This document shows positions 1 through 64,000 of a stretch of 64,000 nt of DNA, piece after piece (position 1 is the stretch's first letter; the number at the start of each line of letters is the position of its first letter). Source of the DNA: Actinocorallia sp. API 0066 (lineage in GTDB: Bacteria; Actinomycetota; Actinomycetes; Streptosporangiales; Streptosporangiaceae). A model generated the notes under the pieces. That model saw nothing but the letters and a program-made list of their open reading frames with translations, made no database searches and was not told the DNA's origin. Position numbers and translations under genes: made by a program. The DNA is taken from contig NZ_JAJLQY010000006.1 of the NCBI RefSeq assembly GCF_020991275.1, positions 248,001-312,000 of the forward strand, given 5' to 3'.

Positions 1-855
1 TGGGAGGGCGAGTTCCGCACCCCGCTCCAGCAGTTCACGGCAACCCCCCGGCCGCTCGACGGGGTGCCGCCGTTCGTCTGGCACGGCTCGATCCGCTCCC
101 CGCAGATCGCCGAACAGGCCGCCTTCTACGGCGACGGGTTCTTCCACAACAACATCTTCTGGCCGCCCCGGCACACCAAGCAGATGGTCGACCTCTACCG
201 GCAGCGGTTCGAGCACTACGGGCACGGCACCGCCGACCAGGCGATCGTCGGGCTCGGCGGGCAGTTCTTCGCGCGGGACAACTCCCAGGACGCCGTCCGC
301 GAGTTCCGCCCCTACTTCGACAACGCGCCGGTGTACGGGCATGGGCCGTCCCTTGAGGACTTCACGCGGGAGACGCCGCTGACCGTCGGGTCGCCCGACC
401 AGGTGATCGAGCGGTACCTCGGGATGCGCGACGTCGTCGGGGACTACCAGCGGCAGCTCTTCCTCGTCGACCACGCGGGGCTGCCCCACCAGACGGTGCT
501 GGAGCAGATCGAGATCCTCGGGACCCGGATCGTGCCGGTGCTGCGCCGTGAACTCGACGCGCTGCGGCCCGCGCACGTCCCGGACGGGCCGACGCACGCC
601 GCGCTCGTCGCCGCCCGTGACGCCGCGCTGGCCGCCGACGGCGAGAAGCCCCACTCCGACGCGTACCGGTTCGGCACCGGCGACAACTGGACCGGCCTGA
701 CCGCCGAGGGCGGCGAGGAGGCGCGGCGCCAGGTCATGCTGCGCGAGCGGCGCGCCCAGCAGCGGCTCGCCGACGCGCCCGCCGGGCAGGAGCTCGCCGG
801 GTCCGCCGGGTCCTCCTCGTCCGACGACGCGCCGTCCGCCGCGTCCGACGAGTAG
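1..855 (+). CDS. LLM-class flavin-dependent monooxygenase, CE1758-like (5' end missing)
   Basis: Only the C-terminal ~284 residues are inside the window; the reading frame is already open at base 1. The visible part has the features of a bacterial luciferase-like TIM-barrel oxidoreductase: a segment like HGSIRSPQIAEQAAFYGDGFF, the later YGHGPSLEDFTRETPLTVGSP, which is the usual flavin/phosphate-side region, and then QVIERYLGMRDVVGDYQRQLF. The tail (from about base 700) is Ala/Ser/Asp-rich and probably disordered. These enzymes use reduced FMN and O2 to oxidise a small substrate that cannot be predicted here. A dedicated FMN reductase starts 32 bp downstream, so the two likely form a two-component monooxygenase. 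Family assignment is good; substrate unknown. Confidence 0.85.
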   Translation, partial: WEGEFRTPLQQFTATPRPLDGVPPFVWHGSIRSPQIAEQAAFYGDGFFHNNIFWPPRHTKQMVDLYRQRFEHYGHGTADQAIVGLGGQFFARDNSQDAVREFRPYFDNAPVYGHGPSLEDFTRETPLTVGSPDQVIERYLGMRDVVGDYQRQLFLVDHAGLPHQTVLEQIEILGTRIVPVLRRELDALRPAHVPDGPTHAALVAARDAALAADGEKPHSDAYRFGTGDNWTGLTAEGGEEARRQVMLRERRAQQRLADAPAGQELAGSAGSSSSDDAPSAASDE

Positions 856-887
856 CGCCCGACCCGTCCTCGAAGGGAACCGAACCG

Positions 888-1583
888 ATGAGTGAAGCCG
901 CCCGCCCGCTCAGCCTCGTGGTCATCTCCGCGGGGCTGAGCGTGCCGTCCTCGACCCGGATGCTCGCCGACCGGCTGGCCGCCGCGACCCGCGACGTGCT
1001 GGAGGCGCGGGGCCACCCCGTCGACGTCGCCGTCATCGAGGTGAAGGACTACGCCCACGACGTCGTGGACGCCACCCTCACGCACTTCGCGGGGGAACGC
1101 CTCCAGTCCGCGATCGACAGGCTGAAGACGGCCGACGGCGTCATCGCCGTCACCCCGACGTTCAACCTGTCCTACGCGGGCCTGTTCAAGTCCTTCATCG
1201 ACGTGGTCGACCCCGGCGCCTTCACCGGCGTCCCCGTCCTGCTGGCCGCGACCGGAGGCACCGCCCGTCACTCCCTCGCCATCGACTACACCCTCCGCCC
1301 CCTCTTCACCTACCTGAAGGCCGACATCGTCCCCCTCTCCGTCTTCGCCGCCGCCGAGGACTTCGGCTCCCCCACCACCTCCCACGACACCACCCCCCTC
1401 AACACCCGCACCACCCAAGCCGCCACCATCCTGGCCACCCGCATCCTCCACCCCACCCCCACCCTCGCCACCCCAGCCCCTTCGCCCACCACCGACGCCA
1501 CCCCGCCCCTCCCCCAAGCCCGCACCCAGGACGACTTCACCGACTTCATCCCCATGACCGACCTCCTCCGCCCCTCCCCCTGA
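888..1583 (+). CDS. NAD(P)H-dependent FMN reductase, CE1759-like
   Basis: A 231-residue flavodoxin-fold reductase. The N-terminus has the FMN-phosphate loop pattern (VVISAGLSVPSSTRMLADRL), followed by a PTFNLSYAGLFKSFIDVVD segment typical of NADPH-dependent FMN reductases and a glycine loop (ATGGTARH). It should supply reduced FMN to the luciferase-like monooxygenase ending 32 bp upstream; this gene pairing recurs in actinobacteria. The last ~40 residues before the C-terminus are Thr/Pro-rich and low-complexity, so the catalytic domain ends near residue 175. The ATG is preceded by AAGGGAACC, an acceptable ribosome binding site. Confidence 0.88.
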   Translation: MSEAARPLSLVVISAGLSVPSSTRMLADRLAAATRDVLEARGHPVDVAVIEVKDYAHDVVDATLTHFAGERLQSAIDRLKTADGVIAVTPTFNLSYAGLFKSFIDVVDPGAFTGVPVLLAATGGTARHSLAIDYTLRPLFTYLKADIVPLSVFAAAEDFGSPTTSHDTTPLNTRTTQAATILATRILHPTPTLATPAPSPTTDATPPLPQARTQDDFTDFIPMTDLLRPSP

Positions 1584-1618
1584 CCCCCACCCCACTCGAC
1601 AACCCGCTCCAGCCGAGA

Positions 1619-1637
1619 CCGTCCGCCTCCCGGACGG
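1619..1637 (+). terminator. Hairpin after the monooxygenase/FMN reductase pair
   Basis: Arms CCGTCCG and CGGACGG (7 bp) with a 5-nt loop lie 36 bp after the FMN reductase stop. There is no U-tract, which is common for actinobacterial terminators. A second hairpin (CGTCCGGAA / TTCCGGACG, 1724-1732 with 1748-1756) follows and shares the CCGGACGG core. Confidence 0.5.
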
Positions 1638-1906
1638 TGCTGGGGGCTGGCGGTCTCGTGCCTCGGGGCACGGCTTGCTCGTCGGGCCGACGCCTTCCCG
1701 GTTCAGGGTCGGCACGGGCCTCGCGTCCGGAACCGTCGCTGAGCGTCTTCCGGACGGTGTTGGGGTGCGGGTCTCGGGTTTCGCGTCGCGGCGGAGTGTG
1801 GCTGCGGGGTCGGAGTGCCTACGGTGTGGGGTGGCTTGGGGTTTGGGTTGTGCTGGGCGGCGGTGGGTGGGTTTTGCTGCGGGGGTGGGTTGGGGTTGGT
1901 GGGGAG
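1638..1906. other. Intergenic, convergent; G/T-rich, quadruplex-prone
   Basis: No credible gene. After the second hairpin the + strand becomes strongly G/T-rich (about 1790-1906), with many runs of three to five G separated by short T-rich loops. The open frames here have no Shine-Dalgarno and no recognisable domain. It separates two convergent genes. Confidence 0.5.
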
Positions 1907-1953
1907 GTCCCTCCCTCTGGCCGCAGGGGGATCAGCCGGTCAGAGGGAGGGAC
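1907..1953 (-). terminator. Terminator overlapping the HEPN gene stop codon
   Basis: Perfect 13-bp arms, GTCCCTCCCTCTG (1907-1919) and CAGAGGGAGGGAC (1941-1953), with a 21-nt loop. One arm lies inside the last codons of the HEPN gene, so on the minus strand the hairpin forms at its stop codon. Confidence 0.6.
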
Positions 1954-2372
1954 TGCTGGGTGGGGATGTGCAGGGTGTCCTCGACGAGGGTGATGAAGGT
2001 TTCGGTGTGGTGGAGGAGGTCTTCGGCCTCGGCGGGGGTGGTGGCGGCGGGGAGGCCGGCCTCGGCGGCGGCGCGGGTGGGGGCGCCCGCGGCGAAGAAG
2101 GCGGCCCACTCGGCGAGCAGGGGCTCGGCCTCGGCGAGCTGCACCCAGGCCGGGCGGGGGCGGCCACGGGCCGGGGCGACGGGGCCGCGCACCCGCAGGA
2201 CGGCGGCGGCGGCGCGGAGCGCGGCGAGGTGCGCGGTGGCGTAGCGGACGTTCGCATGGGTGGACTCCGCCGCTTCCGCGAGAAGGCGACGGGCGTCACG
2301 CAACAGGTGCCTGGCGTGGGTAGGGGCTGCCTTCCGGATCGGCGGACCCGGAGGCATCGGATGCACGGTCAT
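1932..2372 (-). CDS. SAV_6107-family HEPN domain protein
   Basis: A 146-residue, all-helical, Ala/Leu/Arg-rich protein. The pattern HARHLLRDARRLLAEA, then STHANVRYATAHLAALRAAAAVL, then WVQLAEAEPLLAEWAAFFAAGA, matches the actinobacterial SAV_6107 HEPN family as I know it. In other genomes this family often sits beside translesion polymerase genes; no polymerase is present here. The ATG at 2372 has a perfect AAGGAGG seven bases upstream. A promoter carrying a perfect LexA box lies ~190 bp upstream on the same strand, so expression in the SOS response is likely. HEPN domains can be RNases or nucleotidyltransferase partners; no RX4-6H catalytic motif is obvious, so activity is unknown. Confidence 0.75.
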   Translation of the reverse strand: MTVHPMPPGPPIRKAAPTHARHLLRDARRLLAEAAESTHANVRYATAHLAALRAAAAVLRVRGPVAPARGRPRPAWVQLAEAEPLLAEWAAFFAAGAPTRAAAEAGLPAATTPAEAEDLLHHTETFITLVEDTLHIPTQQSLPLTG

Positions 2373-2556
2373 GGCATTGCCTCCTTATCGGCCGGACGGA
2401 GCCGTACGGCGCCCTCCGGGACGAACTCCTCGCGCCCTGCGCCGCGGCGCCGACCGGACCGGAGGCTTCCCCTCCTCCAGCCCGGCCGGAGCGAACCGAC
2501 AGGTTTGCGCTGCCACCGGCTCGCCTTGCCTCGGATGCGGGCCGCGAGTCCCGCAC

Positions 2557-2614
2557 CATGTCGAACACCGGTTCGACATGCCCCCAGTAAACCCGACGCG
2601 TCATCGTTCGTCAA
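2557..2614 (-). promoter_or_regulatory. SOS promoter: -35/-10 plus perfect LexA box
   Basis: On the minus strand: TTGACG (2609-2614), a 17-bp spacer, TTTACT (2586-2591), then CATGTCGAAC-ACCG-GTTCGACATG (2557-2580). The last is a perfect 10-bp dyad containing CGAAC-N4-GTTCG, the LexA operator of mycobacteria and Gram-positives. The operator covers the predicted start site, the classic repressing position. The transcript runs toward the HEPN gene. Confidence 0.85.
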
Positions 2615-2814
2615 TACGTTCGATTACCGCGCCTCGCGATCCGAAGATCCCCAGGTCCACCGGGTACTCAGATGAGAACACAGACCACTGACAGAACGCT
2701 TCGACGCCTGTGGATAACTCCCGAAGCCCCCGCCCCACGGGGCCTCCCGCGTACCGCGGAAACCGGCGCCCGGCGCACGCCGGAACGTCCGGCGGCCGCG
2801 GCTAGGCTTCGGCC
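2615..2814. promoter_or_regulatory. Divergent upstream region; leaderless promoter of the YbaK gene
   Basis: No gene is supported. At the right end TAGGCT (2803-2808) lies 6 nt before the ATG of the YbaK-like gene, a leaderless -10 element. The rest shows no further dyad that I trust. Confidence 0.5.
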
Positions 2815-3279
2815 ATGCATCCGAACACCGTCCACGTCGCGTCCGTCCTCGCCGCCTCCGGCGCCGGGGGCGGCGTCGTCGAGCTCGCCGAGGCGGCGCC
2901 GACGGCACAGGCCGCCGCCGACCTGCTCGGCTGCGAGATCGGCGCGATCGCCAACAGCCTCGTCTTCGACGCCGACGGCGCCCCGCTGCTCGTGCTCACG
3001 AGCGGCGCCCACCGCGTCGACGTCAAGCGGATCGCCGCGCTCGTCGGCGCCGCGAAGGTCAGCCGCGCGACGCCCGAGTTCGTCCGCGCCGCCACCGGCC
3101 AGCCGATCGGCGGCGTGGCCCCGGTCGGCCATCCCGCCCCGATCCGCACCCTCGTCGACGTCTGGCTCGACCGCCACGAGACCGTCTGGGCCGCCGCCGG
3201 CCACCCGCACACCGTCTTCCCCACCACCTACGCCGAACTCCTCACCCTCACCAACGGCACACCCACCGAAGTCGCCTGA
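2815..3279 (+). CDS. YbaK/EbsC-family aminoacyl-tRNA deacylase
   Basis: A 154-residue single-domain protein with the YbaK/ProX editing-domain layout: AAPTAQAAADLLGCEIGAIA near the N-terminus (helix with conserved Ala/Gly), LVLTSGAHRVDVKRIAALVG in the middle, and the GQPIGGVAPVGH segment, whose Gly/Pro loop is characteristic of this fold. The family removes mischarged amino acids from tRNA, typically Cys-tRNA(Pro), and acts as a free-standing editing factor in the cytoplasm. It is probably transcribed alone: a TAGGCT box sits 6 nt before the ATG and the next gene has its own promoter. Exact tRNA specificity cannot be read from the sequence. Confidence 0.88.
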   Translation: MHPNTVHVASVLAASGAGGGVVELAEAAPTAQAAADLLGCEIGAIANSLVFDADGAPLLVLTSGAHRVDVKRIAALVGAAKVSRATPEFVRAATGQPIGGVAPVGHPAPIRTLVDVWLDRHETVWAAAGHPHTVFPTTYAELLTLTNGTPTEVA

Positions 3280-3336
3280 CCCGAACCGACACGGCTCGGC
3301 GCGGGGCGAAGGGGAGCGCGGCGTAGAGTCGGGCGC

Positions 3337-3687
3337 ATGGAGATCTGGCACAACCCGCGGTGTTCCAAGAGTCGGACGGCGCTCGCGGCGTTGCGGGAGA
3401 GCGGGGCGGAGTTCCAGGAGCGGCGGTACCTGGAGGACGCGCCCACCGTCGCGGAGCTTGCGGACGTGTTGAAGCGGCTCGGCCTGGAGCCGTGGGACAT
3501 CACCCGCCTGGGCGAGCCCGTCGCCAAGGAGCTCGGCCTGCGCGCGGCGGAGCGCGACAGGGCCCGCTGGCTGGAGATTCTCGCCGAGCACCCGGCGCTC
3601 ATCCAACGGCCGATCGTCATCACCGACGACGGACGCGCCTACGTCGCCCGCGACGAGGCTTCGCTCGACGCGGCGCTGGACCGCTGA
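3337..3687 (+). CDS. arsC: ArsC-family (glutaredoxin-like) arsenate reductase
   Basis: A 116-residue protein beginning MEIWHNPRCSKSR, the exact active-site region of glutaredoxin-coupled ArsC enzymes: Cys9 is the nucleophile that attacks arsenate, followed by basic residues. The RRYLEDAPTVAELADVLKRL helix and the C-terminal LIQRPIVITDDGRAYVAR segment, carrying the conserved QRP loop, complete the fold. It reduces arsenate to arsenite in the cytoplasm; some relatives (Spx/YffB-like) have other roles. No arsenite exporter or ArsR gene is adjacent, so the resistance role is inferred from family alone. TAGAGT (3324-3329) lies 7 nt before the ATG, indicating a leaderless mRNA. Confidence 0.88.
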   Translation: MEIWHNPRCSKSRTALAALRESGAEFQERRYLEDAPTVAELADVLKRLGLEPWDITRLGEPVAKELGLRAAERDRARWLEILAEHPALIQRPIVITDDGRAYVARDEASLDAALDR

Positions 3688-3778
3688 CGCCCTCCACAAG
3701 ACGGGTTTTCCCGGCAGACGGGGCGGGGGTTCCTGTGGTACACAGGTCACGGAAGGTGTCCTGGGGCAGGGAGCGCCG

Positions 3779-5245
3779 ATGAGCATGCGGGCAGGTCCGG
3801 CAAGTCGGGATCCGAATTTCCGCGGAATCGACGTCCCGGCACTCTCCCAGCTGATCCGCCAGCTGGAACGTGCCGCCGACGACATCAACGCCTGGCTCAC
3901 CGCCAACCCCCCGCCCCTGGGCGTCGCCGCCGACGCCTACCGCGACGCCCGCGCCGTCCAGCAGTGGGTCGCCGACCAGCTCGGCATGCTGACCCGCCGC
4001 CGCAACACGGCGCAGTCCCAGTGGGACAATCCCGACATCGCCGTCGAAACGCCCAACGCGCCTGACCCGGACATCCCCACCGTCACGCCGACGGCGCCCG
4101 GCGACGGCCCCCAGGACGTCACCCCGCCGCCCACGGCCCCGGACCTCGCCGCCGGCGACCCCGACACCGGCGGCACCCCCACCGACGTGGGCGGCGGCAC
4201 CGCCGCGCCCGGCTCCGGCACGGGCACCACCGACGACGCCCCCGCCACCCCCACCGGCGGCGACACCCCGACGACCGACGGCGACCAGCCCCCGCAGACC
4301 CACGGCTCAGGCGGCTCCCCCACCTCACCCGCCCAGAACCCGTCCGCGCCGCCGGAGCAGCCCGCCGAGCCCCCGGCGCCCGCCCCCGGCGACCACGGCT
4401 CCGGCGACCACGGCTCCGGCCACAACGGCGAGCAGCCCCCGGCCAGCCACAACGGCGGCCCCGGAGGCCACTCCGGCACCCCCGGCGAGCACCAGCCGGG
4501 CCACGACGGCAGCGCCCACGACCCGTCCCACCACAGCGGCTCCGGCGACCAGCACCACAACGGCCAGGACCCGCACGCGCACGACCCGTCGCACAGCGGC
4601 GCGGACCACGGCGACCACCCGCACGACAGCGGCACCCAGGACCCCGGAGCACACGACGGCAGTACGGGCGACCACCCGCACGACGGCAGCGCACAGGACC
4701 CCGCCGCGCAGGACGGCGGCACGCAGGAGCCCGGAGCGCACGACAGCGGGACCGGCGGCCAGCAGGAGCCCGGGGCACAGCCGCAGGACGGTGCGGGAGC
4801 GCCCGACCCGGCCGACGGCGCCGGGCCGGGCGGTGGTGCCGCTGACGCGCCCGGCGGGGTCGCGGGTGGGGTGACGGACGCCTACGCGACGATCGAGGCG
4901 CTGGAAAGCGGCGACGTCGCGGCGCAGACGTGGGAGCGGCTTGAGGCGAACGCCGACGACGGCGACTACACGGCCGCGTTCTACGAGCGGCTCGGCAGCG
5001 AGGGGACGGCCCAGCTCATCGACGCCGCGGGCGGCGACCAGGCCAAGCTCGACGCCATCGCCGAGTCGCTGAGCACCGCCGACGCGCAACTGGACTTCGA
5101 CGCCGCGTGGGTCGCCGACGTCAGGGCCGAGGCGGTCGCGCTCGGCGCGGGCGACGACGCGGCGCGGGTGCTCGGCGCCACCCCGATGGGGTCGGCCAGC
5201 GGTACCAGACTCACCACGGCGGGCGCGGGCGCGCAGGCCGACTGA
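3779..5245 (+). CDS. His/Asp/Gly-rich low-complexity protein with helical end domains; possible type VII substrate
   Basis: I do not recognise this 488-residue protein. Three parts are visible. Residues 1-90 are helical (LSQLIRQLERAADDINAWL, then DARAVQQWVADQLGMLTRRR), like the N-terminal bundle of actinobacterial ESX/WXG-type proteins. Residues ~90-355 are low-complexity, first Pro/Thr/Gly-rich, then (about 206-327) built of short His/Asp/Gly/Ser units such as GDHGSGDHGSG and HDPSHHSGSGDQHHNG. Residues ~362-488 form an Ala/Asp-rich helical domain with TAAFYERLGSEGTAQLIDAA, a pattern found behind WXG domains in long actinobacterial proteins. No signal peptide or membrane helix. GGGAG lies 6 nt before the ATG. 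A small Pro-rich protein follows 20 bp downstream. Secretion and metal binding are guesses. Confidence 0.6.
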   Translation: MSMRAGPASRDPNFRGIDVPALSQLIRQLERAADDINAWLTANPPPLGVAADAYRDARAVQQWVADQLGMLTRRRNTAQSQWDNPDIAVETPNAPDPDIPTVTPTAPGDGPQDVTPPPTAPDLAAGDPDTGGTPTDVGGGTAAPGSGTGTTDDAPATPTGGDTPTTDGDQPPQTHGSGGSPTSPAQNPSAPPEQPAEPPAPAPGDHGSGDHGSGHNGEQPPASHNGGPGGHSGTPGEHQPGHDGSAHDPSHHSGSGDQHHNGQDPHAHDPSHSGADHGDHPHDSGTQDPGAHDGSTGDHPHDGSAQDPAAQDGGTQEPGAHDSGTGGQQEPGAQPQDGAGAPDPADGAGPGGGAADAPGGVAGGVTDAYATIEALESGDVAAQTWERLEANADDGDYTAAFYERLGSEGTAQLIDAAGGDQAKLDAIAESLSTADAQLDFDAAWVADVRAEAVALGAGDDAARVLGATPMGSASGTRLTTAGAGAQAD

Positions 5246-5265
5246 CGCGAGAGAGGTGATGAGCT

Positions 5266-5601
5266 GTGGGGATGCCTCCGGCGGCGCCACCGCCGCCGAG
5301 CAGCGTGCCGCCGCCGTACACGGCGGGCCAGACGCCTCCGGGTGACGTGCCGAACCCCGCCTACCGCGAGCTGTACCAGCGGTACGCGGCCGCCTACGGG
5401 AGCGCCGACACGCTGCGGGAGTGCCTGAACGCCCCGCACCGGACGTTCCTGGGCACCGACGCCTGGCTGGGGCCCGAGGCGCGCACCTGGGGCGAGGACC
5501 TCACGTCGAGCAGGCGGCGGCTCCAGACGGCGGCAGACACGATCCTGTGGGCGATCTACGAGCGGGTCACCGCGACGCCGAGGAGTCTTACCACTAGTTG
5601 A
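5266..5601 (+). CDS. Small Pro-rich helical protein, partner of the upstream gene
   Basis: A 111-residue protein of unknown function. It starts at GTG with GAGAGG upstream, 20 bp after the preceding gene, so the two are very likely co-transcribed. Residues 1-30 are Pro-rich (PPAAPPPPSSVPPPY). The remainder is helical: NPAYRELYQRYAAAYGSADTLRECL, then TDAWLGPEARTWGEDLTSSRRRLQTAADTI. The W-x-G-P-A spacing and length resemble WXG100-type proteins, but a strict WXG motif is absent. A dimeric ESX-like pair with the 488-residue protein is a testable guess. Confidence 0.55.
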   Translation: MGMPPAAPPPPSSVPPPYTAGQTPPGDVPNPAYRELYQRYAAAYGSADTLRECLNAPHRTFLGTDAWLGPEARTWGEDLTSSRRRLQTAADTILWAIYERVTATPRSLTTS

Positions 5602-5645
5602 GGGATCGGCTTGCTCGGAGGGGAGGGGGTCGTAGGGTCGGGGGG

Positions 5646-6236
5646 ATGAGGGAGCCAGTGTTGCGGGAGATCGACGGCAGGGCGTTTCAGCGGGGGTTGA
5701 ACGGGCTGCTCGGGGTTTATGTGGCGGCGATGAGTCCGCCGGAGGCGCAGTTGCCGGGGCGGTTGGCGATCATGCACCGGCACGCGTCGTATCCGGGGTT
5801 CCGGGCGTTCGTGTACGAGCGGCGGCGGGCGTTCGGGGCGACGCCCGTGGGGTTCATCTATGGGTTCCACGGCGCGGTCGGGCAGTGGTGGCACGACGTG
5901 GTGAACCGGGAGCTGAGCACGCGGGCGGGCTACGAGCACGCGCGGAGTTGGCTGGGCGACGCCTACGAGGTCGCGGAACTGCACGTCCACCCGGACTACC
6001 AGGGGCGCGGGCTGGGGCGCACCCTCCTGACGACGCTGTGCGCGGAGCGCGGGGAGCGCACCGTGGTGCTGTCGACGTTGGAGCGGCACCCGGAGACACC
6101 CGCCAAGCAGCTGTACCGGTCGGTCGGCTTCCACGACCTGCTGAGCGCGTTCGAGTTCCCCGGAGGCGGGCCGCCCTACGCCGTCATGGGGGCCCGGCTC
6201 CCCTTGGCCCGCGTCAACGAGCCCGCCTCCCGCTGA
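5646..6236 (+). CDS. GNAT-family N-acetyltransferase
   Basis: A 196-residue acetyltransferase. The acetyl-CoA binding core is clear: VAELHVHPDYQGRGLGRTLL, with the R/Q-x-x-G-x-G/A loop (QGRGLG), after a beta-strand, then a helix, and later KQLYRSVGFHD, the typical GNAT C-terminal strand-helix. It transfers an acetyl group from acetyl-CoA to an amine substrate that cannot be predicted. I chose the ATG at 5646 over an in-frame start at 5598 because TAGGGT (5633-5638) is exactly 7 nt upstream, the leaderless promoter pattern. It is convergent with metF across a strong hairpin. Confidence 0.85.
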   Translation: MREPVLREIDGRAFQRGLNGLLGVYVAAMSPPEAQLPGRLAIMHRHASYPGFRAFVYERRRAFGATPVGFIYGFHGAVGQWWHDVVNRELSTRAGYEHARSWLGDAYEVAELHVHPDYQGRGLGRTLLTTLCAERGERTVVLSTLERHPETPAKQLYRSVGFHDLLSAFEFPGGGPPYAVMGARLPLARVNEPASR

Positions 6237-6261
6237 CGGGCTCGCGGGCCGTGTTCGGTCG

Positions 6262-6320
6262 GGCCCGAGAGCGGACGCCTGGCAACTCCCGACTTCGTCG
6301 GGAGCGCCCGCCCTCGGGCC
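6262..6320. terminator. Bidirectional terminator between GNAT gene and metF
   Basis: Nested dyads: outer GGCCCGAG (6262-6269) with CTCGGGCC (6313-6320), and inner CTCCCGA (6286-6292) with TCGGGAG (6298-6304). It lies between two convergent genes. Confidence 0.65.
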
Positions 6321-6321
6321 G

Positions 6322-7221
6322 TCAGACGGCGGCGGCGCGGGTGGCGCCGAGGAGGCCGAAGACCTCTCGGGTGGCCGTCGAGCGGTTCATGGTGACGAAG
6401 TGGATGCCGGGGGCGCCCTCGTCCAGGAGCTCCTGGCAGAGTTCGGCGCAGTGTTCGATGCCGAGGGCGCGGACGGCCTCGGGGTCGGCGCCGACGGCGT
6501 GGAAGCGCTCGGCGAGATCGGCCGGGAAGGGCGCGCCGGACAGCTTCTCAGACCGCTCGATCGTGCTCAGCTGGGTGACGGGCATGATGCCGGGCAGGAT
6601 CGGGATGTCGCAGCCCTGCGCGGCGACCCTGTCGCGGAGCCGGAAGTAGTCCTCGGCACGGAAGAACATCTGGGTGATCGCGTAGTCGGCGCCGACGCGG
6701 CACTTCTCGACGAAGCGGCGGGTGTCGGTCTCGACGTCGGGCGAGCGGGGGTGCTTGTAGGGGAAGGCGGCGACGCCGACGCAGAAGTCGCCGCAGGAGC
6801 GGATCAGCTCGACGAGTTCGCCCGCGTACTCAACGCCCTGGGGGTGCCGCACCCAGGCGCCCGTGGGGTCGCCGGGGGGGTCGCCGCGCAGCGCCAGGAT
6901 GTTCTTGACCCCGACGGACGCGAACCGTCCCACGAGCTGCCTCAGCTCCGCGAGGGAGTGGTTGACGGCGGTGAAGTGGGCGACGGGCGTCAGCGTGGTG
7001 TCGGTGACGACCCGCTCGACGATGTCGACGGTGGTGTCGCGGGTGGAGCCGCCGGCCCCGTAGGTGACGGACACGAACGTCGGGTGCAGCGCCTCGACCT
7101 CGCGGATGGCCCGCCACAGGTTGGCGACGCCCTGCTCGGTTCTCGGGGGCAGGAACTCGAAGGAGAAGGACCTCTCTCCGGTGGCCAGGAGCTCGCGGAT
7201 GGTGGGGCGCGCAGACGTCAT
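6322..7221 (-). CDS. metF: 5,10-methylenetetrahydrofolate reductase
   Basis: A 299-residue FAD enzyme of the MetF family. FSFEFLPPRTEQG is the N-terminal motif with the catalytic Glu, SVTYGAGGSTRD lies in the folate/FAD site, NILALRGDPPGD is a hallmark MetF motif, and CRVGADYAITQMFF carries the Q-x-F segment. It makes 5-methyl-THF for methionine synthesis. I chose the ATG at 7221 over an in-frame ATG at 7353, which would overlap the divergent gene: TACCCT (7228-7233) lies 6 nt upstream, a leaderless signature, and the protein starts just before the conserved region. The divergent arrangement with a polyprenyl synthase is conserved in mycobacteria (Rv2172c-idsA2, from memory). Confidence 0.95.
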   Translation of the reverse strand: MTSARPTIRELLATGERSFSFEFLPPRTEQGVANLWRAIREVEALHPTFVSVTYGAGGSTRDTTVDIVERVVTDTTLTPVAHFTAVNHSLAELRQLVGRFASVGVKNILALRGDPPGDPTGAWVRHPQGVEYAGELVELIRSCGDFCVGVAAFPYKHPRSPDVETDTRRFVEKCRVGADYAITQMFFRAEDYFRLRDRVAAQGCDIPILPGIMPVTQLSTIERSEKLSGAPFPADLAERFHAVGADPEAVRALGIEHCAELCQELLDEGAPGIHFVTMNRSTATREVFGLLGATRAAAV

Positions 7222-7330
7222 GGCAGCAGGGTACCGATCCGCATGCTGAGACGGAGGCGGGCGAGAACAGAGATACACCAGATACCACAAATGCCCATAA
7301 ATCCCACCACTCACCATTAGGCTGACGTCC

Positions 7331-8383
7331 ATGACGTCCAGCCGTGTCCGCAAAGAGGTCGACGAGGCGCTCTACGCGTTCGTCGATCGTCAGCGCCCCG
7401 TCCTCCTGGCGATCACCCAGGACCTGGAGCCGATGCTCTCTGCTCTGGACTCGCTCCTGTCGGGCGGCAAGCGGCTGCGTCCGGCCTTCTGCTACTGGGG
7501 ATGGCGCGGCGCGGGCGGCACGGACGGCCCCGAGGTCTTCACGGCCGCGGCGTCCCTCGAACTGCTCCAGGCGAGCGCGCTGATCCACGACGACGTCATG
7601 GACGGCAGCGACACCCGGCGCGGCCAGCCTTCGGTGCACCGGAGGTTCGAGGCGATGCACGCCAGGGAGGGCTGGCCGGGCTCGGCCGAGTCCTTCGGGA
7701 CGGGCGCCGCGATCCTGCTGGGGGACGTCACCCTCGCCTGGTCCACGGAGATGTACGAGCGCTCCGGGCTGCCCGAGAAGGCGCTCGCCCCGGGCCGTCC
7801 GCTCTACGACATCATGCGGACCGAGGTGATGTGCGGCCAGTACCTGGACATGCTGGAGCAGGCCCGTGGCACGGGCGACGTGGAGAGCGCCCTCAGGGTC
7901 GTCCGCTACAAGAGCGCCAAGTACACGATCGAGCGCCCCCTCCACCTGGGCGCCGCCATGGCGGGTGCGGACGCCGCCCACCTGGACGCCCTGTCCGCTT
8001 ACGGCCTGCCTCTGGGCGCCGCCTTCCAGCTCCGCGACGACGTCCTCGGTGTGTTCGGCGACCCGACCGAGACGGGCAAGCCCGCCGGAGACGACCTGCG
8101 CGAGGGCAAGCGGACGGTCCTCATCGCCCTCGCGATGGAGCGGGGCACCCCTGCCCAGCGCGCGACCCTCAACCGCCGCCTGGGCGACCCTGAGCTCGAT
8201 CTGGACGGCGTCCAGGAGCTGCGCGCGATCCTCACCGACACCGGCGCGCTGGCGGGCTGCGAGCGGATGATCGACGAGTTCGCCGCCGAGGCGCACCGCG
8301 CCCTGGGCGAGATCACGCTGACCCCCGAGGCCCGCGCCGCCCTCACCGACCTCGCCGTCGCCGCCACCGCCCGCCGCGTCTGA
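7331..8383 (+). CDS. Polyprenyl (geranylgeranyl-type) diphosphate synthase
   Basis: A 350-residue trans-isoprenyl diphosphate synthase (IdsA/GGPPS-like). The first Asp-rich motif is DDVMD (residues 87-91, in LIHDDVMDGSDTRRG); the second is LRDDVLGVFGD (near 237). GGKRLRP supplies the diphosphate-binding basic residues. It condenses isopentenyl diphosphate with allylic diphosphates in the cytoplasm to give precursors for menaquinone, carotenoids or lipid carriers; chain length cannot be read reliably. TAGGCT (7318-7323) lies 7 nt before the ATG: leaderless. It is transcribed divergently from metF and ends at a terminator hairpin ~70 bp downstream. Confidence 0.92.
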   Translation: MTSSRVRKEVDEALYAFVDRQRPVLLAITQDLEPMLSALDSLLSGGKRLRPAFCYWGWRGAGGTDGPEVFTAAASLELLQASALIHDDVMDGSDTRRGQPSVHRRFEAMHAREGWPGSAESFGTGAAILLGDVTLAWSTEMYERSGLPEKALAPGRPLYDIMRTEVMCGQYLDMLEQARGTGDVESALRVVRYKSAKYTIERPLHLGAAMAGADAAHLDALSAYGLPLGAAFQLRDDVLGVFGDPTETGKPAGDDLREGKRTVLIALAMERGTPAQRATLNRRLGDPELDLDGVQELRAILTDTGALAGCERMIDEFAAEAHRALGEITLTPEARAALTDLAVAATARRV

Positions 8384-8452
8384 CCCCGGCGCCCCGAGGC
8401 CGCACCGCCCGAAACACCCTTTGACGGCCCGTGCAACCCCGCTCCACCAAAG

Positions 8453-8478
8453 AGCCCCCACACCGGTGTGTGGGGGCT
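8453..8478 (+). terminator. Terminator after the polyprenyl synthase
   Basis: An 11-bp stem AGCCCCCACAC / GTGTGGGGGCT with loop CGGT, followed by TCTCGCTTCC. Confidence 0.75.
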
Positions 8479-8565
8479 TCTCGCTTCCTCCGGTCAGACC
8501 CCGACCAAGTAAGCGCTCGCCGACTTGGCTATGCTCGCCCCAAGCTCACAGCAGGAGGAGGCGGC

Positions 8566-9756
8566 ATGGCCGGTCGGGTTTTCGTCGTCGGGGTCGGGAT
8601 GACCAAGTTCGAGAAGCCGGGTTCCCGTGACTGGGAGTACCCGGATATGGCCAAGGAGGCCGTCGGGAAGGCCCTGGAAGACGCGGGGATCTCCTACGAC
8701 ACGGTGGAGCAGGCGTACGCGGGCTCCATGTACGGCGCGATGGGGCAGCGCGCCCTGTACGAGACCGGTATGACCGGTATCCCCGTCATGACGGTGGCGA
8801 ACGCCTGTGCCACCGGCTCCTCCGCGCTCTTCCTCGCCAGGAACGCGATCCGGGGCGGCCTGGCCGACTGCGTCCTCGCGCTCGGCATGGAGAAGATGCA
8901 GAAGGGCTCGCTCGGCGCGGGCGTCGGCCAGGCCAAAGTGACGATCGTGGACCACCACCTGAAGGCGATGGTCGAGGGCCGGGGCGGCTGGGAGGCCGCG
9001 GCGCCGATGCCGCAGATGTTCGGCAACGCCGGACGTGAGCACATGGAGCGCTATGGCTCCCAGCTCGAGCACTTCGCCTGGATCGGGTGGAAGAACCACA
9101 AGCACTCCGTGAACAACCCGTACGCGCAGTTCCAGGACGAGTACACGCTCGACCAGATCAAGGACGCGCCGATGATCTTCGAGCCGCTCACCAAGCTCCA
9201 GTGCTCCCCCACGTCCGACGGCGCCGCCGCCGCGATCGTCGTCAGCGAGCGGTTCGTGGACGAGCACGACCTGTGGGGGCAGGCGGTGGAGATCGCAGGC
9301 CAGCACATCGCTACCGACACCCCCGACAGCTTCGAGGACAAGTCGTCCATCAACGTCGTCGGCTTCGGCTGCTCCCAGCGGGCGGCCGCCAAGGCGATGG
9401 AAGAGGCCCAGGTCTCCATCGACGACGTGGACGTGATCGAGCTGCACGACTGCTTCAGCGCCAACGAGCTCATCACCTACGAGGCCCTAGGAATGGCCCC
9501 GATAGGCGAAGCACACAAGCTGATCGACGCCGAAGCCACCACCTACGGCGGCAAGTGGGTGGTCAACCCCTCCGGCGGCCTGATCTCCAAGGGCCACCCC
9601 CTGGGCGCCACCGGCATCGCCCAGTGCGCCGAACTCACCTGGCAGCTCCGCGGCAAGGCCGACGCCCGCCAGGTCGACGGCGCCCGCGTCGCCCTCCAGC
9701 ACAACATCGGCCTGGGCTCCGCCTGCGCCGTCGCCGTCTACAAACTCCCCAGCTGA
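8566..9756 (+). CDS. Thiolase-fold lipid-transfer protein / acetyl-CoA acetyltransferase
   Basis: A 396-residue thiolase-superfamily protein of the SCP-x/lipid-transfer type. The nucleophile is Cys81 in [19 protein letters not shown] and [14 protein letters not shown] supply the later catalytic His/Gly regions. Such proteins perform acyl-CoA thiolysis or transfer in lipid and sterol side-chain degradation; no other beta-oxidation gene is adjacent, so the substrate is unknown. The ATG at 8566 has AGGAGGAG at 8553-8560; an upstream in-frame start would run through the terminator of the preceding gene. TATGCT (8530-8535) is a plausible -10, and a TetR-like palindrome (8507-8522) sits just before it. 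Confidence 0.88.
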
Positions 9757-9773
9757 CCCCCGACGGCCCCCAC

Positions 9774-9797
9774 GGCGCGGCCGCCAAGGGCCGCGCC
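9774..9797. terminator. Bidirectional terminator, thiolase / kinase
   Basis: GGCGCGGCC (9774-9782) and GGCCGCGCC (9789-9797) form a 9-bp stem ending exactly at the kinase stop codon, between two convergent genes. Confidence 0.65.
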
Positions 9798-10736
9798 TCA
9801 GAGGAGCATGCCGCAGGTGAAGCCGAGGGCGGTGACGATGACCAGGGCGATGATCATGCGGGTGCGGTAGCGCGGGACGGGCTTGGGCGGGGCGGGCGCG
9901 GCCGGGCGGGCCTCCGCGCGGAGGAACCTGACGATCTCCGCCGCCGTGGGGCGGGCGTCGGGCTCCTTGTCCAGGCAGCGCGCGACGAGCCCGCGCAGGC
10001 CGCCGCGCAGCTCTCCCAGGTCGGGTTCACGGTCGGTGATGCGCCGCATGACGGCGCCCGAAGGCCCGCCGCCGAAGGGCGGCCTGCCGGTGGCGGCGTA
10101 GACCATGGTCGCGCCCCAGGAGAAGACGTCGGACTTGGGGCCGACGTGGAGGTCCTCGACCTGCTCCGGCGACATGTAGGCGGGCGTCCCCACGGCGTGC
10201 GACGTCGTCGGGGTGCGGCCGTCCAGCAGCCGCGCCACGCCGAAGTCGATGACCTTGGCGCCGCGCCGCCCGAGCACCACGTTGCCGGGCTTGAAGTCCC
10301 GGTGCACGACCTGCGCCCGGTGGATCGCGGCGAGCCCCACCGCGGTGCGCAGGGCGATCTTGTGCAGTTCGGGGCCCTTGAGCGGCCCGGAGGCGGCGAC
10401 CTCGTCCTGGAGCGTCGGCCCCGGCACGTACTCGCTGACGATGTAGGGCCGCTCCGCCGTCACCTTGGCGTCGAGCACCTTGGCGACCTGCGGGGCCTCG
10501 ACCCGGCTCGCCGCGCCCGCCTCCTTGATGAACCTTCCGCGCGCCTTGGCCGACGCCGCCGGGCCGCCCCTGAGCACCTTGACGGCGACGGGCTGCCCCT
10601 CACGGTCGCGGCCCAGGTAGACGACGCCCTGCCCGCCCTCGCCGAGCCGGTTCAGCACGGTGTAGGGCCCGATCCTGCGCGGGTCCTCGGGGCGGAGCGG
10701 GGTGTCGGGCTGGCTCGGCACGGGGGCGACCTTCAC
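9798..10736 (-). CDS. Membrane-anchored Ser/Thr protein kinase without PASTA domains
   Basis: A 312-residue Hanks-type kinase. The glycine loop is [12 protein letters not shown], the ATP lysine lies in VAVKVL, the catalytic loop is [12 protein letters not shown], the Mg loop is VIDFGVAR, and the activation segment ends in [10 protein letters not shown]. After a Pro/Ala linker the protein ends in one membrane helix ([20 protein letters not shown]), so the kinase faces the cytoplasm with almost no external part. The GTG start at 10736 has no Shine-Dalgarno; a good -10, TATAAC (RC of 10764-10769), gives a short 5' UTR of about 15-20 nt. Substrates are unknown. Confidence 0.88.
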
Positions 10737-10805
10737 GGGGGAGGGAGGGGGCCGGGATGCCGAGTTATACCAGCCGCCCGCGCGCCGCGCGGGCCGTTCC
10801 GCCGA

Positions 10806-10964
10806 TCACCAGTGCGGCGGGACGTCCTCGCGCAGCCGCGCGTCGTTGCCCTCGTCGTCGCGCCAGTCGCCCCAGCCCTCGGCCCGCTCGTCCGACGTCA
10901 CGTCGGGCAGGACGGGCCGGGCGGGCGGCGAGACGCGCTCAGCGCGCTTTTCCGGGGTGCTCAT
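10806..10964 (-). CDS. Small conserved acidic protein (52 aa)
   Basis: A 52-residue reading frame that I translated by hand. It starts [10 protein letters not shown], continues with [18 protein letters not shown], and ends [22 protein letters not shown]. The Trp/Asp-rich C-terminus resembles a short conserved protein I associate with actinobacterial genomes; no function is known to me. GATACT lies 7 nt before the ATG, matching the leaderless pattern in this window. It lies between the kinase and thiE, in the same orientation. Confidence 0.65.
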
Positions 10965-10988
10965 GGGTTCCAGTATCACCCGGCGCGG

Positions 10989-11645
10989 TCAGGGCCTGAG
11001 CCGCGCCGACAGCTCCGCCGCCGCCTTGTGCGGGTCGGCGGCCTCGGTGAGCGCCCGGACGACGACGACCCGGCCCGCGCCGAGCGCCAGCACCTCGTCC
11101 AGGTTGTCCGCGTTGATCCCGCCGATGGCGAACCACGGCCGGGTGGCGGTCGCGGCGGCGGCCCGGACGGGCGCGAACCCGGCGGCGGGCCGTCCCGGCT
11201 TGGTCGCCGTCTCCCAGACGGGCCCGACCGCGAAGTAGTCGACGCCCTCCTCGACGTCGGCGGCCTCCCCCTCGGCGATCGCGTGCGTGGACCGTCCGAC
11301 GATCATGTCGGGCCCGACGAGGCGCCGTGCGACGGGCACGGGCAGGTCGTCCTGCCCGAGGTGGAGGATGTCGGCCCCGGCCGCGTAGGCGATGTCTGCC
11401 CTGTCGTTCACCGCGAGCAGCGCGCCGTGTCTTGCGCACGCCTCCTTGACCACCTCAAGGGCGGCGAGCTCCTGGCGTGCCTCAAGGCCCTTCTCGCGGA
11501 GCTGCACGATGTCCACGCCGCCGGAGAGCACCGCGTCGAGGAACGCGGGCAGGTCGCCCTGCCGGGCCCTGGTGTCGACGCACAGGTAGAGCCGGGCGGT
11601 GGCCAGCCGCTCGCGCGCGGCCACCGCCTTTACGCTCGAACCCAC
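10989..11645 (-). CDS. thiE: Thiamine-phosphate synthase
   Basis: A 218-residue TIM-barrel enzyme. [11 protein letters not shown] is the diphosphate/pyrimidine-binding segment, [28 protein letters not shown] is the second conserved region, [33 protein letters not shown] binds the thiazole, and the end carries [27 protein letters not shown]. It joins HMP-PP and thiazole phosphate to make thiamine phosphate. The GTG at 11645 lies one base after the stop of the Rv2175c-like gene, so the two are translationally coupled. The other thiamine genes (thiOSG) lie ~2 kb away on the other strand under a TPP riboswitch; no riboswitch is visible before this operon. Confidence 0.93.
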
Positions 11646-11646
11646 C

Positions 11647-12024
11647 TCAGAACGCCAGGGCCTGGGCGCGGCGCCGTACCTCGGTGCCGCGGTTCTCCCG
11701 CAGCGCCTGTACCGGGCTGCCGGGCAGGGTGTCGTCCTCGGTGAACAGCCAGCGCAGGGCCGCCACGTCGTCGTAGCCCGCGTCGGCGAGGAGCGTCAGG
11801 GTGCCGGGCAGCCCCTTGATGATCTCGCCGTCCGCGAAGAACGCGGCGGGCACCTGGGGGCCGCCGCCGACGGCGCGGTAGGCCGCGACGAGCTTGCCTT
11901 CCTTGACCCACTGCTTCACGCGCCCGGCGGGGAGGCCGAGCATCGAGGCGGCGCCGGTCAGGGTGTGCCATTCCCCCACGAGGGAGTCGAGTTCGGGATC
12001 GATGTCAACGTGCGTCTTCGTCAC
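11647..12024 (-). CDS. Rv2175c-family DNA-binding protein
   Basis: A 125-residue protein with an N-terminal winged-helix region ([29 protein letters not shown]), then [41 protein letters not shown], closely matching Rv2175c, a DNA-binding protein phosphorylated by PknL in M. tuberculosis. In mycobacteria the two genes are neighbours; here pknL lies 3.6 kb away, beyond the thi genes. The GTG at 12024 is preceded at 7 nt by TAGACA (RC of 12032-12037), so a leaderless transcript is likely. It forms an operon with thiE. DNA targets are unknown. Confidence 0.85.
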
Positions 12025-12051
12025 GGTTCCGTGTCTACCATCCCGGCCCGG

Positions 12052-13242
12052 CTATGAAACCGTCCGGACGGCGTTTCGCACGGCTATCGCGGGATCCGCC
12101 AGCTTCGCCGTGTCGACCGGGGTGCCCGCGCCGATGATCCGCCGCGCCTGGACGAGGTCGCGCGGCCTGTCCACGGTCAGGATCGCCTCCAGCCGGTCGC
12201 CCGTCACCCAGCAGACGGCCCAGGACCTCTCACCCGGGTCGCCCCGGAAGAAGCGCCGCTCCGCGCCCTCGTGGTGCCCCGCGTACTGGACCATGCGCCC
12301 GAACTGCTCGGACCAGAAGTAGGGCGCCTCGTCGTAGACGGCCTCCTCCCCGAGCAGTGACGCGACGGCCACCTCCGGCGCGTTCAGCGCGACGTCCCAG
12401 TGCTCGACCCGCATCCGGCGGCCGTAGCGGCCCGACCACCAGGCCGCGCAGTCGCCTACCGCGACGATCCCTGGCCGCGACGTGCGCATCGAGCCGTCCA
12501 CGACGATCCCGCCGAGCCGCGCGTCCAGCTCCAGGGCGCCGCCGAGCCACTCCAGCGACGGCCGCACCCCGATCCCCACGACGACCGCGTCGGCCGGGAG
12601 GAACTCCCCGCCGACGAGAGCCACACCGCCGTCCTCGATCGAGGCGACCTTGACGCCGCACCGCAGCGCGACGCCCGCCTCGGCGTACCACGGGGCGGTG
12701 AGCGCGCCCAGCTCGGTCCCGAGCGCGACGGCGACGGGCGTCTCGGCGGCCTCCAGGACCGTCACACGGCACCCGAGCTTGGCCGCGCTGGTGGCGACCT
12801 CGGCCCCGATCCACCCGGCCCCCACGACGACGATGTGGGCCCCGCGCACGAGCAGCGGCCGCAACTCCCGCGCGTCCCGCATCGTCCTGACGACGTGCTG
12901 GGCGCCGGGCCCCGGCAGCAGGACGGGTTCGGCGCCGGTGGCGATCACCAGGCCGTCGTAGGGCAGGTCGCCCCCTGACGTCTCCAGGACGCGCTCGTCG
13001 GGCCGCAGCCCGGTGGCGGCGCTGCCGAACCTGATGTCGCACTCCAGCGCGTCCCAGGCGGCGTCCACGGTGGTGTCCTCGATGTCGCCGGTGAGCACGC
13101 CCTTGGACAGCGGGGGCCGGTCGTAGGGCAGCACCTCCTCGGCCGACACGAGGGTCAGCGCGCCCGTGTACTCCCTGGCCCGGAGCGCCTCGACGGCCCG
13201 CACCCCGGCCAGCCCGCCGCCCACCACGATCACACGTTCCAT
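12052..13242 (-). CDS. FAD/NAD(P)-dependent ferredoxin-reductase-type oxidoreductase
   Basis: A 396-residue pyridine nucleotide-disulfide oxidoreductase fold. The FAD-binding GxGxxG is VIVVGGGLAGVRAVEAL at the very N-terminus; YDRPPLSKGVL is typical of ferredoxin reductases of oxygenase systems; the NAD(P) site is HIVVVGAGWIGAEVATSAAKLG; the FAD tail motif is IVAVGDCAAWW, followed by the reductase C-terminal domain (VEHWDVALNAPEVA, then YFWSEQFGRMVQYAGHHEGAE). It should pass electrons from NAD(P)H to a small ferredoxin, possibly for a P450 or oxygenase encoded elsewhere. The ATG at 13242 has GGAGG 7 nt upstream; the earlier in-frame ATG at 13260 lacks one. Confidence 0.88.
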   Translation of the reverse strand: MERVIVVGGGLAGVRAVEALRAREYTGALTLVSAEEVLPYDRPPLSKGVLTGDIEDTTVDAAWDALECDIRFGSAATGLRPDERVLETSGGDLPYDGLVIATGAEPVLLPGPGAQHVVRTMRDARELRPLLVRGAHIVVVGAGWIGAEVATSAAKLGCRVTVLEAAETPVAVALGTELGALTAPWYAEAGVALRCGVKVASIEDGGVALVGGEFLPADAVVVGIGVRPSLEWLGGALELDARLGGIVVDGSMRTSRPGIVAVGDCAAWWSGRYGRRMRVEHWDVALNAPEVAVASLLGEEAVYDEAPYFWSEQFGRMVQYAGHHEGAERRFFRGDPGERSWAVCWVTGDRLEAILTVDRPRDLVQARRIIGAGTPVDTAKLADPAIAVRNAVRTVS

Positions 13243-13373
13243 CAAGAACCTCCAGCCCACCGGCCCTTACCCACCACGGGTTCCGTCACCCTAACCACGG
13301 CCGAGAACGGCGTTCCGCACCGGATGCCTCGATAACCCGGGATGGCTGGTCAGGGCATACCCTGGGGCCGTAA

Positions 13374-13463
13374 GGCACGGGAGCCCCTCGCGGGGGCTGA
13401 GAGGGGAGCGCGCGGCTCCCGACCGTAGGAACCTGATCCGGGTCATGCCGGCGAAGGGAGCGA
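13374..13463 (+). promoter_or_regulatory. TPP (THI element) riboswitch
   Basis: All hallmark conserved pieces appear in order: GGGAGCCCC, the CTGAGAGGG box at ~13397, GACCGTAGGAACCTGATC at 13421-13438, then GGGTCATGCCGGCGAAGGGA up to ~13459. The 3' end abuts the ribosome binding site of thiO, so control of translation initiation is likely. A TACCCT box (13358-13363) just upstream is a probable -10. It controls thiO-thiS-thiG. Confidence 0.95.
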
Positions 13464-13469
13464 ACTGGC

Positions 13470-14570
13470 TTGATCGTGATCATCGGGGCCGGGGTGATCG
13501 GCCTCGGCATCGCCTGGCGCGCCTCCCAGCGCGGCCTTCCCGTCACCCTCGTGGACCCCGCCCCCGGCTCCGGCGCGAGCCACGTGGCGGCCGGGATGCT
13601 CACCCCCGTCGGCGAGCTCCAGTACGGCGAGGAGGACCACCTCAGGCTGGGCATCGACTCCCGCGACCGCTACCCGGCGTTCGCGGCCGAGCTGGCCGAG
13701 CTGACGGGCGTCGACGTGGGGCACCGCGCGGAGGGCAACCTGTCGGTCGCCTACGATGGCGACGACCTCGCGTTCCTGCGTGAGCAGCACGAGTTCCAAT
13801 CGTCGCTCGGCCTGCGCACCGAGCTCCTCACCGGACGCGAGTGCCGCCGCCTGGAGCCGATGCTGGCGCCGTCCGTCCGCGGCGGCATCCTCGCGCCCGA
13901 CGACGGCAGCGTGGACCCGCGCAAGGTGCTGCGCGCCCTGACGGCCGCCTGCGCCGGCATCCCCGTCGTCCGCCAGCGCGCGCGCGAGATCCTCGTCGAG
14001 GACGGCCGGGCGAAGGGCGTCCTACTGGAGGACGGGCAGACCTTGGGCGCCGACCAGGTCGTCCTGGCCGCCGGAAGCTGGTCGGGCGGCCTGTCCGACC
14101 TGCCGGTCCGCCCGGTCAAGGGCCAGATCATCCGGCTGCGCTCGCCCTACCCGTTCCTGACGCGCGCGACGAGGGGCCTCGTCCAGGGCTTCTCGATGTA
14201 CCTCGTGCCCAGGCCCGACGGAGAGCTCGTCATCGGGGCCACCCAGGAGGAGATGGGCTTCGACGGCCGCGTCACGGCGGGCGGCCTGTGGGAGCTGCTG
14301 CGCGACGCCAGGGCGCTCTTCCCAGGGGTGACGGAGCTGGAGTTCACCGAGGTGACGGCCTCCTTCCGGCCCGGATCCCCCGACAACGCCCCGATCCTCG
14401 GCCCTTCCGCCGTGCGGGGCCTGCTGTACGCGACGGGCCACTACCGCAACGGCGTCCTCCTCGCCCCCCTGACGGCCGACGCGCTCGCCGACGTCCTCGC
14501 CGGAGGCGACCTGCCCGAGGTGGCCCGCCCCTTCACCGCCGCCCGCTTCGCCCCCCTGGAGAGCCGATGA
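13470..14570 (+). CDS. thiO: Glycine oxidase ThiO
   Basis: A 366-residue FAD-dependent amine oxidase. The N-terminal dinucleotide-binding motif is MIVIIGAGVIGLGIAWRAS; SHVAAGMLTPVGE and the C-terminal ATGHYRNGVLLAPLTA are typical ThiO/DadA segments. It oxidises glycine to dehydroglycine for thiazole synthesis by ThiG. The start is TTG at 13470, 9 nt after GAAGGGAG at the end of the TPP riboswitch; no ATG fits the N-terminus. Its TGA overlaps the ATG of thiS (ATGA), so the genes are translationally coupled. Confidence 0.94.
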   Translation: MIVIIGAGVIGLGIAWRASQRGLPVTLVDPAPGSGASHVAAGMLTPVGELQYGEEDHLRLGIDSRDRYPAFAAELAELTGVDVGHRAEGNLSVAYDGDDLAFLREQHEFQSSLGLRTELLTGRECRRLEPMLAPSVRGGILAPDDGSVDPRKVLRALTAACAGIPVVRQRAREILVEDGRAKGVLLEDGQTLGADQVVLAAGSWSGGLSDLPVRPVKGQIIRLRSPYPFLTRATRGLVQGFSMYLVPRPDGELVIGATQEEMGFDGRVTAGGLWELLRDARALFPGVTELEFTEVTASFRPGSPDNAPILGPSAVRGLLYATGHYRNGVLLAPLTADALADVLAGGDLPEVARPFTAARFAPLESR

Positions 14571-14782
14571 GAGTGCTGGTCAACGGAGCCGCCAGGGCGC
14601 TGCCCGAGGGCGCCACCGTCGCCGACGTCGTCGCGCAGGTCGTCGCGGCGGAGGCGGCCGACGCGGGCCGGGGCATCGCGGTCGCGGTGAACGACGAGGT
14701 GGTGCGGCGCGCGGTGTGGCCCGCGACGCCGGTGCGCGACGGCGACCGGGTGGAGATCCTCACCGCGGTCCAGGGAGGCTGA
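14567..14782 (+). CDS. thiS: Sulfur-carrier protein ThiS
   Basis: A 71-residue ubiquitin-like protein: VLVNGAARALPEGATVADVV at the start, GIAVAVNDEVVRRAVW in the middle, RDGDRVEILTAVQGG at the end. The C-terminal Gly-Gly is the site that is adenylated and thiocarboxylated to deliver sulfur to ThiG. It starts inside the thiO stop codon and is followed 6 nt later by thiG. No thiF-like adenylating enzyme is in the window, so activation must come from elsewhere. Confidence 0.95.
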   Translation: MRVLVNGAARALPEGATVADVVAQVVAAEAADAGRGIAVAVNDEVVRRAVWPATPVRDGDRVEILTAVQGG

Positions 14783-15580
<798 letters not shown>

Positions 15581-15657
15581 TCACGGTTCCAGAACGGACG
15601 AAAAGGTAGTCCCACAGACCGATGGGTAACGGTCGGATTCGCCCTTAGACTGCCCAG

Positions 15658-17694
15658 ATGGACGCGACAGCTGTGGACCCGCTCGTCGGGCGTGTGCTCG
15701 ACGAGCGCTACCGCATCGAGTCGAAAGTGGCCAAGGGCGGTATGGCCACGGTCTACGTGGGACGCGACAAGAAGCTCGACAGAGTCGTCGCCCTCAAGGT
15801 GATGCACCCGCACCTGGCGCAGGACGAGGAGTTCGTCCGCCGGTTCATGGGCGAGGCCAAGGCCGCCGCCGCGCTGTCGCACCCCAACGTGGTCGCCGTC
15901 TACGACCAGGGCACCGACGGCGCCAGCACCTACCTGAGCATGGAGTACCTGCCCGGCAGGACCCTGCGCGACCTCCTGGACGAGCGGGGCCGCCTGCCCG
16001 TCCGCGACGCCCTGGGCATCATGGCGCCCATCCTGTCCGCGCTGGGGGCCGCGCACCGGGCCGGGCTGATCCACCGCGACGTCAAGCCCGAGAACGTCCT
16101 CCTGACCCGCGACGGCCAGGTCAAGGTGGCCGACTTCGGCCTCGCCCGCGCCGAGACCGACAGCAAGCAGACCAAGACCGGCATGATCATCGGCACCGTC
16201 GCCTACATGGCGCCCGAGCAGGTGATCGACGGCCGCGCCGACGCCCGCTCGGACGTGTACGCGGCGGGCGTCCTGCTGTTCGAGCTGCTCACCGGACGCC
16301 AACCGCACCAGGGCGACACCCCCCTGGCCGTCGCCTACGCGCACGTGAACGACCCCATCCCGCTGCCGTCCCAGCTCGTCCCGGGCATCCCGCCCCGCAT
16401 CGACGCGCTCGTCATGGCCGCCACCAGCAAGGACCCCGCGGGCCGCCCCACCGACGCGGGCCACTTCTACGCGCTGCTCGCCGACCCGAACCTGCCGCTG
16501 CCCGCGCCCGGCGCGCCGGGCGTCCCCGGCGTCCCGACGCGGCAGACCGGCGAGCACGCGCGCCGCCAGACGGGCGAGCACGCCTCCCCCGAGGGCGCCA
16601 CGTCCGTCCTGCCCCAGCACCACAGCGGCCCGCGCGACGCCACCTCCGTGCTGCACAACCACACGGCCGTCCTGCCGCCCGGCGACAACCGGACGGCGGT
16701 CCTGCGGCCCGGCGAGGAGCCGGGAGGCCGCGAGGACGTCCTCCTGCTCGACCGGATCATGCACTTCGTCACCGGCAGGTTCGTGCTGGTGACGCTCGGC
16801 GTCATCGCCTCGATGGTGATCGGCTGGGCCGTCTGGTACCAGGTGTCCGGCAAGTACGACCATGTCCCGCAGATCATCGGCATGTCCCAGGAGGACGCCA
16901 CCGCCAAGCTCAGCGACGAGGGCATCCGCTACGAGATCGCCGACCAGCGCGAGTTCTCCGACCGGGCGCCCAAGGGCACCGTCGCCAAGGTGACGCCCGG
17001 CGAGGGCGCCAAGGTGGATCCGGGCCAGACGGTCGTCCTCGTGCTGTCCAAGGGCCTCACCCCGGTCAAGATCCCCGCCGTGGCGGGCAAGCCCCTGGAC
17101 GAGGCGCGGGACGCGCTCAAGGCGTTCACGAACATCACCGAGGAGAAGCGGCCGTCGTCCGAGCCGGACGGCATGGCGGCGGGCACCGACCCCAAGGCGG
17201 GCCAGACGCACTCCCCCGACGAGCCGCTGACGCTGTTCGTCTCCAGCGGCCTCGCGATGCCCGATCTCGTCGGCAAGGGCAAGGACGACGCCTACGCGCA
17301 GCTCGACACGATCAAGAACAAGCTCGGCGGCGACCTCACGGTCAACCAGCAGGAGCAGAACGACCCGAGCAAGCCGGACGGCACCGTCCTGTGGCAGGAC
17401 CCGCCGAAGGGCACCGTGCTCGGCCCCGGCTCAACGGTCAACCTCGGGATCAACAAGCACGAACGGTGCTTCCTCGGGAACCTCAACCCGTTCTGCGACC
17501 AGCCGGACGAGAACGGCAACGTCCTCGTCCCGATCCTCTTCGGCCGGAACATCCACGAGGCCAAGGGCGAACTGGAACGACGCGGCTTCGTCGTCGCCTT
17601 CAACCCGCGCCTCAACACCGACCGCGTCATCAGCCTCTCCCCCAACAGCGGCACCCGCCTCCCCCAAGGCTCCACCGTAACGATCACCCACTAG
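15658..17694 (+). CDS. pknL: Ser/Thr protein kinase with PASTA domains, PknL-like
   Basis: A 678-residue receptor kinase. Kinase domain residues ~18-276: [12 protein letters not shown], Lys47 in [16 protein letters not shown] with catalytic Asp141, [19 protein letters not shown] long linker carries a short repeat ([16 protein letters not shown]) and Thr-rich autophosphorylation-like segments. One membrane helix (about 374-395, [19 protein letters not shown]) precedes about four extracellular PASTA repeats (~398-678). PASTA domains sense peptidoglycan fragments or lipid II. The ATG is preceded at 6 nt by TAGACT (15646-15651): leaderless. Position between metF/idsA and the DAHP synthase matches PknL. 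The likely substrate homologue (Rv2175c-like) is at 11.6 kb. Confidence 0.9.
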
Positions 17695-17741
17695 TCGGCG
17701 CGTCCTGGACTGTCACATGGGTCCTTTACGCTGGGGCCACC

Positions 17742-18599
17742 ATGAGTGAAACGGTGAGCCCGATCGGGGCGCATGTGCCGGTGGCCGGGGGCCTCGGCAC
17801 CGGGGGGTTGAAGTACGCGGCGGAGATCGGCGCGGAGGCCGTGCAGGTCTTCGTGAGCAATCCGCGGGGGTGGGCGCAGGCGGTCGGCAAGCCCGCCGAG
17901 GACGCCAAGTTGCGCGAGGGCGGACTCCCCGTCTTCGTGCACGCGCCCTACCTGGTGAACTTCGGGTCGCCGTCGGCGGACACGCTGGAGAAGTCCGTCG
18001 CCTCGGTGGCGCACGCGCTGGCGCGCGGGGCGCAGATCGGGGCGCGCGGCGTCGTCGTGCACACGGGCTCGGCGGTCAGCCAGTCGCGGGAGGCGGCGCT
18101 GGCCCAGGTCCGCGAGCACGTGCTGCCGCTGCTGGAGGCGCTGCCCGAGGACGCGCCCGACCTGCTGCTGGAGCCGATGGCCGGGCAGGGCGCGATGCTG
18201 TGCGCCACGGTCGACCAGCTCGGCCCCTACTTCGACGCCCTCGACCGCCATCCGAAGCTCGGTGTCTGCCTGGACACCTGCCACGTGTTCGCCGCGGGCC
18301 ACGACCTCGCCGCCGACCAGGGCGTCCAGAAGACCCTCGACGAGCTCGTCGCGACCGTCGGGGAGGGCCGCCTCAAGCTGGTCCACGCCAACGACTCCAA
18401 GGACGTCTGCGGCTCCAAGAAGGACAGGCACGAGAACATCGGGGCCGGGCACATCGGCGAGGCGCCGTTCGCCGCGCTGTTCCGCCATCCGGCCGTCGCG
18501 GGCGTGCCGTTCGTGATCGAGACGCCGGGCCGCTCGGCCGAGCCGCACAAGGCCGACATCGACACCCTCAAGCGCCTGCGCGCCGAACCCGCCTCCTGA
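17742..18599 (+). CDS. nfo: Deoxyribonuclease IV (AP endonuclease, Nfo family)
   Basis: A 285-residue xylose-isomerase-like TIM barrel with the zinc-binding motifs of endonuclease IV: IGAHVPVAGGL, FVHAPYLVNFGS, VVVHTGSA, DLLLEPMAGQG, LGVCLDTCHVFAAGHD, LVHANDSKD, DRHENIGAGHIG and FVIETPG. It cleaves DNA at abasic sites in base-excision repair. The ATG at 17742 was chosen because it starts just before the conserved IGAH; TACGCT (17727-17732) nearby is a plausible -10 with a very short leader. Confidence 0.92.
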   Translation: MSETVSPIGAHVPVAGGLGTGGLKYAAEIGAEAVQVFVSNPRGWAQAVGKPAEDAKLREGGLPVFVHAPYLVNFGSPSADTLEKSVASVAHALARGAQIGARGVVVHTGSAVSQSREAALAQVREHVLPLLEALPEDAPDLLLEPMAGQGAMLCATVDQLGPYFDALDRHPKLGVCLDTCHVFAAGHDLAADQGVQKTLDELVATVGEGRLKLVHANDSKDVCGSKKDRHENIGAGHIGEAPFAALFRHPAVAGVPFVIETPGRSAEPHKADIDTLKRLRAEPAS

Positions 18600-18642
18600 G
18601 CGGCCCGAAGGGCGGCGCGCCCCGCGCGCGGCCCGGAAATGC

Positions 18643-18693
18643 GCTCAGGCGCTGAGACGGACAACCCCCCGACTGTCCGCTCAGCGCCTGAGC
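18643..18693. terminator. Long hairpin in the convergent nfo / LytTR gap
   Basis: GCTCAGGCGCTGAG (18643-18656), a bulged A, CGGACA, a 10-nt loop, then TGTCCG and CTCAGCGCCTGAGC (to 18693): 20 base pairs with one bulge. It can terminate transcription from either side. Confidence 0.65.
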
Positions 18694-18803
18694 CATCACC
18701 GCCGTCTCCCACCCCCCCGGTACGGGAGCCGGCAGCTGTGGTTCTCACCCCGGAGTCAGACCGGCCCCGGGAGAGAACCTCCAGAATCGTCTTGCTGAAG
18801 AGA

Positions 18804-18925
18804 ACACTACGCCGCGTGACCACGCTCCGCAGTGATCTCGCCACCCTGAGCGACCAGCGGTGGGCCGTCAGCGACGGACGGAGCACCTCCCGCCGACAAG
18901 CGGTCGATTCCCCGCGACGAGCGGT
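18804..18925 (-). repeat. Three CGACNAGCGGT direct repeats upstream of a TAGTGT box
   Basis: CGACCAGCGGT (18851), CGACAAGCGGT (18894) and CGACGAGCGGT (18915) differ only at one base; start-to-start spacing is 43 and 21 bp, i.e. about four and two helical turns. On the minus strand a TAGTGT box (RC of 18804-18809) follows them. The rest of this 366-bp gap holds no supported gene. Confidence 0.5.
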
Positions 18926-18965
18926 CCGCACGGGCCCGCCTACGCACCGTGCTCGCCCCGGACCG

Positions 18966-19778
18966 TCACCCGGCGTCCGTGCCCGAGGCGGGTGAGGCGG
19001 GTGAGGCGTGGAAGGTGCGGACGAGCAGGTCGCGGACCTCGCGGGCGTGCCGACGGCTGACGGGCAGCGTGGTCTCCCCGACCCGGACGGCCACCCGGCC
19101 CGAGTCGAAGCACAGCTCGGTGATGTGCGCGGCGGCCACCAGGGTGCTCCGGTGGATCCGCACGAACCCCGCGTCAGCCCAGCGGCGCGCCAACGCGGCG
19201 AGCGGGATCCGGACAAGGTGGTCGCCGCCCTCGGTGTGCAGGCGGACGTAGTCGCCCTGCGCCTCCACATGGGTGACGGCCGAGCGGCACACGAGGCGGG
19301 TCCGGCCGCCCAGCTCCACCGGGATCAGCTCGTCCGGCGGCGGCGCCGCCTCGCTGCGGGCCGCCCGCTGGACCCGTCCGACGGCCTCCGCCAGCCGCCC
19401 CTGCCGCAGCGGCTTCAGCAGGTAGTCGAGGGCGCCCAGCTCGAACGCCGTGACGGCGCAGTCGTCGTGCGCCGTCACGAACACGACGGAAGGGGGACGG
19501 GCGAAGCCGGACAGCAGCCGGGTGAAGTCCAGCCCGTCCAGGCCCGGCATCCTGACGTCGAGGAAGACCGCGTCCAGCCGCTCCCCCGCCGCCATCATCC
19601 GGCCGAGCCCGCGCAGCGCCTCGGCCGGGTCGCCCGCCCCGGTGACCCGCTCGACCCGCGGGTCGGCCCGCAGCAGGTGGACCAGCTCCGCCAGGGCGGG
19701 CAGCTCGTCGTCGACGGCGAGGACGCGCAGCGCGGCGGGCTCGGCCGGCGACGGGGTGGTGAAGGACGCTGAGGACAT
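18966..19778 (-). CDS. LytTR-family response regulator
   Basis: A 270-residue response regulator. The receiver domain has VLAVDDE (acidic pocket), phospho-acceptor Asp74 in FLDVRMPGLDGL, FVTAHDD and the Lys in LDYLLKPL. The C-terminal LytTR DNA-binding domain has VTHVEAQGDYVRLHTEGGDH, then GFVRIHRSTLVAAAHI and PVSRRHAREVRDLL. It likely binds direct repeats with ~21-bp spacing. No histidine kinase is adjacent, so it is an orphan. The N-terminal ~15 residues are Ser/Pro-rich. Confidence 0.9.
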   Translation of the reverse strand: MSSASFTTPSPAEPAALRVLAVDDELPALAELVHLLRADPRVERVTGAGDPAEALRGLGRMMAAGERLDAVFLDVRMPGLDGLDFTRLLSGFARPPSVVFVTAHDDCAVTAFELGALDYLLKPLRQGRLAEAVGRVQRAARSEAAPPPDELIPVELGGRTRLVCRSAVTHVEAQGDYVRLHTEGGDHLVRIPLAALARRWADAGFVRIHRSTLVAAAHITELCFDSGRVAVRVGETTLPVSRRHAREVRDLLVRTFHASPASPASGTDAG

Positions 19779-19833
19779 GGCAGGACCCTGCCTCCATCAC
19801 CTTGCGCGCGCAATCACTTCCGCCAGGTGACTA

Positions 19834-20430
19834 TCAGTCCTCCTGGTAGGAGTACCTCTGCTCCCGCCAGGGGTCGGCCGTGGTGTGGTAGCCGCGCTCC
19901 TCCCAGAAGCCGCGCCGGTCGCCCACGAGGTACTCGATGCCGCGCGACCACTTGACGCTCTTCCACGCGTACAGGTGCGGCACCACAGCCCGGACGGGGA
20001 AGCCGTGGTCCGGGGTGATCTCCTCGCCGTTGTGGTGGGTGGCGAAGACCATGCCCTCGGCCGTCAGGTCCGACAGCCTGATGTTGGCGCTGTAGCCGTA
20101 CTCGGCCCACAGCATCACGTGGGTGACGTCGGGGTGCGGCGGGACCATCTCGACGATCGTGCGGCCGCTCACACCCGACCACAGGTTGTCGGGGATGGTG
20201 AACTTGGTGACGCAGTGGAAGTCGGCGACGACCTCCGTGCGCGGCAGCTTCTGGAACGCGTCCCAGTCCCAGCGGCCCTCCGCGCCGCCGGTGGTCGGCC
20301 CGTAGACGCGGAAGTCCCAGCGTTCGGGGCGGAACCGCGGGACCGGACCGTAGTGCAGCACCGGGAAGCCCCGGGGCACGTACTGCCCCGGCGGCAGGGA
20401 TTTCTCTGGGGAGGTCATCTTCCGGCCCAT
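19834..20430 (-). CDS. Sulfite-oxidase-like molybdopterin oxidoreductase
   Basis: A ~198-residue member of the sulfite oxidase/YedY catalytic-domain family without haem or dimerisation domain. DFHCVTKFT holds the molybdenum-ligand Cys; further family segments are PERWDFRVYGPT, SGRTIVEMVPPHPDVTHVMLWAEYGYSANI, GFPVRAVVPHLYAWKSVKW and the C-terminal GFWEERGYHTTADPWREQRYS. The lack of a signal peptide suggests a cytoplasmic enzyme; the substrate is unknown. Two close in-frame ATGs (20430 and 20418) are possible starts; neither has a convincing Shine-Dalgarno. It is divergent from the DAHP synthase leader. Confidence 0.87.
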   Translation of the reverse strand: MGRKMTSPEKSLPPGQYVPRGFPVLHYGPVPRFRPERWDFRVYGPTTGGAEGRWDWDAFQKLPRTEVVADFHCVTKFTIPDNLWSGVSGRTIVEMVPPHPDVTHVMLWAEYGYSANIRLSDLTAEGMVFATHHNGEEITPDHGFPVRAVVPHLYAWKSVKWSRGIEYLVGDRRGFWEERGYHTTADPWREQRYSYQED

Positions 20431-20495
20431 CCTGCCACCCGCCGGACACGGCCCGGCCGGGCACCCCGGTGTTCCGGGCACCCGCGATCATGCCT

Positions 20496-20501
20496 TAGGG
20501 T
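20496..20501 (+). promoter_or_regulatory. -10 element of the leaderless DAHP synthase leader
   Basis: TAGGGT lies exactly 7 nt before the ATG of the leader peptide, so the transcript should begin at or next to that ATG. Confidence 0.7.
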
Positions 20502-20508
20502 GTGGGGC

Positions 20509-20586
20509 ATGCGTAGCGTTCGCTTTTACTTTTGGTATGACGAGCCCGGATCTCACGGGTCACTCGTCAGCCAGATGCTGCGCTGA
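20509..20586 (+). CDS. Aromatic leader peptide of the DAHP synthase attenuator
   Basis: A 25-codon reading frame beginning M-R-S-V-R-F-Y-F-W-Y: five consecutive aromatic codons (Phe, Tyr, Phe, Trp, Tyr) at positions 6-10, then DEPGSHGSLVSQMLR and TGA. It ends 18 nt before a strong intrinsic terminator that precedes the DAHP synthase gene. Ribosome stalling at these codons when aromatic amino acids are scarce would be expected to prevent terminator formation. A comparable leader peptide (AroR) upstream of a DAHP synthase gene is known in Corynebacterium. The start has no Shine-Dalgarno but a leaderless promoter. Confidence 0.82.
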   Translation: MRSVRFYFWYDEPGSHGSLVSQMLR

Positions 20587-20604
20587 CGCAAGCTGACTCC
20601 GAAG

Positions 20605-20636
20605 AGCCCCGGGCCGCCACTGGCCCGGGGCTTTTT
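20605..20636 (+). terminator. Attenuator terminator
   Basis: Stem AGCCCCGGGCC / GGCCCGGGGCT (11 bp), 6-nt loop, then TTTTTCGTTTT. It lies between the leader peptide and the DAHP synthase, 36 nt before the gene, so it must be bypassed for expression. Confidence 0.88.
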
Positions 20637-20672
20637 CGTTTTCCCGAGACACCCTTCGTACGAGGAGATCCC

Positions 20673-21695
20673 ATGGTCGTCGTGATGGCCCCCGAGGCCA
20701 CCGAGTCCGACATCGACAACATCGTGGCGCTGGTCGGCGCGGCGGGCGGCGAGGCGTTCGTGAGCCGCGGCGTCAACCGGACCATCGTCGGCCTCGTCGG
20801 CGACAGCGAGCGGTTCGGCGCGCTGAACCTGCGCGGCCAGCGCGGTGTCGGCGACGTCGTGCGGATCTCCACCCCCTACAAGCTCGTCAGCCGGGAGAAC
20901 CACCCCGAACGCTCCACGGTCCGCGTCGGCGGCGTCCCGATCGGCCCGGACACGATGACGCTCATCGCGGGCCCGTGCGCGGTCGAGACGCCCGACCAGA
21001 CCCTCAAGGCGGCGCTCATGGCGAAGCTGCGCGGCGGCGCGTTCAAGCCCCGCACGTCGCCCTACGCGTTCCAGGGGCTCGGCGAGGAGGGCCTGCGGAT
21101 CCTCGCGGAGGTGCGCGCGGAGACGGGCATGCCGGTCGTCACCGAGGTGGTGGACGCCCGCGACGTCGAGCTGGTCGCGCAGTACGCGGACATGCTCCAG
21201 ATCGGCACCCGCAACACCCAGAACTTCGCGCTGCTCCAGGCCGTGGGCGACGCGGGCAAGCCGGTGATGATCAAGCGCGGGATGAGCGGCACGATCGAAG
21301 AGTGGCTCATGTCAGCCGAGTACGTCGCTCAGCGCGGCAACCTCGACATCGTGCTGTGCGAGCGCGGCATCCGGACCTTCGAGAAGGCGACCCGGAACAC
21401 CCTGGACATCTCGGCCGTTCCGGTCGCGCAGCGCCTCGCGCACCTGCCGGTGATCGTGGACCCGTCGCACTCCGGCGGCCGCCGCGACCTGGTGCTGCCG
21501 CTCACCCGCGCGGCGATCGCGGTGGGCGCCGACGGCGTCATCATCGACGTCCACCCGCACCCGGAGACCGCCCTGTGCGACGGCCCGCAGGCCCTCGTCC
21601 ACGACGACCTCACCGAGCTCGCCGCCCTGGTGCGCGCCCTGCCGCCCGTCGTCGGCCGCGCCCTCACCCCGGCCGCCGAGCCCGCCGCCGTCTAG
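20673..21695 (+). CDS. 3-deoxy-7-phosphoheptulonate (DAHP) synthase, type I beta
   Basis: A 340-residue enzyme of the Bacillus/Thermotoga (AroAI-beta) type. Residues 1-~70 are a ferredoxin-like regulatory domain (MVVVMAPEATESDIDNIV); the TIM barrel follows, with LIAGPCAVETPDQ, GGAFKPRTSPYAFQG, the LQIGTRNTQNFALLQ motif, PVMIKRGMSGTIEEW, CERGIRTFEKATRNTLD and VDPSHSGGRRDLV. It condenses PEP and erythrose-4-phosphate, the first step of the shikimate pathway. AGGAG lies ~8 nt before the ATG. Expression should be governed by the leader peptide and attenuator directly upstream. The same position holds aroG in mycobacteria, which however encodes a type II enzyme as far as I recall, so this may be a non-homologous replacement. 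Confidence 0.93.
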   Translation: MVVVMAPEATESDIDNIVALVGAAGGEAFVSRGVNRTIVGLVGDSERFGALNLRGQRGVGDVVRISTPYKLVSRENHPERSTVRVGGVPIGPDTMTLIAGPCAVETPDQTLKAALMAKLRGGAFKPRTSPYAFQGLGEEGLRILAEVRAETGMPVVTEVVDARDVELVAQYADMLQIGTRNTQNFALLQAVGDAGKPVMIKRGMSGTIEEWLMSAEYVAQRGNLDIVLCERGIRTFEKATRNTLDISAVPVAQRLAHLPVIVDPSHSGGRRDLVLPLTRAAIAVGADGVIIDVHPHPETALCDGPQALVHDDLTELAALVRALPPVVGRALTPAAEPAAV

Positions 21696-21703
21696 CCGAC
21701 GCA

Positions 21704-21733
21704 GGGCGGGCGCCCCGCACAGGGTGCCCGCCC
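21704..21733 (+). terminator. Terminator after the DAHP synthase
   Basis: GGGCGGGC (21704-21711) with GCCCGCCC (21726-21733), inner CCC/GGG pairing, starting 8 bp after the stop codon. Confidence 0.6.
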
Positions 21734-21838
21734 GGCGCGCGGCGGTCGGTGCGGCCGGGAGATTCGGGCTGGCGGAATCTCTCGGACATTGTCGGCAAGA
21801 TGCTGCGAAAGGCCACGCGCTGAGGGGACGATGGGCGC

Positions 21839-22798
21839 ATGGCCTACGAGGACGAGGCGGCCGAGCGAGGGCTGCGCGAGCTGATGGCGGGCGATCCGCT
21901 GCGGGCGCTGGCGGCGGCCGACGCGGCGCGCGCCCGCACGGTGTATCCGGTACTCGTGCCCGCCGGGCCGATGTTCGGCGTCGCCGAGCGGGTCGCGTCG
22001 GGCTGGCGGGTGCGCAGCATGGGCGAGGCGACGCCGCAGTGCGCCCGCGACGACCTCGCCGGGCAGCTCCGGCAGGAGGCCCAGCGCGCGACCGAACCCG
22101 AGCCCTACCTCGCGGCCGCGCGGCTGCTGGACTGGCAGCGCCACGACGAGCTGACGGTCGGCGGCCGGGTCTTCCGCGTGATCAGGGTCGAGCAGCTCCT
22201 CAGGATGAACGCGACGGCGCCGGAGGGGCCGCGCCCGACCGACCCGGACCCGAAGTTCCGCAGGTCACGGCCCCGTCCCGCCGAGCTGCTCTCCCCGGAC
22301 GGCCCGCGCACCCCCGACCGGCTCGCGCTGGCCGCCGAGTTCGCCGACCTCGCCGACCGTCCCGGACTGCTGGAGGGCGACGCGCTCGCCGACGCGCAGC
22401 GCGCGCTGGACAGCCATCCGATCCCGGTGCCGATGGCCGCCGCGTTCTCCGTCGCGGAGTTCCTGCACGACGGGTGGCGCTCGGCGACCGCCGCGTGCGC
22501 GACCCCGCACCTGGCCCGTGAGGCGCTCGCCGAGTACCTCCAGCAGGTCATCCCGGCGGTCGAGCGGCCCGACCCGGCCACCCGCCGCGCCTACTCCGAG
22601 GCGGCGATCCTGCTGACCACGGCCCGCCTCGACGAGATCTCCGTCGCCGGCCGCCGCTTCCGCGTCGTCCGCCTGGAGAAGATCGCCCGCTTCGGCGAAG
22701 ACGGCCCGGAAACCCCCCGCCCCTCCGACTTCGACCCCGACCCCCCAATCGAGATCATGGCCATGCGCCTCCGCGCCGACGGCATCATCGACGATTAA
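21839..22798 (+). CDS. DUF5954-like protein with internal duplication
   Basis: A 319-residue cytoplasmic protein of unknown function. Two halves are related: residues ~10-140 and ~165-319 each end in the same motif, VFRVIRVEQLLRMN...GPRPTDPDP in the first and RFRVVRLEKIARFGED...PRPSDFDP in the second, each preceded by a TVGGR/SVAGR turn. This motif is what I know from actinobacterial DUF5954 proteins. No catalytic motif, signal peptide or membrane segment is visible. A second ATG lies 8 nt upstream out of frame. The gene stands alone between the DAHP synthase and thiI. Confidence 0.7.
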   Translation: MAYEDEAAERGLRELMAGDPLRALAAADAARARTVYPVLVPAGPMFGVAERVASGWRVRSMGEATPQCARDDLAGQLRQEAQRATEPEPYLAAARLLDWQRHDELTVGGRVFRVIRVEQLLRMNATAPEGPRPTDPDPKFRRSRPRPAELLSPDGPRTPDRLALAAEFADLADRPGLLEGDALADAQRALDSHPIPVPMAAAFSVAEFLHDGWRSATAACATPHLAREALAEYLQQVIPAVERPDPATRRAYSEAAILLTTARLDEISVAGRRFRVVRLEKIARFGEDGPETPRPSDFDPDPPIEIMAMRLRADGIIDD

Positions 22799-22839
22799 TT
22801 GGCCCGGGGGCCGGGTTCATCGGGTGGGCCTGGAAGCCC

Positions 22840-24051
22840 TTATTCGGCGCCGTAGGCGGGGGTGTGGAGTTGGACGGAGTCGGCGAGTTGTTCGGCGAGT
22901 TCCTCGGCGTCCAGGCGCTTCTCGATCTGGCGGAGGTCGGCGATCTTGGCGGCGGTCTCGGGGCGGCGGGGGGCCAGCAGGGTGCAGCAGTCCTCGTCGG
23001 GGAGTTCCGAGATCGACAGGGTGCCGATGCGGCGGGCGGCGTCCATGATCTCGGTTTTGTCCATGCCGACGAGGGGGCGGAGGATCGGCAGGTCCACCGC
23101 GTCGTCCAGGGCCGTCATGTTGACGAGGGTCTGGCTGGCGACCTGGCCGAGTGAGTCGCCGGTGATGAGGGCGCCGTCGCGGCGGCGCTCGGCGAGCACC
23201 TCGGCGGTCTTCAGCATCAGGCGGCGCTGCGCGATGATCGCCAGCCTGTCCTCGCCCGCGGACTTGATCTGCTGCTGCGCCTTGCCGAACGGGACGACGA
23301 AGAGCCGCGAGTCGCCCTGGAACTTGTCGAGCTCACGGACCAGCGCGTACGCCTTGTAGATCGACTCCGGGCCGGTGAAGGGCATGCCGGAGAAGTGCAG
23401 GTAGTCCACCCGCAGGCCGCGCCGCATCATCCGGTAGGCGGCGACGGGCGAGTCGATGCCGCCGGACATGAGCACGAGGCCGCGCCCACTGGACCCGACG
23501 GGCAGGCCGCCCTGGCCCGGCGTGCCGTCGGTGTAGACGAACACCTCGTCCCGGTCCACCTCGATCGAGACCGAAAGATCCGGCTTCTTCAGGTTCACCG
23601 GCAGGCCGAACTTGACGTTGATGGCCGAGCCGACGGTGATCCCGATCTCCGAGGAGGTGATCGGGAACCGCTTGTCGCGGCGGCGCGGCCGGACCGCGAA
23701 GCTGCCGCCGAGCGCCGCGGCCGGATGCTGGCCGACCATGTCGAGCGCCGCCTGGGTCATCGCCTCGACGGTCTTGTCGACCCGCCAGCAGCGGTGCACG
23801 ATCACGATGCCCATGACGTCCTCAAGGCGCCGGGCGACCTTCTCGACGTCGGCGACGGCGCCGCCCTTGGCCCGCACGACGATCACACCGGCGCGCTGCC
23901 ACAGGACCGTCTCGACGCCGGTGGAGGCGAGCGCCTTGCGGATGTTGTTCTGCAGGCGCTGTTCGAACTGGTGCCGGTTCTTGCCCTTGAGGACGATCTC
24001 GCCGAGCTTGAGCAGCACGCAGGGCTCTCCGATGACGGACGCCGCGGGCAT
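22840..24051 (-). CDS. thiI: tRNA 4-thiouridine synthase ThiI (no rhodanese domain)
   Basis: A 403-residue protein: N-terminal ferredoxin-like and THUMP domains (LLKLGEIVLKGKNRHQFEQRL, then IEVDRDEVFVYTD), and a PP-loop ATPase domain with GLVLMSGGIDSPVAAY. It adenylates U8 of tRNA for thiolation. The rhodanese domain of the E. coli enzyme is missing; instead DEDCCTLLAPRRP near the C-terminus supplies a Cys pair, as in short ThiI proteins. It may receive sulfur from a cysteine desulfurase such as the one at 58.4 kb. Whether it also feeds ThiS is unclear. Confidence 0.92.
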   Translation of the reverse strand: MPAASVIGEPCVLLKLGEIVLKGKNRHQFEQRLQNNIRKALASTGVETVLWQRAGVIVVRAKGGAVADVEKVARRLEDVMGIVIVHRCWRVDKTVEAMTQAALDMVGQHPAAALGGSFAVRPRRRDKRFPITSSEIGITVGSAINVKFGLPVNLKKPDLSVSIEVDRDEVFVYTDGTPGQGGLPVGSSGRGLVLMSGGIDSPVAAYRMMRRGLRVDYLHFSGMPFTGPESIYKAYALVRELDKFQGDSRLFVVPFGKAQQQIKSAGEDRLAIIAQRRLMLKTAEVLAERRRDGALITGDSLGQVASQTLVNMTALDDAVDLPILRPLVGMDKTEIMDAARRIGTLSISELPDEDCCTLLAPRRPETAAKIADLRQIEKRLDAEELAEQLADSVQLHTPAYGAE

Positions 24052-24194
24052 GTCAGACCTCCAGAGGGGCTTGCGAACACTGCCTTTCAGTGTCGCTCAT
24101 CCGGAGGAGCACTTCGACCGGTTATCCACAGCCCTTACCTCCGGGTTCGCCGGGCCCGTCCCGCGCTGACCGTTTCACCCGTCGGCTTCACCCG

Positions 24195-25220
24195 TCAGCC
24201 GAACAGGACCTCGACCTCGTCGTAGCGGCCGGGCGGGACGGTCTTGAGCGTCGCGACCGCCTCGCTGAGCGGCGCCCGCACGATCTCGGTGCCGCGCAGC
24301 GCGACCATCGTGCCGAACGCCCCGTCCTGGACGGCGTCCACCGCGTGCAGGCCGAACCGCGTCGCGAGCACCCGGTCGAACGCGGTGGGGGCGCCGCCGC
24401 GCTGGAGGTGGCCGAGCACCGTCGTGCGGGCCTCGCGCCCGGTGGCGTCCTGGAGCCGCTCGCCCAGCCAGGAGCCGACCCCGCCGAGCCGGACGTGCCC
24501 GAACGCGTCGGTGCCGCCCTCCTGGAGGGTCATGTCGCCCTCGACGGGCGCGGCGCCCTCCGAGACGCACAGGACGGCGGCGAGCCCGCGCCGGAACCGC
24601 GCCTCCACCCAGCCGACGACCCTGGCGAGGTCGAAGGGCCGCTCCGGGATCAGGATGACGTCGGCGCCGCCCGCGAGGCCCGCGTGCAGGGCGATCCACC
24701 CGGCGTGCCTGCCCATCACCTCGCAGACGACGGCCCGGTGGTGGCTCTCGGCCGTCGTCCTGAGCCGGTCGAGCGCGTCGGTGGCGATCGAGACGGCCGT
24801 GTCGAACCCGAACGTGTAGTCGGTGGCGGCGAGGTCGTTGTCGATGGTCTTGGGCACCCCGACGACGGGCAGTCCCTGCCCGTGCAGGGCGGCCGCGACG
24901 CCCAGGGTGTCCTCCCCGCCCATCACGATGAGCGCGTCCACGCCGAGCGCCGTGAGGTTCTCGATGATCTTGCGTGGGCCGTCCTCCTCGTGCAGGGGGT
25001 TGGTCCTGGACGAGCCGAGGATGGTGCCGCCCCGCGCGAGGATCCCCCGGACGGACGAGAGTGGCAGTTCGACGGAGTCCCCCTCCAGCGGCCCGCGCCA
25101 GCCGTCCTTGAATCCGGTGAAGGTGTGGCCGTACTCGCGGACGCCCTTGCGCACCGCCGCGCGGATCACCGCGTTCAGGCCGGGGCAGTCGCCCCCGCCG
25201 GTGAGCACCCCGATCCGCAT
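24195..25220 (-). CDS. 6-phosphofructokinase, predicted pyrophosphate-dependent
   Basis: A 341-residue PFK. It begins MRIGVLTGGGDCPGLNAVIR; the phosphoryl-donor loop is MGGEDTLG (residues 100-107) and the substrate loop is PKTIDND (123-129). In this family Gly104 and Gly124 mark ATP enzymes, while Asp104 and Lys124 mark pyrophosphate-dependent ones; here both are the pyrophosphate type (Asp104, Lys124). Catalytic Asp127 and MGRHAGWIALHAG are present. The characterised PPi-PFK of Amycolatopsis methanolica is of very similar length. The reaction would be reversible conversion of fructose-6-P to fructose-1,6-bisP. It lies 50 bp downstream of the MNIO operon in the same orientation but is probably independent. 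Confidence 0.9.
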   Translation of the reverse strand: MRIGVLTGGGDCPGLNAVIRAAVRKGVREYGHTFTGFKDGWRGPLEGDSVELPLSSVRGILARGGTILGSSRTNPLHEEDGPRKIIENLTALGVDALIVMGGEDTLGVAAALHGQGLPVVGVPKTIDNDLAATDYTFGFDTAVSIATDALDRLRTTAESHHRAVVCEVMGRHAGWIALHAGLAGGADVILIPERPFDLARVVGWVEARFRRGLAAVLCVSEGAAPVEGDMTLQEGGTDAFGHVRLGGVGSWLGERLQDATGREARTTVLGHLQRGGAPTAFDRVLATRFGLHAVDAVQDGAFGTMVALRGTEIVRAPLSEAVATLKTVPPGRYDEVEVLFG

Positions 25221-25270
25221 GGCGTCCCCCCGTCGTCGCTCGGGGAAGACCTACCCGTCACCCTGGGTGA

Positions 25271-25696
25271 TTACCTTCTCCCCAGGAGCCGGGCCCTGCC
25301 GAAGGCGGCCACGACGACCCCGCGCGGGTAGAGGCGGAGCGTCGGAAGCCGCCGGGGCCTGGGCGCGTCGCCGTAGCGCCACAGGGCCTCCCGGACGGCC
25401 AGTGCCGCGCGGGCGGGGGCGTCGAGCGAGTCCCGGTGTGCTCGGGCGAAGTCCCACACGTCCTGCCAGGTGCCGCGGGTGGGGTGGTCGGCCGCCCAGG
25501 CGACGTAGGCGTCCCGGTGGGCGAGGAGTTCGGGCCACAGCCGTGCGGCGTCGCCGTACCGCTTGCGGGCCAGCGCGCGCGCTGTGGTCCCGACCCTGTG
25601 CGCGTCGAAGCCGTCCGGGAGGGGCGCGCCCTCGACGAGCGCGCGCACGAGCGCCTCCTGACGGGCGGCGAGGCCGGACGGCTCCTCACGCGGCAC
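25271..25696 (-). CDS. HvfC/BufC-like partner protein of the MNIO enzyme
   Basis: A 141-residue helical protein. It opens LAARQEALVRALVEGAPLPDGFDAHRV, continues TARALARKRYGDAARLWPELLAHRDAYVAWAADHP, and has a basic C-terminus (LRLYPRGVVVAAFGRARLLGRR). Position and helical N-terminus fit the small partner subunit (MbnC, TglI, HvfC/BufC type) that binds the precursor peptide for DUF692 enzymes. The GTG start at 25696 is inside the last codons of the MNIO gene (11-nt overlap), so it is translationally coupled. Sequence similarity to known partners is weak by eye; the assignment rests mostly on context. Confidence 0.65.
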   Translation of the reverse strand: MPREEPSGLAARQEALVRALVEGAPLPDGFDAHRVGTTARALARKRYGDAARLWPELLAHRDAYVAWAADHPTRGTWQDVWDFARAHRDSLDAPARAALAVREALWRYGDAPRPRRLPTLRLYPRGVVVAAFGRARLLGRR

Positions 25697-26528
25697 GTCG
25701 GGTGATCCGTTCCAGCCGGGCGGCGTCCGCGATCGCGTCGAGTTCGGCCGCCAGGACGTGGCCGGGCGGGTAGCCGCCGTCCCGCTCCAGGAGGTAGCCG
25801 AGCCTGCCTTCAGGGGAAAGCCTCTCCTCGGCCTCCCCGACCAGCGCGAGCACCTCCGACGGCACGGGGTCGGTGTGCGTGTCGTGGTAGAGGCCGTCAC
25901 CCTCCATGCCGCCCGCGACATGGCAGTAGGCGACCCGCTCCAGGGGGAAGGACTCCAGGACCTTCACAGGGTCCTGCCCCCGGTTGCGGGCGTTGGCGTA
26001 GACGTTGGCCACGTCGAGGAGGAGCAGCGCGCCCGTCCGGTCGAGGAGTTCGGTGAGGAACTCGCCCTCGGTGTACTCGTCGTCGGGCCAGTCGAACAGC
26101 GCGGCGATCGGCTCGACGGCCAGCGGCACGTCGAGTTCCGCCGTCGTCAGCGCGATGTTGCGGGTGAGCGCGGCCAGCGCGGCGCGGCTGCGCGGCACCG
26201 GCAGCAGGTGCCCCGCCTCCAACCCTCCGGCCCGCACGAACGCGACGTGCTCGCTGACCAGCGGCGCCGCCACCAGCGCGGCGCCGCGCGCGAGGTGCGC
26301 GACCCGCGCCGGGTCCACCTCCTCGGCGCCGCCCAGCGAAAGCTTCACCCCGTGCGGGACGACCCGCACCCCCCGGTCACGCAAGGCGAGCAGCTCAGGG
26401 TCCGGGTGGTGCAGCGACTCGGCTATCACCTCGGTGAAGGCGAGCCCCGGCAGCCCGGCGACGAACTCCGCGATCTCGGGCCGCCAGCCGATACCGACGG
26501 TCGGCCCCGTCGTCGTCTGGAGCGTCAT
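25686..26528 (-). CDS. DUF692-family multinuclear non-haem iron oxidase (MNIO)
   Basis: A 280-residue TIM-barrel protein. Conserved metal-ligand positions are all visible: Glu33 (TEVIAES), His59 (VVPHGVKLSLGG), Glu93-His94 (VSEHVAF), Glu139 (AVEPIAA), Asp172/Asn175 (LDVANVYANA), His203 (CHVAGG), Asp216/His218 (YHDTHTD) and Glu248 (LLERDGG). The family includes MbnB, TglH and BufB, which use two or three irons and O2 to modify cysteines in ribosomal peptides. Its ATG overlaps the stop of the upstream membrane-protein gene (ATGA), whose C-terminus carries five regularly spaced cysteines: the likely substrate. I chose the ATG at 26528 because the longer frame upstream is the antisense-like reading of the Cys tail. 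Confidence 0.9.
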   Translation of the reverse strand: MTLQTTTGPTVGIGWRPEIAEFVAGLPGLAFTEVIAESLHHPDPELLALRDRGVRVVPHGVKLSLGGAEEVDPARVAHLARGAALVAAPLVSEHVAFVRAGGLEAGHLLPVPRSRAALAALTRNIALTTAELDVPLAVEPIAALFDWPDDEYTEGEFLTELLDRTGALLLLDVANVYANARNRGQDPVKVLESFPLERVAYCHVAGGMEGDGLYHDTHTDPVPSEVLALVGEAEERLSPEGRLGYLLERDGGYPPGHVLAAELDAIADAARLERITRRAA

Positions 26529-27439
26529 CCGCCACAGCCTCCGCCGCCGCCGCAGGACGAGCCACTGGAGCAGGAGGAGCCGCTGGAGCAGGACGAGGAG
26601 GACGAGCTGCACGAACTCATCGTGGCGGCCGAGCCGCCCGCGCCGCTGTCCCCGGCGAGCCCCCTGTGCAGTTCGGCCTCGGCGGCGAAAGCGGGGTCCA
26701 TCGCCATGAGCGCGGTGGCGCCGAACATCGCGACGGCAAGGGCGGCGGCCTCATGGCCGTGGGACGCATAAGACGGCGAGGACGCGGGGTGCAGGCCGCG
26801 CAGCTGCCCCGCCGAACGTGCGATCGTCCGCGTGGACCCGCGCGTCTTGACGGGCGCGGCGATCAGCAGGACCACCGTGAGCACACCGATGAGGGCGAGG
26901 ACCGCGACGAGGAACCCGACCGGCCTGTCGTTGGCGAGCCCGGCGACGAGCCGCAGCACGCCGAGCGCGACGACGGCGAGCAGCGGCACCGCGGCGAGCC
27001 GCACCTGCCTGCGCTCGTCGGAGCCGAGCAGTTGGCCGCGCGCTATCAGCGCCTCGCGGATCGCGCCGAGCGCACCGGCCACGCCCGAGTTCAGGTGCAG
27101 GGTGCGGGTCCGCGCGCCGGACCCGGCCGCGTACAGCACCGCGTAGTCCAGCGGCGTCGCGCCGGGCGGGGGCGCGACGCCCGTCGCCCTGACCCCGCCG
27201 CCCTTCTCCGCGCCGACGGCGCCCGCGAGCCGCAGCCGCGCGAGGCTCGCCGCGACGGCCTGACGCGGCCCGCCCACCAGGAAGGCGAGCTCCTCGGCGG
27301 GCAGCCCCTCGGGGTTCTCCCGCCCCTTGCTGAGCCAGCGCCGCAGTCCGAGCACGACGACCAGGACCACGGCCGCGAGGATCCCGTAGTACAGCAGGAA
27401 GTCCCCGCCGGAGATCCCCCAGGTCGGCTCACCGTTCAC
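26525..27439 (-). CDS. TIGR04222-type membrane protein with periodic Cys/Ser/Gly tail; putative MNIO substrate
   Basis: A 304-residue membrane protein. Membrane helix 1 is ~14-34 (LLYYGILAAVVLVVVLGL), a cytoplasmic-looking helical domain follows (GLPAEELAFLVGGPRQAVAASLARLRLAGAV), then two helices at ~148-168 and 173-196, and a hydrophobic segment ~230-250. The last 30 residues are only Ser, Gly and Cys, with Cys at 277, 284, 290, 296 and 302 (spacing C-x6-C-x5-C-x5-C-x5-C). The overall plan matches TIGR04222 membrane proteins, which I remember as having such low-complexity tails. The start is GTG with GGAGG 7-8 nt upstream. It is the first gene of a three-gene overlapping operon with the MNIO and its partner. 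Confidence 0.82.
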   Translation of the reverse strand: MNGEPTWGISGGDFLLYYGILAAVVLVVVLGLRRWLSKGRENPEGLPAEELAFLVGGPRQAVAASLARLRLAGAVGAEKGGGVRATGVAPPPGATPLDYAVLYAAGSGARTRTLHLNSGVAGALGAIREALIARGQLLGSDERRQVRLAAVPLLAVVALGVLRLVAGLANDRPVGFLVAVLALIGVLTVVLLIAAPVKTRGSTRTIARSAGQLRGLHPASSPSYASHGHEAAALAVAMFGATALMAMDPAFAAEAELHRGLAGDSGAGGSAATMSSCSSSSSSCSSGSSCSSGSSCGGGGGCGG

Positions 27440-27572
27440 CGCGCCACCTCCTCACCGGGCCCGCGGCCCACACACCCTTGGATGCACCGCCGTACCCGCC
27501 GGTTTCGTCCGCTGCCGACATTTCCGCCCGACTTTCGGCGGCCGCCGGAGCCCTGTCCGTCGAACGGGGGGT

Positions 27573-28223
27573 TCACGGGGTGTCCAGGCCCTTTTCGATG
27601 GCGTAGCGGACCAGTTGGACGCGGTTGTGGAGGTGGAGTTTGCCCAGCGTGTTCTGGACGTGGTTCTGCACGGTCCGGTGGGACAGCACGAGGCGTTCGG
27701 CGATCTGGCGGTAGGTGAGGCCCTTGGCGACGAGGCGGAGGATCTCGGTCTCGCGGTCGGTGAGGCGCGGCGCGTCCGGGGCGGGCGCGGGCACCGCGGC
27801 GAGCCTGCGGTACTCGCCGAGGACGAGCCCGGCCAGGCCCGGCGTGAAGACGGCGTCGCCCTGCACGGTGCGGGCCACCGCGTCGAGGAACTCGGCGCGG
27901 GCCGCGGACTTCACGAGGTAGCCGGTGGCGCCCGCCTTCACCGCCTCCAGGACGTCCTCCTGCTCTCCGCTCGCCGACAGCACGAGGACGCGGGCGGGCG
28001 GGTCGAGCGCGGCGAGCGCCCGTGTCACCTCGACCCCGGAGATGTCGGGCAGCCGCAGGTCCACCACGGCGACCTCGGGCCGCACCGCCGCCGCGACCCG
28101 CACCGCCTGACGGCCCTCGCCGCACGCCGCGACGACGTCGTATCCGGCCTCGGCGAGGTCACGGGCCACCGCGTCCCGCCACATCGGGTGGTCGTCCACC
28201 ACCATCACCCTGACGCCGCCCAT
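27573..28223 (-). CDS. NarL/LuxR-family response regulator, MacR-like
   Basis: A 216-residue response regulator. Receiver: VMVVDDHPMWRDAV, phospho-acceptor Asp55 in VVDLRLPDISG, VLVLSAS, and Lys in GYLVKSA. The LuxR-type helix-turn-helix is LTDRETEILRLVAKGLTYRQIAERLVLSHRTVQNHVQNTLGKL. It probably pairs with the histidine kinase at 29.2-30.4 kb; the pair resembles MacRS of Streptomyces, which lies in the same chromosomal neighbourhood. TAAGGT (RC of 28230-28235) lies 6 nt before the ATG, so it also has a leaderless promoter of its own. Confidence 0.9.
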   Translation of the reverse strand: MGGVRVMVVDDHPMWRDAVARDLAEAGYDVVAACGEGRQAVRVAAAVRPEVAVVDLRLPDISGVEVTRALAALDPPARVLVLSASGEQEDVLEAVKAGATGYLVKSAARAEFLDAVARTVQGDAVFTPGLAGLVLGEYRRLAAVPAPAPDAPRLTDRETEILRLVAKGLTYRQIAERLVLSHRTVQNHVQNTLGKLHLHNRVQLVRYAIEKGLDTP

Positions 28224-28305
28224 GGCCCCACCTTACGAATCACGACAAACCGACTAACAGTGTGACGCGCCGGGCGACCCCGGTCCACGCGCGGGCGGCG
28301 TTCGC

Positions 28306-29112
28306 TCAGGACGAGGGCGGGACGACGGTCGGCGGGTCGAACGGCCCCGCGCCGCCCGACCCGGACGGCTCGGGCATCGGCGACCCTTCGGGCAGCGGAG
28401 GCCGCGGCCCCTCATCCGGCATCCCCGGAAAGTCGGGAATCCGCCGCTCCGGGTGGGACCAGCGGTCGCCGTACCAGGGCCGGTCCTCGTGCCACGGCCG
28501 GTCGCCGCCCCACCGCCGGTCGAACTCGACACGGATCACCTCGGGATCGTCGTCACCGTCCCCGACCGCGAGCGCGACCACGCCGCCGCCCACAAGCCCG
28601 CCGAGCAGCCCCGCCGCCAGCAGCGACACCGCCCCCGACCCCACCACCCGCTTCACGCGAGGCCCCCAGGGCCGCCGAGGCGCCCCGGCGGGCCCCGCCA
28701 GCACCTCCCCGCCCCCCAACGGAGGCGCGGGCGGCACCGGCGACGCGACAGCGCCCTCAGCACCCGGCCCGGACCCAGCGCCTCCGGGCGCGCCCGGAGG
28801 CGGCGGCGGCGACGCGACGGACGAACCCTGGCCCGCGTCCGGAACCGGTGACGCGACGGCTCCCTCGGCCCCCTGAACCGGCGACGTGGCGGCGCCGTCG
28901 GGTCCGGGGGCCGGGTCGGCGGCGGTGACGTCCGGGTCGGTGGGAGCGGGCGACGGGGCTACGGTGGAGCCCTCGGGGTCCTGGGTGGGGATGTCGGTTC
29001 GGGTGGTGGGTTCGGGGGTGGGGGAAGGGGCCGGGGGCGGGACAGCGGCGGGCGGGGTGGGGAGCGGGCGGCCCGCTACGGGCTTGTCGTAGGGTTCGCG
29101 GGGGTCGGGCAT
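28306..29112 (-). CDS. Proline-rich single-pass membrane protein between kinase and regulator
   Basis: A 268-residue protein of unknown function. Residues 1-150 are Pro/Ala/Thr/Gly-rich and repetitive (GAEGAVASPVP occurs twice). One membrane helix spans ~158-184 (GSGAVSLLAAGLLGGLVGGGVVALAVG), preceded by RRPWGPRVKR, so the Pro-rich part is probably cytoplasmic. The external part starts with an acidic stretch and then an unusual Trp/Arg/Asp segment (GDRPWHEDRPWYGDRW), ending Pro-rich. GGGAGG lies 5 nt before the ATG. Located between the sensor kinase and response regulator genes in the same direction, it may be an accessory sensor or a target. Confidence 0.65.
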   Translation of the reverse strand: MPDPREPYDKPVAGRPLPTPPAAVPPPAPSPTPEPTTRTDIPTQDPEGSTVAPSPAPTDPDVTAADPAPGPDGAATSPVQGAEGAVASPVPDAGQGSSVASPPPPPGAPGGAGSGPGAEGAVASPVPPAPPLGGGEVLAGPAGAPRRPWGPRVKRVVGSGAVSLLAAGLLGGLVGGGVVALAVGDGDDDPEVIRVEFDRRWGGDRPWHEDRPWYGDRWSHPERRIPDFPGMPDEGPRPPLPEGSPMPEPSGSGGAGPFDPPTVVPPSS

Positions 29113-29189
29113 GGGGGCCTCCCGGGCCTGGCGGGTTGGGGTCGGGGGCGGAACGGGGCAATGATGCACCCGCCGGGTTAAGGGCGGTG

Positions 29190-30365
29190 TCAGCGCGGGA
29201 CGGTGAGCTCCAGCTCGGTGCCCTGGCCGGGCGCGGAGACGATCTCCACGGTGCCGCCCAGGTCCCGCACCCGCCCCCGCACGGACTGCGCGAGCCCCAG
29301 CCGCCCGGCCCGCTCCGCCTCGACGAGACGGCCGGGCGCGATCCCCGGCCCGTCGTCCCGCACGCTCACCGTGACGGCCGCGCCGTCGTCCTCCAGGAGC
29401 ACCCACACCCGCGTCCCGGGCGGGCAGTGCGCCGCGACGTTGTCCAGCGCCGCCCCCACCGCCGCCGCGAGCTCCCGCGCGACGGCACGGGCCAGCACCA
29501 CGGGCGTCGCCGGGGTCGCGAGCTGCACCGAGGCGGAGGCGTAAGGCCGCAGCAGCGCCCGCAGATCAGCGGTGCCGCCGTCGTCGTCGCCGGAGCCGGG
29601 CAGCCGCGGCCCCGGCACCACCGCCAGCACCTCCGCCGAGATCAGGGCGCGCAGCGCCGCCTCCTGCTCCCCCGCGAGCCGTCCCAGCTCGGCGGCCTCG
29701 CCGCCCAGTTCGCCGCCGCGCCGCCGGACCAGCGCGAGCACCTGGAGCACCGAGTCGTGCAGGTCGCGGGCGAGCCGTTCGCGTTCGCGGGTCGCGGTCT
29801 CCAGCGCGACGGCCCGCGCCATCCGCAGCTCGGCGTCGATAGCGAGCCGCCCGAGGTACCCGACGATCACGCCGACCATGAGCAGCAGCACGACGCCGTT
29901 GAACGTCGTCTGGCTGAACACCTCCGCGTACAGCGCGCGCAGGGCGACGTCGGGCACCGCGACGGCCAGCGCCGCCGCCACCCCGCGCCGCGCGCCGCCG
30001 CGCAGCGCCCACGCCATGACGGGCGCCGCCACCCAGCTGACGGTCAGGTTGGGCCGTCCGTCGGCGAGGTGCTCGCGCGTCTCCACAAGCCCGGTGGCCA
30101 GCAGACAGGCCACCGCCACGGCCACGTCCGCGACGCCGAAGAGCCGCCCGCCCCGCACCCGCGCCGCCACGACGGTCCAGGCGGCCATCACCGCGAACAC
30201 CGCGAGCCCGCCCAGCGGATACCGGTACTCGCCGTACCCGTTGGCGATCAGCGCGCCCGCGTAGGCGCACGAGACCGCCCGGAACACCGCCGTCGCCCGC
30301 CACAGCACGGCCTCGACGCCGGGGCCTGTGCGCCGGGCCCAGGGGCGGGCGGCGGGCGTGCTCAT
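29190..30365 (-). CDS. Sensor histidine kinase, MacS-like
   Basis: A 391-residue kinase. About five or six hydrophobic helices fill residues 20-175; a short coiled linker (AVALETATRERERL) leads to the HisKA_3 phosphorylation motif ARDLHDSVLQVLAL with His203. The ATP-binding domain has AALDNVAAHC (N box), RDDGPGIAPG (G1) and GRLGLAQSVRGRVRDLGG. It matches the MacS family of actinobacterial kinases. Its ATG overlaps the plsC stop (ATGA), so the two genes are translationally coupled. The cognate regulator is at 27.6 kb, with a membrane protein gene between. Confidence 0.88.
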   Translation of the reverse strand: MSTPAARPWARRTGPGVEAVLWRATAVFRAVSCAYAGALIANGYGEYRYPLGGLAVFAVMAAWTVVAARVRGGRLFGVADVAVAVACLLATGLVETREHLADGRPNLTVSWVAAPVMAWALRGGARRGVAAALAVAVPDVALRALYAEVFSQTTFNGVVLLLMVGVIVGYLGRLAIDAELRMARAVALETATRERERLARDLHDSVLQVLALVRRRGGELGGEAAELGRLAGEQEAALRALISAEVLAVVPGPRLPGSGDDDGGTADLRALLRPYASASVQLATPATPVVLARAVARELAAAVGAALDNVAAHCPPGTRVWVLLEDDGAAVTVSVRDDGPGIAPGRLVEAERAGRLGLAQSVRGRVRDLGGTVEIVSAPGQGTELELTVPR

Positions 30366-31078
30366 TCCTCGTCTTCGTCCCGGCGGACCTCGCGGCCCTG
30401 CTGCTCGGCCTTGACCTCGGCCGCGTACCGGTCGACGTACTCCTGGCCGGAGAGGTCCTGGATCGCCTTCATGATCTGGTCGGTGACGGTCCGCAGCACC
30501 TCGCGGTCGTCCTCGCGGCCGTAGTACTCCGAGAAGTCCAGCGGCCGCCCGAACCGGACGCCGGGCCGTCCCGGCAGCCCGAGGACGCGCGGCTTGGACC
30601 CGGCGGGCATCAGCTCGAACGTGTTGATCATCGCCATCGGGATCACCGGCACCCGGCCCTGGAGCGCGAGCCTGGCGACGCCGGTCTTGCCCTTGAACAG
30701 GCGGTTGTCCGGCACCCGGGTGCCCTCGGGGTAGATCCCGAGGAGCCTGCCCTCACCGAGCACCCGCAAGCCGGTGACCAGTGCCTCCTCGCTCGCCTTG
30801 CCGCCCGTCCTGTCGATCGGGATGACGCCGACGCCGCTGAAGAAGAACCGGCTGAACCAGCCCTTGATCCCCCTGCCGGTGAAGTAGTCGCGCTTGCCGA
30901 GGAACACGATGCGGCGGCGCAGCGGCAGCGGGCCGAAGAAGTGGTCGGCGAACGACAGGTGGTTGCACGCGAGGATCGCCGGGCCCTCGTCGGGGACGTT
31001 GTCCATCCCGCGGTTCCTGGGACGCCAGACCACCCAGAGGATGGGGCCCAAGATGGACTTGACGATCCACCAGAACAT
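30362..31078 (-). CDS. 1-acylglycerol-3-phosphate acyltransferase (PlsC family)
   Basis: A 238-residue membrane-associated acyltransferase. An N-terminal hydrophobic helix (MFWWIVKSILGPILWVVW) is followed by the catalytic NHLSFADHFF (NHx4D motif) and the glycerol-phosphate-binding GIYPEGTRVPDNRLF; VPVIPMAMINTFELMP completes the fold. It makes phosphatidic acid from lysophosphatidic acid. The charged C-terminal tail is likely cytoplasmic. I chose the ATG at 31078, with GGGAGAGG upstream, over longer in-frame starts, since the conserved region begins there. It corresponds to Rv2182c by position. The next gene (kinase) overlaps its stop. Confidence 0.9.
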   Translation of the reverse strand: MFWWIVKSILGPILWVVWRPRNRGMDNVPDEGPAILACNHLSFADHFFGPLPLRRRIVFLGKRDYFTGRGIKGWFSRFFFSGVGVIPIDRTGGKASEEALVTGLRVLGEGRLLGIYPEGTRVPDNRLFKGKTGVARLALQGRVPVIPMAMINTFELMPAGSKPRVLGLPGRPGVRFGRPLDFSEYYGREDDREVLRTVTDQIMKAIQDLSGQEYVDRYAAEVKAEQQGREVRRDEDEE

Positions 31079-31194
31079 CCCGCCGCCTCTCCCGAATTGT
31101 TTGTAGGCCGTTCGAAGTGCCAGACATCTTCGCACGGACCCGGCCGGGCGGAGGGATCGCGTCCCCGGGCGCCCCCGTGGGACGATTCGCACCG

Positions 31195-31236
31195 TAGGCT
31201 CATCGCATGATGGTGGCCGGCGAACCGAGGAGCTGA
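31195..31236 (+). promoter_or_regulatory. Leaderless promoter with a 9-codon upstream ORF
   Basis: TAGGCT (31195-31200) lies 6 nt before an ATG (31207) that opens a 9-codon frame (MMVAGEPRS, stop at 31236). It ends 5 nt before the GTG of the membrane-protein gene. The ORF spans that gene's GAGGAG region, so it could couple translation. Confidence 0.45.
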
Positions 31237-31241
31237 GGGAA

Positions 31242-32039
31242 GTGAACCGCCGCGAGAACGGGCTGTCAGCGGACGCATACACGCCCTTGATCGACCTCGT
31301 CCCCGATCTCGCCGACGAGCTGCTCGCCCTGCTGGGCGCCGCCGGGATCGCCGCCTACGCGCTGCCGGGCGACACCTCGGGCCCCGACGTGCTCGACCAC
31401 GTCCACGTCGACGTCGCGCACAAGCGGGAGGCCGAGCGCCTGCTGCACCCGCTGCTGCGGGACAGGCTGGCCGCCGCGCCCGCCGCCCCCGGCGCCGACG
31501 CGCGCCCCGAGGCGCCCGAGCGGGACCAGCGCGACGACGACGCGATCTTCGCGGAGATCGTCGCGGGCTTCGACACCCCGGCCGAGCAGTCCTGGCCGGA
31601 CGAGGAGCATCTGGATCCGGGTGAGGACCGCACGGGCAGGCTGCCGACAGCGCGGATCGTCTTCTCCGGCACGGCGCCGCCCGAGACGGCCGAGGAGTCC
31701 GAGAAGTCCGCGAAGTCCGAGAAAGACACGGACGAGGACGACGAAGCGGAAGGCGACCTCAAGGAGCGGAAGGATCCGGGCGAGCAGGAGCCGGACGAGG
31801 AGGGCCACTACGAGCCGCCGCCTCCGCCCCCGCTGCCCGTCCCGGACCCGACGACGCGGCTGGCCTGGGTCTGCCTGGTCGGCGGCCCCGCCTACATCCT
31901 CACCACGGTCGTGATGCGCCTCCAGGCCCCCGGCTGGGCGGCCTTCCTGGCGGTCGCCGCGTTCATCGGCGGGTTCGTCACGCTGGTGCTGCGGATGGGC
32001 GACGAGCCGAGGGACGGCGACGACGGCGCCGTCGTCTGA
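31242..32039 (+). CDS. Conserved acidic membrane protein of unknown function
   Basis: A 265-residue protein. Residues 1-75 form a small folded domain (LIDLVPDLADELLALLGAAGIAAYALPGD, then DHVHVDVAHKREAERLLHPLL), a long acidic, charged linker follows (EESEKSAKSEKDTDEDDEAEG), then a Pro run and two closely spaced membrane helices at the C-terminus (LAWVCLVGGPAYILTTVVM and AAFLAVAAFIGGFVTLVL). The soluble part is probably cytoplasmic. The gene lies between plsC and glucokinase, as a similar hypothetical does in related genomes. The start is GTG with GAGG-containing sequence upstream. No function can be assigned. Confidence 0.7.
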   Translation: MNRRENGLSADAYTPLIDLVPDLADELLALLGAAGIAAYALPGDTSGPDVLDHVHVDVAHKREAERLLHPLLRDRLAAAPAAPGADARPEAPERDQRDDDAIFAEIVAGFDTPAEQSWPDEEHLDPGEDRTGRLPTARIVFSGTAPPETAEESEKSAKSEKDTDEDDEAEGDLKERKDPGEQEPDEEGHYEPPPPPPLPVPDPTTRLAWVCLVGGPAYILTTVVMRLQAPGWAAFLAVAAFIGGFVTLVLRMGDEPRDGDDGAVV

Positions 32040-32043
32040 CGCG

Positions 32044-32457
32044 CTACTTGGCGACCTTCAGGTACGCCTTCTCCACGGTGACGGTGGAGGTGCCGAAGTT
32101 CTCCACCTCGGCCCTGTAGGACTTGTCCTTCCAGAGCGAGACGAGCCCGGTCAGGGTGTACTCGACCTTGGTGCCGTTGCCGACCTTGTCCTCGCCGACG
32201 AGGTCCTTCACCCGTGACTTCCCGTCCCTGGTGAACTCGGCGACGCTGAGCTTGAGTTTCTCGCCGGCGGTCTGGCCGCTGACGGTCACCGTGAGCGTCG
32301 TCACGTGCAGCCCGGACTCCTTGGGGAGCCAGGCCGCCGCCGGGTTGGCGTGCACCCCCTCCGGGTCGTTCCACTCGACGTCGAAGACCAGCGCGGCGCG
32401 CTTGCCCGGCGCGACCGTCGCGGCCTTGCCGATACCGACGTTGATGAGAATCTCCAC
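32044..32457 (-). CDS. Hypothetical beta-rich protein
   Basis: A 137-residue protein that I do not recognise. Alternating hydrophobic/polar strands (AALVFDVEWNDPEG, HVTTLTVTVSGQTAG, KLKLSVAEFT, KVEYTLTGLV, YRAEVENFGTSTVTVEKAYLKV) suggest a beta-sandwich. It has no signal peptide, membrane helix or catalytic motif. The GTG start at 32457 has AGGAGG 6-7 nt upstream, good evidence for translation. It is convergent with the preceding membrane-protein gene, with only 4 bp between stops and no terminator. Confidence 0.65.
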   Translation of the reverse strand: MEILINVGIGKAATVAPGKRAALVFDVEWNDPEGVHANPAAAWLPKESGLHVTTLTVTVSGQTAGEKLKLSVAEFTRDGKSRVKDLVGEDKVGNGTKVEYTLTGLVSLWKDKSYRAEVENFGTSTVTVEKAYLKVAK

Positions 32458-32582
32458 GCCCGTCCTCCTGGCCGATAGCGGCTACCCAAGCGGGACTCTA
32501 GCGGCATGCCGGGCATCATGCGGGCCGTCCCGCCCTGCCGGTCTGACCTGACCGGGCCGTGGGCCGTGGCGTCAGGCGGCTG

Positions 32583-33266
32583 TCAGCCTTCGCCGCCGGG
32601 CGCGAGCCGCGCCAGCACCGGGAGGTGGTCGGTGGCGCGGGCGAAGTCCCCGCCGGGGTCGGGTGGGACCCCGCAGCCGAGCACGGTGAGCCGGGGGTCG
32701 GTGAAGATCCCGTCGATGCGGCGGCGCGGGCCGCCCGCCGGGAAGGTCGCGGCGCCGCCCTCGGGCGCGACGGCGTGCGCGTCGCGGAGCCGGGAGGCGA
32801 GCAGCCGCCAGGCGGGCCCGTCGGGGCCCTCGTTGAAGTCACCGGCCAGGACGGCCGGGGCCGGCCGTCCGGCGAGCAGCCGCAGCACGAGGTCCGCGTG
32901 CCGCAGCCGCTCGCGCGGGTCGAGCCCCAGATGGGTGGACGCGACGGCCAGGGCCCGCCCCTCCACGGACACCACGGCGACGGCCAAGGCCCGCCGGTGC
33001 AGGGGCGGCGCCCAGGGCAGCCGGTGGAATCCGCTCGCGAGGAGCCGCACCCCGGGACGGCCCAGGACGGCGAGCCCGGCGGTACGGCGTCCGGCCAGCA
33101 CGGTCATCCCGACCTCGCGGGCGAGCCCCGCCCGCGCGGCCCGCCAACGCCCGTACCGGGGGACCTCCTGGAGGCACAGGAGGTCGGGCGCGCAGGCGCG
33201 CACCACCCGGGCCACCGCGAGGGGGTCGTCCCGCAGCGACCTGAGGTTGTAGGTGAGTATCCGCAC
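32583..33266 (-). CDS. Endonuclease/exonuclease/phosphatase family protein
   Basis: A 227-residue EEP-fold hydrolase. The N-terminal MRILTYNLRSL supplies the metal-binding Asn; CLQEVPRYGRW carries the catalytic Glu; ASTHLGLDPRERLRHADLV, LAGDFNEGPDG (Asp/Asn) and the C-terminal DHLPVLARL (Asp-His) complete the metal-dependent active site. Substrates in this family include DNA, RNA and phospholipid headgroups; none can be singled out. It has no signal peptide. The start is GTG with only a weak GGCGGG upstream. It lies 42 bp after the glucokinase gene and may be co-transcribed. Confidence 0.88.
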   Translation of the reverse strand: MRILTYNLRSLRDDPLAVARVVRACAPDLLCLQEVPRYGRWRAARAGLAREVGMTVLAGRRTAGLAVLGRPGVRLLASGFHRLPWAPPLHRRALAVAVVSVEGRALAVASTHLGLDPRERLRHADLVLRLLAGRPAPAVLAGDFNEGPDGPAWRLLASRLRDAHAVAPEGGAATFPAGGPRRRIDGIFTDPRLTVLGCGVPPDPGGDFARATDHLPVLARLAPGGEG

Positions 33267-33308
33267 CGCGCGCCCGCCGACCGTCCGCCGCGCCCTACCG
33301 CTCCGCTC

Positions 33309-34250
33309 CTACAGCCGCGCCAGGTCGGCCGCGCCGACGATGCCCGCGTCCGGGCCCAGCTCGGCGATCCGCACCTCGGGCAGCCGCCGGTGGCCGTGCC
33401 CGGTGACGGCCTCGGTGAACGCCTTGGTCATCTGCTCCAGCAGCAGGTCGGCCACGGCAGACAGGCCGCCGCCGATGATGAACAGGCCGGGGTCCATGAT
33501 CGCGGTGAGGTCCGCGAGGCCCTGCCCGACCCAGCACGCGACGGTCTGGAAACACTCCAGGGCGGCGGGGTCGCCCTCGCGGGCGGCCTCGGAGACGGCG
33601 AGGCCGGTGATCTCCATGGTGCCGCCGCTCAGCTCGATCATCCGGGCCGCGCGCTTGGGCTCGACCCTGGCCAGGTCGCGCGCCTCGTGCGAGAGCGCGT
33701 TGCCGGAGGCGTACTGCTCCCAACAGCCGCGGTTGCCGCAGCCGCAGCGCCGCCCGTCCGGGACGACCCGGACGTGGCCGAGCTCGGCCCCGATCCCGTG
33801 CCTGCCGCGGTACAGGGCGCCGTCCACGATGATGCCGCCGCCGATGCCGGTGCCGAGCGTGACGCACACGACGTGCTCCTCGCCCCGTCCCGCGCCGAAC
33901 CGGTACTCGCCCCAGGCCATCGCGTTGGCGTCGTTCTCGACCACCACGGGCAGCCCGGTCAGCTTCTCGACCTTGGCCTTCAGGGGCTCGTCACGCCAGG
34001 CGAGATTGGGGGCGAACAGCACGATCGACCGCGTCTCGTCGACGAAGCCCGCGGCGCCCAGGCCGACGCCCGAGACGTCGTCGTACTTGGCCTTCAGCAG
34101 GTTCGTCACCTCGGCGATGACCCCGGCGGTCAGCTCGGGGTTGGTCGACGGTGTGGGCCTGCGCAGCTTCTCGAGGATCCGCCCCTGGTCGTCGACCACT
34201 CCGGCGGCCACCTTGGTGCCACCCACATCCACACCGATGGTCAGCGACAT
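33309..34250 (-). CDS. ROK-family glucokinase
   Basis: A 313-residue sugar kinase. The phosphate-1 motif is IGVDVGGTKVAAG; VVENDANAMAWGEY carries the catalytic Asp; LGTGIGGGIIVDG is phosphate-2; GAELGHVRVVPDGRRCGCGNRGCWEQYASG is the ROK signature with the Cys-rich zinc motif. It phosphorylates glucose with ATP (or polyphosphate). In Streptomyces a ROK glucokinase (GlkA, 317 aa), the mediator of carbon catabolite repression, sits in the same neighbourhood. The ATG at 34250 has AGGAGG ~9 nt upstream; the in-frame ATG at 34271 lacks one. Confidence 0.92.
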   Translation of the reverse strand: MSLTIGVDVGGTKVAAGVVDDQGRILEKLRRPTPSTNPELTAGVIAEVTNLLKAKYDDVSGVGLGAAGFVDETRSIVLFAPNLAWRDEPLKAKVEKLTGLPVVVENDANAMAWGEYRFGAGRGEEHVVCVTLGTGIGGGIIVDGALYRGRHGIGAELGHVRVVPDGRRCGCGNRGCWEQYASGNALSHEARDLARVEPKRAARMIELSGGTMEITGLAVSEAAREGDPAALECFQTVACWVGQGLADLTAIMDPGLFIIGGGLSAVADLLLEQMTKAFTEAVTGHGHRRLPEVRIAELGPDAGIVGAADLARL

Positions 34251-34304
34251 CGCCGAACCCTCCTCTTCCACCCCGGGCGGTTCCCGTCGCCCGGGTGATC
34301 CACG

Positions 34305-34688
34305 TCAGCCGACATCCAGCGGGTCGTCCCCGCCGGCGCCGCGCTCCCCCTCTCGGGGCGCGCGGTCCGCCCGCCAGGTCCCGCCCCCGCTTTCCGGACG
34401 TGTTGGGCGAGTGCGTTCATACCCGGCCAAAACATCCTGGAAGGCTGCGAAGAGGGACTGACCGGCATCGACCACATGGGCCAGGACATCGGGACCGGAG
34501 GACTTCGCCGCCTCCATCGCCCGGCAGACCGGACAGTTGTGCGGACACGTGCCCTCGGCCCGCTCCTCACGGACGGCCTCGCTCCACACGTCACCGCCCT
34601 GCGGTCCACGGTCGTCGGTCATCCGGCGGCGAACCGCCTCAAGGAGCTTGAACGCCTCCTCAAGGACATATCCCGGCTGATCGGTCAT
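34305..34688 (-). CDS. Conserved hypothetical protein with Cys motif (DUF5304-like?)
   Basis: A 127-residue protein. It has an N-terminal helix (YVLEEAFKLLEAVRRRM), a central CPHNCPVCRAMEAA motif (C-x3-C-x2-C) that may bind a metal, then DVLAHVVDAGQSLFAAFQDVLAGYE, and a charged, Gly-rich tail. Similar small proteins with a CPVCR motif lie next to glucokinase genes in Streptomyces; the DUF number is from memory and uncertain. It lies 54 bp upstream of the glucokinase gene on the same strand, a likely operon. Confidence 0.65.
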   Translation of the reverse strand: MTDQPGYVLEEAFKLLEAVRRRMTDDRGPQGGDVWSEAVREERAEGTCPHNCPVCRAMEAAKSSGPDVLAHVVDAGQSLFAAFQDVLAGYERTRPTRPESGGGTWRADRAPREGERGAGGDDPLDVG

Positions 34689-34896
34689 GCGATTCCCATT
34701 CGCCTCATGGTCGGCCGGTAACCGTACCGTGCGCGACCGGTTACCCGCGCGTACTGGTCAGCGCCAGCCCGCGCCTCCATTGTCCGTTTCGATCGGTCCA
34801 CTGCGCTATCCCGACTTTTCCGGACTTCACCTAAACGCATCCCGCCCGCCGCCCCATCGCGCGGAGGTCCGTCGGGCACCGGCCGCCCCGGCGGGA

Positions 34897-35331
34897 TCAG
34901 CTCTCCACGCGCCGCTTCAGCCCCTTCAACGCCGACTCGATGATGATCTTCTCGGCCTTGCGGCGGATCATCCCGATCATCGGGATCTTGACGTCCACCG
35001 CCAGCTCGTACAGCACCTCGGTGCCGCCGCTGCCCTCACCGAGCGCGTACCTGCCGCTCAGGCCCGAGACCACGGTGCCCGCCTCGGCGAGGTCCCAGCG
35101 CAGCTCGTCCACGCCCGACCACTGGCAGCGCACGCTGTAGGTGTCCTTGATCGGGCCGGACGCCAGCGTCATCCTGACGACCTCGGGACGGCCCTCCTCG
35201 TCGGCGCTGACCACCTCGGCCGCCACGATCCCGTCCGCCCACTGCGGATACGCGGGATAGTCCGCGATCACCTCCATGATCGCGGCCTTGTCGGCGTTGA
35301 TCGTGATGCTGGAGCTCGTCCGGTCGGCCAT
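34897..35331 (-). CDS. SRPBCC-family protein (polyketide cyclase-like, TB16.3 type)
   Basis: A 144-residue START-like fold protein: SSSITINADKAAIMEVIADYPAYPQWADGI at the N-terminus, beta strands through the middle (VVRMTLASGPIKDTYSVRCQW), and the long C-terminal helix (MIGMIRRKAEKIIIESALKGLKRRVES). Such proteins bind hydrophobic ligands in a cavity; no ligand is known. By position it equals Rv2185c. A GGGG-containing ribosome site precedes the ATG, with TAGGAC as possible -10. It is divergent from fadD. Confidence 0.85.
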   Translation of the reverse strand: MADRTSSSITINADKAAIMEVIADYPAYPQWADGIVAAEVVSADEEGRPEVVRMTLASGPIKDTYSVRCQWSGVDELRWDLAEAGTVVSGLSGRYALGEGSGGTEVLYELAVDVKIPMIGMIRRKAEKIIIESALKGLKRRVES

Positions 35332-35606
35332 CGCGTCCCCTTCGTCATGGTCCTACGCGGAGATTACTCCTCCGGGGACGGCACGGACGGGCCGTCCGGC
35401 GATCCTGAAGCCACCCGCTCCGGCCCACCCTGTACATCGCTCACCACGTGGACGCGCACGCCTCCCACACAACATCGCGATCAAGTCAAGGTTCGAACAC
35501 GCGGATATATCCTCGAAACATAGCTACCGCCTAGTAGCCGAAGTCCACGGAAACAGGGTACGTTCGGGCCAGCCCCCATCCCGCGAAGACGCTAAGGACC
35601 AGTTCA

Positions 35607-37388
35607 GTGCGTGAATACACAGCTCCCGCCCTGGTGGAGGTGCCCTCCTCGACGACGACGACGGACACCGTGTTCGAACGCGCCGCGCGCGACCCCCGCC
35701 AGACCGCGTTCCGGCGCCGTTTGCCCGGCGGCTGGCGGCCCGTCACCATCGGCGAGTTCCGCGACGAGGTCGTCTCCATCGCCAAGGGCCTGATCGCCAA
35801 GGGCGTCAAGCCCGGCGACAGGGTCGGCCTGCTGTCCCGCAACCGGTACGAGTGGACCGTCATCGACTACGCCATCTGGACGGCCGGCGCGGTCACCGTC
35901 CCGGTGTACGAGACGTCCTCGGTCGAGCAGATCACCTGGATCCTGTCGGACTCCGGCGCCGTCGGGATCTTCACCGAGACCGTCACGCACAAGGCGTCCG
36001 CCAAGGAGGCCGGTGCCGACCAGGTCTGGGTCATCGAGGACGACGGCCTGGCCGAGCTGGCGGAGGCGGGCGCGTCCGTCACCGACGAGCAGGTCGAGGC
36101 GGCCCGCACCTCCCGCACGTCGACCGACCTGGCGACGCTGATCTACACCTCCGGCACCACCGGCCGCCCCAAGGGCTGCGAGCTCACCCACGCCAACTTC
36201 GTGGAGCTGTGCCGCAACGCCAAGGAGGGCGAGCTGAAAGAGGTGCTCACCGGCCGGGCCGACGCCTCGACGCTGCTGTTCATCCCGCTCGCGCACGTGT
36301 TCGCGCGGCTCATCCAGGTGCTGGTGATCGAGTCCGGCGTGGTCCTCGGCCACTCCCCCGACATCAAGAACCTCCTGGAGGACCTCGGCTCCTTCAAGCC
36401 GACCTTCCTCCTCGCCGTCCCGCGCGTGTTCGAGAAGGTCTACAACGGCGCCGAGCAGAAGGCGATCACCGGCGGCAAGGGCAACATCTTCGCCAAGGCC
36501 GCCGACACCGCCATCGCCTACAGCAAGGCCCAGGACACCCCGTCCGGCCCGGGTCTCGGCCTCAAGGTCAAGCACGCCGTCTTCGACAAGCTCGTCTACG
36601 GCAAGCTGCGCGAGGCCGTCGGCGGCAACGTGTCCCACGCGGTGTCCGGCGGCGCCGCCCTGGGTGAGCGGCTCGGCCACTTCTTCCGCGGCGTCGGGAT
36701 CACCATCCTGGAGGGCTACGGCCTCACCGAGACCACCGCGCCCGCCACCGTCAACACCCCGCGCAACCTCCGCATCGGCACGGTCGGCAAGCCGGTGCCG
36801 GGCACCTCGATCCGGATCGCCGAGGACGGCGAGATCCTCATCAAGGGCGTCGGCGTGCTGGGCGGCTACTGGAACAACGAGACGGCGAGCAAGGAGGCCC
36901 TGGAGGACGGCTGGTTCCGCACCGGCGACCTCGGCTCGCTGGACGCCGACGGCTTCCTGTCGATCACCGGCCGCAAGAAGGAGATCCTGGTGACGGCCGG
37001 CGGCAAGAACGTCGCGCCCGCCCCGCTGGAGGACCGCGTGCGGGCCCACCCGCTGGTCAGCCAGTGTCTCGTCGTCGGCGAGGGCCAGCGGTTCATCGCC
37101 GCCCTGGTGACGCTCGACCCCGAGGCGATCGGCCCCTGGCAGGAGACCAACGGCCTGGCGGGCAAGTCCGTCGTCGAACTGGCCGAGGACCCGAAGGTGC
37201 TCGCGGAGATCGGCAAGGCCGTCGCGAACGCCAACCTCTCGGTCTCCAACGCCGAGCAGATCAAGAAGTTCCAGATCCTCGAAGAGGACTTCACCGTCGA
37301 GAACGACTACCTGACGCCGTCGCTCAAGGTGAAGCGGCACCTGGTGGTCCGCGACTTCACCGGGGTCATCGAGGACATCTACCGGTAG
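35607..37388 (+). CDS. Long-chain fatty acid-CoA ligase (FadD15-like)
   Basis: A 593-residue ANL-superfamily adenylating enzyme. AMP-binding motifs: LIYTSGTTGRPKGCELTH, then ILEGYGLTETTAPATVN, GWFRTGDLGSLDADGFLSITGRKKEIL, and the C-terminal NDYLTPSLKVKRH with the catalytic Lys. It activates long-chain fatty acids to acyl-CoA at the membrane. Synteny (between the SRPBCC gene and the PimB-like glycosyltransferase) fits FadD15. The GTG at 35607 has AAGGA 9 nt upstream. The 275-bp divergent promoter region to the SRPBCC gene shows no dyad I would name. Confidence 0.93.
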   Translation: MREYTAPALVEVPSSTTTTDTVFERAARDPRQTAFRRRLPGGWRPVTIGEFRDEVVSIAKGLIAKGVKPGDRVGLLSRNRYEWTVIDYAIWTAGAVTVPVYETSSVEQITWILSDSGAVGIFTETVTHKASAKEAGADQVWVIEDDGLAELAEAGASVTDEQVEAARTSRTSTDLATLIYTSGTTGRPKGCELTHANFVELCRNAKEGELKEVLTGRADASTLLFIPLAHVFARLIQVLVIESGVVLGHSPDIKNLLEDLGSFKPTFLLAVPRVFEKVYNGAEQKAITGGKGNIFAKAADTAIAYSKAQDTPSGPGLGLKVKHAVFDKLVYGKLREAVGGNVSHAVSGGAALGERLGHFFRGVGITILEGYGLTETTAPATVNTPRNLRIGTVGKPVPGTSIRIAEDGEILIKGVGVLGGYWNNETASKEALEDGWFRTGDLGSLDADGFLSITGRKKEILVTAGGKNVAPAPLEDRVRAHPLVSQCLVVGEGQRFIAALVTLDPEAIGPWQETNGLAGKSVVELAEDPKVLAEIGKAVANANLSVSNAEQIKKFQILEEDFTVENDYLTPSLKVKRHLVVRDFTGVIEDIYR

Positions 37389-37423
37389 GCAGTACCCAGG
37401 ATCTACCGTTTGTCGGTTCCGCC

Positions 37424-37498
37424 CTGGTCAACCCTCTTCGATACTGAGTGTCAACCGAAGGATGGTTTCCGTGACCATCTCCGAAGGGGGTTGACCAG
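37424..37498 (+). promoter_or_regulatory. Structured leader that may hide a ribosome binding site
   Basis: CTGGTCAACCCTCTTC (37424-37439) pairs with GAAGGGGGTTGACCAG (37483-37498), 15 of 16 positions. A second copy of GTCAACC (37450-37456) could pair with the same 3' arm, and GATGGT/ACCATC forms an inner hairpin. The 3' arm contains the only Shine-Dalgarno-like run before the following 54-codon gene. Confidence 0.5.
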
Positions 37499-37500
37499 CG

Positions 37501-37665
37501 ATGTCCCGGCTTTCACGCAACGAGATCGAAGAGGGCACCCAGTCCGACAGGCGGCGCTCGGCGCGCAACCGGCAGCGCCAGCAGCCGCACTCGGCGCAGG
37601 CCAAGACCGGCAGGCACGCCGCCGCCAAGAAGTCCCTCCCCCTGCGCCGCGGCCAGGGCCGCTGA
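37501..37665 (+). CDS. Small basic protein (54 aa)
   Basis: A 54-residue frame that I translated by hand: MSRLSRNEIEEGTQSDRR, then RSARNRQRQQPHSAQAKTGR, then HAAAKKSLPLRRGQGR. It has 17 Arg/Lys and no hydrophobic core, so it is probably nucleic-acid-binding or ribosome-associated, or disordered. Codon use is typical of the window. AAGGGGG is ~12 nt upstream of the ATG, inside the structured leader. It lies 112 bp after fadD and just before a strong terminator. I know no homologue. Confidence 0.6.
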   Translation: MSRLSRNEIEEGTQSDRRRSARNRQRQQPHSAQAKTGRHAAAKKSLPLRRGQGR

Positions 37666-37682
37666 TAGTTCTGTGTTTGATT

Positions 37683-37711
37683 GGCCCCGGGGCGCTTGCG
37701 AGCCCGGGGCC
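37683..37711. terminator. Bidirectional terminator after the small basic gene
   Basis: GGCCCCGGG (37683-37691) with CCCGGGGCC (37703-37711), 11-nt loop, between convergent genes. Confidence 0.6.
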
Positions 37712-37767
37712 GCCCCTCCGGCCCGTGGGGCCTCCGGGGCAGCCCCGGGAGCGCCCCCGGGCCGGGC

Positions 37768-38892
37768 TCAGCCGGTCAGCAGGGTTTCCAGGCGGGCGGC
37801 CTGGCGGGTCCAGGTCCACTCCGCCTCCACCCAGGCCCTGCCCCGCGCGCCCATGGCCCGTGCGGCCGCCGGATCGGCCAGCAGGCCCGCGACGGCGTCC
37901 GCGACGGCACCCGGATCGCGGCCGGGCGCCACCAGGCCCGTCTCGCCCGCCAGGACGGCGTCGGGGGCGCCGCCGGAGTCCCCGGCCACCACGGGCAGCC
38001 CGGTGGCCGACGCCTCCAGGTAGACGATCCCGAGGCCCTCGACGTCCAGGCCGCCGCGCCGGGTCCGGCAGGGCATCACGAACACGTCGCCCGCGTCGTA
38101 GTGGGCGGGCAGCTCGCTCCACGGCACCGAGCCGGTGAACACCACCGAGTCCCGCACCCCCGACCGTTCGGCCATCCGTTCCAGCTCGCGCCGGTAAGGG
38201 CCGCCGCCCACCAGCAGCAGCACCGCGTCCGGCACCCGCGCGCGCACGGCGGGCCACACCCTGATCAGCGTGTCCTGGCCCTTGCGGGGCACGAGCCGCG
38301 AGACGCACACCGCCACCGGCCGGCCGTCGACGCCGTGCCGCTTCCTGATCTCCGTGCCGCCCGCGCCGGGCCGGAACACGTCCTCGTCGACGCCGGGCGC
38401 GAGCCGCGTCATCCGGGCCGCCGCCTGCGGGGACAGCGCGCGGGCCATCCTTGACCGGGTGTACTCGCCCAGATAGGTGAGCACGTCCAGGCCGTCGCCG
38501 ATCCGCCGCAGCAGGCCGCGCGCGGCCGGGAGCTGCGCCCAGGCCGCCTCGTGCCCGTGGGTGATCCCCACCGCCCGCCCGATCCCGGCCTCGCGCAGCG
38601 CGGGCGCCAGCAGCCCCAGCGGGGCCGCCGCGCCGAAGACCACCGCGTCGCAGCGTTCGCCGCGCGCGAGGTCCCGCGCCCTGCGCAGCACCGACGGCTC
38701 GGGCAGCATCAGCGACGTCGGATGCCGGACCACCGGGAACGGCTGCGCCGCGTCGAACTCCCGCGCGCCCCGCCACTGCGGCGCGTACACCACGACCGAC
38801 CCCTCGGGCCGCCGCAGCGCCAGCTGGTGCACGAACTGCTGGATCCCGCCGGGCCGCGGCGGAAAGTCGTTGGTGACTATGAGGCTCTTCAT
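37768..38892 (-). CDS. GT4-family mannosyltransferase, PimB'-like
   Basis: A 374-residue retaining glycosyltransferase of GT-B fold. MKSLIVTNDFPPRPGGIQQF is the N-terminal glycine-rich acceptor loop; GITHGHEAAW is mid-domain; the nucleotide-sugar side has VCVSRLVPRKGQDTLI and the E-x7-E region EGLGIVYLEASATGLPVV. By position after fadD15 and by motif it corresponds to Rv2188c (PimB'), the second mannosyltransferase of phosphatidylinositol mannoside synthesis, using GDP-mannose at the cytoplasmic membrane face. The ATG at 38892 starts just at the conserved motif. Confidence 0.87.
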   Translation of the reverse strand: MKSLIVTNDFPPRPGGIQQFVHQLALRRPEGSVVVYAPQWRGAREFDAAQPFPVVRHPTSLMLPEPSVLRRARDLARGERCDAVVFGAAAPLGLLAPALREAGIGRAVGITHGHEAAWAQLPAARGLLRRIGDGLDVLTYLGEYTRSRMARALSPQAAARMTRLAPGVDEDVFRPGAGGTEIRKRHGVDGRPVAVCVSRLVPRKGQDTLIRVWPAVRARVPDAVLLLVGGGPYRRELERMAERSGVRDSVVFTGSVPWSELPAHYDAGDVFVMPCRTRRGGLDVEGLGIVYLEASATGLPVVAGDSGGAPDAVLAGETGLVAPGRDPGAVADAVAGLLADPAAARAMGARGRAWVEAEWTWTRQAARLETLLTG

Positions 38893-38951
38893 CGCACCCC
38901 ACACAATGCCACGCACCCACCCGTACCGCCCCACCAGCCCGTCGAGGCGGT

Positions 38952-40130
38952 TCAGGCCAGGTGGGCGCGGAGGTAGGCGCGCCAGGCGGGGGTGAGGTCT
39001 TCGACGCCGAGCACCCGCTTGAGCGCCTCGGGCTCCGGGAGGGTGCGGGCGGCGCGGTAGAGGGCGAGGAGCTTGGCGCGGCCGTGGGTCTCGGCGATCA
39101 TGCGGCAGGCGAGCCAGGCCTCCTGGTAGGACTGGCTGAGGCGGGGCGCGGAGGTGCCGAAGGCAGCGGCGTCCGGGAGGCGGTCGGGGAGCTTTCCGGC
39201 TTTGACCTCGGCGGCGAGTTCGGCGGCGGCCTTACGGGTGGGCACGGACGTCCCCAGGTAGCCGACGTAGTCCGCGAAGCCCTCCACGAGCCACATGGGC
39301 GTCGTGGTGTCCGATCCGGCGTCCAGGGCGATGTGGGTGAGCTCGTGGGTGAGCACCACGCGGCGGCCCAGGGCGGACAGGCGCGGCCAGGTCTCCGGGG
39401 AGACGAGGATCCGGGGACGGCCGGGGCTCCCGTCGGCGTTGGGGCGGGCGGTCGCCAACGCCACGACCTCGCCCAGGTCGCGGTCCCCGGCCAGGGCCCT
39501 GGCGTGCTCGCCGTCCACCGGCACCAGGGCGACGGCCTTACGGGCCCAGTCCGGTCCAACGGCCGCCGTCACTCGGGGCGCGGCGGCGTCCAGCAGGGCG
39601 GCGATCTGCCGCAGCGGCCCCGAGCCGACCACCAGGCTCGCCGCCCCCGTGACGGCCTCGACCGGCCCGCGCGACCAGATCTGGGCGTCGTCGGCGCGCC
39701 CGTCGCCCCCGTCCCCGGTGAACCCGGCGGGGCCGACCCTCAGATGGCCGGTGCGGACCTCGTCGGCGGTGTCGAAGCCCCGGTACCGGTGCGCGACCCT
39801 GACGGTCACCAGGCCGCCGTCCAGCTCCGCGACGGTCTCGGCCCAGCCCGCGAGCGGCAGGGCGGCCAGCGAGCCGAACAGCTCCTCCTGACGGGCCAGG
39901 AAACCCGGCTCGGCCGGATCGACCGTCGCCAGGAAGCCCGCCTTGTCCCCGGCCAGGACGGCGGCCGAGCGGGCGGCCAGCAGCGCGTCCACCCGCGCCG
40001 GGTCGGCCTGCCGGGCCGACGGGGCGGGCGCGGGGCCCGCCCGGCAGCCCGCCAGGCCCAGCGCCGCCCCGCCCAGTAGGACGGCGCGGCGGCCGGGGAC
40101 GCGCGAAGGCCCCGGTGCGTCGGCTTCCAT
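38952..40130 (-). CDS. Secreted lipoprotein with HExxH zinc-peptidase signature
   Basis: A 392-residue exported protein. The N-terminus has RRAVLLGGAALGLAGC, a twin-Arg-like start followed by a lipobox with Cys. A ~150-residue domain with an NTF2-like feel (VDALLAARSAAVLAGDKAGFLATVDP) comes first; the second domain contains VVLTHELTHIALDAG (HExxH) and downstream LVEGFADYVGYLG, whose Glu would be the third zinc ligand, as in gluzincins. So it is a likely membrane-anchored metallopeptidase; the substrate is unknown. TAGGAT lies 8 nt before the ATG at 40130. It is close to other wall-hydrolase genes. Confidence 0.75.
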   Translation of the reverse strand: MEADAPGPSRVPGRRAVLLGGAALGLAGCRAGPAPAPSARQADPARVDALLAARSAAVLAGDKAGFLATVDPAEPGFLARQEELFGSLAALPLAGWAETVAELDGGLVTVRVAHRYRGFDTADEVRTGHLRVGPAGFTGDGGDGRADDAQIWSRGPVEAVTGAASLVVGSGPLRQIAALLDAAAPRVTAAVGPDWARKAVALVPVDGEHARALAGDRDLGEVVALATARPNADGSPGRPRILVSPETWPRLSALGRRVVLTHELTHIALDAGSDTTTPMWLVEGFADYVGYLGTSVPTRKAAAELAAEVKAGKLPDRLPDAAAFGTSAPRLSQSYQEAWLACRMIAETHGRAKLLALYRAARTLPEPEALKRVLGVEDLTPAWRAYLRAHLA

Positions 40131-40211
40131 GGGTCGCGATCCTATGACCGCGCCGGAAACCCGACGTCCCGGGGCCTTTCGTGCCATCGGCTATGAGTCC
40201 GTGCGGGCTGG

Positions 40212-41006
40212 TCAGCCCTTGAACTCGGGGTAGCCGTACCCGACGATCTGGCTGGCGGAGCGCTGCTTGAGCTGCACCTTGTTGCCGGTGTTGCCCTCGA
40301 CGGTGTGGACGGTGCCGTCCGAGCCGACGCCGGTGACGATGCCGACGTGCACGATGTCGTCGAGGCCCTTGGCGCCGTTCCAGTTGAAGAAGACGATCGC
40401 GCCGGGCTTCGGGGTGGTGCCCCAGCGGCTCTGCTCCTTGAACCACTTGGCGTGCGCGATGGTCCAGGCGTCCTGGCCGACGGTCTTGACCGTGCCGGTC
40501 TGCTCGGCGACCCAGGAGACGAACATGTTGCACCACTCGGCGGCCTTGTAGGCGGAGCGGCTGCCGCCGTCACGGGCGATGGTCTCGCCGGCCCGGTCGG
40601 TCTCGGCGTACCACTCGCCGAACTTGGTGCGGCCGGTCGCGTCCTCGGCCTCACCGAGCTGGCTCTTGGCCTGGTTGATGAAGTCCTCGGCGCTGACGGC
40701 GGCCGCGGCCTCGGACTCGTCGGCCTCGCGGTCGGACTCGTCGGCCTGGCGGGCGTCCTCCTCGGCGGCGCCGGTCTTCTTACCGTCGAGCTTGACCTGG
40801 ACGGCGGCCAGGCCGCCCTCGTTGACGGCGCCGATGCCCGCGAGGTTCAGGGCGGACTGGGTGACCTCGGCGGAGGTCTTGGCGTCCTCCTCCAGCGTGT
40901 TCGCGTGCGCGGCGGCGGTGAAGGTGCCGGCGAGGAGGGTGGTGGCGAGGAAGCCGCCGGTGAGCTTGAGGGTCAGGGCGGTCTGCTTGGCGTGACGACC
41001 GGTCAT
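40212..41006 (-). CDS. Secreted CHAP-domain peptidoglycan hydrolase
   Basis: A 264-residue secreted protein. Signal peptide: KLTGGFLATTLLAGTFTAAAHA (cleavage after AHA). An acidic, charged linker (EEDARQADESDREADESEAAAA) leads to the CHAP domain: GEWYAETDR, KAAEWCNMFVSWVAEQTG with the nucleophile Cys, KPGAIVFFNWNG, DDIVHVGIVTGVG with the catalytic His, and TVEGNTGNKV. It cleaves peptide bonds or amides in peptidoglycan. A c-di-AMP riboswitch lies directly upstream, so expression should fall when c-di-AMP is high, as for other ydaO-controlled hydrolases. Confidence 0.9.
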   Translation of the reverse strand: MTGRHAKQTALTLKLTGGFLATTLLAGTFTAAAHANTLEEDAKTSAEVTQSALNLAGIGAVNEGGLAAVQVKLDGKKTGAAEEDARQADESDREADESEAAAAVSAEDFINQAKSQLGEAEDATGRTKFGEWYAETDRAGETIARDGGSRSAYKAAEWCNMFVSWVAEQTGTVKTVGQDAWTIAHAKWFKEQSRWGTTPKPGAIVFFNWNGAKGLDDIVHVGIVTGVGSDGTVHTVEGNTGNKVQLKQRSASQIVGYGYPEFKG

Positions 41007-41030
41007 GTTGCTTCAACTCCTGGTTTCCAT

Positions 41031-41162
41031 GCCGCCTACCGGGTTAGCTGACGGATTCGGGCCTGGAATAGCCCTACGGTGGCTGGGCCACCGATTCACC
41101 CCGTGCCGATCGTGATCGGCGAGTGGGTCCCCGGCTCCGCGCTGGGCGCGGACTCGGCGGGA
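41031..41162 (-). promoter_or_regulatory. c-di-AMP (ydaO-yuaA) riboswitch before the CHAP gene
   Basis: Read on the minus strand, conserved blocks occur in order: CCGCCGAGTCCGC, GGAGCCGGGGACCCA, GGGGTGAATCGG, GTAGGGCTATT, and CCCGAATCCGTCAGCTAACC followed by CGGTAGGCGG. These match the ydaO consensus closely. It ends ~25 nt before the CHAP gene start. Confidence 0.92.
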
Positions 41163-41215
41163 GGACGGCTCCCTCAGGGAGAGAGCCAGTCCCGCGTGCA
41201 TTTGACTGGTGAGCG

Positions 41216-41256
41216 CGGCGGGGGTACCGGAGGGTTCCGGTGCTGCACCCCCGCCG
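41216..41256 (-). terminator. Terminator after the first NlpC/P60 gene
   Basis: Outer stem CGGCGGGGGT / ACCCCCGCCG (10 bp, perfect), inner ACCGG / CCGGT. It separates the NlpC/P60 gene from the riboswitch of the CHAP gene. Confidence 0.65.
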
Positions 41257-41271
41257 TGGGGGTCCGTGTGC

Positions 41272-41835
41272 CTAGTAGGGGCGCACGGCTCCGTTGAAGT
41301 TCTTCTTGCGGTAGCTGTCGAGCAGTACCTGACGGACGTGGTCTCCGGTGCGGGGCGAGTGGATCATCCACACCTTCCCGCCGGAAACCTTGGAGACGAT
41401 GCCTACGTGGCTCCGGCCCCCGTAGAAGAAGACCAGGTCCCCCGGGTAGAGGTCCCTCCACTTGATCTTCTTCGGGACACCGGCGTAGATCGCGGTGGTG
41501 GTCCGCGGCAGTTTCACGCCCGCCTGACGGTAGACGTAGCCGACGAGACCTGAGCAGTCGAAGGAGTTCGGGCCGGCCGCGCCGTAGACGTACGGCCTGC
41601 CCTTCTTCTTCTTCGCCAGGGCCAGGGCCTTCTGCGCGGTCTTCTTGCGCTCGGCCCAGGTCTTCTTCTTCGGTTTCTTCTTGGTCGCCTTCTGCGTCGG
41701 GGCCGTGGATTCGGCCGCGACCGCCTGCGCCGGAACCGCGATGAGGGCCGCGGGAGCAAGCACCGAGGTGGCGAGCAGGCCGGAGGCCAGCCGCACACGC
41801 CGGGAAGGCAGGCGGGTGCCAGGGATGCGAGACAG
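41272..41835 (-). CDS. Secreted NlpC/P60 endopeptidase (short form)
   Basis: A ~187-residue secreted hydrolase. Signal peptide with RRVRLASGLLATSVLAPAA; a Lys-rich linker (TKKKPKKKTWAERKK); NlpC/P60 domain with PYVYGAAGPNSFDCSGLVGYVY (catalytic Cys), PGDLVFFYGGRSHVGIVS (catalytic His) and VWMIHSPRTGDHV. It cuts peptidoglycan stem peptides. The usual GTG start (41796) has no ribosome binding site and truncates the signal n-region; a CTG at 41835 has a perfect AAGGAG at 6 nt and adds SRIPGTRLPSRR, so I prefer the CTG. A c-di-AMP riboswitch lies immediately upstream. Confidence 0.85.
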   Translation of the reverse strand: MSRIPGTRLPSRRVRLASGLLATSVLAPAALIAVPAQAVAAESTAPTQKATKKKPKKKTWAERKKTAQKALALAKKKKGRPYVYGAAGPNSFDCSGLVGYVYRQAGVKLPRTTTAIYAGVPKKIKWRDLYPGDLVFFYGGRSHVGIVSKVSGGKVWMIHSPRTGDHVRQVLLDSYRKKNFNGAVRPY

Positions 41836-41853
41836 GGGAATCTCCTTCTTCCT

Positions 41854-42037
41854 GACGCCTACCGGGTTAGCTGTCGGGTTCGGGCGGAAGTGGAGAAGTG
41901 CCCTACGGCCCGCCGCCCCGAGGGACGGCCCGGCCGATTAACCCCGTTCCGTGGGCATGGCTCGAACCCTTTGGGGGTGGTTCGAGGTGCCCGCGGGTGT
42001 GGGTCCCCGGCTCCGCGCGCACGCGGACTCGGCGTTC
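41854..42037 (-). promoter_or_regulatory. c-di-AMP (ydaO-yuaA) riboswitch before the NlpC/P60 gene
   Basis: On the minus strand: GAACGCCGAGTCCGCG, GGAGCCGGGGACCCAC, a long variable hairpin (GGCACCTCGAACC with GGTTCGAGCCATGCC), GGGGTTAATCGG, GTAGGGCACTT, and CCCGACAGCTAACCCGGTAG. It ends ~20 nt before the start codon of the NlpC/P60 gene. The variable hairpin is larger than in the other copy. Confidence 0.9.
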
Positions 42038-42440
42038 AGTCCGTACGGCTTGGGCGTGATGGGGCCCCGGCGCTGGGCGCGCTCCGCCGCACGGCTGCGG
42101 TTTGGTTTTGGGGTGTGCCGACGGCCTCGATGGGCTCAGATCGCACTGTCCTACGCTTCACTGCGCGGCCCCGGCATCGGCTGTTGATGCGGGCTCTCGG
42201 ATCAGGCTGGTCGGCCGTACCACTGCTGACTCCTGGGGGGAGCCACCGGGAGGCAACGTTCGGATAACGTCGCGCTCAACCTGAAGGTACCAAAGAAACA
42301 GCGAAAGGCAAATGCCCCGCAAAGATGACCAAGCCCAGGTGAAGCGGGCTTTGACTGCGGGGTGACACAGGTCTCACCCCCGCGGAGACCCCTCGACCCC
42401 CGCTTTCACCGGGCCTGGAGGGGTTTGTGGGACGTCGCGG
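42038..42440. other. Intergenic region with a nested dyad
   Basis: No supported gene in these 403 bases. It must contain the promoter of the riboswitch-NlpC unit (minus strand). A nested dyad is visible: CCCCGCA (42315-42321) with TGCGGGG (42356-42362), enclosing AAGCCC (42331-42336) with GGGCTT (42346-42351). Near 42370-42425 a CCCCTC/GAGGGG pairing could terminate the next NlpC gene. Confidence 0.45.
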
Positions 42441-43424
42441 CTAGGGCCGTCCGCCGCCCACGAAGCGTGCTTTGTAGTAGCCGGAGGTAACGCTGACGAT
42501 CTCCACACTCCTGCCCGTCCGGGGGGCGTGGATCATCTTGCCGCCGCCGACGTACAGGCCGACGTGGCCCAGGCCGCTGAAGAAGATCAGGTCGCCCGGC
42601 TGGAGGTTGTCGAAGGAGACGCGCTTGCTCGCGGTGAGGTTGAACTGGGCCGCCGCGTTGTGCGGGAGCGCCACTCCGGCGGCGCCCCAGGCGCGCATCG
42701 TCAGCCCCGAGCAGTCGAAGCCGGTGGGGCCGGCGCCGCCGTAGATGTAGGGCTTGCCGAGCTGCTTGTAGGCGTACTCCAGGGCGGTGCGGGCGGGGCC
42801 GCTGGCGGGGCCGTCGTAGGTGCCGCCGACGGGCCCGGCGGGGGTGGCGGGCTCGCCGCCGAGCTGCTGCACCAGGGTGCGCTGCTTCTTGATCGCCCTG
42901 TCGATGACGGCGCGCTGGTCCTTGATCGCCTTGACCTTGACGTTGACCTTGTCGTAGGCGTCCTGCGCGTTGCCCTTCTCGCGCTCCAGCCGCTGGGTGG
43001 AGGTGAGGAAGTCCTTGATCTTGTCGCCGCGCTGCTTGGAGACGTGCGAGAACATCGAGACCTGGTCGAGGACGGCCTGGGGGTCCCCGGAGGACAGCAG
43101 GGCGGTGATGTCGCTGATGTCGCCGGTCTTGTAGGCGTCGGAGGCCATCTGGACGATGCCCTGGCGCGCGGCGTCGAACGCCTTCTGCTCGCGCTGCGCC
43201 GCCTTCTTGGCGGAGGTGAGCTTGCGCTCGGCGACCTTGAGGTCCTGGTTCAGCGCGTTGAACTTGTCGACGAGCTTCTCGACCTGCTCGTTGAGCTGGT
43301 CGAGCTTCTTCTGTGCCTGGGCCCGCGTCGGCTCGGCGAGGGCGGCGCCGGGGACGCTCCAGACCACGGAGGCGACCAGACAGACGGCGGCGAGACGCCG
43401 GAACTTCGAGGTGTCAGCGGCCAC
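42441..43424 (-). CDS. Secreted coiled-coil NlpC/P60 endopeptidase, RipA/Rv2190c-like
   Basis: A 327-residue secreted hydrolase. After a signal peptide (RRLAAVCLVASVVWSVPGAALA) a long coiled coil (about residues 30-195: KKLDQLNEQVEKLVDKFNALNQDLKVAERKL and so on) precedes the NlpC/P60 domain: LGKPYIYGGAGPTGFDCSGLTMRAW (nucleophile Cys), PGDLIFFSGLGHVGLYVGGG (His) and MIHAPRTGR. The coiled coil resembles the inhibitory helical domain of RipA. It cleaves between D-Glu and m-DAP in the stem peptide. By position it matches Rv2190c. The start is set at GTG 43424, with AAGGGG upstream. No riboswitch precedes this one. Confidence 0.88.
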   Translation of the reverse strand: MAADTSKFRRLAAVCLVASVVWSVPGAALAEPTRAQAQKKLDQLNEQVEKLVDKFNALNQDLKVAERKLTSAKKAAQREQKAFDAARQGIVQMASDAYKTGDISDITALLSSGDPQAVLDQVSMFSHVSKQRGDKIKDFLTSTQRLEREKGNAQDAYDKVNVKVKAIKDQRAVIDRAIKKQRTLVQQLGGEPATPAGPVGGTYDGPASGPARTALEYAYKQLGKPYIYGGAGPTGFDCSGLTMRAWGAAGVALPHNAAAQFNLTASKRVSFDNLQPGDLIFFSGLGHVGLYVGGGKMIHAPRTGRSVEIVSVTSGYYKARFVGGGRP

Positions 43425-43541
43425 GCTGGGAAACGCCCCTTCTTGCACAGTTTTGTCAGGCGTGACCCTAGTGAAGAAGGAGTACCCGCGCCACCGAAAC
43501 GCCACATTTCACGGCATTTCGGAACGGTGTCAGGACGTGCC

Positions 43542-44897
43542 TCAGAACCGGCCGAGCCGCCGCAGGAGCAGGCCCGCCGTAGCCGTCCGGCCGCCCGCGC
43601 GCCGCGCGGAGGCGGCCACCTCCTGGTCGGAGGAGACGACGACGAACACCCGGCCGGGCGGCTCCGCCCGCGCCAGCTCGGCGATCAGCTCGTCGGCGAT
43701 CTGGCCGGGCCTGCTGAACAGCACCCGCACCCCGCGCGGCGCCTGCACCGCGACGTGCCCCTCCACCTGGGCGCCGTCGAACACCACGGTGATCTCCGCG
43801 CGCGTCTGGGAGTACAGGCCGCCCAGCCCGCTGATCAGGCGGGCCCGCTGGTCCGCGAGCGGGATGTCGCCGTACCCGGTCTTGGTGACGTTGTAGCCGT
43901 CGACGATCAGATGCATCCCCGGCAGCGTGAGCAGCTCGTGGAAGAGCTGGAAGTCGTTCTCCGACAGCGACCTTCCGTGCGCCGTCCCCGCCTCGCCGGA
44001 CGCCGCCACGTGGTCGGCCGGGCGGGAGATCACCGACGGGAGGTTCAGCTCGCGCCGCACCCCCTGGGCGGCGTCCACGAGCGTGTCCAGAAGCAGCCGC
44101 AGCCGCACGTCCTCGATGCTGCGGCCCTCGCGCGCGGCCTTGCGGTGCGCCTCCAGCGCCGTCTCGGCCGACGCGAGCTTCGCCCTGACCGTCCGCAGCT
44201 CCCGCTCGACGGCCCCGAGGGCGCCCATCGCCTCCTCGTTCTCGGCACGGCGCGCCGCGTCCAGCTCCGCCGCGCGCTCGACCGCCTCGCGCGCCACCCT
44301 GCGCTCCTCGCCGAGTTTGCGCCGCAGATCCGCGATCTCCGCCTTGGCGCCCTTCAGTTCGGCCCTCAGCTTGTCCATCTCGGCCGCGCGGGCCGCCCTG
44401 GCCTCCTCCAGCCGGGCCCGTAGCTGCGCGGCCTCCTGGACGGCCTGGGCCTCGCGCGCGTCCTCCCTGGCGCGGGCCAGTTCCGCGCGGGCCGTCTCGA
44501 CGCGCTCCGGCCAGCCCTCGGACCGCAGCAGATAGGCGGCGGCGGCCACCTGGACAGTGTCGGCCCCCGCGGGCGCCTCACCCCGCTCCAGCGTCGAGAC
44601 CAGATCCGGCTCGGCCGCGCGCAGCGCCTCGGCGACCCGGCCGCGGAAGTCCGGATCGGCCTCCAACTGCTTGGCGATGACCGACCCGCCCTCGCGGGCG
44701 CGCGCCTTGGGCCGGAACTTCGCGATCCGGCGCAGCGGCACGGGCACGTCGTCCGGCGGAAGGGCGGCGAGCACCTCGGCGGCCGCCTCGACCACGTGGC
44801 GGCGCACCGCCTCGGGCAGCGGCCCGCGCAGGCTCTCGTCCGAACTGATGGTCCCGCTCCTCGTCCGCCGTCGTTCGTGCTGAGCGGATTTTGTCAC
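43542..44897 (-). CDS. NYN (YacP-like) PIN-fold RNase protein with coiled coil
   Basis: A 451-residue protein. N-terminal ~130 residues are helical (PEAVRRHVVEAAAEVLAALPPDDVPVPLRRIAKF); residues ~135-270 form a long coiled coil rich in Ala/Glu/Arg; the C-terminal ~160 residues are a NYN/PIN-like nuclease domain: LIVDGYNVTKTGYGDIPL, ITVVFDGAQVEG, ARAEPPGRVFVVVSSDQEVAASARRAGG with the conserved Asp residues. YacP-type proteins are putative RNases in rRNA or mRNA decay. The start is GTG 44897; TAGGGG (RC of 44904-44909) lies 6 nt upstream. Its -10 overlaps that of the divergent exonuclease gene. Confidence 0.85.
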   Translation of the reverse strand: MTKSAQHERRRTRSGTISSDESLRGPLPEAVRRHVVEAAAEVLAALPPDDVPVPLRRIAKFRPKARAREGGSVIAKQLEADPDFRGRVAEALRAAEPDLVSTLERGEAPAGADTVQVAAAAYLLRSEGWPERVETARAELARAREDAREAQAVQEAAQLRARLEEARAARAAEMDKLRAELKGAKAEIADLRRKLGEERRVAREAVERAAELDAARRAENEEAMGALGAVERELRTVRAKLASAETALEAHRKAAREGRSIEDVRLRLLLDTLVDAAQGVRRELNLPSVISRPADHVAASGEAGTAHGRSLSENDFQLFHELLTLPGMHLIVDGYNVTKTGYGDIPLADQRARLISGLGGLYSQTRAEITVVFDGAQVEGHVAVQAPRGVRVLFSRPGQIADELIAELARAEPPGRVFVVVSSDQEVAASARRAGGRTATAGLLLRRLGRF

Positions 44898-44903
44898 ACG
44901 CGG

Positions 44904-44913
44904 CCCCTACGGT
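44904..44913. promoter_or_regulatory. Overlapping divergent leaderless -10 elements
   Basis: Plus strand TACGGT (44908-44913), 7 nt before ATG 44921. Minus strand TAGGGG (RC of 44904-44909), 6 nt before GTG 44897. The two boxes share 2 bp and the start codons are only 23 bp apart. Confidence 0.55.
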
Positions 44914-44920
44914 GCCGAGC

Positions 44921-46657
44921 ATGCACGGCGTTCAAGGCACCCTCGACGACCTCGGCACCCCGCTCAGCGAGGTCACCTTCACCGTCGTCGACCTGGAGAC
45001 CACCGGCGGGTCGGCGGCCGAGTGCGGCATCACCGAGATCGGCGCGGTCAAGGTGCGCGGCGGCGCGACGCTCGGTGAACTCGGCACCCTCGTCGACTGC
45101 GGGCTTCCGATCCCGCCCTTCATCAGCGTGCTCACCGGCATCACCCAGCAGATGGTCGTCGGCGCGCCCCCGGTGCCCGAGGTGCTCGCCTCGTTCCTGG
45201 AGTTCGCGCGCGGCACCGTGCTCGTCGCGCACAACGCGCCCTTCGACGTCGGGTTCCTGAAGGCCGCGTGCGCCCGCCACGGCTACGACTGGCCCGGCTT
45301 CCCCGTCCTGGACACCGTCGATCTCGCCCGCCGTGTGCTCACCCGCGACGAGGTGCCCAACCGCAAGCTCGCCACCCTCGCCCGCTTCTTCCGCGCCGCC
45401 ACCAGCCCCACCCACCGCGCCCTGGACGACGCGCGCGCCACCGTCGACGTGCTGCACGGCCTCATCGAGCGGCTCGGCGCGTTCGGCGTCAGCACGCTGG
45501 AGGAGGCGCGGGCCTTCGCCAAGGCGCCCACCCGTGAGCAGCAGGCCAAGAGGCACCTCGCGGAAGGCGTGCCGTCCGGGCCCGGCGTGTACGTCTTCGA
45601 AGGGCGCGACGGCGAGATCCTGTACATCGGCAAGAGCGGCGACCTGCGCACCCGCGTCCGGTCGTACTTCACCGCCAGCGAGACGCGCGGACGCGTCCGC
45701 GAGATGGTCGGCATCGCCGAGCGCGTCAGGACGATTCCGTGCGCGCACCCGCTGGAGGCCGAGATCCGCGAGCTGCGCCTCATCGCCGCGCACAAGCCGC
45801 GCTACAACCGCAGGTCCAAGTTCCCCGAGCGGGCGGTGTGGCTGCGGCTCACCGAGGAGGCGTTCCCCCGGCTGTCGGTCGTGCGCGAGTGCCGCACGGG
45901 CGACACCGCGCACCTCGGGCCGTTCCCGTCGGCGCGGGCCGCCGAGGAGGCGCGCGCCGCGCTGCACGAGGCGACGCCCGTCCGGCAGTGCCGCCAGCCG
46001 CTCAGCGAACGCCGGATCGCCGCGGGCACCCCACACTCGTGCGCGCTCGCCGAGCTCGGCAGGTGCGGCGCGCCCTGCGACGGCAGCGAGTCGCGCGAGG
46101 AGTACGCGCGGCACACCGCGCTCGCGCACGAGGCGATGACGCGCGACGCGGGCCCCGTCGTGCGGGCCGCCCGCGCCCGGATCGACAGGCTCGCCGCCGA
46201 ACTGCGCTACGAGGAGGCCGCCGTCCTGCGGGACAGGCTCGCCGCGTTCGTCCGGGCCGCCGCGCGCGCCCAGCGGTTCACCGCGCTCGCCGCCTGCCCC
46301 GAACTCGTCGCGGCGCGCCCGGCCGCGGGGGGCGGCTGGGACGTCGCGGTGGTGCGCCGCGGCAGGCTCGCCGGCGCGGGCCGCATCCCGCCGGACGCGC
46401 CCCGCTACCGGCCCTACGTGGACGCCTGCACCGCCGCCGCCGAGACCGTCCTGCCCGGCCCCGAGCGCTACGCCGCCGCGCCCGAGGAGATGGACTGCCT
46501 GCTGCGCTGGCTGGAGTCGCCCGGTGTCCGCCTCGTCGAAGTGGAGGGCACGTGGACGTGCCCGGTGGGCGGCGCGGAGAGCCTGCGCGCGTGGATCGAC
46601 GCCGCCTACGGCGAGCCGAAGCCCTACGCTGGCCGACGTGGCGATTCCCCTGTATGA
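44921..46657 (+). CDS. DEDDh exonuclease fused to UvrC-type GIY-YIG nuclease
   Basis: A 578-residue fusion. Residues ~15-185 are a DnaQ-like 3'-5' exonuclease: FTVVDLETTGGSAAECGITEIGAV (Asp-Glu), LVAHNAPFDVGFLKAAC (Asp) and HRALDDARATVDVLHGLI (His-Asp). Residues ~205-290 are the GIY-YIG domain: GPGVYVFEGRDGEILYIGKSGDLRTRVRSYF. A UvrC-like Cys region (CALAELGRCGAPCDG) and a UVR-type helix (ARIDRLAAELRYEEAAVLRDRLAAF) follow. The family (Rv2191 in M. tuberculosis) is separate from true UvrC and its role in repair is not settled. ATG 44921 is chosen because TACGGT lies 7 nt upstream. Confidence 0.9.
   Translation: MHGVQGTLDDLGTPLSEVTFTVVDLETTGGSAAECGITEIGAVKVRGGATLGELGTLVDCGLPIPPFISVLTGITQQMVVGAPPVPEVLASFLEFARGTVLVAHNAPFDVGFLKAACARHGYDWPGFPVLDTVDLARRVLTRDEVPNRKLATLARFFRAATSPTHRALDDARATVDVLHGLIERLGAFGVSTLEEARAFAKAPTREQQAKRHLAEGVPSGPGVYVFEGRDGEILYIGKSGDLRTRVRSYFTASETRGRVREMVGIAERVRTIPCAHPLEAEIRELRLIAAHKPRYNRRSKFPERAVWLRLTEEAFPRLSVVRECRTGDTAHLGPFPSARAAEEARAALHEATPVRQCRQPLSERRIAAGTPHSCALAELGRCGAPCDGSESREEYARHTALAHEAMTRDAGPVVRAARARIDRLAAELRYEEAAVLRDRLAAFVRAAARAQRFTALAACPELVAARPAAGGGWDVAVVRRGRLAGAGRIPPDAPRYRPYVDACTAAAETVLPGPERYAAAPEEMDCLLRWLESPGVRLVEVEGTWTCPVGGAESLRAWIDAAYGEPKPYAGRRGDSPV
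46625..46630 (+). promoter_or_regulatory. -10 element of the rhomboid gene inside the exonuclease gene
   Basis: TACGCT lies 7 nt before GTG 46638 and inside the last 11 codons of the upstream gene. Confidence 0.5.
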
Positions 46658-47378
46658 CAACCAGCCCACCAGGCGGGTACCGCTCGTCACCTACGCGCTC
46701 ATCGCCGTCAACTTCGTGGTGTTCCTGCTCACCCCGATGGCGGTGTTCGGCAACGACAGCACGGGCGCGCGGGAGCTGGGCTGCGCGCAGTCGGTCTTCG
46801 TGCACCAGTACGGGGCGATCCCGCGCGAGCTGACGTCGGACGAGGCGCTGCCGCTGCCCGCCGAGATCGCCGCCGAGTGCGGGGACGTCACCTACGCCAA
46901 GACGCCGCTGCTGTCGGCCTTCAGCTCGATGTTCCTGCACAGCGGATGGCTGCACCTGCTCGGCAACATGCTGTACCTGTTCGTCTTCGGGCAGGCCACC
47001 GAGGACAGGCTCGGCAGGTTCCGGTTCCTGCTCTTCTACCTCGTCTGCGGGCTCGCCGCCGCCTACGGGTACGCGGTCACCCACCCGGGCTCGGAGACAC
47101 CCCTCGTCGGCGCCTCAGGGGCCGTCGCGGGGGTTCTGGGCTCCCATCTGGTGCTGCACCCCCGCTCCCGGACGATCGCGCTCGTCTCGGGCTTCCTGCC
47201 GTTCCGGCTGCCCGCCTGGGTGCTGCTCGGCCAGTTCTTCGTGCTGCAGTGGCTCAGCCTCGGCTCGGCCGACGGCGTCGCCTACGTCGCGCACATCTAC
47301 GGCTTCGCCGCGGGCGCCCTCCTCGGTCTGCTGGCCCGTACCCCGCACGCCCAGGCCCGCTCCTCCGCCCTCTCCTGA
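46638..47378 (+). CDS. Rhomboid-family intramembrane serine protease
   Basis: A 246-residue polytopic membrane protein with about six helices. TYALIAVNFVVFLLTPMAVF is helix 1; MFLHSGWLHLLGNMLYLFVFG is the conserved loop-helix with His-Asn; the nucleophile Ser lies in VGASGAVAGVLGSHLVLHP (GxS); the catalytic His is in VAYVAHIYGFAAGALLGLL. It cleaves membrane helices of unknown targets. The GTG at 46638 overlaps the end of the exonuclease gene by 20 bp and has a leaderless promoter inside that gene; in-frame starts further upstream would read through the exonuclease C-terminus. Confidence 0.9.
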   Translation: MAIPLYDNQPTRRVPLVTYALIAVNFVVFLLTPMAVFGNDSTGARELGCAQSVFVHQYGAIPRELTSDEALPLPAEIAAECGDVTYAKTPLLSAFSSMFLHSGWLHLLGNMLYLFVFGQATEDRLGRFRFLLFYLVCGLAAAYGYAVTHPGSETPLVGASGAVAGVLGSHLVLHPRSRTIALVSGFLPFRLPAWVLLGQFFVLQWLSLGSADGVAYVAHIYGFAAGALLGLLARTPHAQARSSALS

Positions 47379-47460
47379 CGGCGTCGCCCGCCCGGCCCGG
47401 GGACGCCCCTCGTAATCTGGGATGACCCGGACAGAGCCGGACGTCAAGGAGGAGGCCCCA

Positions 47461-47742
47461 GTGATCACGGCAATCGTGCTGGTCCAGACCGAAGTCGACA
47501 AGATCAACGAGGTCGCCGAGGCCATCGTGAAACTCGACGGCGTCAGCGAGGTCTACTCCATCACCGGCGACCACGACCTCCTCGTCATGGTCCGCGTCCG
47601 CCACCACGACCACCTCGCCGACGTCATCCCGGCCCGCCTCAACAAGATCCCCGGCGTCGTGCACACCGACACCCACATCGCCTTCCGCACCTACTCCCGG
47701 CACGACCTGGAAGCCGTCTTCTCCCTCGGCCTCCCCGAGTAG
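47461..47742 (+). CDS. Stand-alone Lrp/AsnC ligand-binding (RAM) domain protein
   Basis: A 93-residue protein consisting only of the RAM domain: MITAIVLVQTEVDKINEVAEAIVKLDGVSEVYSITGDHDLLVMVRVRHHDHLADVI, ending HIAFRTYSRHDLEAVFSLG. No helix-turn-helix is present. Such proteins bind amino acids and may modulate full-length Lrp regulators or act independently. GTG 47461 follows AAGGAGGAGG directly; the ATG at 47422 is rejected because it precedes the ribosome site. Genes of this type sit beside qcrB in other actinobacteria. Confidence 0.87.
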   Translation: MITAIVLVQTEVDKINEVAEAIVKLDGVSEVYSITGDHDLLVMVRVRHHDHLADVIPARLNKIPGVVHTDTHIAFRTYSRHDLEAVFSLGLPE

Positions 47743-47759
47743 ACCCCGGAAAGGCGGAA

Positions 47760-47787
47760 GGCCCGCCCCCCTCGCGGGGAGCGGGCC
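47760..47787. terminator. Bidirectional terminator, Lrp-like gene / qcrB
   Basis: GGCCCGC (47760-47766) with GCGGGCC (47781-47787), with an inner CCCC/CGGG stem, between convergent genes. Confidence 0.6.
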
Positions 47788-47813
47788 CTCCTGCGGTTGT
47801 GTGGCAACCGTGG

Positions 47814-49451
47814 TCAGTGCGTCAGCTGCTTGGGCTGGTCGCCCTCTTCGGTCTCGTGGCCGCCGTGGTGGTGCGGGTCGCCGTCGCCCTGGATGGGCAC
47901 GGTGTCGGCGTTCCACCAGAGCGCCAGCCGGGTCCGGAGGTGGCCGATCGGGCCCTTGGTGCCCTTGGCCGGGACGCCGTTGGCGTCGACCGCGGGCAGC
48001 GGGGCCTTCGGCTCCTCCTTGGACAGCAGCTTGGCCTTCTCCGAGGCGGCCGGCTCCTTGTGCAGCTCGGAGAACTCGCCCTCCGGGCTCATCAGGATGG
48101 TGCCGGACTCGTAGCCGTGCGCCATCGTCGCCGCGTCGCTGCGCTGGAGGCCCAGGCAGATCCGCTTGGTGATGATGAACGCCAGCACCGGGAACAGGAA
48201 CACCGTGACGCGGAAGAAGTACGTCGTCGCGAACAGCGACAGGTGGAACTTCTCCGCGAGGACGTCGTTCGCGCCCGCCAGCCACAGCACGCCGTAGAAC
48301 GTCACCATCGCGACACCGAGGGCGGTGCGGGTGGGGGCGTTGCGCGGGCGGTCGTTGACGTGGTGGTACCGGTGGTCGCCGGTCACCCAGCGCTCCAGCC
48401 ACGGGAAGATCGCCGCGCCGGTGAAGATGATGCCGAGCGGCAGCAGCGCCGGGATCAGCACGTTCAGGCTGAGCGTGTGGCCCCAGGCGGTGATCTCCCA
48501 GCCGGGCATGAGCCGCAGCGAGCCTTCGAGCAGACCCATGTAGAAGTCGGGCTGCGAACCCGCCGAGATCGCCGACGGGTCGTACGGGCCGAACAGCCAG
48601 ATCGGGTTGATCTGGGCGAACGTCGCCAGCAGCGCGATGACGCCGAAGGTGTACAGGAAGTACGCGCCGCCCTTGGCCATGAAGACCGGGTAGAACGGGT
48701 AGCCCGTCACCTTGGTCTCGGTGCCGCCGGTGCCCGGCATCTGGGTGTGCTTCTGGTGCCACATGATCATCAGGTGCGCGGTGATGAGCGCCAGGATGAT
48801 GCCCGGGATCAGCAGCACGTGCAGGGTGAACATGCGCGGGATGATGTCCACGCCGGGGAACTCGCCGCCGAACAGGAACATGTACCCGTAGGTGCCGACG
48901 AGCGGGATCGACTCCAGCACACCCTGGGTGATGCGCAGACCGGTGCCGGAAAGCAGGTCGTCCGGGAGCGAGTAGCCGAAGAGGCCCTCGACCATGCCCA
49001 GCGTGAACAGGCCGATGCCGATCAGCCAGTTGATCTCACGCGGCTTGCGGTACGCGCCGGTGAAGAACACCCGGAGCATGTGCACCATCAGCGAGGCCAT
49101 GAACAGGATGGCCGCCCAGTGGTGGATCTGCCGCATGAGCAGACCGCCGCGCACGTCGAACGTGATGTGCAGGGTCGAGGCGAACGCCTCGGACATCTGC
49201 ACGCCCTGCAGCGGCTCGTAGGAGCCGTGGTAGTGCACTTCCAGCATGCTCGGCTTGAACCAGAGCGTGAGGAACACACCGCTCAGCAGCAGGACGATGA
49301 ACGAGTACAGGGCGATCTCGCCCAGCAGGAACGACCAGTGGTCGGGGAAGACCTTCTTGACGTTCCGCTTCATGAAGCCGACCGTGCCGAGCCGGTCGTC
49401 CACGAAGTTCAGCGGGCCCGCGACGGCCTTGGGAAGTTGCTCGTCGGCCAT
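47814..49451 (-). CDS. qcrB: Menaquinol-cytochrome c reductase cytochrome b subunit
   Basis: A 545-residue di-haem cytochrome b with eight-plus membrane helices. Haem-ligand helices contain RGGLLMRQIHHWAAILFMASLMVHMLRVFF and MFTLHVLLIPGIILALITAHLMIMWHQ; the Qo-site region has LFGPYDPSAISAGSQPDFYMG. A ~120-residue hydrophilic C-terminal extension ends in a His-rich tail (DPHHHGGHETEEG). It oxidises menaquinol in the bcc complex. ATG 49451 sits one base after the qcrA stop, with GGGAG ~10 nt upstream; GTG 49460 is an alternative. Confidence 0.95.
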   Translation of the reverse strand: MADEQLPKAVAGPLNFVDDRLGTVGFMKRNVKKVFPDHWSFLLGEIALYSFIVLLLSGVFLTLWFKPSMLEVHYHGSYEPLQGVQMSEAFASTLHITFDVRGGLLMRQIHHWAAILFMASLMVHMLRVFFTGAYRKPREINWLIGIGLFTLGMVEGLFGYSLPDDLLSGTGLRITQGVLESIPLVGTYGYMFLFGGEFPGVDIIPRMFTLHVLLIPGIILALITAHLMIMWHQKHTQMPGTGGTETKVTGYPFYPVFMAKGGAYFLYTFGVIALLATFAQINPIWLFGPYDPSAISAGSQPDFYMGLLEGSLRLMPGWEITAWGHTLSLNVLIPALLPLGIIFTGAAIFPWLERWVTGDHRYHHVNDRPRNAPTRTALGVAMVTFYGVLWLAGANDVLAEKFHLSLFATTYFFRVTVFLFPVLAFIITKRICLGLQRSDAATMAHGYESGTILMSPEGEFSELHKEPAASEKAKLLSKEEPKAPLPAVDANGVPAKGTKGPIGHLRTRLALWWNADTVPIQGDGDPHHHGGHETEEGDQPKQLTH

Positions 49452-49452
49452 G

Positions 49453-50535
49453 TCAGCCACGCTCCCAGAAACTCGGCCCGACGGGCTCGGGGTAGTCGCC
49501 GGTGGCGATGAGGTAGCCCTCGTCGTCGACCGCGATCGGTAGCTGCGGCAGCGCGCGGGCCGCCGGGCCGAAGACCACCTTCGCGCCGTCCGTGGCGTCG
49601 AACGTCGACTGGTGGCACGGGCACAGGATGTGGTGCGTGGTCTGCTCGTACAGGGCGGCGGGGCAGCCGACGTGCGTGCAGACCTTCGAGTACGCGACGA
49701 TCCCGTTGACCGTCCAGTTCTCCCGGCCCTCGACCGGCTTGATCAGCTCGGGCTCGATGTTGATGAGGATCGTCGTCGCCTTCGCGATGAGCGTCAGCGT
49801 CTCCTCACCGTTCTCGTGGATGCCCTCGGGCAGCACGGTGATCATGCCGCCGGGCGAGTTGAAGTCCGAGGCCCGCAGCGGCACGTTGGTGCCGTCCACG
49901 ATGATCCGGACGCCCTGCTTGCCCTCGCGCTTGGCCTTCGCCACGGCCTCGCCCCACCAGGTGGAGCGCAGCCGCTTCTCCGGCAGCGGACCGAGGTCGC
50001 GCAGCAGGAACAGCGGCGCGAGGCCCAGCGGCGCGGCGGCCAGCAGCAGCGTGCGGCGCAGCAGCGGCCGCTTGGTGAAGCCGCTGTCGATCGTGCCCTG
50101 CTGGAAGTCCCTGGCGAAGGACGCCCGGGTCGCCTCGGCGGTGGCGAGGTCGTGCCGCTCCTGCTCGATCGGCACGCTCGTCATCAGCCGGCGGAACCAG
50201 ACGGTGACGCCCGCCGCCATGGCGAGGAACGACAGCGTCATCAGGCTGCCGAGCCACAGGTTCGACTCCTGGGTCCGCTCGATGCCGTGCATGCCGCCGT
50301 CGCGGCCGCTCCAGCCGATGAAGTAGACCATAAAGCCGACGCCCGCGGCGAAGGCGAGCAGGAACAGCAGGGCGACGATGCGCTCGGCCTTCTTGGCCTT
50401 GCTCTCGTCGATGTCGAAGCCGGCCTCGACCGGGCCCGCCTCGTCGTCGGACACCAGGACCTTGCCCGCCGGGGCCGCGGCCGGGGTGCCGATCACGCGC
50501 TCGGGCGCGGGATTCTCGTTGGTTTCGTCGCTCAT
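49453..50535 (-). CDS. qcrA: Menaquinol-cytochrome c reductase Rieske subunit
   Basis: A 360-residue Rieske protein with three N-terminal/central membrane helices (RIVALLFLLAFAAGVGFMVYF; LGSLMTLSFLAMAAGVTVWF; TLLLAAAPLGLAPLFLL), the actinobacterial arrangement. The [2Fe-2S] motif is CTHVGCPAALYEQ with the second half ILCPCHQSTFD. It passes electrons from menaquinol to the di-haem cytochrome c QcrC. The ATG at 50535 overlaps the qcrC stop (ATGA). Confidence 0.95.
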   Translation of the reverse strand: MSDETNENPAPERVIGTPAAAPAGKVLVSDDEAGPVEAGFDIDESKAKKAERIVALLFLLAFAAGVGFMVYFIGWSGRDGGMHGIERTQESNLWLGSLMTLSFLAMAAGVTVWFRRLMTSVPIEQERHDLATAEATRASFARDFQQGTIDSGFTKRPLLRRTLLLAAAPLGLAPLFLLRDLGPLPEKRLRSTWWGEAVAKAKREGKQGVRIIVDGTNVPLRASDFNSPGGMITVLPEGIHENGEETLTLIAKATTILINIEPELIKPVEGRENWTVNGIVAYSKVCTHVGCPAALYEQTTHHILCPCHQSTFDATDGAKVVFGPAARALPQLPIAVDDEGYLIATGDYPEPVGPSFWERG

Positions 50536-51359
50536 GACTTCTTCAGCTTCTTCGGCTTCTTGGCGGTGATCCAGATGGCGGCGAAGACGAGCAGGCCGAT
50601 CCCCACCAGCCAGCCGACGACGCCCTCGGAGACCGGGCCCATACGGCCGAGTCCGGCGCCGCCCGGGTTGGGCTCGCCACGGACCGCCTCGATGAACGCG
50701 ATGATCGCCGCCTTGTCCTCAGGCGTGAGCGTCGTGTCGTTGAAGATCGGCATCGCCTGGGGGCCGGTGAGCATCGCCTCGTACATCTGGACGGGCGTGG
50801 TCTCCAGCAGGTTCGGCGCGTACTTGCCCTCGGTGAGGGCGCCGCCCTGGCCGGTGAAGTTGTGGCACTGCGCGCAGTTCGTGCGGAACAGCTTGCCGCC
50901 GAGGCCGACGTCGCCGCCCTCGGGCACGACCGGGACACCCGGACCGCCGCCCAGCGACTGGACGTACTCCGCGACCGCCGTGACGTTCTCGGGGTCGTCG
51001 AACGGGGCCACGACCTTCTTGGCCGGGACCTGCGCCGCCGTCGTCATCGCCGGCATGCGGCCGGTGGTGATCTGGAAGTGGACCGACGCCGCGCCCACGC
51101 CGATCAGGCTCGGCGCGATCGTGTTGTCGTAGGAGTCCTTGGTGCCCTCGGCGTTCAGGCCGTGGCAGCTCGCGCAGTTCTGGTTGAACAGCTGCTTGCC
51201 CTTGGCCAGGTCGGCGGCCTGCGCCTGGGAGCCGGACGCCTGCGCCTGGTCGGTTGCGGGCGACACACCGGCGTAGATGGCGCCGATGGCCACCAAAGCG
51301 GCCAGCACGACGGCGTAGCCCGCCCACGAGCGCCGGCGCCATGCGGTGAACCTAGTCAC
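50532..51359 (-). CDS. qcrC: Di-haem cytochrome c subunit
   Basis: A 275-residue membrane-anchored cytochrome with two CxxCH haem sites: NCASCHGLN (Cys62, Cys65, His66) and NCAQCHNF in the second domain, plus Met ligands. An N-terminal signal/anchor (YAVVLAALVAIGAIYAG) and a C-terminal membrane helix (VVGWLVGIGLLVFAAIWI) place the haems outside. In actinobacteria it links the bc1 part directly to cytochrome aa3 in a supercomplex. It starts at GTG 51359, 12 bp after ctaE. Confidence 0.95.
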   Translation of the reverse strand: MTRFTAWRRRSWAGYAVVLAALVAIGAIYAGVSPATDQAQASGSQAQAADLAKGKQLFNQNCASCHGLNAEGTKDSYDNTIAPSLIGVGAASVHFQITTGRMPAMTTAAQVPAKKVVAPFDDPENVTAVAEYVQSLGGGPGVPVVPEGGDVGLGGKLFRTNCAQCHNFTGQGGALTEGKYAPNLLETTPVQMYEAMLTGPQAMPIFNDTTLTPEDKAAIIAFIEAVRGEPNPGGAGLGRMGPVSEGVVGWLVGIGLLVFAAIWITAKKPKKLKKS

Positions 51360-51371
51360 GGATGGTCCTCG

Positions 51372-52007
51372 TTATCGGATCAGGTAGATGGTCGCGAACA
51401 GGCCGATCCAGACCACGTCCACGAAGTGCCAGTAGTACGAAACGACGATCGCGCTCGTCGCCTGCTCATGGGTCCAGCGCTTCGCGGCGTACGTGCGTCC
51501 CAGGACGAACAGGAACGCGATCAGACCTCCGGTCACGTGCAGGCCGTGGAACCCGGTGGTCAGGTAGAAGACCGAGCCGTAGGCACTCGCGGACAGGGTG
51601 ACGCCCTCTTCGATCAGGGCCCGGTACTCCCAGAGCTGGCCCAGGACGAAGTAGAGGCCCATGAGGAAGGAGATCAGGTACCAGAAGCGCATCTTCCGGA
51701 GACGGTCGGCGTCGGAGCCGCCCTTCTTCTCGACGGCGAAGACGCCCATCTGGCAGGTCACGGAGGAGAGGACGAGGACCAGCGTGTTGATCGACGCGAA
51801 CGGAAGGTCCAGGTGGGCCTGGGGCCACTCTCCGCCGGCGCCCGTGGTCACCGACCGGATGGTGAAGTACATCGCGAACAACGCCGCGAAGAACATGAGC
51901 TCGGACGACAGCCAAACGATCGTCCCCACATTGACGAGGTTGGGACGATTCGCCCGGCCGCCATGCGTAGTTGTCTTTATCGCGGATGCAGTTGCCACGG
52001 GCAGCAT
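51372..52007 (-). CDS. ctaE: Cytochrome c oxidase subunit III
   Basis: A 211-residue protein with five helices ([115 protein letters not shown]). SELMFF and GFHGLHV are subunit III signatures. It starts the ctaE-qcrCAB operon. ATG 52007 has AGGTG ~9 nt upstream; the longer frame to 52208 is rejected as it overlaps the divergent gene. Confidence 0.94.
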
Positions 52008-52179
52008 TATTACGGCACCTCGCGGCCACCCTGCGCAGGACCCCCCGTTTGCGCCCGAAGCTTCGGTCACAACTTGGAACTTCACCGCGCGCCCCCACGT
52101 TATGGACGAGCCCGCCGCGAGTGGTCCGCAGGGCCGCGTCCGCCCTTGTGGGTTGGGCCTGAGGGAGTATCTTTGCGCC

Positions 52180-52602
52180 ATGAGCACCACGGACGCCACA
52201 CCGGTCAAGGTCCTCGTCTACAGCGACGACGCAGCGACCCGTGAGCAGATCCGGCTGGCCATCGGCCGCCGCCCCGCCGCCGACCTCCCCCGCGTGGAGT
52301 ACGTCGAGTGCGCGACCCAGCCCGCCATCGTCCGCCTGCTGGACGCGGGCGGGATCGACCTCGCGGTGCTGGACGCCGAGGCGCAGCCCGCGGGCGGCCT
52401 GGGCGTGTGCCGCCAGGCCAAGGACGAGGTCTACGACTGCCCGCCGGTCCTCGCGGTGATCGCCCGCAGGGACGACGGCTGGCTGGCGACCTGGTCCCGG
52501 GCCGACGCGGTTGTGCTCCAGCCGCTCGACCCGTTCGAGGTGGCCAAGGAGGCCGCCCAGCTGCTGCGCCGCCGGGCCGCCGACCGCCTGCCCGTGCTGT
52601 AG
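52180..52602 (+). CDS. Receiver-like domain protein, degenerate
   Basis: A 140-residue protein with a response-regulator receiver fold ([21 protein letters not shown], then [59 protein letters not shown]). The phospho-acceptor position is the Asp in VLDAEA, but the conserved Lys before the last strand is Gln (LQPLDP), so phosphotransfer signalling may be lost. No output domain. TATCTT (52168-52173) lies 6 nt before the ATG: leaderless. It is divergent from ctaE and upstream of trpD, a conserved position. Confidence 0.75.
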
Positions 52603-52704
52603 CGGCGGCGGGCCCGTCCCGTCGTCCGCGCCGGGTGTCCCAGACACCCGTGCCCGTCGTCCGTCAGAACGCCAGCCGTCACCGAGCCCGAAAGAGACCT
52701 CGCC

Positions 52705-53757
52705 GTGAGTGCCCGAACCACCTGGCCCGCCCTGCTCAACGCCCTGCTGTCCGGGGACTCCCTGACCGCGGAGGAGACCGGCTGGGCGATGAGCCAGATC
52801 ATGGCCGGCGCCGCGACGGACGCGCAGATCGCCGGGTTCGCGGTGGCGCTGCGGGCCAAGGGCGAGACGGTCGCGGAGGTCGCGGGCATCGCGACGGGCA
52901 TGCTGGCCAACGCCACGCCGCTGGACATCGAGGGCGACCTCGTGGATCTGGTGGGCACGGGCGGCGACCAGCACCACACGGTGAACTTCTCCACGATGGC
53001 GTCGATCGTCGCGGCCGGGGCGGGCGCCAAGGTCGTCAAGCACGGCAACCGCGCGGCGTCGTCCTCCTGCGGCACGGCCGACGTGCTGGAGGCGCTCGGC
53101 GTGGTGATCGACCTGCCGCCGGAGGCGACCGAGCGGGTGGCCCGCGAGGCGGGTGTGGCGTTCCTGTTCGCGCCGGTCTACCACCCGGCGTTCCGGTACA
53201 CCGCGGGCCCGCGCCGCGAGCTGGGCACACCGACGGTGTTCAACTTCCTCGGCCCGCTGACCAACCCGGCGCGGCCGAAGTCCTTCGCGGTCGGGGTGTT
53301 CCACGAGCGGATGGCCCCGATCATCGCCGGGGTGTTCGCCGAGCGCGGCTCGACCGGCCTGGTGTTCCGCGGCGAGGACGGCCTGGACGAGCTGTCCACG
53401 ACCGGCCCGTCCCGGGTGTGGACGGTCCGCGACGGCGTCGTCGGGGAGGCCGTGTTCGACCCGGCCGAGCTGGGCGTCCCCCGCTCCACCCTGGAGGAGC
53501 TGCGCGGCGCGGACGCCACCTACAACGCGGGCGTCGTGCACAAGGTTCTGGCGGGCGAGCCGGGCCCGATCCGGGACATGGTCAGGCTGAACGCGGCGGC
53601 CGCGCTGGTCGCGGCCGAGGGCGCGCCGTCCCCCGACGGCCTCGTCCCGGCCCTGAAGGACGCCTACGAGCGCGCCGGGGAGGCCATCGACTCCGGAGCA
53701 GCCCGCGACCTCCTGGACCGCTGGGTGACCGTCTCACAGCGCCACAGGCCCTCCTGA
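52705..53757 (+). CDS. trpD: Anthranilate phosphoribosyltransferase
   Basis: A 350-residue enzyme. N-terminal helical domain ([43 protein letters not shown]), then the PRPP site [27 protein letters not shown] and [22 protein letters not shown], then [30 protein letters not shown]. It transfers phosphoribose to anthranilate in tryptophan synthesis. It stands apart from other trp genes, as in mycobacteria (Rv2192c), and ends at a palindromic terminator. Confidence 0.95.
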
Positions 53758-53775
53758 GATATTCCGGACAACGCG

Positions 53776-53799
53776 AAAAGGGGCCCGCGGGCCCCTTTT
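53776..53799. terminator. Bidirectional terminator, trpD / L,D-transpeptidase
   Basis: AAAAGGGGCCC (53776-53786) and GGGCCCCTTTT (53789-53799) form an 11-bp perfect dyad with T-runs on both strands, 18 bp after trpD. Confidence 0.88.
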
Positions 53800-53829
53800 C
53801 TGCGTTCCGGTCCTCCCCCGGGCCGGGCC

Positions 53830-55110
53830 TCAGGGGGCCGAGGCGGGCGCCTTGGACGTCTCGGCGGCCGGGGTGGCGGGCGCGCCGCCCTGCACCGAGG
53901 CGGCGGCCTCGGCCTGCGCGGCGGCGTGCGCGGTGCCGTCGAGCCCGGCGGTGGTGACGGCCTTGGCCCGGCTGTTCTTCAGCCAGTCCTTCCAGTTCAG
54001 CTGCCAGTAGCCCCAGCCGTTCTCCGGCTCCAGCTCGCGGTCGGTGCCGACGATCTTCACCGGGTCGCCGCGGTGGCTGATCTTGTGGAACCACTTGGCG
54101 TTCTCCGGCGACAGGTTGATGCAGCCGTGGCTGACGTTCGCCGCCCCCTGCGAGCCCACCGACCAGGGCGCGCTGTGCAGGTACTCGCCGCTGTTGGAGA
54201 TGCGGACCGTCCAGTAGACGTTCATCCGGTAGTAGCCCGCGTCTCCGGGGCCGGCGTCCGGCGACGTCATGACGGTCATGTACTCCTTCTCCATGGTCAG
54301 GTGGTTGCCGTTGGTGGTGATGTACTTGCGGACCCCGCCCTTGCCCATGCTGGCGGGCATGGTACGTGCCTTCTTCCCGGCGATCCTCACCTCGACCTTG
54401 TGCGTCCTGGCGTTGCCGACGCTCTCGATCCGCTCGCCGATCCGGAAGGCGCGGTCGAGGTTCTGCTCCCCGTAGACGCCCTTGGCGAGCTGCACGCCCG
54501 CCAGGTGGCCGATGAGCCGCACCTGGGTGTGCGCCGGCCAGTTCTCCTTGGTCCGGAAAATGACGCTCTTGTCGTCGAACCAGCGCCAGGCGCCCTCGAC
54601 CGGCTTGGACGAGCGCACCTCCAGGGCCCGCTCGACGGCCTCCTTGTTGGTGACCTCGCGGTCGAAGTCGATCTTGATGGGCATGCCGACGCCGACGGTC
54701 TCCTTGGCGTCGGGGAACAGGATCTTGGTGGCCGCCGTCGTCTGCGGCTTGTCCGTGCGGAACGCCGACTCGGCCGTCTGCACCTGGCTGTCGGCGCCGA
54801 ACACCGCGGCGGTGACGGCGTACTGCCCGCCCGGCTGGAGCGGGTAGCGGGACCTCCACGACGACCTGTCGGCCGCCAGGTCGCCCACCACGACGTTGCC
54901 CTGCGCGTCCCTGACAGTGACGGCCTGGAGCGAGCCCCGGCTCGCCGTCACGGTGACGGGCGTGTCGGGCTGTACCGTGCCCGCGTTGGCCGGGGAGATG
55001 ACCACGGCCGCCTCGGGCGGAGCCGACTTCTCACTGGAGCAGCTGGCGAGCAGTGGGGCCAGGAGCAGCCCGGCGGCCCCGACCCTCCTCGCGGCGCGGT
55101 TGACCTGCAC
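53830..55110 (-). CDS. L,D-transpeptidase lipoprotein (Ig-like + YkuD)
   Basis: A 426-residue exported enzyme. RRVGAAGLLLAPLLASC is a lipoprotein signal with lipobox Cys. Two Ig-like domains (~30-230: VVISPANAGTVQPDTPVTVTAS, then TKILFPDAKETVGVGMPIKIDFDREV) precede the YkuD catalytic domain, whose active site is VSHGCINLSPENAKWF (His-x-x-Cys with x = Gly-Cys spacing HGC). A Trp-rich C-terminal helix and an Ala-rich tail follow. It forms 3-3 cross-links in peptidoglycan, like LdtMt2. The GTG at 55110 has GGAGG 7 nt upstream. Confidence 0.92.
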   Translation of the reverse strand: MQVNRAARRVGAAGLLLAPLLASCSSEKSAPPEAAVVISPANAGTVQPDTPVTVTASRGSLQAVTVRDAQGNVVVGDLAADRSSWRSRYPLQPGGQYAVTAAVFGADSQVQTAESAFRTDKPQTTAATKILFPDAKETVGVGMPIKIDFDREVTNKEAVERALEVRSSKPVEGAWRWFDDKSVIFRTKENWPAHTQVRLIGHLAGVQLAKGVYGEQNLDRAFRIGERIESVGNARTHKVEVRIAGKKARTMPASMGKGGVRKYITTNGNHLTMEKEYMTVMTSPDAGPGDAGYYRMNVYWTVRISNSGEYLHSAPWSVGSQGAANVSHGCINLSPENAKWFHKISHRGDPVKIVGTDRELEPENGWGYWQLNWKDWLKNSRAKAVTTAGLDGTAHAAAQAEAAASVQGGAPATPAAETSKAPASAP

Positions 55111-55259
55111 CGTGCAACCTCCTGTGTGTCGTCCCGTCCTGGGCCATGCGAAGACCACAGCGAGAGACGCGGGCCCTCCGCGTCCTGCGATCTTGATACC
55201 CGTGGTGCGCGTGCCCGGAAACATCGACGGGTGCGCGTCCGGTGACGGAACGCAAGTAT

Positions 55260-55302
55260 GCCGAAGGCCGGTGCCGTCCCTGGGACGACACCGGCCTTCG
55301 GC
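55260..55302 (-). terminator. Terminator after ctaF
   Basis: GCCGAAGGCCGGTG (55260-55273) with CACCGGCCTTCGGC (55289-55302), 14 bp perfect, and an inner CGTCCC / GGGACG stem: about 20 bp in all. The ~150 bp from here to the transpeptidase start hold no gene. Confidence 0.75.
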
Positions 55303-55328
55303 GCAAGGTTTTGCCCGGCCGTGGCGGG

Positions 55329-55739
55329 TCAGGCCACGTACTGGCCCCGGTAGTACTCGAACACAAAGCCGATCGAGGTCAGGATCAGCAGCGCGCCGCC
55401 CAGCAGCATGAGCCACGCGCCGAAGATCATGCCGAGGCACAGGGTCGCCGCGGACAGGCCGACCCACAGCGGCCACCAGCTGTGCGGGCTGTAGAAACCC
55501 TGGTCGCCGGCCGAGTCGGCGATCTCACCGAGCTTGTCGTCCTCGGGCAGCTCGACGCCGCGCAGCCGCTCGACACGGTTGATCGTGAAGTGCAGGTACG
55601 CGCCGATCATGAACGCGAGGCCGACGGACAGCGCCATCGCGGTCGTGCCGGTCCACTCGCCCGAGAAGTACCAGTAGACGATGTCGGTGATGAGGAAGAA
55701 GACCCCGCACCCGTAGAACATGAACGCCTGGAAGCGCAT
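55329..55739 (-). CDS. ctaF: Cytochrome c oxidase subunit IV
   Basis: A 136-residue membrane protein of the actinobacterial CtaF type: helices FMFYGCGVFFLITDIVYWYFSG, TTAMALSVGLAFMIGAYLHFT, WWPLWVGLSAATLCLGMIFGAWLMLLGGALLILTSIGFVFEYY, with the conserved FYSPHSWWPLW loop. It is required for aa3 oxidase assembly. It starts 4 bp after the ctaD stop. Confidence 0.93.
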   Translation of the reverse strand: MRFQAFMFYGCGVFFLITDIVYWYFSGEWTGTTAMALSVGLAFMIGAYLHFTINRVERLRGVELPEDDKLGEIADSAGDQGFYSPHSWWPLWVGLSAATLCLGMIFGAWLMLLGGALLILTSIGFVFEYYRGQYVA

Positions 55740-55742
55740 GGA

Positions 55743-57449
55743 TCAGTGCCCCCCCTTCTTCTCGGACCCGCCCTCGATCGCCGCGAGGTCGACACCCGCC
55801 AGCTCGGCCGCCCGCGCGGCCTCGGCCGCGTGGTGCAGGTCGAACGCGGGACGCTCGGAGCGGATCTTCGGGATGGAGGTGAAGTTGTGCCGCGGCGGCG
55901 GGCAGGACGTCGCCCACTCCAGCGAGCAGCCGTAGCCCCACGGGTCGTCGACCTCGACCTTCTTGCCCTTCCGCCACGTGATGTACACGTTGTAGAAGAA
56001 CGGCAGCATCGAGGCGCCCAGCAGGAACGAGCCGACCGTGGAGAGCTGGTTCAGGCCGGTGAACTCCGCCGAGTAGTCGGCGTAGCGGCGCGGCATGCCC
56101 TCGGCGCCCAGCCAGTGCTGGACGAGGAAGGTCATGTGGAAGCCGACGAACAGCGTCCAGAAGTGGATCTTGCCCCACGTCTCGTTCAGCATCTTGCCGG
56201 TCCACTTCGGCCACCAGAAGTAGAAGCCCGCGAACATCGCGAACACCACGGTGCCGAAGACGACGTAGTGGAAGTGCGCCACGACGAAGTAGGAGTCCGA
56301 CAGCTGGAAGTCCAGCGGCGGCGAGGCGAGGATGACGCCGGTCAGGCCGCCGAACAGGAACGTCACGAGGAAGCCGAGCGAGAACAGCATCGGCGTCTCG
56401 AACGTCAGGTGGCCGCGCCAGATCGTGCCGATCCAGTTGAAGTACTTCACACCGGTCGGCACCGCGATGAGGAACGTCATGAACGAGAAGAACGGCAGGA
56501 GCACCTGGCCCGTCACGTACATGTGGTGCGCCCACACGGTGATGGACAGGCCCGCGATGGTGATCGTCGCGCCGACCAGGCCGATGTAGCCGAAGATGGG
56601 CTTGCGGCTGAACACCGGCAGGATCTCGGTGACGATGCCGAAGAACGGCAGCGCGAGGATGTACACCTCGGGGTGCCCGAAGAACCAGAACAGGTGCTGC
56701 CACAGGATCGCGCCGCCGTGGCTGGCGTCGAAGACGTGCGCGCCGAACTTGCGGTCGGCGTACAGCGCGAGCAGCGCCGCGGCCAGCACCGGGAAGGCCA
56801 GCAGGACCAGCAGCGACGTCAGCAGGACGTTCCACACGAAGATCGGCAGACGGAACATCGTCATGCCGGGCGCGCGCATCCCGATGATGGTGGTGATGAA
56901 GTTGACGGCGCCCAGGATGGTGCCGAGACCCGACAGGGTCAGGCCGACCACCCACATGTCGCCGCCGATGCCGGGCGAGCGGACCGAGTCCGACAGCGGC
57001 GCGTAGGCGAACCAGCCGAAGCTGGCGGCGCCGTCCGGCGTGAAGAACGCGGCGACGACGATGAGGCTGCCGAACAGGTAGAACCAGTACGCCAGCATGT
57101 TCATGCGCGGGAACGCCACGTCGGGCGAGCCGATCTGCAGCGGCATGATGACGTTGGCGAAGCCCGCGAACAGCGGCGTCGCGAACATCAGCAGCATGAT
57201 CGTGCCGTGCATGGTGAACAGCTGGTTGAACTGCTCGTTGCTCACGTAGTCCTGGCCGGGCGCGAACAGCTCGGCGCGCATCACCAGCGCCATCACGCCG
57301 CCGATGAGGAAGAACGAGAACGAGGTGATGATGTACAGGTAGCCGATGACCTTGTGGTCCGTCGACGTGATCCAGTTGACGACCAGCCGGCCCTTGCTGG
57401 TGCGCTGGCCGCCCGCGATCGCGGCGGGCTGCTCTGAGATCGCGGTCAC
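55743..57449 (-). CDS. ctaD: Cytochrome c oxidase subunit I
   Basis: A 568-residue haem-copper oxidase subunit with twelve helices. Signatures: [29 protein letters not shown] (haem a His), [22 protein letters not shown] (Cu_B His and cross-linked Tyr), and [13 protein letters not shown] with the two haem His. It reduces O2 to water while pumping protons. The GTG at 57449 overlaps the ctaC stop (GTGA) and has GGAGG 7 nt upstream; a longer ATG-started frame is rejected. Confidence 0.95.
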
Positions 57450-58255
57450 TGCGCGCCTCCGCCCTTCTGCTCGGCGATGTAGGCGTCGAACTCGCCCTGC
57501 GTCACGACCTTCACCTGGAACAGCATCCGCGTGTGGTCGACACCGCACAGCTCGGCGCACCGGCCCTCATAGGTACCGGTCTTGGTCGGCTTGAGCTGGA
57601 ACTGGTTCTCGAAGCCGGGCATGACGTCCTTCTTGTACAGGAACGCGGGAACCCAGAACGAGTGAATGACGTTGTCCGACTTGAGGTTGAAGTGGACGGT
57701 CTTGTTCACCGGGAGGACCAGCACGGGCTTCTCGCCGTTGCCGGTGCCGCCGGGGGCGTCGGGGGCGGTCGGAGTTCCGACGATGCTGACCGGTGTGCCG
57801 TCGGCCTTCTTGAACTGGTCGCCGATGTAGTCGAACTGCCAGCTCCACTGGTAGCCGATGACGTCGACGGTGACGTCCGGGTTGTCCTTCAGGTCCTCGA
57901 CGTAACTCTGGTCACGCGCGGTGTAGAAGAACAGGACGCCGATGATGACGAACGGCACGGCGGTGTAGAGCATCTCGACCGGCAGGTTGTAGCGCACCTG
58001 CTTGGGAAGGCCCTCCTGGCCCTTCCGCTTGCGGTGGAACAACACTGCCCAGATGATCAGGGCCAGGACGACGACGCCGACGGCGCCCGCGGCGATCCAC
58101 GTGCCCTGCCACAGCGTCAGCATGCGATGCGCCTGCTCGCTGGAGGGCTCGGGGAAGCCTACGCGCTTCCATTCTTCGGCGTCGCAGGCGGTGGCCGCCA
58201 TCGCCAGCAGAGCCAGCGCGGACGCGCTGCTCAGCGCTCGGCGGCGGCCACTCAC
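57446..58255 (-). CDS. ctaC: Cytochrome c oxidase subunit II
   Basis: A 269-residue lipoprotein-type subunit II. Signal with lipobox ([12 protein letters not shown]), two membrane helices ([23 protein letters not shown] and [19 protein letters not shown]), [12 protein letters not shown], and the Cu_A site [14 protein letters not shown] plus HSFWVPAF. It receives electrons from QcrC. I chose the GTG at 58255 (MSGRRRAL), which gives a normal signal peptide; the ORF extends far upstream into non-conserved Arg-rich sequence. First gene of ctaC-ctaD-ctaF. Confidence 0.94.
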
Positions 58256-58425
58256 TGGCGTACGCCGCTCCCTAGAGCGGGTCGGACTCACGGATTGCCT
58301 TCCCCACAGATGAAGCCCGGGAGCTTCCCCCGGGCGGCTGCAATTCACTAGTTCCCTCGTTGTGGTGGACACATTAGCGCGGGTGTCCGGAGAGTCCCCG
58401 CCGGGACCCCCGTTAGTGTCGTGGT

Positions 58426-59559
58426 GTGCCTTTTTTCGACGCCGCCTCGACCGAACCGCTGCATCCCGCCGCACGTTCCGCGCTGCTCGACGCGTACGCG
58501 ACCGGCTGGGCCGATCCGGCGCGTCTGTACGGATCGGGACGACGGGCCAGAATGCTACTGGATCAGGCACGGTCGCGGATCGCGTCGCTGCTGTCGGTGC
58601 GCCCGGACGAGCTGAGCTTCACCACGTCGGGCACGCAGGCCGTCCACCTGGCGGTGCTGGGCGCGCTCGCGGGCAGGCGGCGGGTCGGAAGGCACCTGGT
58701 GGTGAGCGCGGTCGAGCACTCCAGCGTGTTGCACGCGGCCGAGGCGCACGAGCGGGACGGCGGCGCGGTGACGACGGTCCCGGTGGACCTGTACGGGCGG
58801 GTCGATCCCGCCGCGTTCGCCGCGGCGCTGCGGCCCGACACCGCGCTAACCTGCCTTCAGTCGGCCAACCACGAGGTGGGCACGGTCCAGCCCGTCGCGG
58901 AGGTGGCGGCGGCGTGCCGGGCGGCGGGTGTTCCCCTTTTTGTCGACGCGGCGCAGTCGCTCGGGCGCGTCGCCGTCCCGGACGGCTGGTCGCTGCTGGC
59001 GGGCAGCGCGCACAAGTTCGGCGGGCCGCCGGGCCTGGGCCTGCTCGTCGTGCGCAAGGGCACCCGGTGGCGCTCGCCGCTGCCCGAGGACGAGCGCGAG
59101 GGCAGGCGGGTGCCGGGGTTCGAGAACGTGCCGGCGGCCGCGGCGACGGCGGCGACCCTGGAGGCGGCGACGGCCGAGTCCGGCGCGGCGGGCGCCCTGC
59201 ACCGGGAACTCGTCGAGCGGATCAGGGCCGAGGTGCCCCGGCTCGTCGCGGACGTCGAGATCGTCGGCGATCCCGTACGACGCCTGCCCCACCTGGTGAC
59301 GTTCTCCGTCCTCTATGTGGAAGGTGAGGCGATCGTCACCGAACTGGACAGGCTTGGTTTTGAGGTTTCCTCAGGAAGTTCCTGTACTGCGGATAGCCTT
59401 CGTCCTAGCCATGTACTGGAGGCCATGGGAGTGATTACCCATGGCAACGTCCGGGTATCGCTGCCCCGGGGAGCGACCGCCGCGGACGTCGACCGGTTCC
59501 TCGCCGTCCTGCCCGAGGCGGTGGTCCGGTTGCGCCGTAGTGCGGGCGTGACCTCCTGA
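58426..59559 (+). CDS. Cysteine desulfurase family protein
   Basis: A 377-residue aminotransferase class V enzyme. N-terminal FDAASTEPLHPAAR; PLP-binding THR-equivalent SGTQAVHLAVLG; SANHEVGTVQPV; the PLP lysine in GSAHKFGGPPGLGLL; active-site Cys in VSSGSSCTADSLRPSHVL; GNVRVSLPRG near the end. It removes sulfur from cysteine as persulfide. TAGTGT (58414-58419) lies 6 nt before GTG 58426: leaderless. A TusA gene follows 26 bp downstream, so the desulfurase likely hands sulfur to TusA, perhaps for tRNA thiolation or cofactors. Confidence 0.9.
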   Translation: MPFFDAASTEPLHPAARSALLDAYATGWADPARLYGSGRRARMLLDQARSRIASLLSVRPDELSFTTSGTQAVHLAVLGALAGRRRVGRHLVVSAVEHSSVLHAAEAHERDGGAVTTVPVDLYGRVDPAAFAAALRPDTALTCLQSANHEVGTVQPVAEVAAACRAAGVPLFVDAAQSLGRVAVPDGWSLLAGSAHKFGGPPGLGLLVVRKGTRWRSPLPEDEREGRRVPGFENVPAAAATAATLEAATAESGAAGALHRELVERIRAEVPRLVADVEIVGDPVRRLPHLVTFSVLYVEGEAIVTELDRLGFEVSSGSSCTADSLRPSHVLEAMGVITHGNVRVSLPRGATAADVDRFLAVLPEAVVRLRRSAGVTS

Positions 59560-59585
59560 CCGCACCGCCAGAAGGGAAGCAGACC

Positions 59586-59891
59586 ATGCGCTTCCGCCGC
59601 CGCCGCGCCGCCGAGGCCGAGCAGGCAGTACCCGAGCCCGTCCCGGTGCCCGCCGGGCCCCCCGCCTACCTCGTGCTCGACGCGCTGGGCCGCAAGTGCC
59701 CCATCCCGATCATCATGCTCGCCGAGCGGATCCGTGAGGTGCCGCTCGGCCAGGTCGTCGCGGTGCAGGCCGACGACGCGGCGGCCCGCACCGACATCCC
59801 GGCCTGGTGCCGGATGAAGTCGCAGACGTTCGTCCGGGAGGAGGCCCTGCCGCAGGGCGGCTGGGCCTTCCACATCAAACGCGACTACTGA
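59586..59891 (+). CDS. TusA-family sulfur carrier
   Basis: A 101-residue protein: a ~25-residue Arg/Pro/Val-rich N-terminal extension, then the TusA fold: LDALGRKCPIPIIMLAERIREV with the persulfide Cys in the CPxP motif, VVAVQADDAAARTDIPAWCRMKSQTFV. It carries sulfur from the desulfurase encoded directly upstream (26 bp) to acceptors. AAGGGAAG precedes the ATG. Confidence 0.9.
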   Translation: MRFRRRRAAEAEQAVPEPVPVPAGPPAYLVLDALGRKCPIPIIMLAERIREVPLGQVVAVQADDAAARTDIPAWCRMKSQTFVREEALPQGGWAFHIKRDY

Positions 59892-59926
59892 ACCGGGCCG
59901 CGCGCCCGCCCCTGACGAGGCGCCCC

Positions 59927-60889
59927 TTACAACAGGTGCGCGGCGACCTCGGCGGACGCGTCGGCGCCGTAGGCGGCGGCCATCCGCTCGACCAGGGTGG
60001 CCCGGTCGAGCTGGTACTCCTGGGCGCCCGCCGTCTCCAGCGCGTGCGCCGCCACGAGGTTGCCGAGCTGGGCGGCCCGCTCCAGGCCCAGGCCCCAGGC
60101 GACGGCGGCGAGGAAACCCGCGCGGAACGCGTCGCCGACCCCGGTCGGCTCGACCTTGTTGACGTCCGGCGCGGCGGGCACGTGCAGGCCGGGCTCGCCC
60201 TTGCGGTCGATGACGACGCCCTTGGCGCCCATCGTGGTCACCCGGATCTCGACCCGGTCCAGCACGTCGCCGTCGGTCCAGCCGGACTTCTGCTCGCAGA
60301 GCGCCTTCTCGTACTCGTTGGTGAACAGGTAGCGGGCGCCGCCGAGCAGCCGCCGCACCTCCGCGCCGTCCATCCGGGCGAGCTGCTGGGACGGGTCGGC
60401 GGCGAACGGGATGCCGCGCTCGCGGCACTCGTCGGTGTGCCGGACCATCGCCTCGGGGTCGTTCGGGCTGACCAGGACGAGGTCGAGGTCGCCGAGCGGG
60501 GACAGCTCGATGTTGCGGGCCTCGGCCATCGCGCCCGCGTAGAACGAGGCGATCTGGTTGTGGTCGGTGTCGGTGGTGCACATGAACCGGGCGGTGTGCC
60601 GCAGCTCGGAGGTGTGCACGCCGGAGCAGTCCACGCCGTGCCGCTCCAGCCAGGCGCGGTAGTCGGCGAAGTCGGCGCCGACCGAGCCGACGAGCAACGG
60701 GTTCAGGCCGAGCGAACCGAGGCCGAAGGAGATGTTGGCGGCGATGCCGCCCCTGCGGATCTCCAGTTCGTCGACCAGGAAGGAGAGCGAGACCTGCGCG
60801 AGCTGGTCCGGCAGCAGCTGGTCGGAGAACCGCCCCGGGAAGGTCATCAGATGGTCGGTCGCGATGGAGCCTGTCACGGCGATGCGCAC
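59927..60889 (-). CDS. PfkB-family carbohydrate kinase, adenosine kinase AdoK-like
   Basis: A 320-residue ribokinase-fold enzyme. N-terminal VTGSIATDHLMTFPGRF; GGIAANISFGLGSLGLNPLLVGSVGADF; phosphate loop and catalytic base in VEPTGVGDAFRAGFLAAVAWG. It is close in length and position to M. tuberculosis AdoK/CbhK (Rv2202c, 324 aa), an unusual bacterial adenosine kinase. GTG 60889 has GAGGAG ~9 nt upstream. Substrate (adenosine versus a sugar) is inferred from synteny. Confidence 0.88.
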   Translation of the reverse strand: MRIAVTGSIATDHLMTFPGRFSDQLLPDQLAQVSLSFLVDELEIRRGGIAANISFGLGSLGLNPLLVGSVGADFADYRAWLERHGVDCSGVHTSELRHTARFMCTTDTDHNQIASFYAGAMAEARNIELSPLGDLDLVLVSPNDPEAMVRHTDECRERGIPFAADPSQQLARMDGAEVRRLLGGARYLFTNEYEKALCEQKSGWTDGDVLDRVEIRVTTMGAKGVVIDRKGEPGLHVPAAPDVNKVEPTGVGDAFRAGFLAAVAWGLGLERAAQLGNLVAAHALETAGAQEYQLDRATLVERMAAAYGADASAEVAAHLL

Positions 60890-60916
60890 GGCTGTGCTCT
60901 CCTCATGCGGGGAAAG

Positions 60917-60950
60917 AAAAAGGGCCTGCACAGCGTACTGTGCCAGGCCC
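60917..60950 (-). terminator. Terminator after erpA
   Basis: On the minus strand GGGCCTGG-type arms (GGGCCTG / CAGGCCC plus CACAG / CTGTG, one bulge) followed by TTTTTCTTTCC. It overlaps the start region of the adenosine-kinase-like gene. Confidence 0.8.
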
Positions 60951-61021
60951 CGGGAGGGCTGAACACCCTCCGGCCGCGCGCGACCGCCGTCCGGCAGTGG
61001 ACGCCCCGAAACGCCGCCAGC

Positions 61022-61366
61022 TCAGGAGAAGCTGTCGCCGCAGGCGCAGGAACCGGTGGCGTTCGGGTTGTCGATCGTGAAGCCCTGCTTCTCGATGGTG
61101 TCGACGAAGTCCACGGTGGCGCCGCCCAGGTAGGGGGCGCTCATCCGGTCGGTGACCACGCTGACGCCGTCGAAGTCGGCGACGACGTCGCCGTCCAGCG
61201 AACGCTCGTCGAAGAACAGCTGGTAGATCAGGCCGGAGCAGCCGCCGGGCTGCACGGCGACGCGCAGCGCGAGGTCGTCCCTGCCCTCCTGCTCCAGCAG
61301 AGCCTTGATCTTCTGCGCGGCGGCGTCGGTGAGGACGATCCCCTGCTGAGTGCTGATCTCCGTCAT
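61022..61366 (-). CDS. erpA: Iron-sulfur cluster insertion protein ErpA-like
   Basis: A 114-residue A-type carrier: VLTDAAAQKIKALLEQEGRDDLALRVAVQPGGCSGLIYQLFFDE, ending NATGSCACGDSFS. The three cysteines (GGCSG and CAC) bind and pass on Fe-S clusters. It equals Rv2204c by position. Of two starts, ATG 61366 has GGGAG 9 nt upstream; ATG 61372 is too close. Its neighbour nadA encodes a [4Fe-4S] enzyme, a plausible client. Confidence 0.92.
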   Translation of the reverse strand: MTEISTQQGIVLTDAAAQKIKALLEQEGRDDLALRVAVQPGGCSGLIYQLFFDERSLDGDVVADFDGVSVVTDRMSAPYLGGATVDFVDTIEKQGFTIDNPNATGSCACGDSFS

Positions 61367-61595
61367 GTTCATGTACTCCCGGTGCGGGGCGAGTGTGCTT
61401 GGCAGTGGGACTGCTTCGAATGACAACGTACCTGCCCGCGGGGTTCTTCCCCACACGGCGGGATTTTTTCATGGTGCCACGGGTGCCTCCCCGAAGCCCA
61501 GGGGCACCCCGGATTCACCCACATGTCCGGCCTTGTGGTTACATGGGTGTCGTCAGAACGACGATAAGTCCCCCGTTCGCGGGAAGGGAGCCCCC

Positions 61596-62747
61596 GTGAC
61601 GACCACCACCGATCTGCCACTGCTCTTCCTCGGCCAGGGCGCCGACCCCGCGAGCGAGCGGGGCGTGGACTGCCCCGGCGACCTGCCGGCGGCCTCCGAC
61701 CCGGCGCTGGTGGAACGTGCCCGCGCCGCCAAGGCCGCGCTCGGCGACAGCGTCTTCATCCTCGGCCACCACTACCAGCGTGACGAGGTCATCCAGTTCG
61801 CCGACGTCACGGGCGACTCCTTCAAGCTGGCCCGCGACGCCGCGGCCCGGCCCGACGCGCCCCACATCGTCTTCTGCGGCGTGCACTTCATGGCCGAGTC
61901 CGCCGACATCCTCACCACCGCCGAGCAGAAGGTCATCCTTCCCGACCTCGCGGCGGGCTGCTCGATGGCCGACATGGCGACGTTCGACCAGGTCGAGGAC
62001 TGCTGGGACGCCCTCGCCGACGCCGGGATCGCCGACCGGGTCGTGCCGGTCACCTACATGAACTCCTCGGCCGACATCAAGGGGTTCGTGGGCAGGCGCG
62101 GCGGTGTGGTGTGCACCTCCTCGAACGCCAAGCGGGCCCTGGACTGGGCCTTCGCGCGGGGCGAGCAGGTCCTGTTCCTGCCCGACCAGCACCTCGGCCG
62201 CAACACCGCGGTGCTGGAGATGGGCATGACGCTGGAGGACTGCGTCGTCTACAACCCGCGCCGCCCGAACGGCGGGCTGACCGTCGAGCAGCTCCGGAAC
62301 GCGAAGATGATCCTTTGGCAGGGGCACTGCTCGGTGCACGGGCGGTTCACCCGGGCGTCGGTGGAGGAGGTCCGCGCGCGGGTGCCGGGCGTCAACGTGC
62401 TGGTGCACCCCGAGTGCCGCCACGACGTCGTGACGGGCGCGGACTACGTCGGCTCGACCGAGTACATCATCAGGGCGCTGGAGGCCGCCGAGCCCGGCAG
62501 CGCCTGGGCCATCGGGACCGAACTGAACCTCGTCAAGCGGCTGGCGAACGCACACCCGGACAAGAACGTGATGTTCCTGGACAAGGCCGTGTGCTTCTGC
62601 TCGACCATGAACCGGATCGACCTGCCCCACCTGGTGTGGGCGCTGGAGTCGCTGGTCCGGGGCGAGGTGCCCAACCAGATCACGGTGGACGCCGACACCG
62701 CCCACTACGCCCGCGTCGCCCTCGACCAGATGCTAGCCCTGCCGTAG
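61596..62747 (+). CDS. nadA: Quinolinate synthase A
   Basis: A 383-residue [4Fe-4S] enzyme. FILGHHYQRDEVIQFADVTGDSF, CGVHFMAESADILT (first Cys), KVILPDLAAGCSMADMA, PVTYMNSSADIKGFVG, VVCTSSNAKRALDW, FLPDQHLGRNTA, WQGHCSVHGRFT, HPECRHDVVTGADYVGSTEYI, and CFCSTMNRIDLPHLVW near the end. It condenses iminoaspartate and dihydroxyacetone phosphate to quinolinate for NAD. GTG 61596 follows GGGAAGGGAG. No nadB or nadC is adjacent. Confidence 0.95.
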   Translation: MTTTTDLPLLFLGQGADPASERGVDCPGDLPAASDPALVERARAAKAALGDSVFILGHHYQRDEVIQFADVTGDSFKLARDAAARPDAPHIVFCGVHFMAESADILTTAEQKVILPDLAAGCSMADMATFDQVEDCWDALADAGIADRVVPVTYMNSSADIKGFVGRRGGVVCTSSNAKRALDWAFARGEQVLFLPDQHLGRNTAVLEMGMTLEDCVVYNPRRPNGGLTVEQLRNAKMILWQGHCSVHGRFTRASVEEVRARVPGVNVLVHPECRHDVVTGADYVGSTEYIIRALEAAEPGSAWAIGTELNLVKRLANAHPDKNVMFLDKAVCFCSTMNRIDLPHLVWALESLVRGEVPNQITVDADTAHYARVALDQMLALP

Positions 62748-62761
62748 TAACACGCACCTTT

Positions 62762-62787
62762 GATCCGGGACCGTGCGGTCCCGGATC
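62762..62787 (+). terminator. Terminator after nadA
   Basis: GATCCGGGACC / GGTCCCGGATC (11 bp) with loop GTGC, 14 bp after the stop codon, no U-tract. Confidence 0.7.
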
Positions 62788-62852
62788 GGGTGCGCCGGGG
62801 ATCACGCGTATGACGCCCGTGTCCCCCTCCCGGACGACGCCGGTCTCCCGGG

Positions 62853-63131
62853 TCAGTCCGGGATGAGGCCGGAGTCGCCGAGCATGTTCCTGACGTCGTC
62901 GATGTGCGCGTCGGCGGGCGGCAGGATGAAGTCCGACGGCTCAAGGCTGTCGTCGGGCAGCGGGCTGCCCGCCTCGCGGACGCTTTCGAGCAGGGCGGCC
63001 AGCGCGTCCCGGAAGGCCGCGTCGTCCGCCCGCTCGATCGTCGCCTCCAGGGCGTCGTCCAGTTTGTTCAGCTCGGGCAGCGCGCTCTCGTCGAGCTCGA
63101 TCTGCCCCTCGCCCATGATCCGGACGATCAT
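62853..63131 (-). CDS. PspA-associated protein PspAA
   Basis: A 92-residue acidic protein: MIVRIMGEGQIELDESALPELNKLDDALEATI, then DDAAFRDALAALLESVREAG and ILPPADAHIDDVRNMLGDSGLIPD. This is the PspAA family found next to PspA in actinobacteria and other phyla; it is thought to bridge PspA to partners in membrane-stress responses. It starts 4 bp after the pspA stop. Confidence 0.9.
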   Translation of the reverse strand: MIVRIMGEGQIELDESALPELNKLDDALEATIERADDAAFRDALAALLESVREAGSPLPDDSLEPSDFILPPADAHIDDVRNMLGDSGLIPD

Positions 63132-63134
63132 CGC

Positions 63135-63923
63135 TCAGCCCCCCTGCTGCGGCCTCTGGTCGTGCGGCTGCTGCTGCCCCTGCGGCGCCTGCTGGGCGCC
63201 CGGGTCGAGCTGCTTGGGCGCACCGCCCTGGCCCAGCTCGGCCTTGAGCCGCTCCAGCTCCAACTCCACACCGGTGCTGGACCCGACCCTGTCGAGTTCG
63301 GCCTGGATGTCGTCGCGCGGGCCGCTGAAGTCGTCGAGCGCGCCCGACGCCAGCAGCTCGTCGATCGCCCCGGCGCGGGCCTGGAGCTGCGCGGTGCGGT
63401 CCTCGGCGCGCTGGACCGCGAGGCCCACGTCGCCCATCTCCTCGGAGATGCCGCTGAACGCCTCGTTGATCCTGGTCTGCGCCTCGGCGGCGGTGTAGGT
63501 GGCCTTGATCGTCTCCTTCCGGGTGCGGAAGGCGTCGACCTTGGCCTGGAGCCGCTGGGCCGCCAGGACCAGCTTCTCCTCCTCGCCCTGCAACTGCTGG
63601 TACTGCACCCGCAGGTCGCTCAGCTGGGAGTCGAGGCCCGCACGGCGCTCCAGCGCCGACCGCGCGAGGTCCTCACGGCCCAGTTGCAGCGCCTTGCGGC
63701 CCTGCTCGGTCAGTTTGTTGTGCTCTCCTTCGATCCGCGAGATCTGGAGCTCCAGGCGCTTGCGGGAGGTCGCCACGTCGGCCACGCCCCGCCTCACCTT
63801 CTGGAGCATCTCCACCTGGCGCTGGTAGGAGTAGTCCAGGGTCTCCCGCGGATCCTCCAGTTGGTCCAACGCCCTGTTGGCCTTGGATCTGAAGATCATC
63901 GACATTCGCTTCATCACGCTCAT
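63135..63923 (-). CDS. pspA: PspA/IM30-family membrane stress protein
   Basis: A 262-residue protein, nearly all coiled coil: KRMSMIFRSKANRALDQLEDPRETLDYSYQRQVEMLQKVRRGVADV at the N-terminus with the amphipathic helix, long central helices, then a Gln/Gly-rich tail (QQAPQGQQQPHDQRPQQGG). It assembles on damaged membranes (ESCRT-III-like). Several in-frame ATGs exist at the start; 63923 is the first. TAGGGT (RC of 63968-63973) is a likely -10 with a ~45-nt leader. It is followed by pspAA. Confidence 0.92.
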   Translation of the reverse strand: MSVMKRMSMIFRSKANRALDQLEDPRETLDYSYQRQVEMLQKVRRGVADVATSRKRLELQISRIEGEHNKLTEQGRKALQLGREDLARSALERRAGLDSQLSDLRVQYQQLQGEEEKLVLAAQRLQAKVDAFRTRKETIKATYTAAEAQTRINEAFSGISEEMGDVGLAVQRAEDRTAQLQARAGAIDELLASGALDDFSGPRDDIQAELDRVGSSTGVELELERLKAELGQGGAPKQLDPGAQQAPQGQQQPHDQRPQQGG

Positions 63924-64000
63924 CGCGCGCGGACGTCCCTTCGTGATACGGGTCGGGCTCCCTCTTCACCCTACGCTTTCGACGCTCGGGGGATCTACGA

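Follow-up and report, generated by a model that had tools for sequence, protein, structure and literature searches.

The minus-strand promoter at positions 2557–2623 of the window, the whole stretch of 64,000 nucleotides from Actinocorallia sp. API 0066 analysed here, quite probably places under SOS control a conserved actinobacterial damage gene, whose product would be a HEPN protein accessory to translesion synthesis and whose mRNA would open with a cis-acting leader RNA. The LexA promoter itself is of a known kind; what is new is the class-wide link between the HEPN gene and translesion polymerases, together with a conserved folded leader RNA that is so far undescribed.

The HEPN promoter and its LexA operator

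The promoter consists of a −35 hexamer TTGACG (2609..2614, minus strand) and, after a spacer of 17 bp, a −10 hexamer TTTACT (2586..2591, minus strand); hexamer and spacing are identical at the −35 in the close relatives L017, L018, L035, L040 and L047, and the −10 is likewise kept in relatives. A 24-bp dyad with perfect 10-bp arms, CATGTCGAAC-CGGT-GTTCGACATG (2557..2580, minus strand), begins 5 bp past the −10. Inside it lies the LexA box TCGAACCGGTGTTCGA (2576–2561, minus strand), which matches TCGAACN4GTTCGA at 12 of 12 positions and overlaps the expected transcription start. The initial annotation had reported this promoter, the perfect dyad with CGAAC-N4-GTTCG and a HEPN gene downstream, and all its coordinates were borne out when the sequence was re-read: the next minus-strand gene after the operator is indeed the ORF 2372–1932, which matches PF18726 with E=7e-30 and is preceded by a Shine-Dalgarno-like AAGGAGG (2380..2386, minus strand). 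The annotation was silent on the leader of 184 nt that separates the operator from the start codon. A degenerate second LexA-like box, TCGAACGTATTGACGA (9/12; 2608..2623, minus strand), overlaps the −35. Comparison with relatives indicates that many other genera of the window's family have a full second box 39–40 bp upstream, of which the window and the relatives nearest to it have only this 9/12 remnant on the −35.

Taken alone, the window would leave room for the view that the operator is a chance palindrome and no LexA site, as LexA sites with one mismatch occur in it at the chance rate (4 observed, 3.7 expected), although the exact CGAACN4GTTCG at the operator is its sole copy there. Genome-wide, the exact 14-mer is found 32 times, against once for a reversed control, and the perfect 16-mer box twice in 7.0 Mb, at the operator and inside a polyketide synthase (PKS) ORF. 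What decides the matter is footprinting over 201 unique HEPN loci from across the class, in which the 900 bp upstream of the gene were compared with downstream and with shuffled upstream DNA. Boxes matching at least 11 of 12 positions were present upstream at 118/201 loci, downstream at 1/201 and in shuffled DNA at 0/201; perfect boxes numbered 79, 0 and 0, respectively. Most orthologous HEPN promoters sampled across the class thus retain the LexA box, and the dyad of the window sits over the start of a promoter. Because of this conservation, the chance palindrome is rejected as extremely improbable. In Streptomyces-like loci the box is degraded, mostly to 8–10/12; in the Streptomyces loci L050-L076 and L119-L198 it has decayed to approximately CCGAACN4GATCGA, 40 bp upstream.

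The source genome encodes lexA and has LexA boxes of 10–11/12 before lexA and PolX, in tandem in both cases, and before ImuA', after which come ImuB and DnaE2, so this type of box is evidently in use there. The pair before the PolX-type DNA polymerase gene comprises two 11/12 boxes 17 bp apart, directly upstream of it (G000:C33:528697-528729; L218 2198-2230), and an 11/12 box immediately precedes ImuA' in the ImuA'-ImuB-DnaE2 mutasome cassette (G000:C44:127571; L217 from 2072). Two further 11/12 boxes, 23 bp apart, lie by small ORFs (G000:C1:564728 and 564751; L205, L206). Control of the HEPN promoter by LexA, and hence by the SOS response, as the initial annotation had proposed, is thus strongly supported by the sequence of the operator, its position on the promoter and its class-wide conservation, from which we infer that LexA binds there and that the gene is induced by DNA damage.

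Studies of LexA regulons in other Actinobacteria are consistent with such control. In S. venezuelae the consensus, tCGAAC-N4-GNNCGa, is the same, as is the position of the boxes on promoters, and DnaE2 and DinP are among the targets; however, the main text of that work (PMC9380542) mentions no HEPN gene, and the Streptomyces box before the HEPN gene is weak, a PafBC-type site being dominant. In Corynebacterium glutamicum, the 'conserved hypothetical' gene cg2381 belongs to the LexA regulon and is induced by ciprofloxacin (M 3.86), without having been recognised as HEPN (PMC5055667). This gene is three gene numbers away from mraZ (cg2378), which resembles the HEPN-mraZ layout of small-genome Mycobacteriaceae, and control scans of the C. 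glutamicum genome gave one PF18726 match. Judged by the synteny with mraZ and this single match, rather than by its own sequence, cg2381 is probably the HEPN ortholog.

A second damage-responsive element may contribute to the regulation. The RecA-NDp promoter of mycobacteria, on which PafBC acts, reads TTGTCRGTG-N8-TANNNT (PMC6789036), and matches of at least 11/12 were found upstream of 105/201 HEPN genes, that is, about half of those sampled, against 0 in controls. In many families the site starts ~30 nt before the LexA box, which places LexA over the start of a PafBC-type promoter. The window differs in having only a candidate, CTGTCAGTG-N8-TCTCAT (2672..2694, minus strand), separate from the LexA promoter; it matches at 10/12, a level of at least 10/12 being reached also in 2/201 downstream controls. 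A strong PafBC-type site, TTGTCAGTG, is kept at the HEPN promoter of the Streptomyces loci L050-L076 and L119-L198. Within the window's family, several genera (L021-L045, L113) have a RecA-NDp promoter between the second leader hairpin (H2, see below) and the HEPN start. Judging from its position past the hairpins, it would give a second, short-leader mRNA lacking both of them.

A folded leader RNA

Two hairpins past the operator are seen in relatives, and both are also predicted for the leader of the window: H1 (2534..2557, minus strand), with the loop ACUCGCGG, and H2 (2448..2491, minus strand), with the loop AGGGGAAG at 2466–2473. The fold energy of the leader as a whole is unremarkable (z −1.8); the evidence comes from covariation. 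The H1 stem covaries at positions 2–9 among 41 relatives. For H2, pairing in the 15-bp stem amounts to 88%, both sides vary in 14 of the 15 pairs, and double-change cells number 82 as compared with 26 in shuffled alignments (0/500 shuffles), while pairing drops to 40–56% in slid controls. The loops of both hairpins are invariant, that of H2 being [AU]GGGGAAG with a G-C closing pair.

A covariance model (R1) finds one H2 in the window, at 52 bits, the next match scoring 19 bits, and a single H2 in the source genome. Matches were obtained in 21 of 25 other genomes, and for 19 of these 21 it is the HEPN leader that holds the best one; as the model was partly built from the same loci, the informative part of this result is the lack of copies elsewhere. 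Rfam gave no match at the gathering score for 13 relatives, and its matches in the window were weak, below threshold and at chance level, so that assignment to a known RNA family was rejected. In other orders, H2 precedes DUF6504-HEPN-DnaE2 operons; Streptomyces, Mycobacteriaceae and several more families lack it. A related first hairpin, with the loop NYUCGACC, also occurs in other orders, and either type of loop is present in 55 of 89 leaders, against 2.4 in shuffled sequences. Owing to its variable loop length, the class-wide NYUCGACC hairpin shows only weak covariation at fixed offsets. In L080, L083, L089, L104, L109 and similar loci, the motif CUUCCCC lies 35–60 nt past the H2 loop GGGGAAG; it is present in most DnaE2-type leaders with H2 and absent from the window's family. 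The complementarity of the two motifs suggests a pseudoknot or switch in the leaders of DUF6504-HEPN-DnaE2 operons.

Several accounts of the leader were considered. ORFs do overlap it, yet between orders the stems are replaced while the loops are kept, and a coding sequence or small ORF was discarded; so was a multi-copy sRNA family, H2 being single-copy and located in cis to the HEPN gene. The hairpins might merely be transcription terminators or attenuators that need no trans factor, which their GC-rich stems of 14–20 bp within a leader would suit. However, those of the window lack a following U-tract, and termination has no need of an invariant 8-nt loop that stays fixed while the stem sequence is swapped between orders; we therefore regard this reading as rather unlikely. 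Alternatively, they could be targets or decoys of an sRNA with C-rich loops such as 6C, pairing with the GGGGAAG loop. The source genome does encode a 6C RNA with C-rich loops, and PMC6789036 cites a paper on C. glutamicum 6C whose title connects this RNA with the SOS response. Nevertheless, the 6C loop of this genome offers no more than ~5 contiguous pairs (GGGGA/UCCCC), and DnaE2-type leaders, though not those of the window's family, possess a better partner in cis in the CUUCCCC located 35–60 nt downstream. Given this weak complementarity, pairing with 6C was set aside as improbable. Most likely, H1 and H2 are parts of a cis-acting RNA element which would act via a protein or RNA supplied in trans.

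The HEPN protein and its genomic partners

The gene encodes a SAV_6107-family HEPN protein of 146 aa (1932..2372, minus strand, ATG at 2372), with a profile score of 103.8 bits against a curated cut-off of 27.2. Its AlphaFold model has a pLDDT of 89.8, and the best PDB matches found with Foldseek are HEPN domains, albeit weak ones with E-values >0.1; together with the profile match, the model identifies the fold as HEPN. HEPN RNases bear an Rx4-6H motif in helix 4. At this position no conserved Rx4-6H was found, incidental matches occurring in 7 of 68 sequences, and the near-invariant R43-Y-x-x-A-H48 is placed in helix 2, with RF..AY in its stead in Mycobacteriaceae.

The initial annotation had suggested that the product acts alone as an SOS effector, and had noted that HEPN proteins are often RNases or toxins; on this reading it would slow growth after DNA damage. 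This would be in line with the presence of many RNase toxins in the HEPN superfamily (PMC3710099) and with the monocistronic state of the gene in the window. Moreover, a LexA-controlled mRNA with a long, structured 5′ leader recalls the mRNAs of tisB and other SOS toxins of E. coli; the sequences are unrelated, however, the loops found here do not vary between orders, and the product is no small membrane toxin. The missing catalytic motif speaks against the RNase or toxin, in agreement with the published survey of HEPN proteins, which lists the SAV_6107 family as devoid of a conserved catalytic motif (PMC3710099). Neither an antitoxin-like gene nor an MNT partner adjoins the gene, its neighbours being a convergent FMN reductase gene and a divergent tRNA-editing gene, and unlike mobile toxin modules it is chromosomal, syntenic, conserved class-wide and often found with polymerases. 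We thus rejected this reading as unlikely; the model and the alignment are best explained by a non-catalytic helical bundle that shares with HEPN toxins their common fold.

The genomic partners point to another role. Among 40 HEPN loci spread over the class, a translesion polymerase follows the HEPN gene in 28, DnaE2 in 19/40 and DinB in 9/40, the latter often preceded by a methyltransferase; a DUF6504 gene lies between the LexA box and the HEPN gene in 18/40. With DnaE2 or methyltransferase-DinB, and often DUF6504, as operon partners in most orders, the protein most likely assists translesion synthesis as an accessory or adaptor, a role that suits it better than that of a stand-alone effector. 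The ImuA'-ImuB-DnaE2 mutasome of mycobacteria (PMC10421592), a cassette also present in the source genome, likewise provides damage-inducible accessory genes for the error-prone DnaE2; nevertheless, HEPN and DUF6504 are other proteins, and DUF6504-HEPN-DnaE2 constitutes a distinct arrangement.

The link to translesion synthesis is not universal, because neither the Mycobacteriaceae nor the window's family has an adjoining polymerase. In Mycobacteriaceae, the HEPN gene precedes DUF3040 and mraZ, the latter at 1.3–1.8 kb in loci from small genomes, and the LexA box is mostly 10–12/12. No polymerase was found beside the HEPN gene in the window or in 48 loci of its family, for which mostly ~1.8 kb downstream was read. 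The absence of an adjacent polymerase, from which the stand-alone character had been deduced, accordingly holds for this genome and these 48 family loci but not for the gene family, with its DnaE2 and DinB partners; SOS control and the solitary position stand here, but being on its own is a trait of the window's family, polymerases being found beside the gene elsewhere. A methyltransferase-DinB-DUF3040 group is located on the same contig, ~77 kb from the HEPN gene, and has no LexA box of at least 10/12. The simplest history would be that the HEPN gene separated from DinB and retained the operator. On the other side of the promoter, a divergent gene encodes a protein with an aminoacyl-tRNA editing domain (PF04073; 2815..3279, plus strand), a conserved neighbour of HEPN loci that does not evidently belong to the SOS unit. 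Further on, 3779–5245 (plus strand) encodes a protein of 488 aa with no Pfam match and a long middle part rich in Pro, Gly, His and Asp.

Proposed regulation and possible role in mutagenesis

The following scheme would account for these observations. LexA bound to the operator over the transcription start would block the sigma-70-type promoter until RecA-ssDNA triggers its self-cleavage, whereupon the HEPN mRNA would be made. In many relatives, and possibly also in the window, a PafBC-type element would add activation. The leader hairpins may then set the translation or stability of the mRNA via a trans-acting partner, and the product may serve, without catalytic activity of its own, as an accessory or adaptor in translesion synthesis, its gene having presumably left the polymerase genes in the window's lineage while the operator was kept. 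It is tempting to speculate, though only tentatively, that SAV_6107 HEPN proteins are an unrecognised accessory subunit of actinobacterial translesion synthesis, and that the hairpins form a new damage-linked riboregulator gating HEPN and error-prone polymerase operons after the release of LexA.

DnaE2 and DinB drive damage-induced mutation in Actinobacteria, including antibiotic producers and pathogens. Found in the SOS operons of these polymerases across the class and devoid of the RNase motif, the HEPN protein is a direct candidate for an accessory factor still missing from the picture. The invariant-loop RNA in the leaders of these operons would lock error-prone synthesis a second time, at the post-transcriptional level.

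Follow-up and report, generated by a model that had tools for sequence, protein, structure and literature searches.

A three-gene operon in the window, the whole 64,000-nt stretch of DNA that was analysed, raises the question of whether an MNIO enzyme and a small partner protein could modify the cysteine-bearing tail of an integral membrane protein, and if so, by which chemistry and on which side of the membrane. An earlier note on this DNA had described three minus-strand genes that overlap at both junctions, and re-reading the coordinates, starts and stops from the window sequence bears this out. The genes, here called g1, g2 and g3, are as follows.

26525..27439, minus strand: g1, TIGR04222 membrane protein of 304 aa, the proposed substrate (NCBIfam TIGR04222 profile, reading frame)
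25686..26528, minus strand: g2, MNIO (DUF692) of 280 aa (PF05114 profile, nine ligand positions)
25271..25696, minus strand: g3, 141-aa protein, candidate PME-type 2 partner (AlphaFold model, family position 3' of the MNIO)
26525..26528, minus strand: ATGA stop/start overlap of g1 and g2 (reading frames)

Translation of g1 starts at a GTG (27439) with an AGGAGG-like ribosome site ahead of it and stops at a TGA (26525). The second gene runs from ATG at 26528 to TGA at 25686, and the third from GTG at 25696 to TAA at 25271, with an 11-nt overlap between the two (25686-25696). Related operons are often joined in the same way, as 46 of 94 g1/g2 junctions have an NTGA-type overlap (N = A, G or T).

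The g1 product matches the NCBIfam family TIGR04222 with 119.3 bits (cut-off 43, E 1.8e-34). As the earlier note had stated, it is a multi-helix membrane protein whose last 30 residues (275-304, SSCSSSSSSCSSGSSCSSGSSCGGGGGCGG) are exclusively Ser, Gly and Cys, and the five cysteines are at positions 277, 284, 290, 296 and 302. Its AlphaFold model (pLDDT 87) has helices fitting transmembrane (TM) segments at residues 11-36, 151-169 and 175-193. Between TM1 and TM2 is a domain in which helices and strands are mixed; short broken helices follow over residues 200-262, and the tail is disordered. The protein can be divided into the following parts.

27332..27409, minus strand: TM helix 1, residues 11-36 (AlphaFold model, hydrophobic 19-mer at 14-32)
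26996..27298, minus strand: soluble domain, residues 48-148, read as winged-helix-like and predicted cytoplasmic (model, weak Pfam matches, positive-inside bias)
26861..26989, minus strand: TM helices 2 and 3, residues 151-169 and 175-193, a hairpin with both ends positive (cytoplasmic) (AlphaFold model, charge bias)
26654..26755, minus strand: conserved helical segment, residues 229-262, candidate recognition segment (model, motif in soluble relatives)
26528..26617, minus strand: Ser/Gly/Cys tail, residues 275-304, predicted disordered, the proposed MNIO target (low pLDDT, family statistics)

The soluble domain is modelled as helices plus one beta pair, and members of the TIGR04222 family have weak Pfam matches to HTH_20, HTH_Crp_2, MarR_2, GntR and DUF2207_C. 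A winged-helix-like region with weak HTH matches, predicted to be cytoplasmic and having membrane-free homologues, would suit a membrane-bound regulator, with this domain as the output and the modified tail as a metal or redox sensor. However, the HTH matches of g1 fall under the curated cut-offs, winged helices are also peptide-binding modules (RRE), and no target is known; such a role is considered improbable. DUF2207_C (PF20990) is weakly matched in 23 of 67 TIGR04222 relatives (best E 1.9e-4; residues 43-216 in g1), hinting that the DUF2207 membrane family may be distant kin, and the score of g1 itself (13.2 bits) is under the cut-off of 33. Pfam and NCBIfam profile searches of this 304-aa membrane protein found neither DUF2282 nor the bufferin Cys motif, and Foldseek searches with the g1 and g3 models gave no significant match in the PDB for either; for g3, a likeness to NGO1945 or TglI was looked for in this way.

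The second protein is clearly an MNIO, with 240.1 bits against PF05114 (cut-off 25). The earlier note had pointed to its metal-ligand positions, and all nine are present: H59, H94, E139, D172, N175, H203, D216, H218 and E248, the first His being read from the 3BWW alignment. In the alignment, these are equivalent to the iron ligands of TglH (His71, His107, Glu151, Asp184, Asn187, His216, Asp229, His231 and Glu258; PMC10880893), and they are invariant in 51 sequences. Judged from its sequence, g2 has what an active MNIO needs. It falls below the cut-off of each characterised MNIO equivalog, the best being BufB (NF050167; 159.6 bits vs 310). Its closest named relative is from Actinocorallia populi (79%), followed by Actinomadura, which places the window in that group. 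A 100/100 branch splits the operon MNIOs from nine others encoded in related genomes.

For g3, the AlphaFold model (pLDDT 91.9) has five helices and then five short strands, and no NCBIfam or Pfam family is matched at cut-off. Published PME-type 2 partners start with a helical domain, to which some add an RRE-like part, either complete or truncated (Antoine 2025, PMC12452194). The g3 gene is directly 3' of the MNIO gene and overlaps it, and its product has no DUF2063 signature, as is expected of a PME-type 2 partner. Membership of DUF2063 (PME-type 1) is not supported at cut-off: g3 does not match PF09836, one of 65 family members has a weak match below cut-off (E 0.084), the g3 profile aligns collinearly but weakly with eight DUF2063-type partner proteins (P 0.07), and DUF2063 is present in 2 of 247 genomes of the class. 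Additionally, the family member from Micromonospora matsumotoense (L085, 158 aa) agrees by organism and length with a published PME-type 2 example (model B, M. matsumotoense, 158 aa; Antoine 2025, PMC12452194). In the partner slot to which the earlier note had assigned it, g3 fits this published family as a candidate member.

Conservation of the three-gene module

The earlier note had named rare adjacency of the membrane protein and DUF692 genes as evidence against its reading, and the opposite is observed. In a neighbourhood sample of 201 related genomes, with TIGR04222 in 146 and an MNIO in 91, at least 80 of the 101 MNIO genes are within 3 kb of a TIGR04222 gene on the same strand, and in at least 79 of these pairs the TIGR04222 gene is upstream of the MNIO. 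Every one of 72 informative actinomycete loci has the g3 gene 3' of the MNIO, and a g1 gene is detected at 68 of them; these loci are named, have enough flank and were collected by similarity to g2, so the counts hold for the clade of g2 only. A 69th locus (L119) has a Cys tail at the g1 position that the TIGR04222 profile missed. At 11 loci with MNIOs of another kind, neither g1 nor g3 is present. The g1-g2-g3 order recurs across many actinomycete genera and Cys is concentrated in the tails, and thus the arrangement is not due to chance. On gene order and sequence comparison, the MNIO and its partner are a clade-specific module.

Outside the Actinomadura group, conservation is limited to the three operon genes. 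A flanking two-component system and a phosphofructokinase-like gene are syntenic in the Actinomadura group only, and were discarded as functional hints. In the window, the response regulator and histidine kinase genes are at 27573-30365, upstream of the operon. The conserved surroundings of the operon include no copper gene, protease or exporter, and the operon itself has no other conserved candidate substrate. Further away, about 20-30 kb from the operon, cytochrome-like genes were recognised by eye on the minus strand within 47814-57560 (a cytochrome b subunit-like gene at 47814-49460 and a cytochrome oxidase subunit I-like gene at 55743-57560); these are probably ordinary housekeeping genes.

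Some loci depart from the common layout. Second TIGR04222 copies, tandem or downstream, are near the same MNIO in L003, L007, L009, L103, L142, L150 and L155, and some of them are Cys-tailed and some are not. In two Streptomyces loci (L138 and L141), TIGR04222 genes are downstream, not upstream, of the MNIO and g3 genes, and one of each pair has a longer Cys-rich tail. In Actinomadura xylanilytica (L137, 6000-6773), the MNIO is split over two frames with no TIGR04222 gene detected beside it, which points either to decay of this copy or to an error in sequencing.

Tail cysteines and the predicted modification

Cysteine tails go together with the MNIO. In MNIO-adjacent TIGR04222 proteins, Cys accounts for 8.7% of the last 40 residues versus 0.33% elsewhere in the protein. 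At least two Cys are present in the last 40 residues of 119 of 128 MNIO-adjacent proteins versus 10 of 37 non-adjacent ones (Fisher p about 2e-15), a comparison that does not correct for phylogeny and for which the 37 proteins were hand-picked so that short variants and genomes without an MNIO were represented. It was also considered whether these residues could simply be a by-product of codon drift in GC-rich DNA. However, drift from GGC is ruled out because its other one-step neighbours, Ala, Val and Arg, each stay at or below 1% in MNIO-adjacent tails, versus 11.7% for Cys.

It is conceivable that the tail is a plain thiol segment for metal binding or redox activity and that the MNIO acts on another substrate. 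For instance, some Cys-tailed copies are not beside any MNIO, and many TIGR04222 genes occur without an MNIO (Antoine et al., PMC12452194). Nevertheless, for nine of the ten non-adjacent Cys-tailed copies, the genome encodes an MNIO at another site (L017, two copies; L018; L031, two copies; L156; L157; L160; and L161), the sole copy from an MNIO-less genome being L144. Cys is almost missing from the Gly-rich tails of MNIO-less genomes (1%, compared with 11.7% in MNIO-adjacent tails), and the operon offers no other candidate substrate, which makes a plain thiol segment quite improbable. In comparison, modification of the g1 tail by the g2 MNIO is very likely on the combined sequence evidence.

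The nature of the product is less certain. The residue that follows a tail Cys (n=522) is Gly in 453 cases, Ser in 37 and Ala in 24, together 98%; in g1 it is Ser after three of the five, which is less usual than in the family. In the thiooxazole-forming MNIO pair FonBC, small residues are favoured after Cys and GACG is tolerated (PMC13097082). The context of the tail cysteines fits the preference of thiooxazole-forming MNIOs, and by this analogy a thiooxazole product is given a chance just short of even. The MNIO may instead modify the tail by another chemistry, such as oxazolone/thioamide formation, carbon excision or a new reaction, since the operon enzymes are a separate MNIO group and g2 scores below every characterised equivalog cut-off. 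In contrast, the nearest model is BufB, the bufferin Buf1 bears thiooxazoles, and the Cys context suits thiooxazole-forming enzymes; another chemistry is considered less likely than not.

Membrane side of the tail

Charge distribution and the model both bear on where the tail is located. In 65 of 67 relatives, Lys and Arg are scarcer N-terminal to TM1 than C-terminal to it, and 66 of 67 have fewer of them in the loop between TM2 and TM3 than C-terminal to TM3. Across the family, the segment that precedes the tail has a poor mean membrane score of +1.4, versus -0.2 to -1.1 for TM1-3, on a crude measure that is not a trained predictor. It fails this score clearly in L018, L052 and L058, all of which are Cys-tailed and two of which adjoin an MNIO. 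The pre-tail motif (of the type VALfG..AL...DP.fA...EL) also occurs in membrane-free relatives (L144-L154). Several of these (L144-L146, L148, L149, L153 and L154) are short TIGR04222 proteins with no membrane helices, mostly from MNIO-less genomes, that keep the pre-tail motif and have Gly-rich tails mostly without Cys. Because of the positive-inside bias, the three-TM model, the poor score of the pre-tail segment and the occurrence of its motif in membrane-free homologues, the soluble domain and the tail are both predicted to be in the cytoplasm, and it is fairly probable that the tail stays there.

This placement departs from the published prediction, in which the TIGR04222 tail is periplasmic (Antoine et al. 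2025, PMC12452194). In the subgroup to which g1 belongs, however, the stretch before the tail is hydrophobic enough (KD 1.55 over 19 residues) that it may be a fourth TM helix. The tail would then end up outside, with the pre-tail segment acting as a late TM helix or as an internal signal peptide: modification would take place in the cytoplasm and export of the tail would follow, perhaps with cleavage, much like a bufferin with a membrane protein as its leader. Cleavage was weighed because DPAFA is followed by AEAEL in g1 (the sequence reads LAVAMFGATALMAMDPAFA and then AEAEL). However, a small-x-small pattern is present before the tail in only 32 of 67 proteins, and the segment is common to membrane-free homologues; an internal signal peptide with a conserved site is not favoured. 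The model also breaks the pre-tail segment into short helices, the crude membrane score of the segment is poor in the family as a whole, and neither a protease nor an exporter is co-conserved. An outside tail is considered unlikely.

Proposed mechanism and comparison with known systems

Overall, the operon is best explained as an MNIO modification system whose substrate would be the C-terminal tail of the integral membrane protein g1. Three helices would anchor the protein, and both the winged-helix-like domain and the disordered Ser/Gly/Cys tail would be in the cytoplasm. From the cytosol, the MNIO would bind g1 jointly with its small partner (PME-type 2-like), probably through the conserved pre-tail segment, and the tail cysteines would be oxidised, most likely to 5-thiooxazoles, with a loss of 4 H per Cys and about 20 Da at maximum for five. 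The product would remain tethered as a membrane-bound buffer for soft metals, most likely copper. These steps differ in strength. It is somewhat likely that the MNIO, acting with its partner, modifies the cysteines in the tail of anchored g1, and a copper role for the predicted metal site is tentative. The complete proposal, a thiooxazole-bearing tail held covalently on a multi-pass membrane protein and facing the cytoplasm as an inward-facing tethered metallophore, is rather doubtful.

If such a metallophore exists, it would contrast with known MNIO metallophores, which are exported or free peptides, and g1 would be leader and anchor at once. MNIO chemistry would then act not only on short peptides that are exported but also on large proteins resident in the membrane, and many actinomycetes (Nocardia, Rhodococcus, Pseudonocardia, Actinomadura and some Mycobacterium) would have an unstudied membrane metal-handling site. 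Since it has only three genes and belongs to a clean MNIO clade, the operon is a convenient one for testing modification, chemistry and membrane side.

The known MNIO systems resemble this operon to different extents. TglHI (3-thiaglutamate) and MbnBC (methanobactin) share the enzyme family, and the nine iron-ligand positions of TglH are kept in g2, but these systems have small precursor peptides without signal peptides, other partners and further tailoring steps. Bufferins, oxazolin and fontiphorin (BufABC, HvfABC and FonABC; 'captophorins') similarly combine an MNIO and a partner that act on repeated Cys, with Gly after Cys in those of the EGKCG kinds, and copper binding in the known cases. 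In contrast to g1 and g3, however, their precursors have Sec signal peptides and their partners are of the DUF2063-RRE type (PME-type 1), whereas the proposed precursor g1 is a multi-pass membrane protein with neither DUF2282 nor an EGKCG motif, and g3 is a short protein that profiles do not assign to DUF2063.

The closest likeness is to the TIGR04222-MNIO-PME-type 2 clusters of Antoine et al. 2025 (PMC12452194), in which TIGR04222 proteins with Ser/Gly/Cys tails, encoded beside MNIO and PME-type 2 genes, were put forward as putative MNIO substrates. Membrane protein family, tail and MNIO are the same, and so, as far as the agreement of L085 by organism and length goes, is the partner type. 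The earlier note thus overstated the novelty of the arrangement, the class having already been predicted, while its statement that no product of this arrangement has been characterised agrees with the literature searched, in which none was found for the TIGR04222-MNIO class. Two differences from the published clusters are apparent: a PME-type 2 partner was assigned in at least 10% of them and many were thought to be partnerless, whereas all 72 loci of this clade have a partner; and the published tail is predicted to be periplasmic, whereas the cytoplasm is favoured here. What is new relative to that work is that the three genes form a fixed module in this clade, together with the statistics on the tails and the arguments for placing the tail in the cytoplasm.
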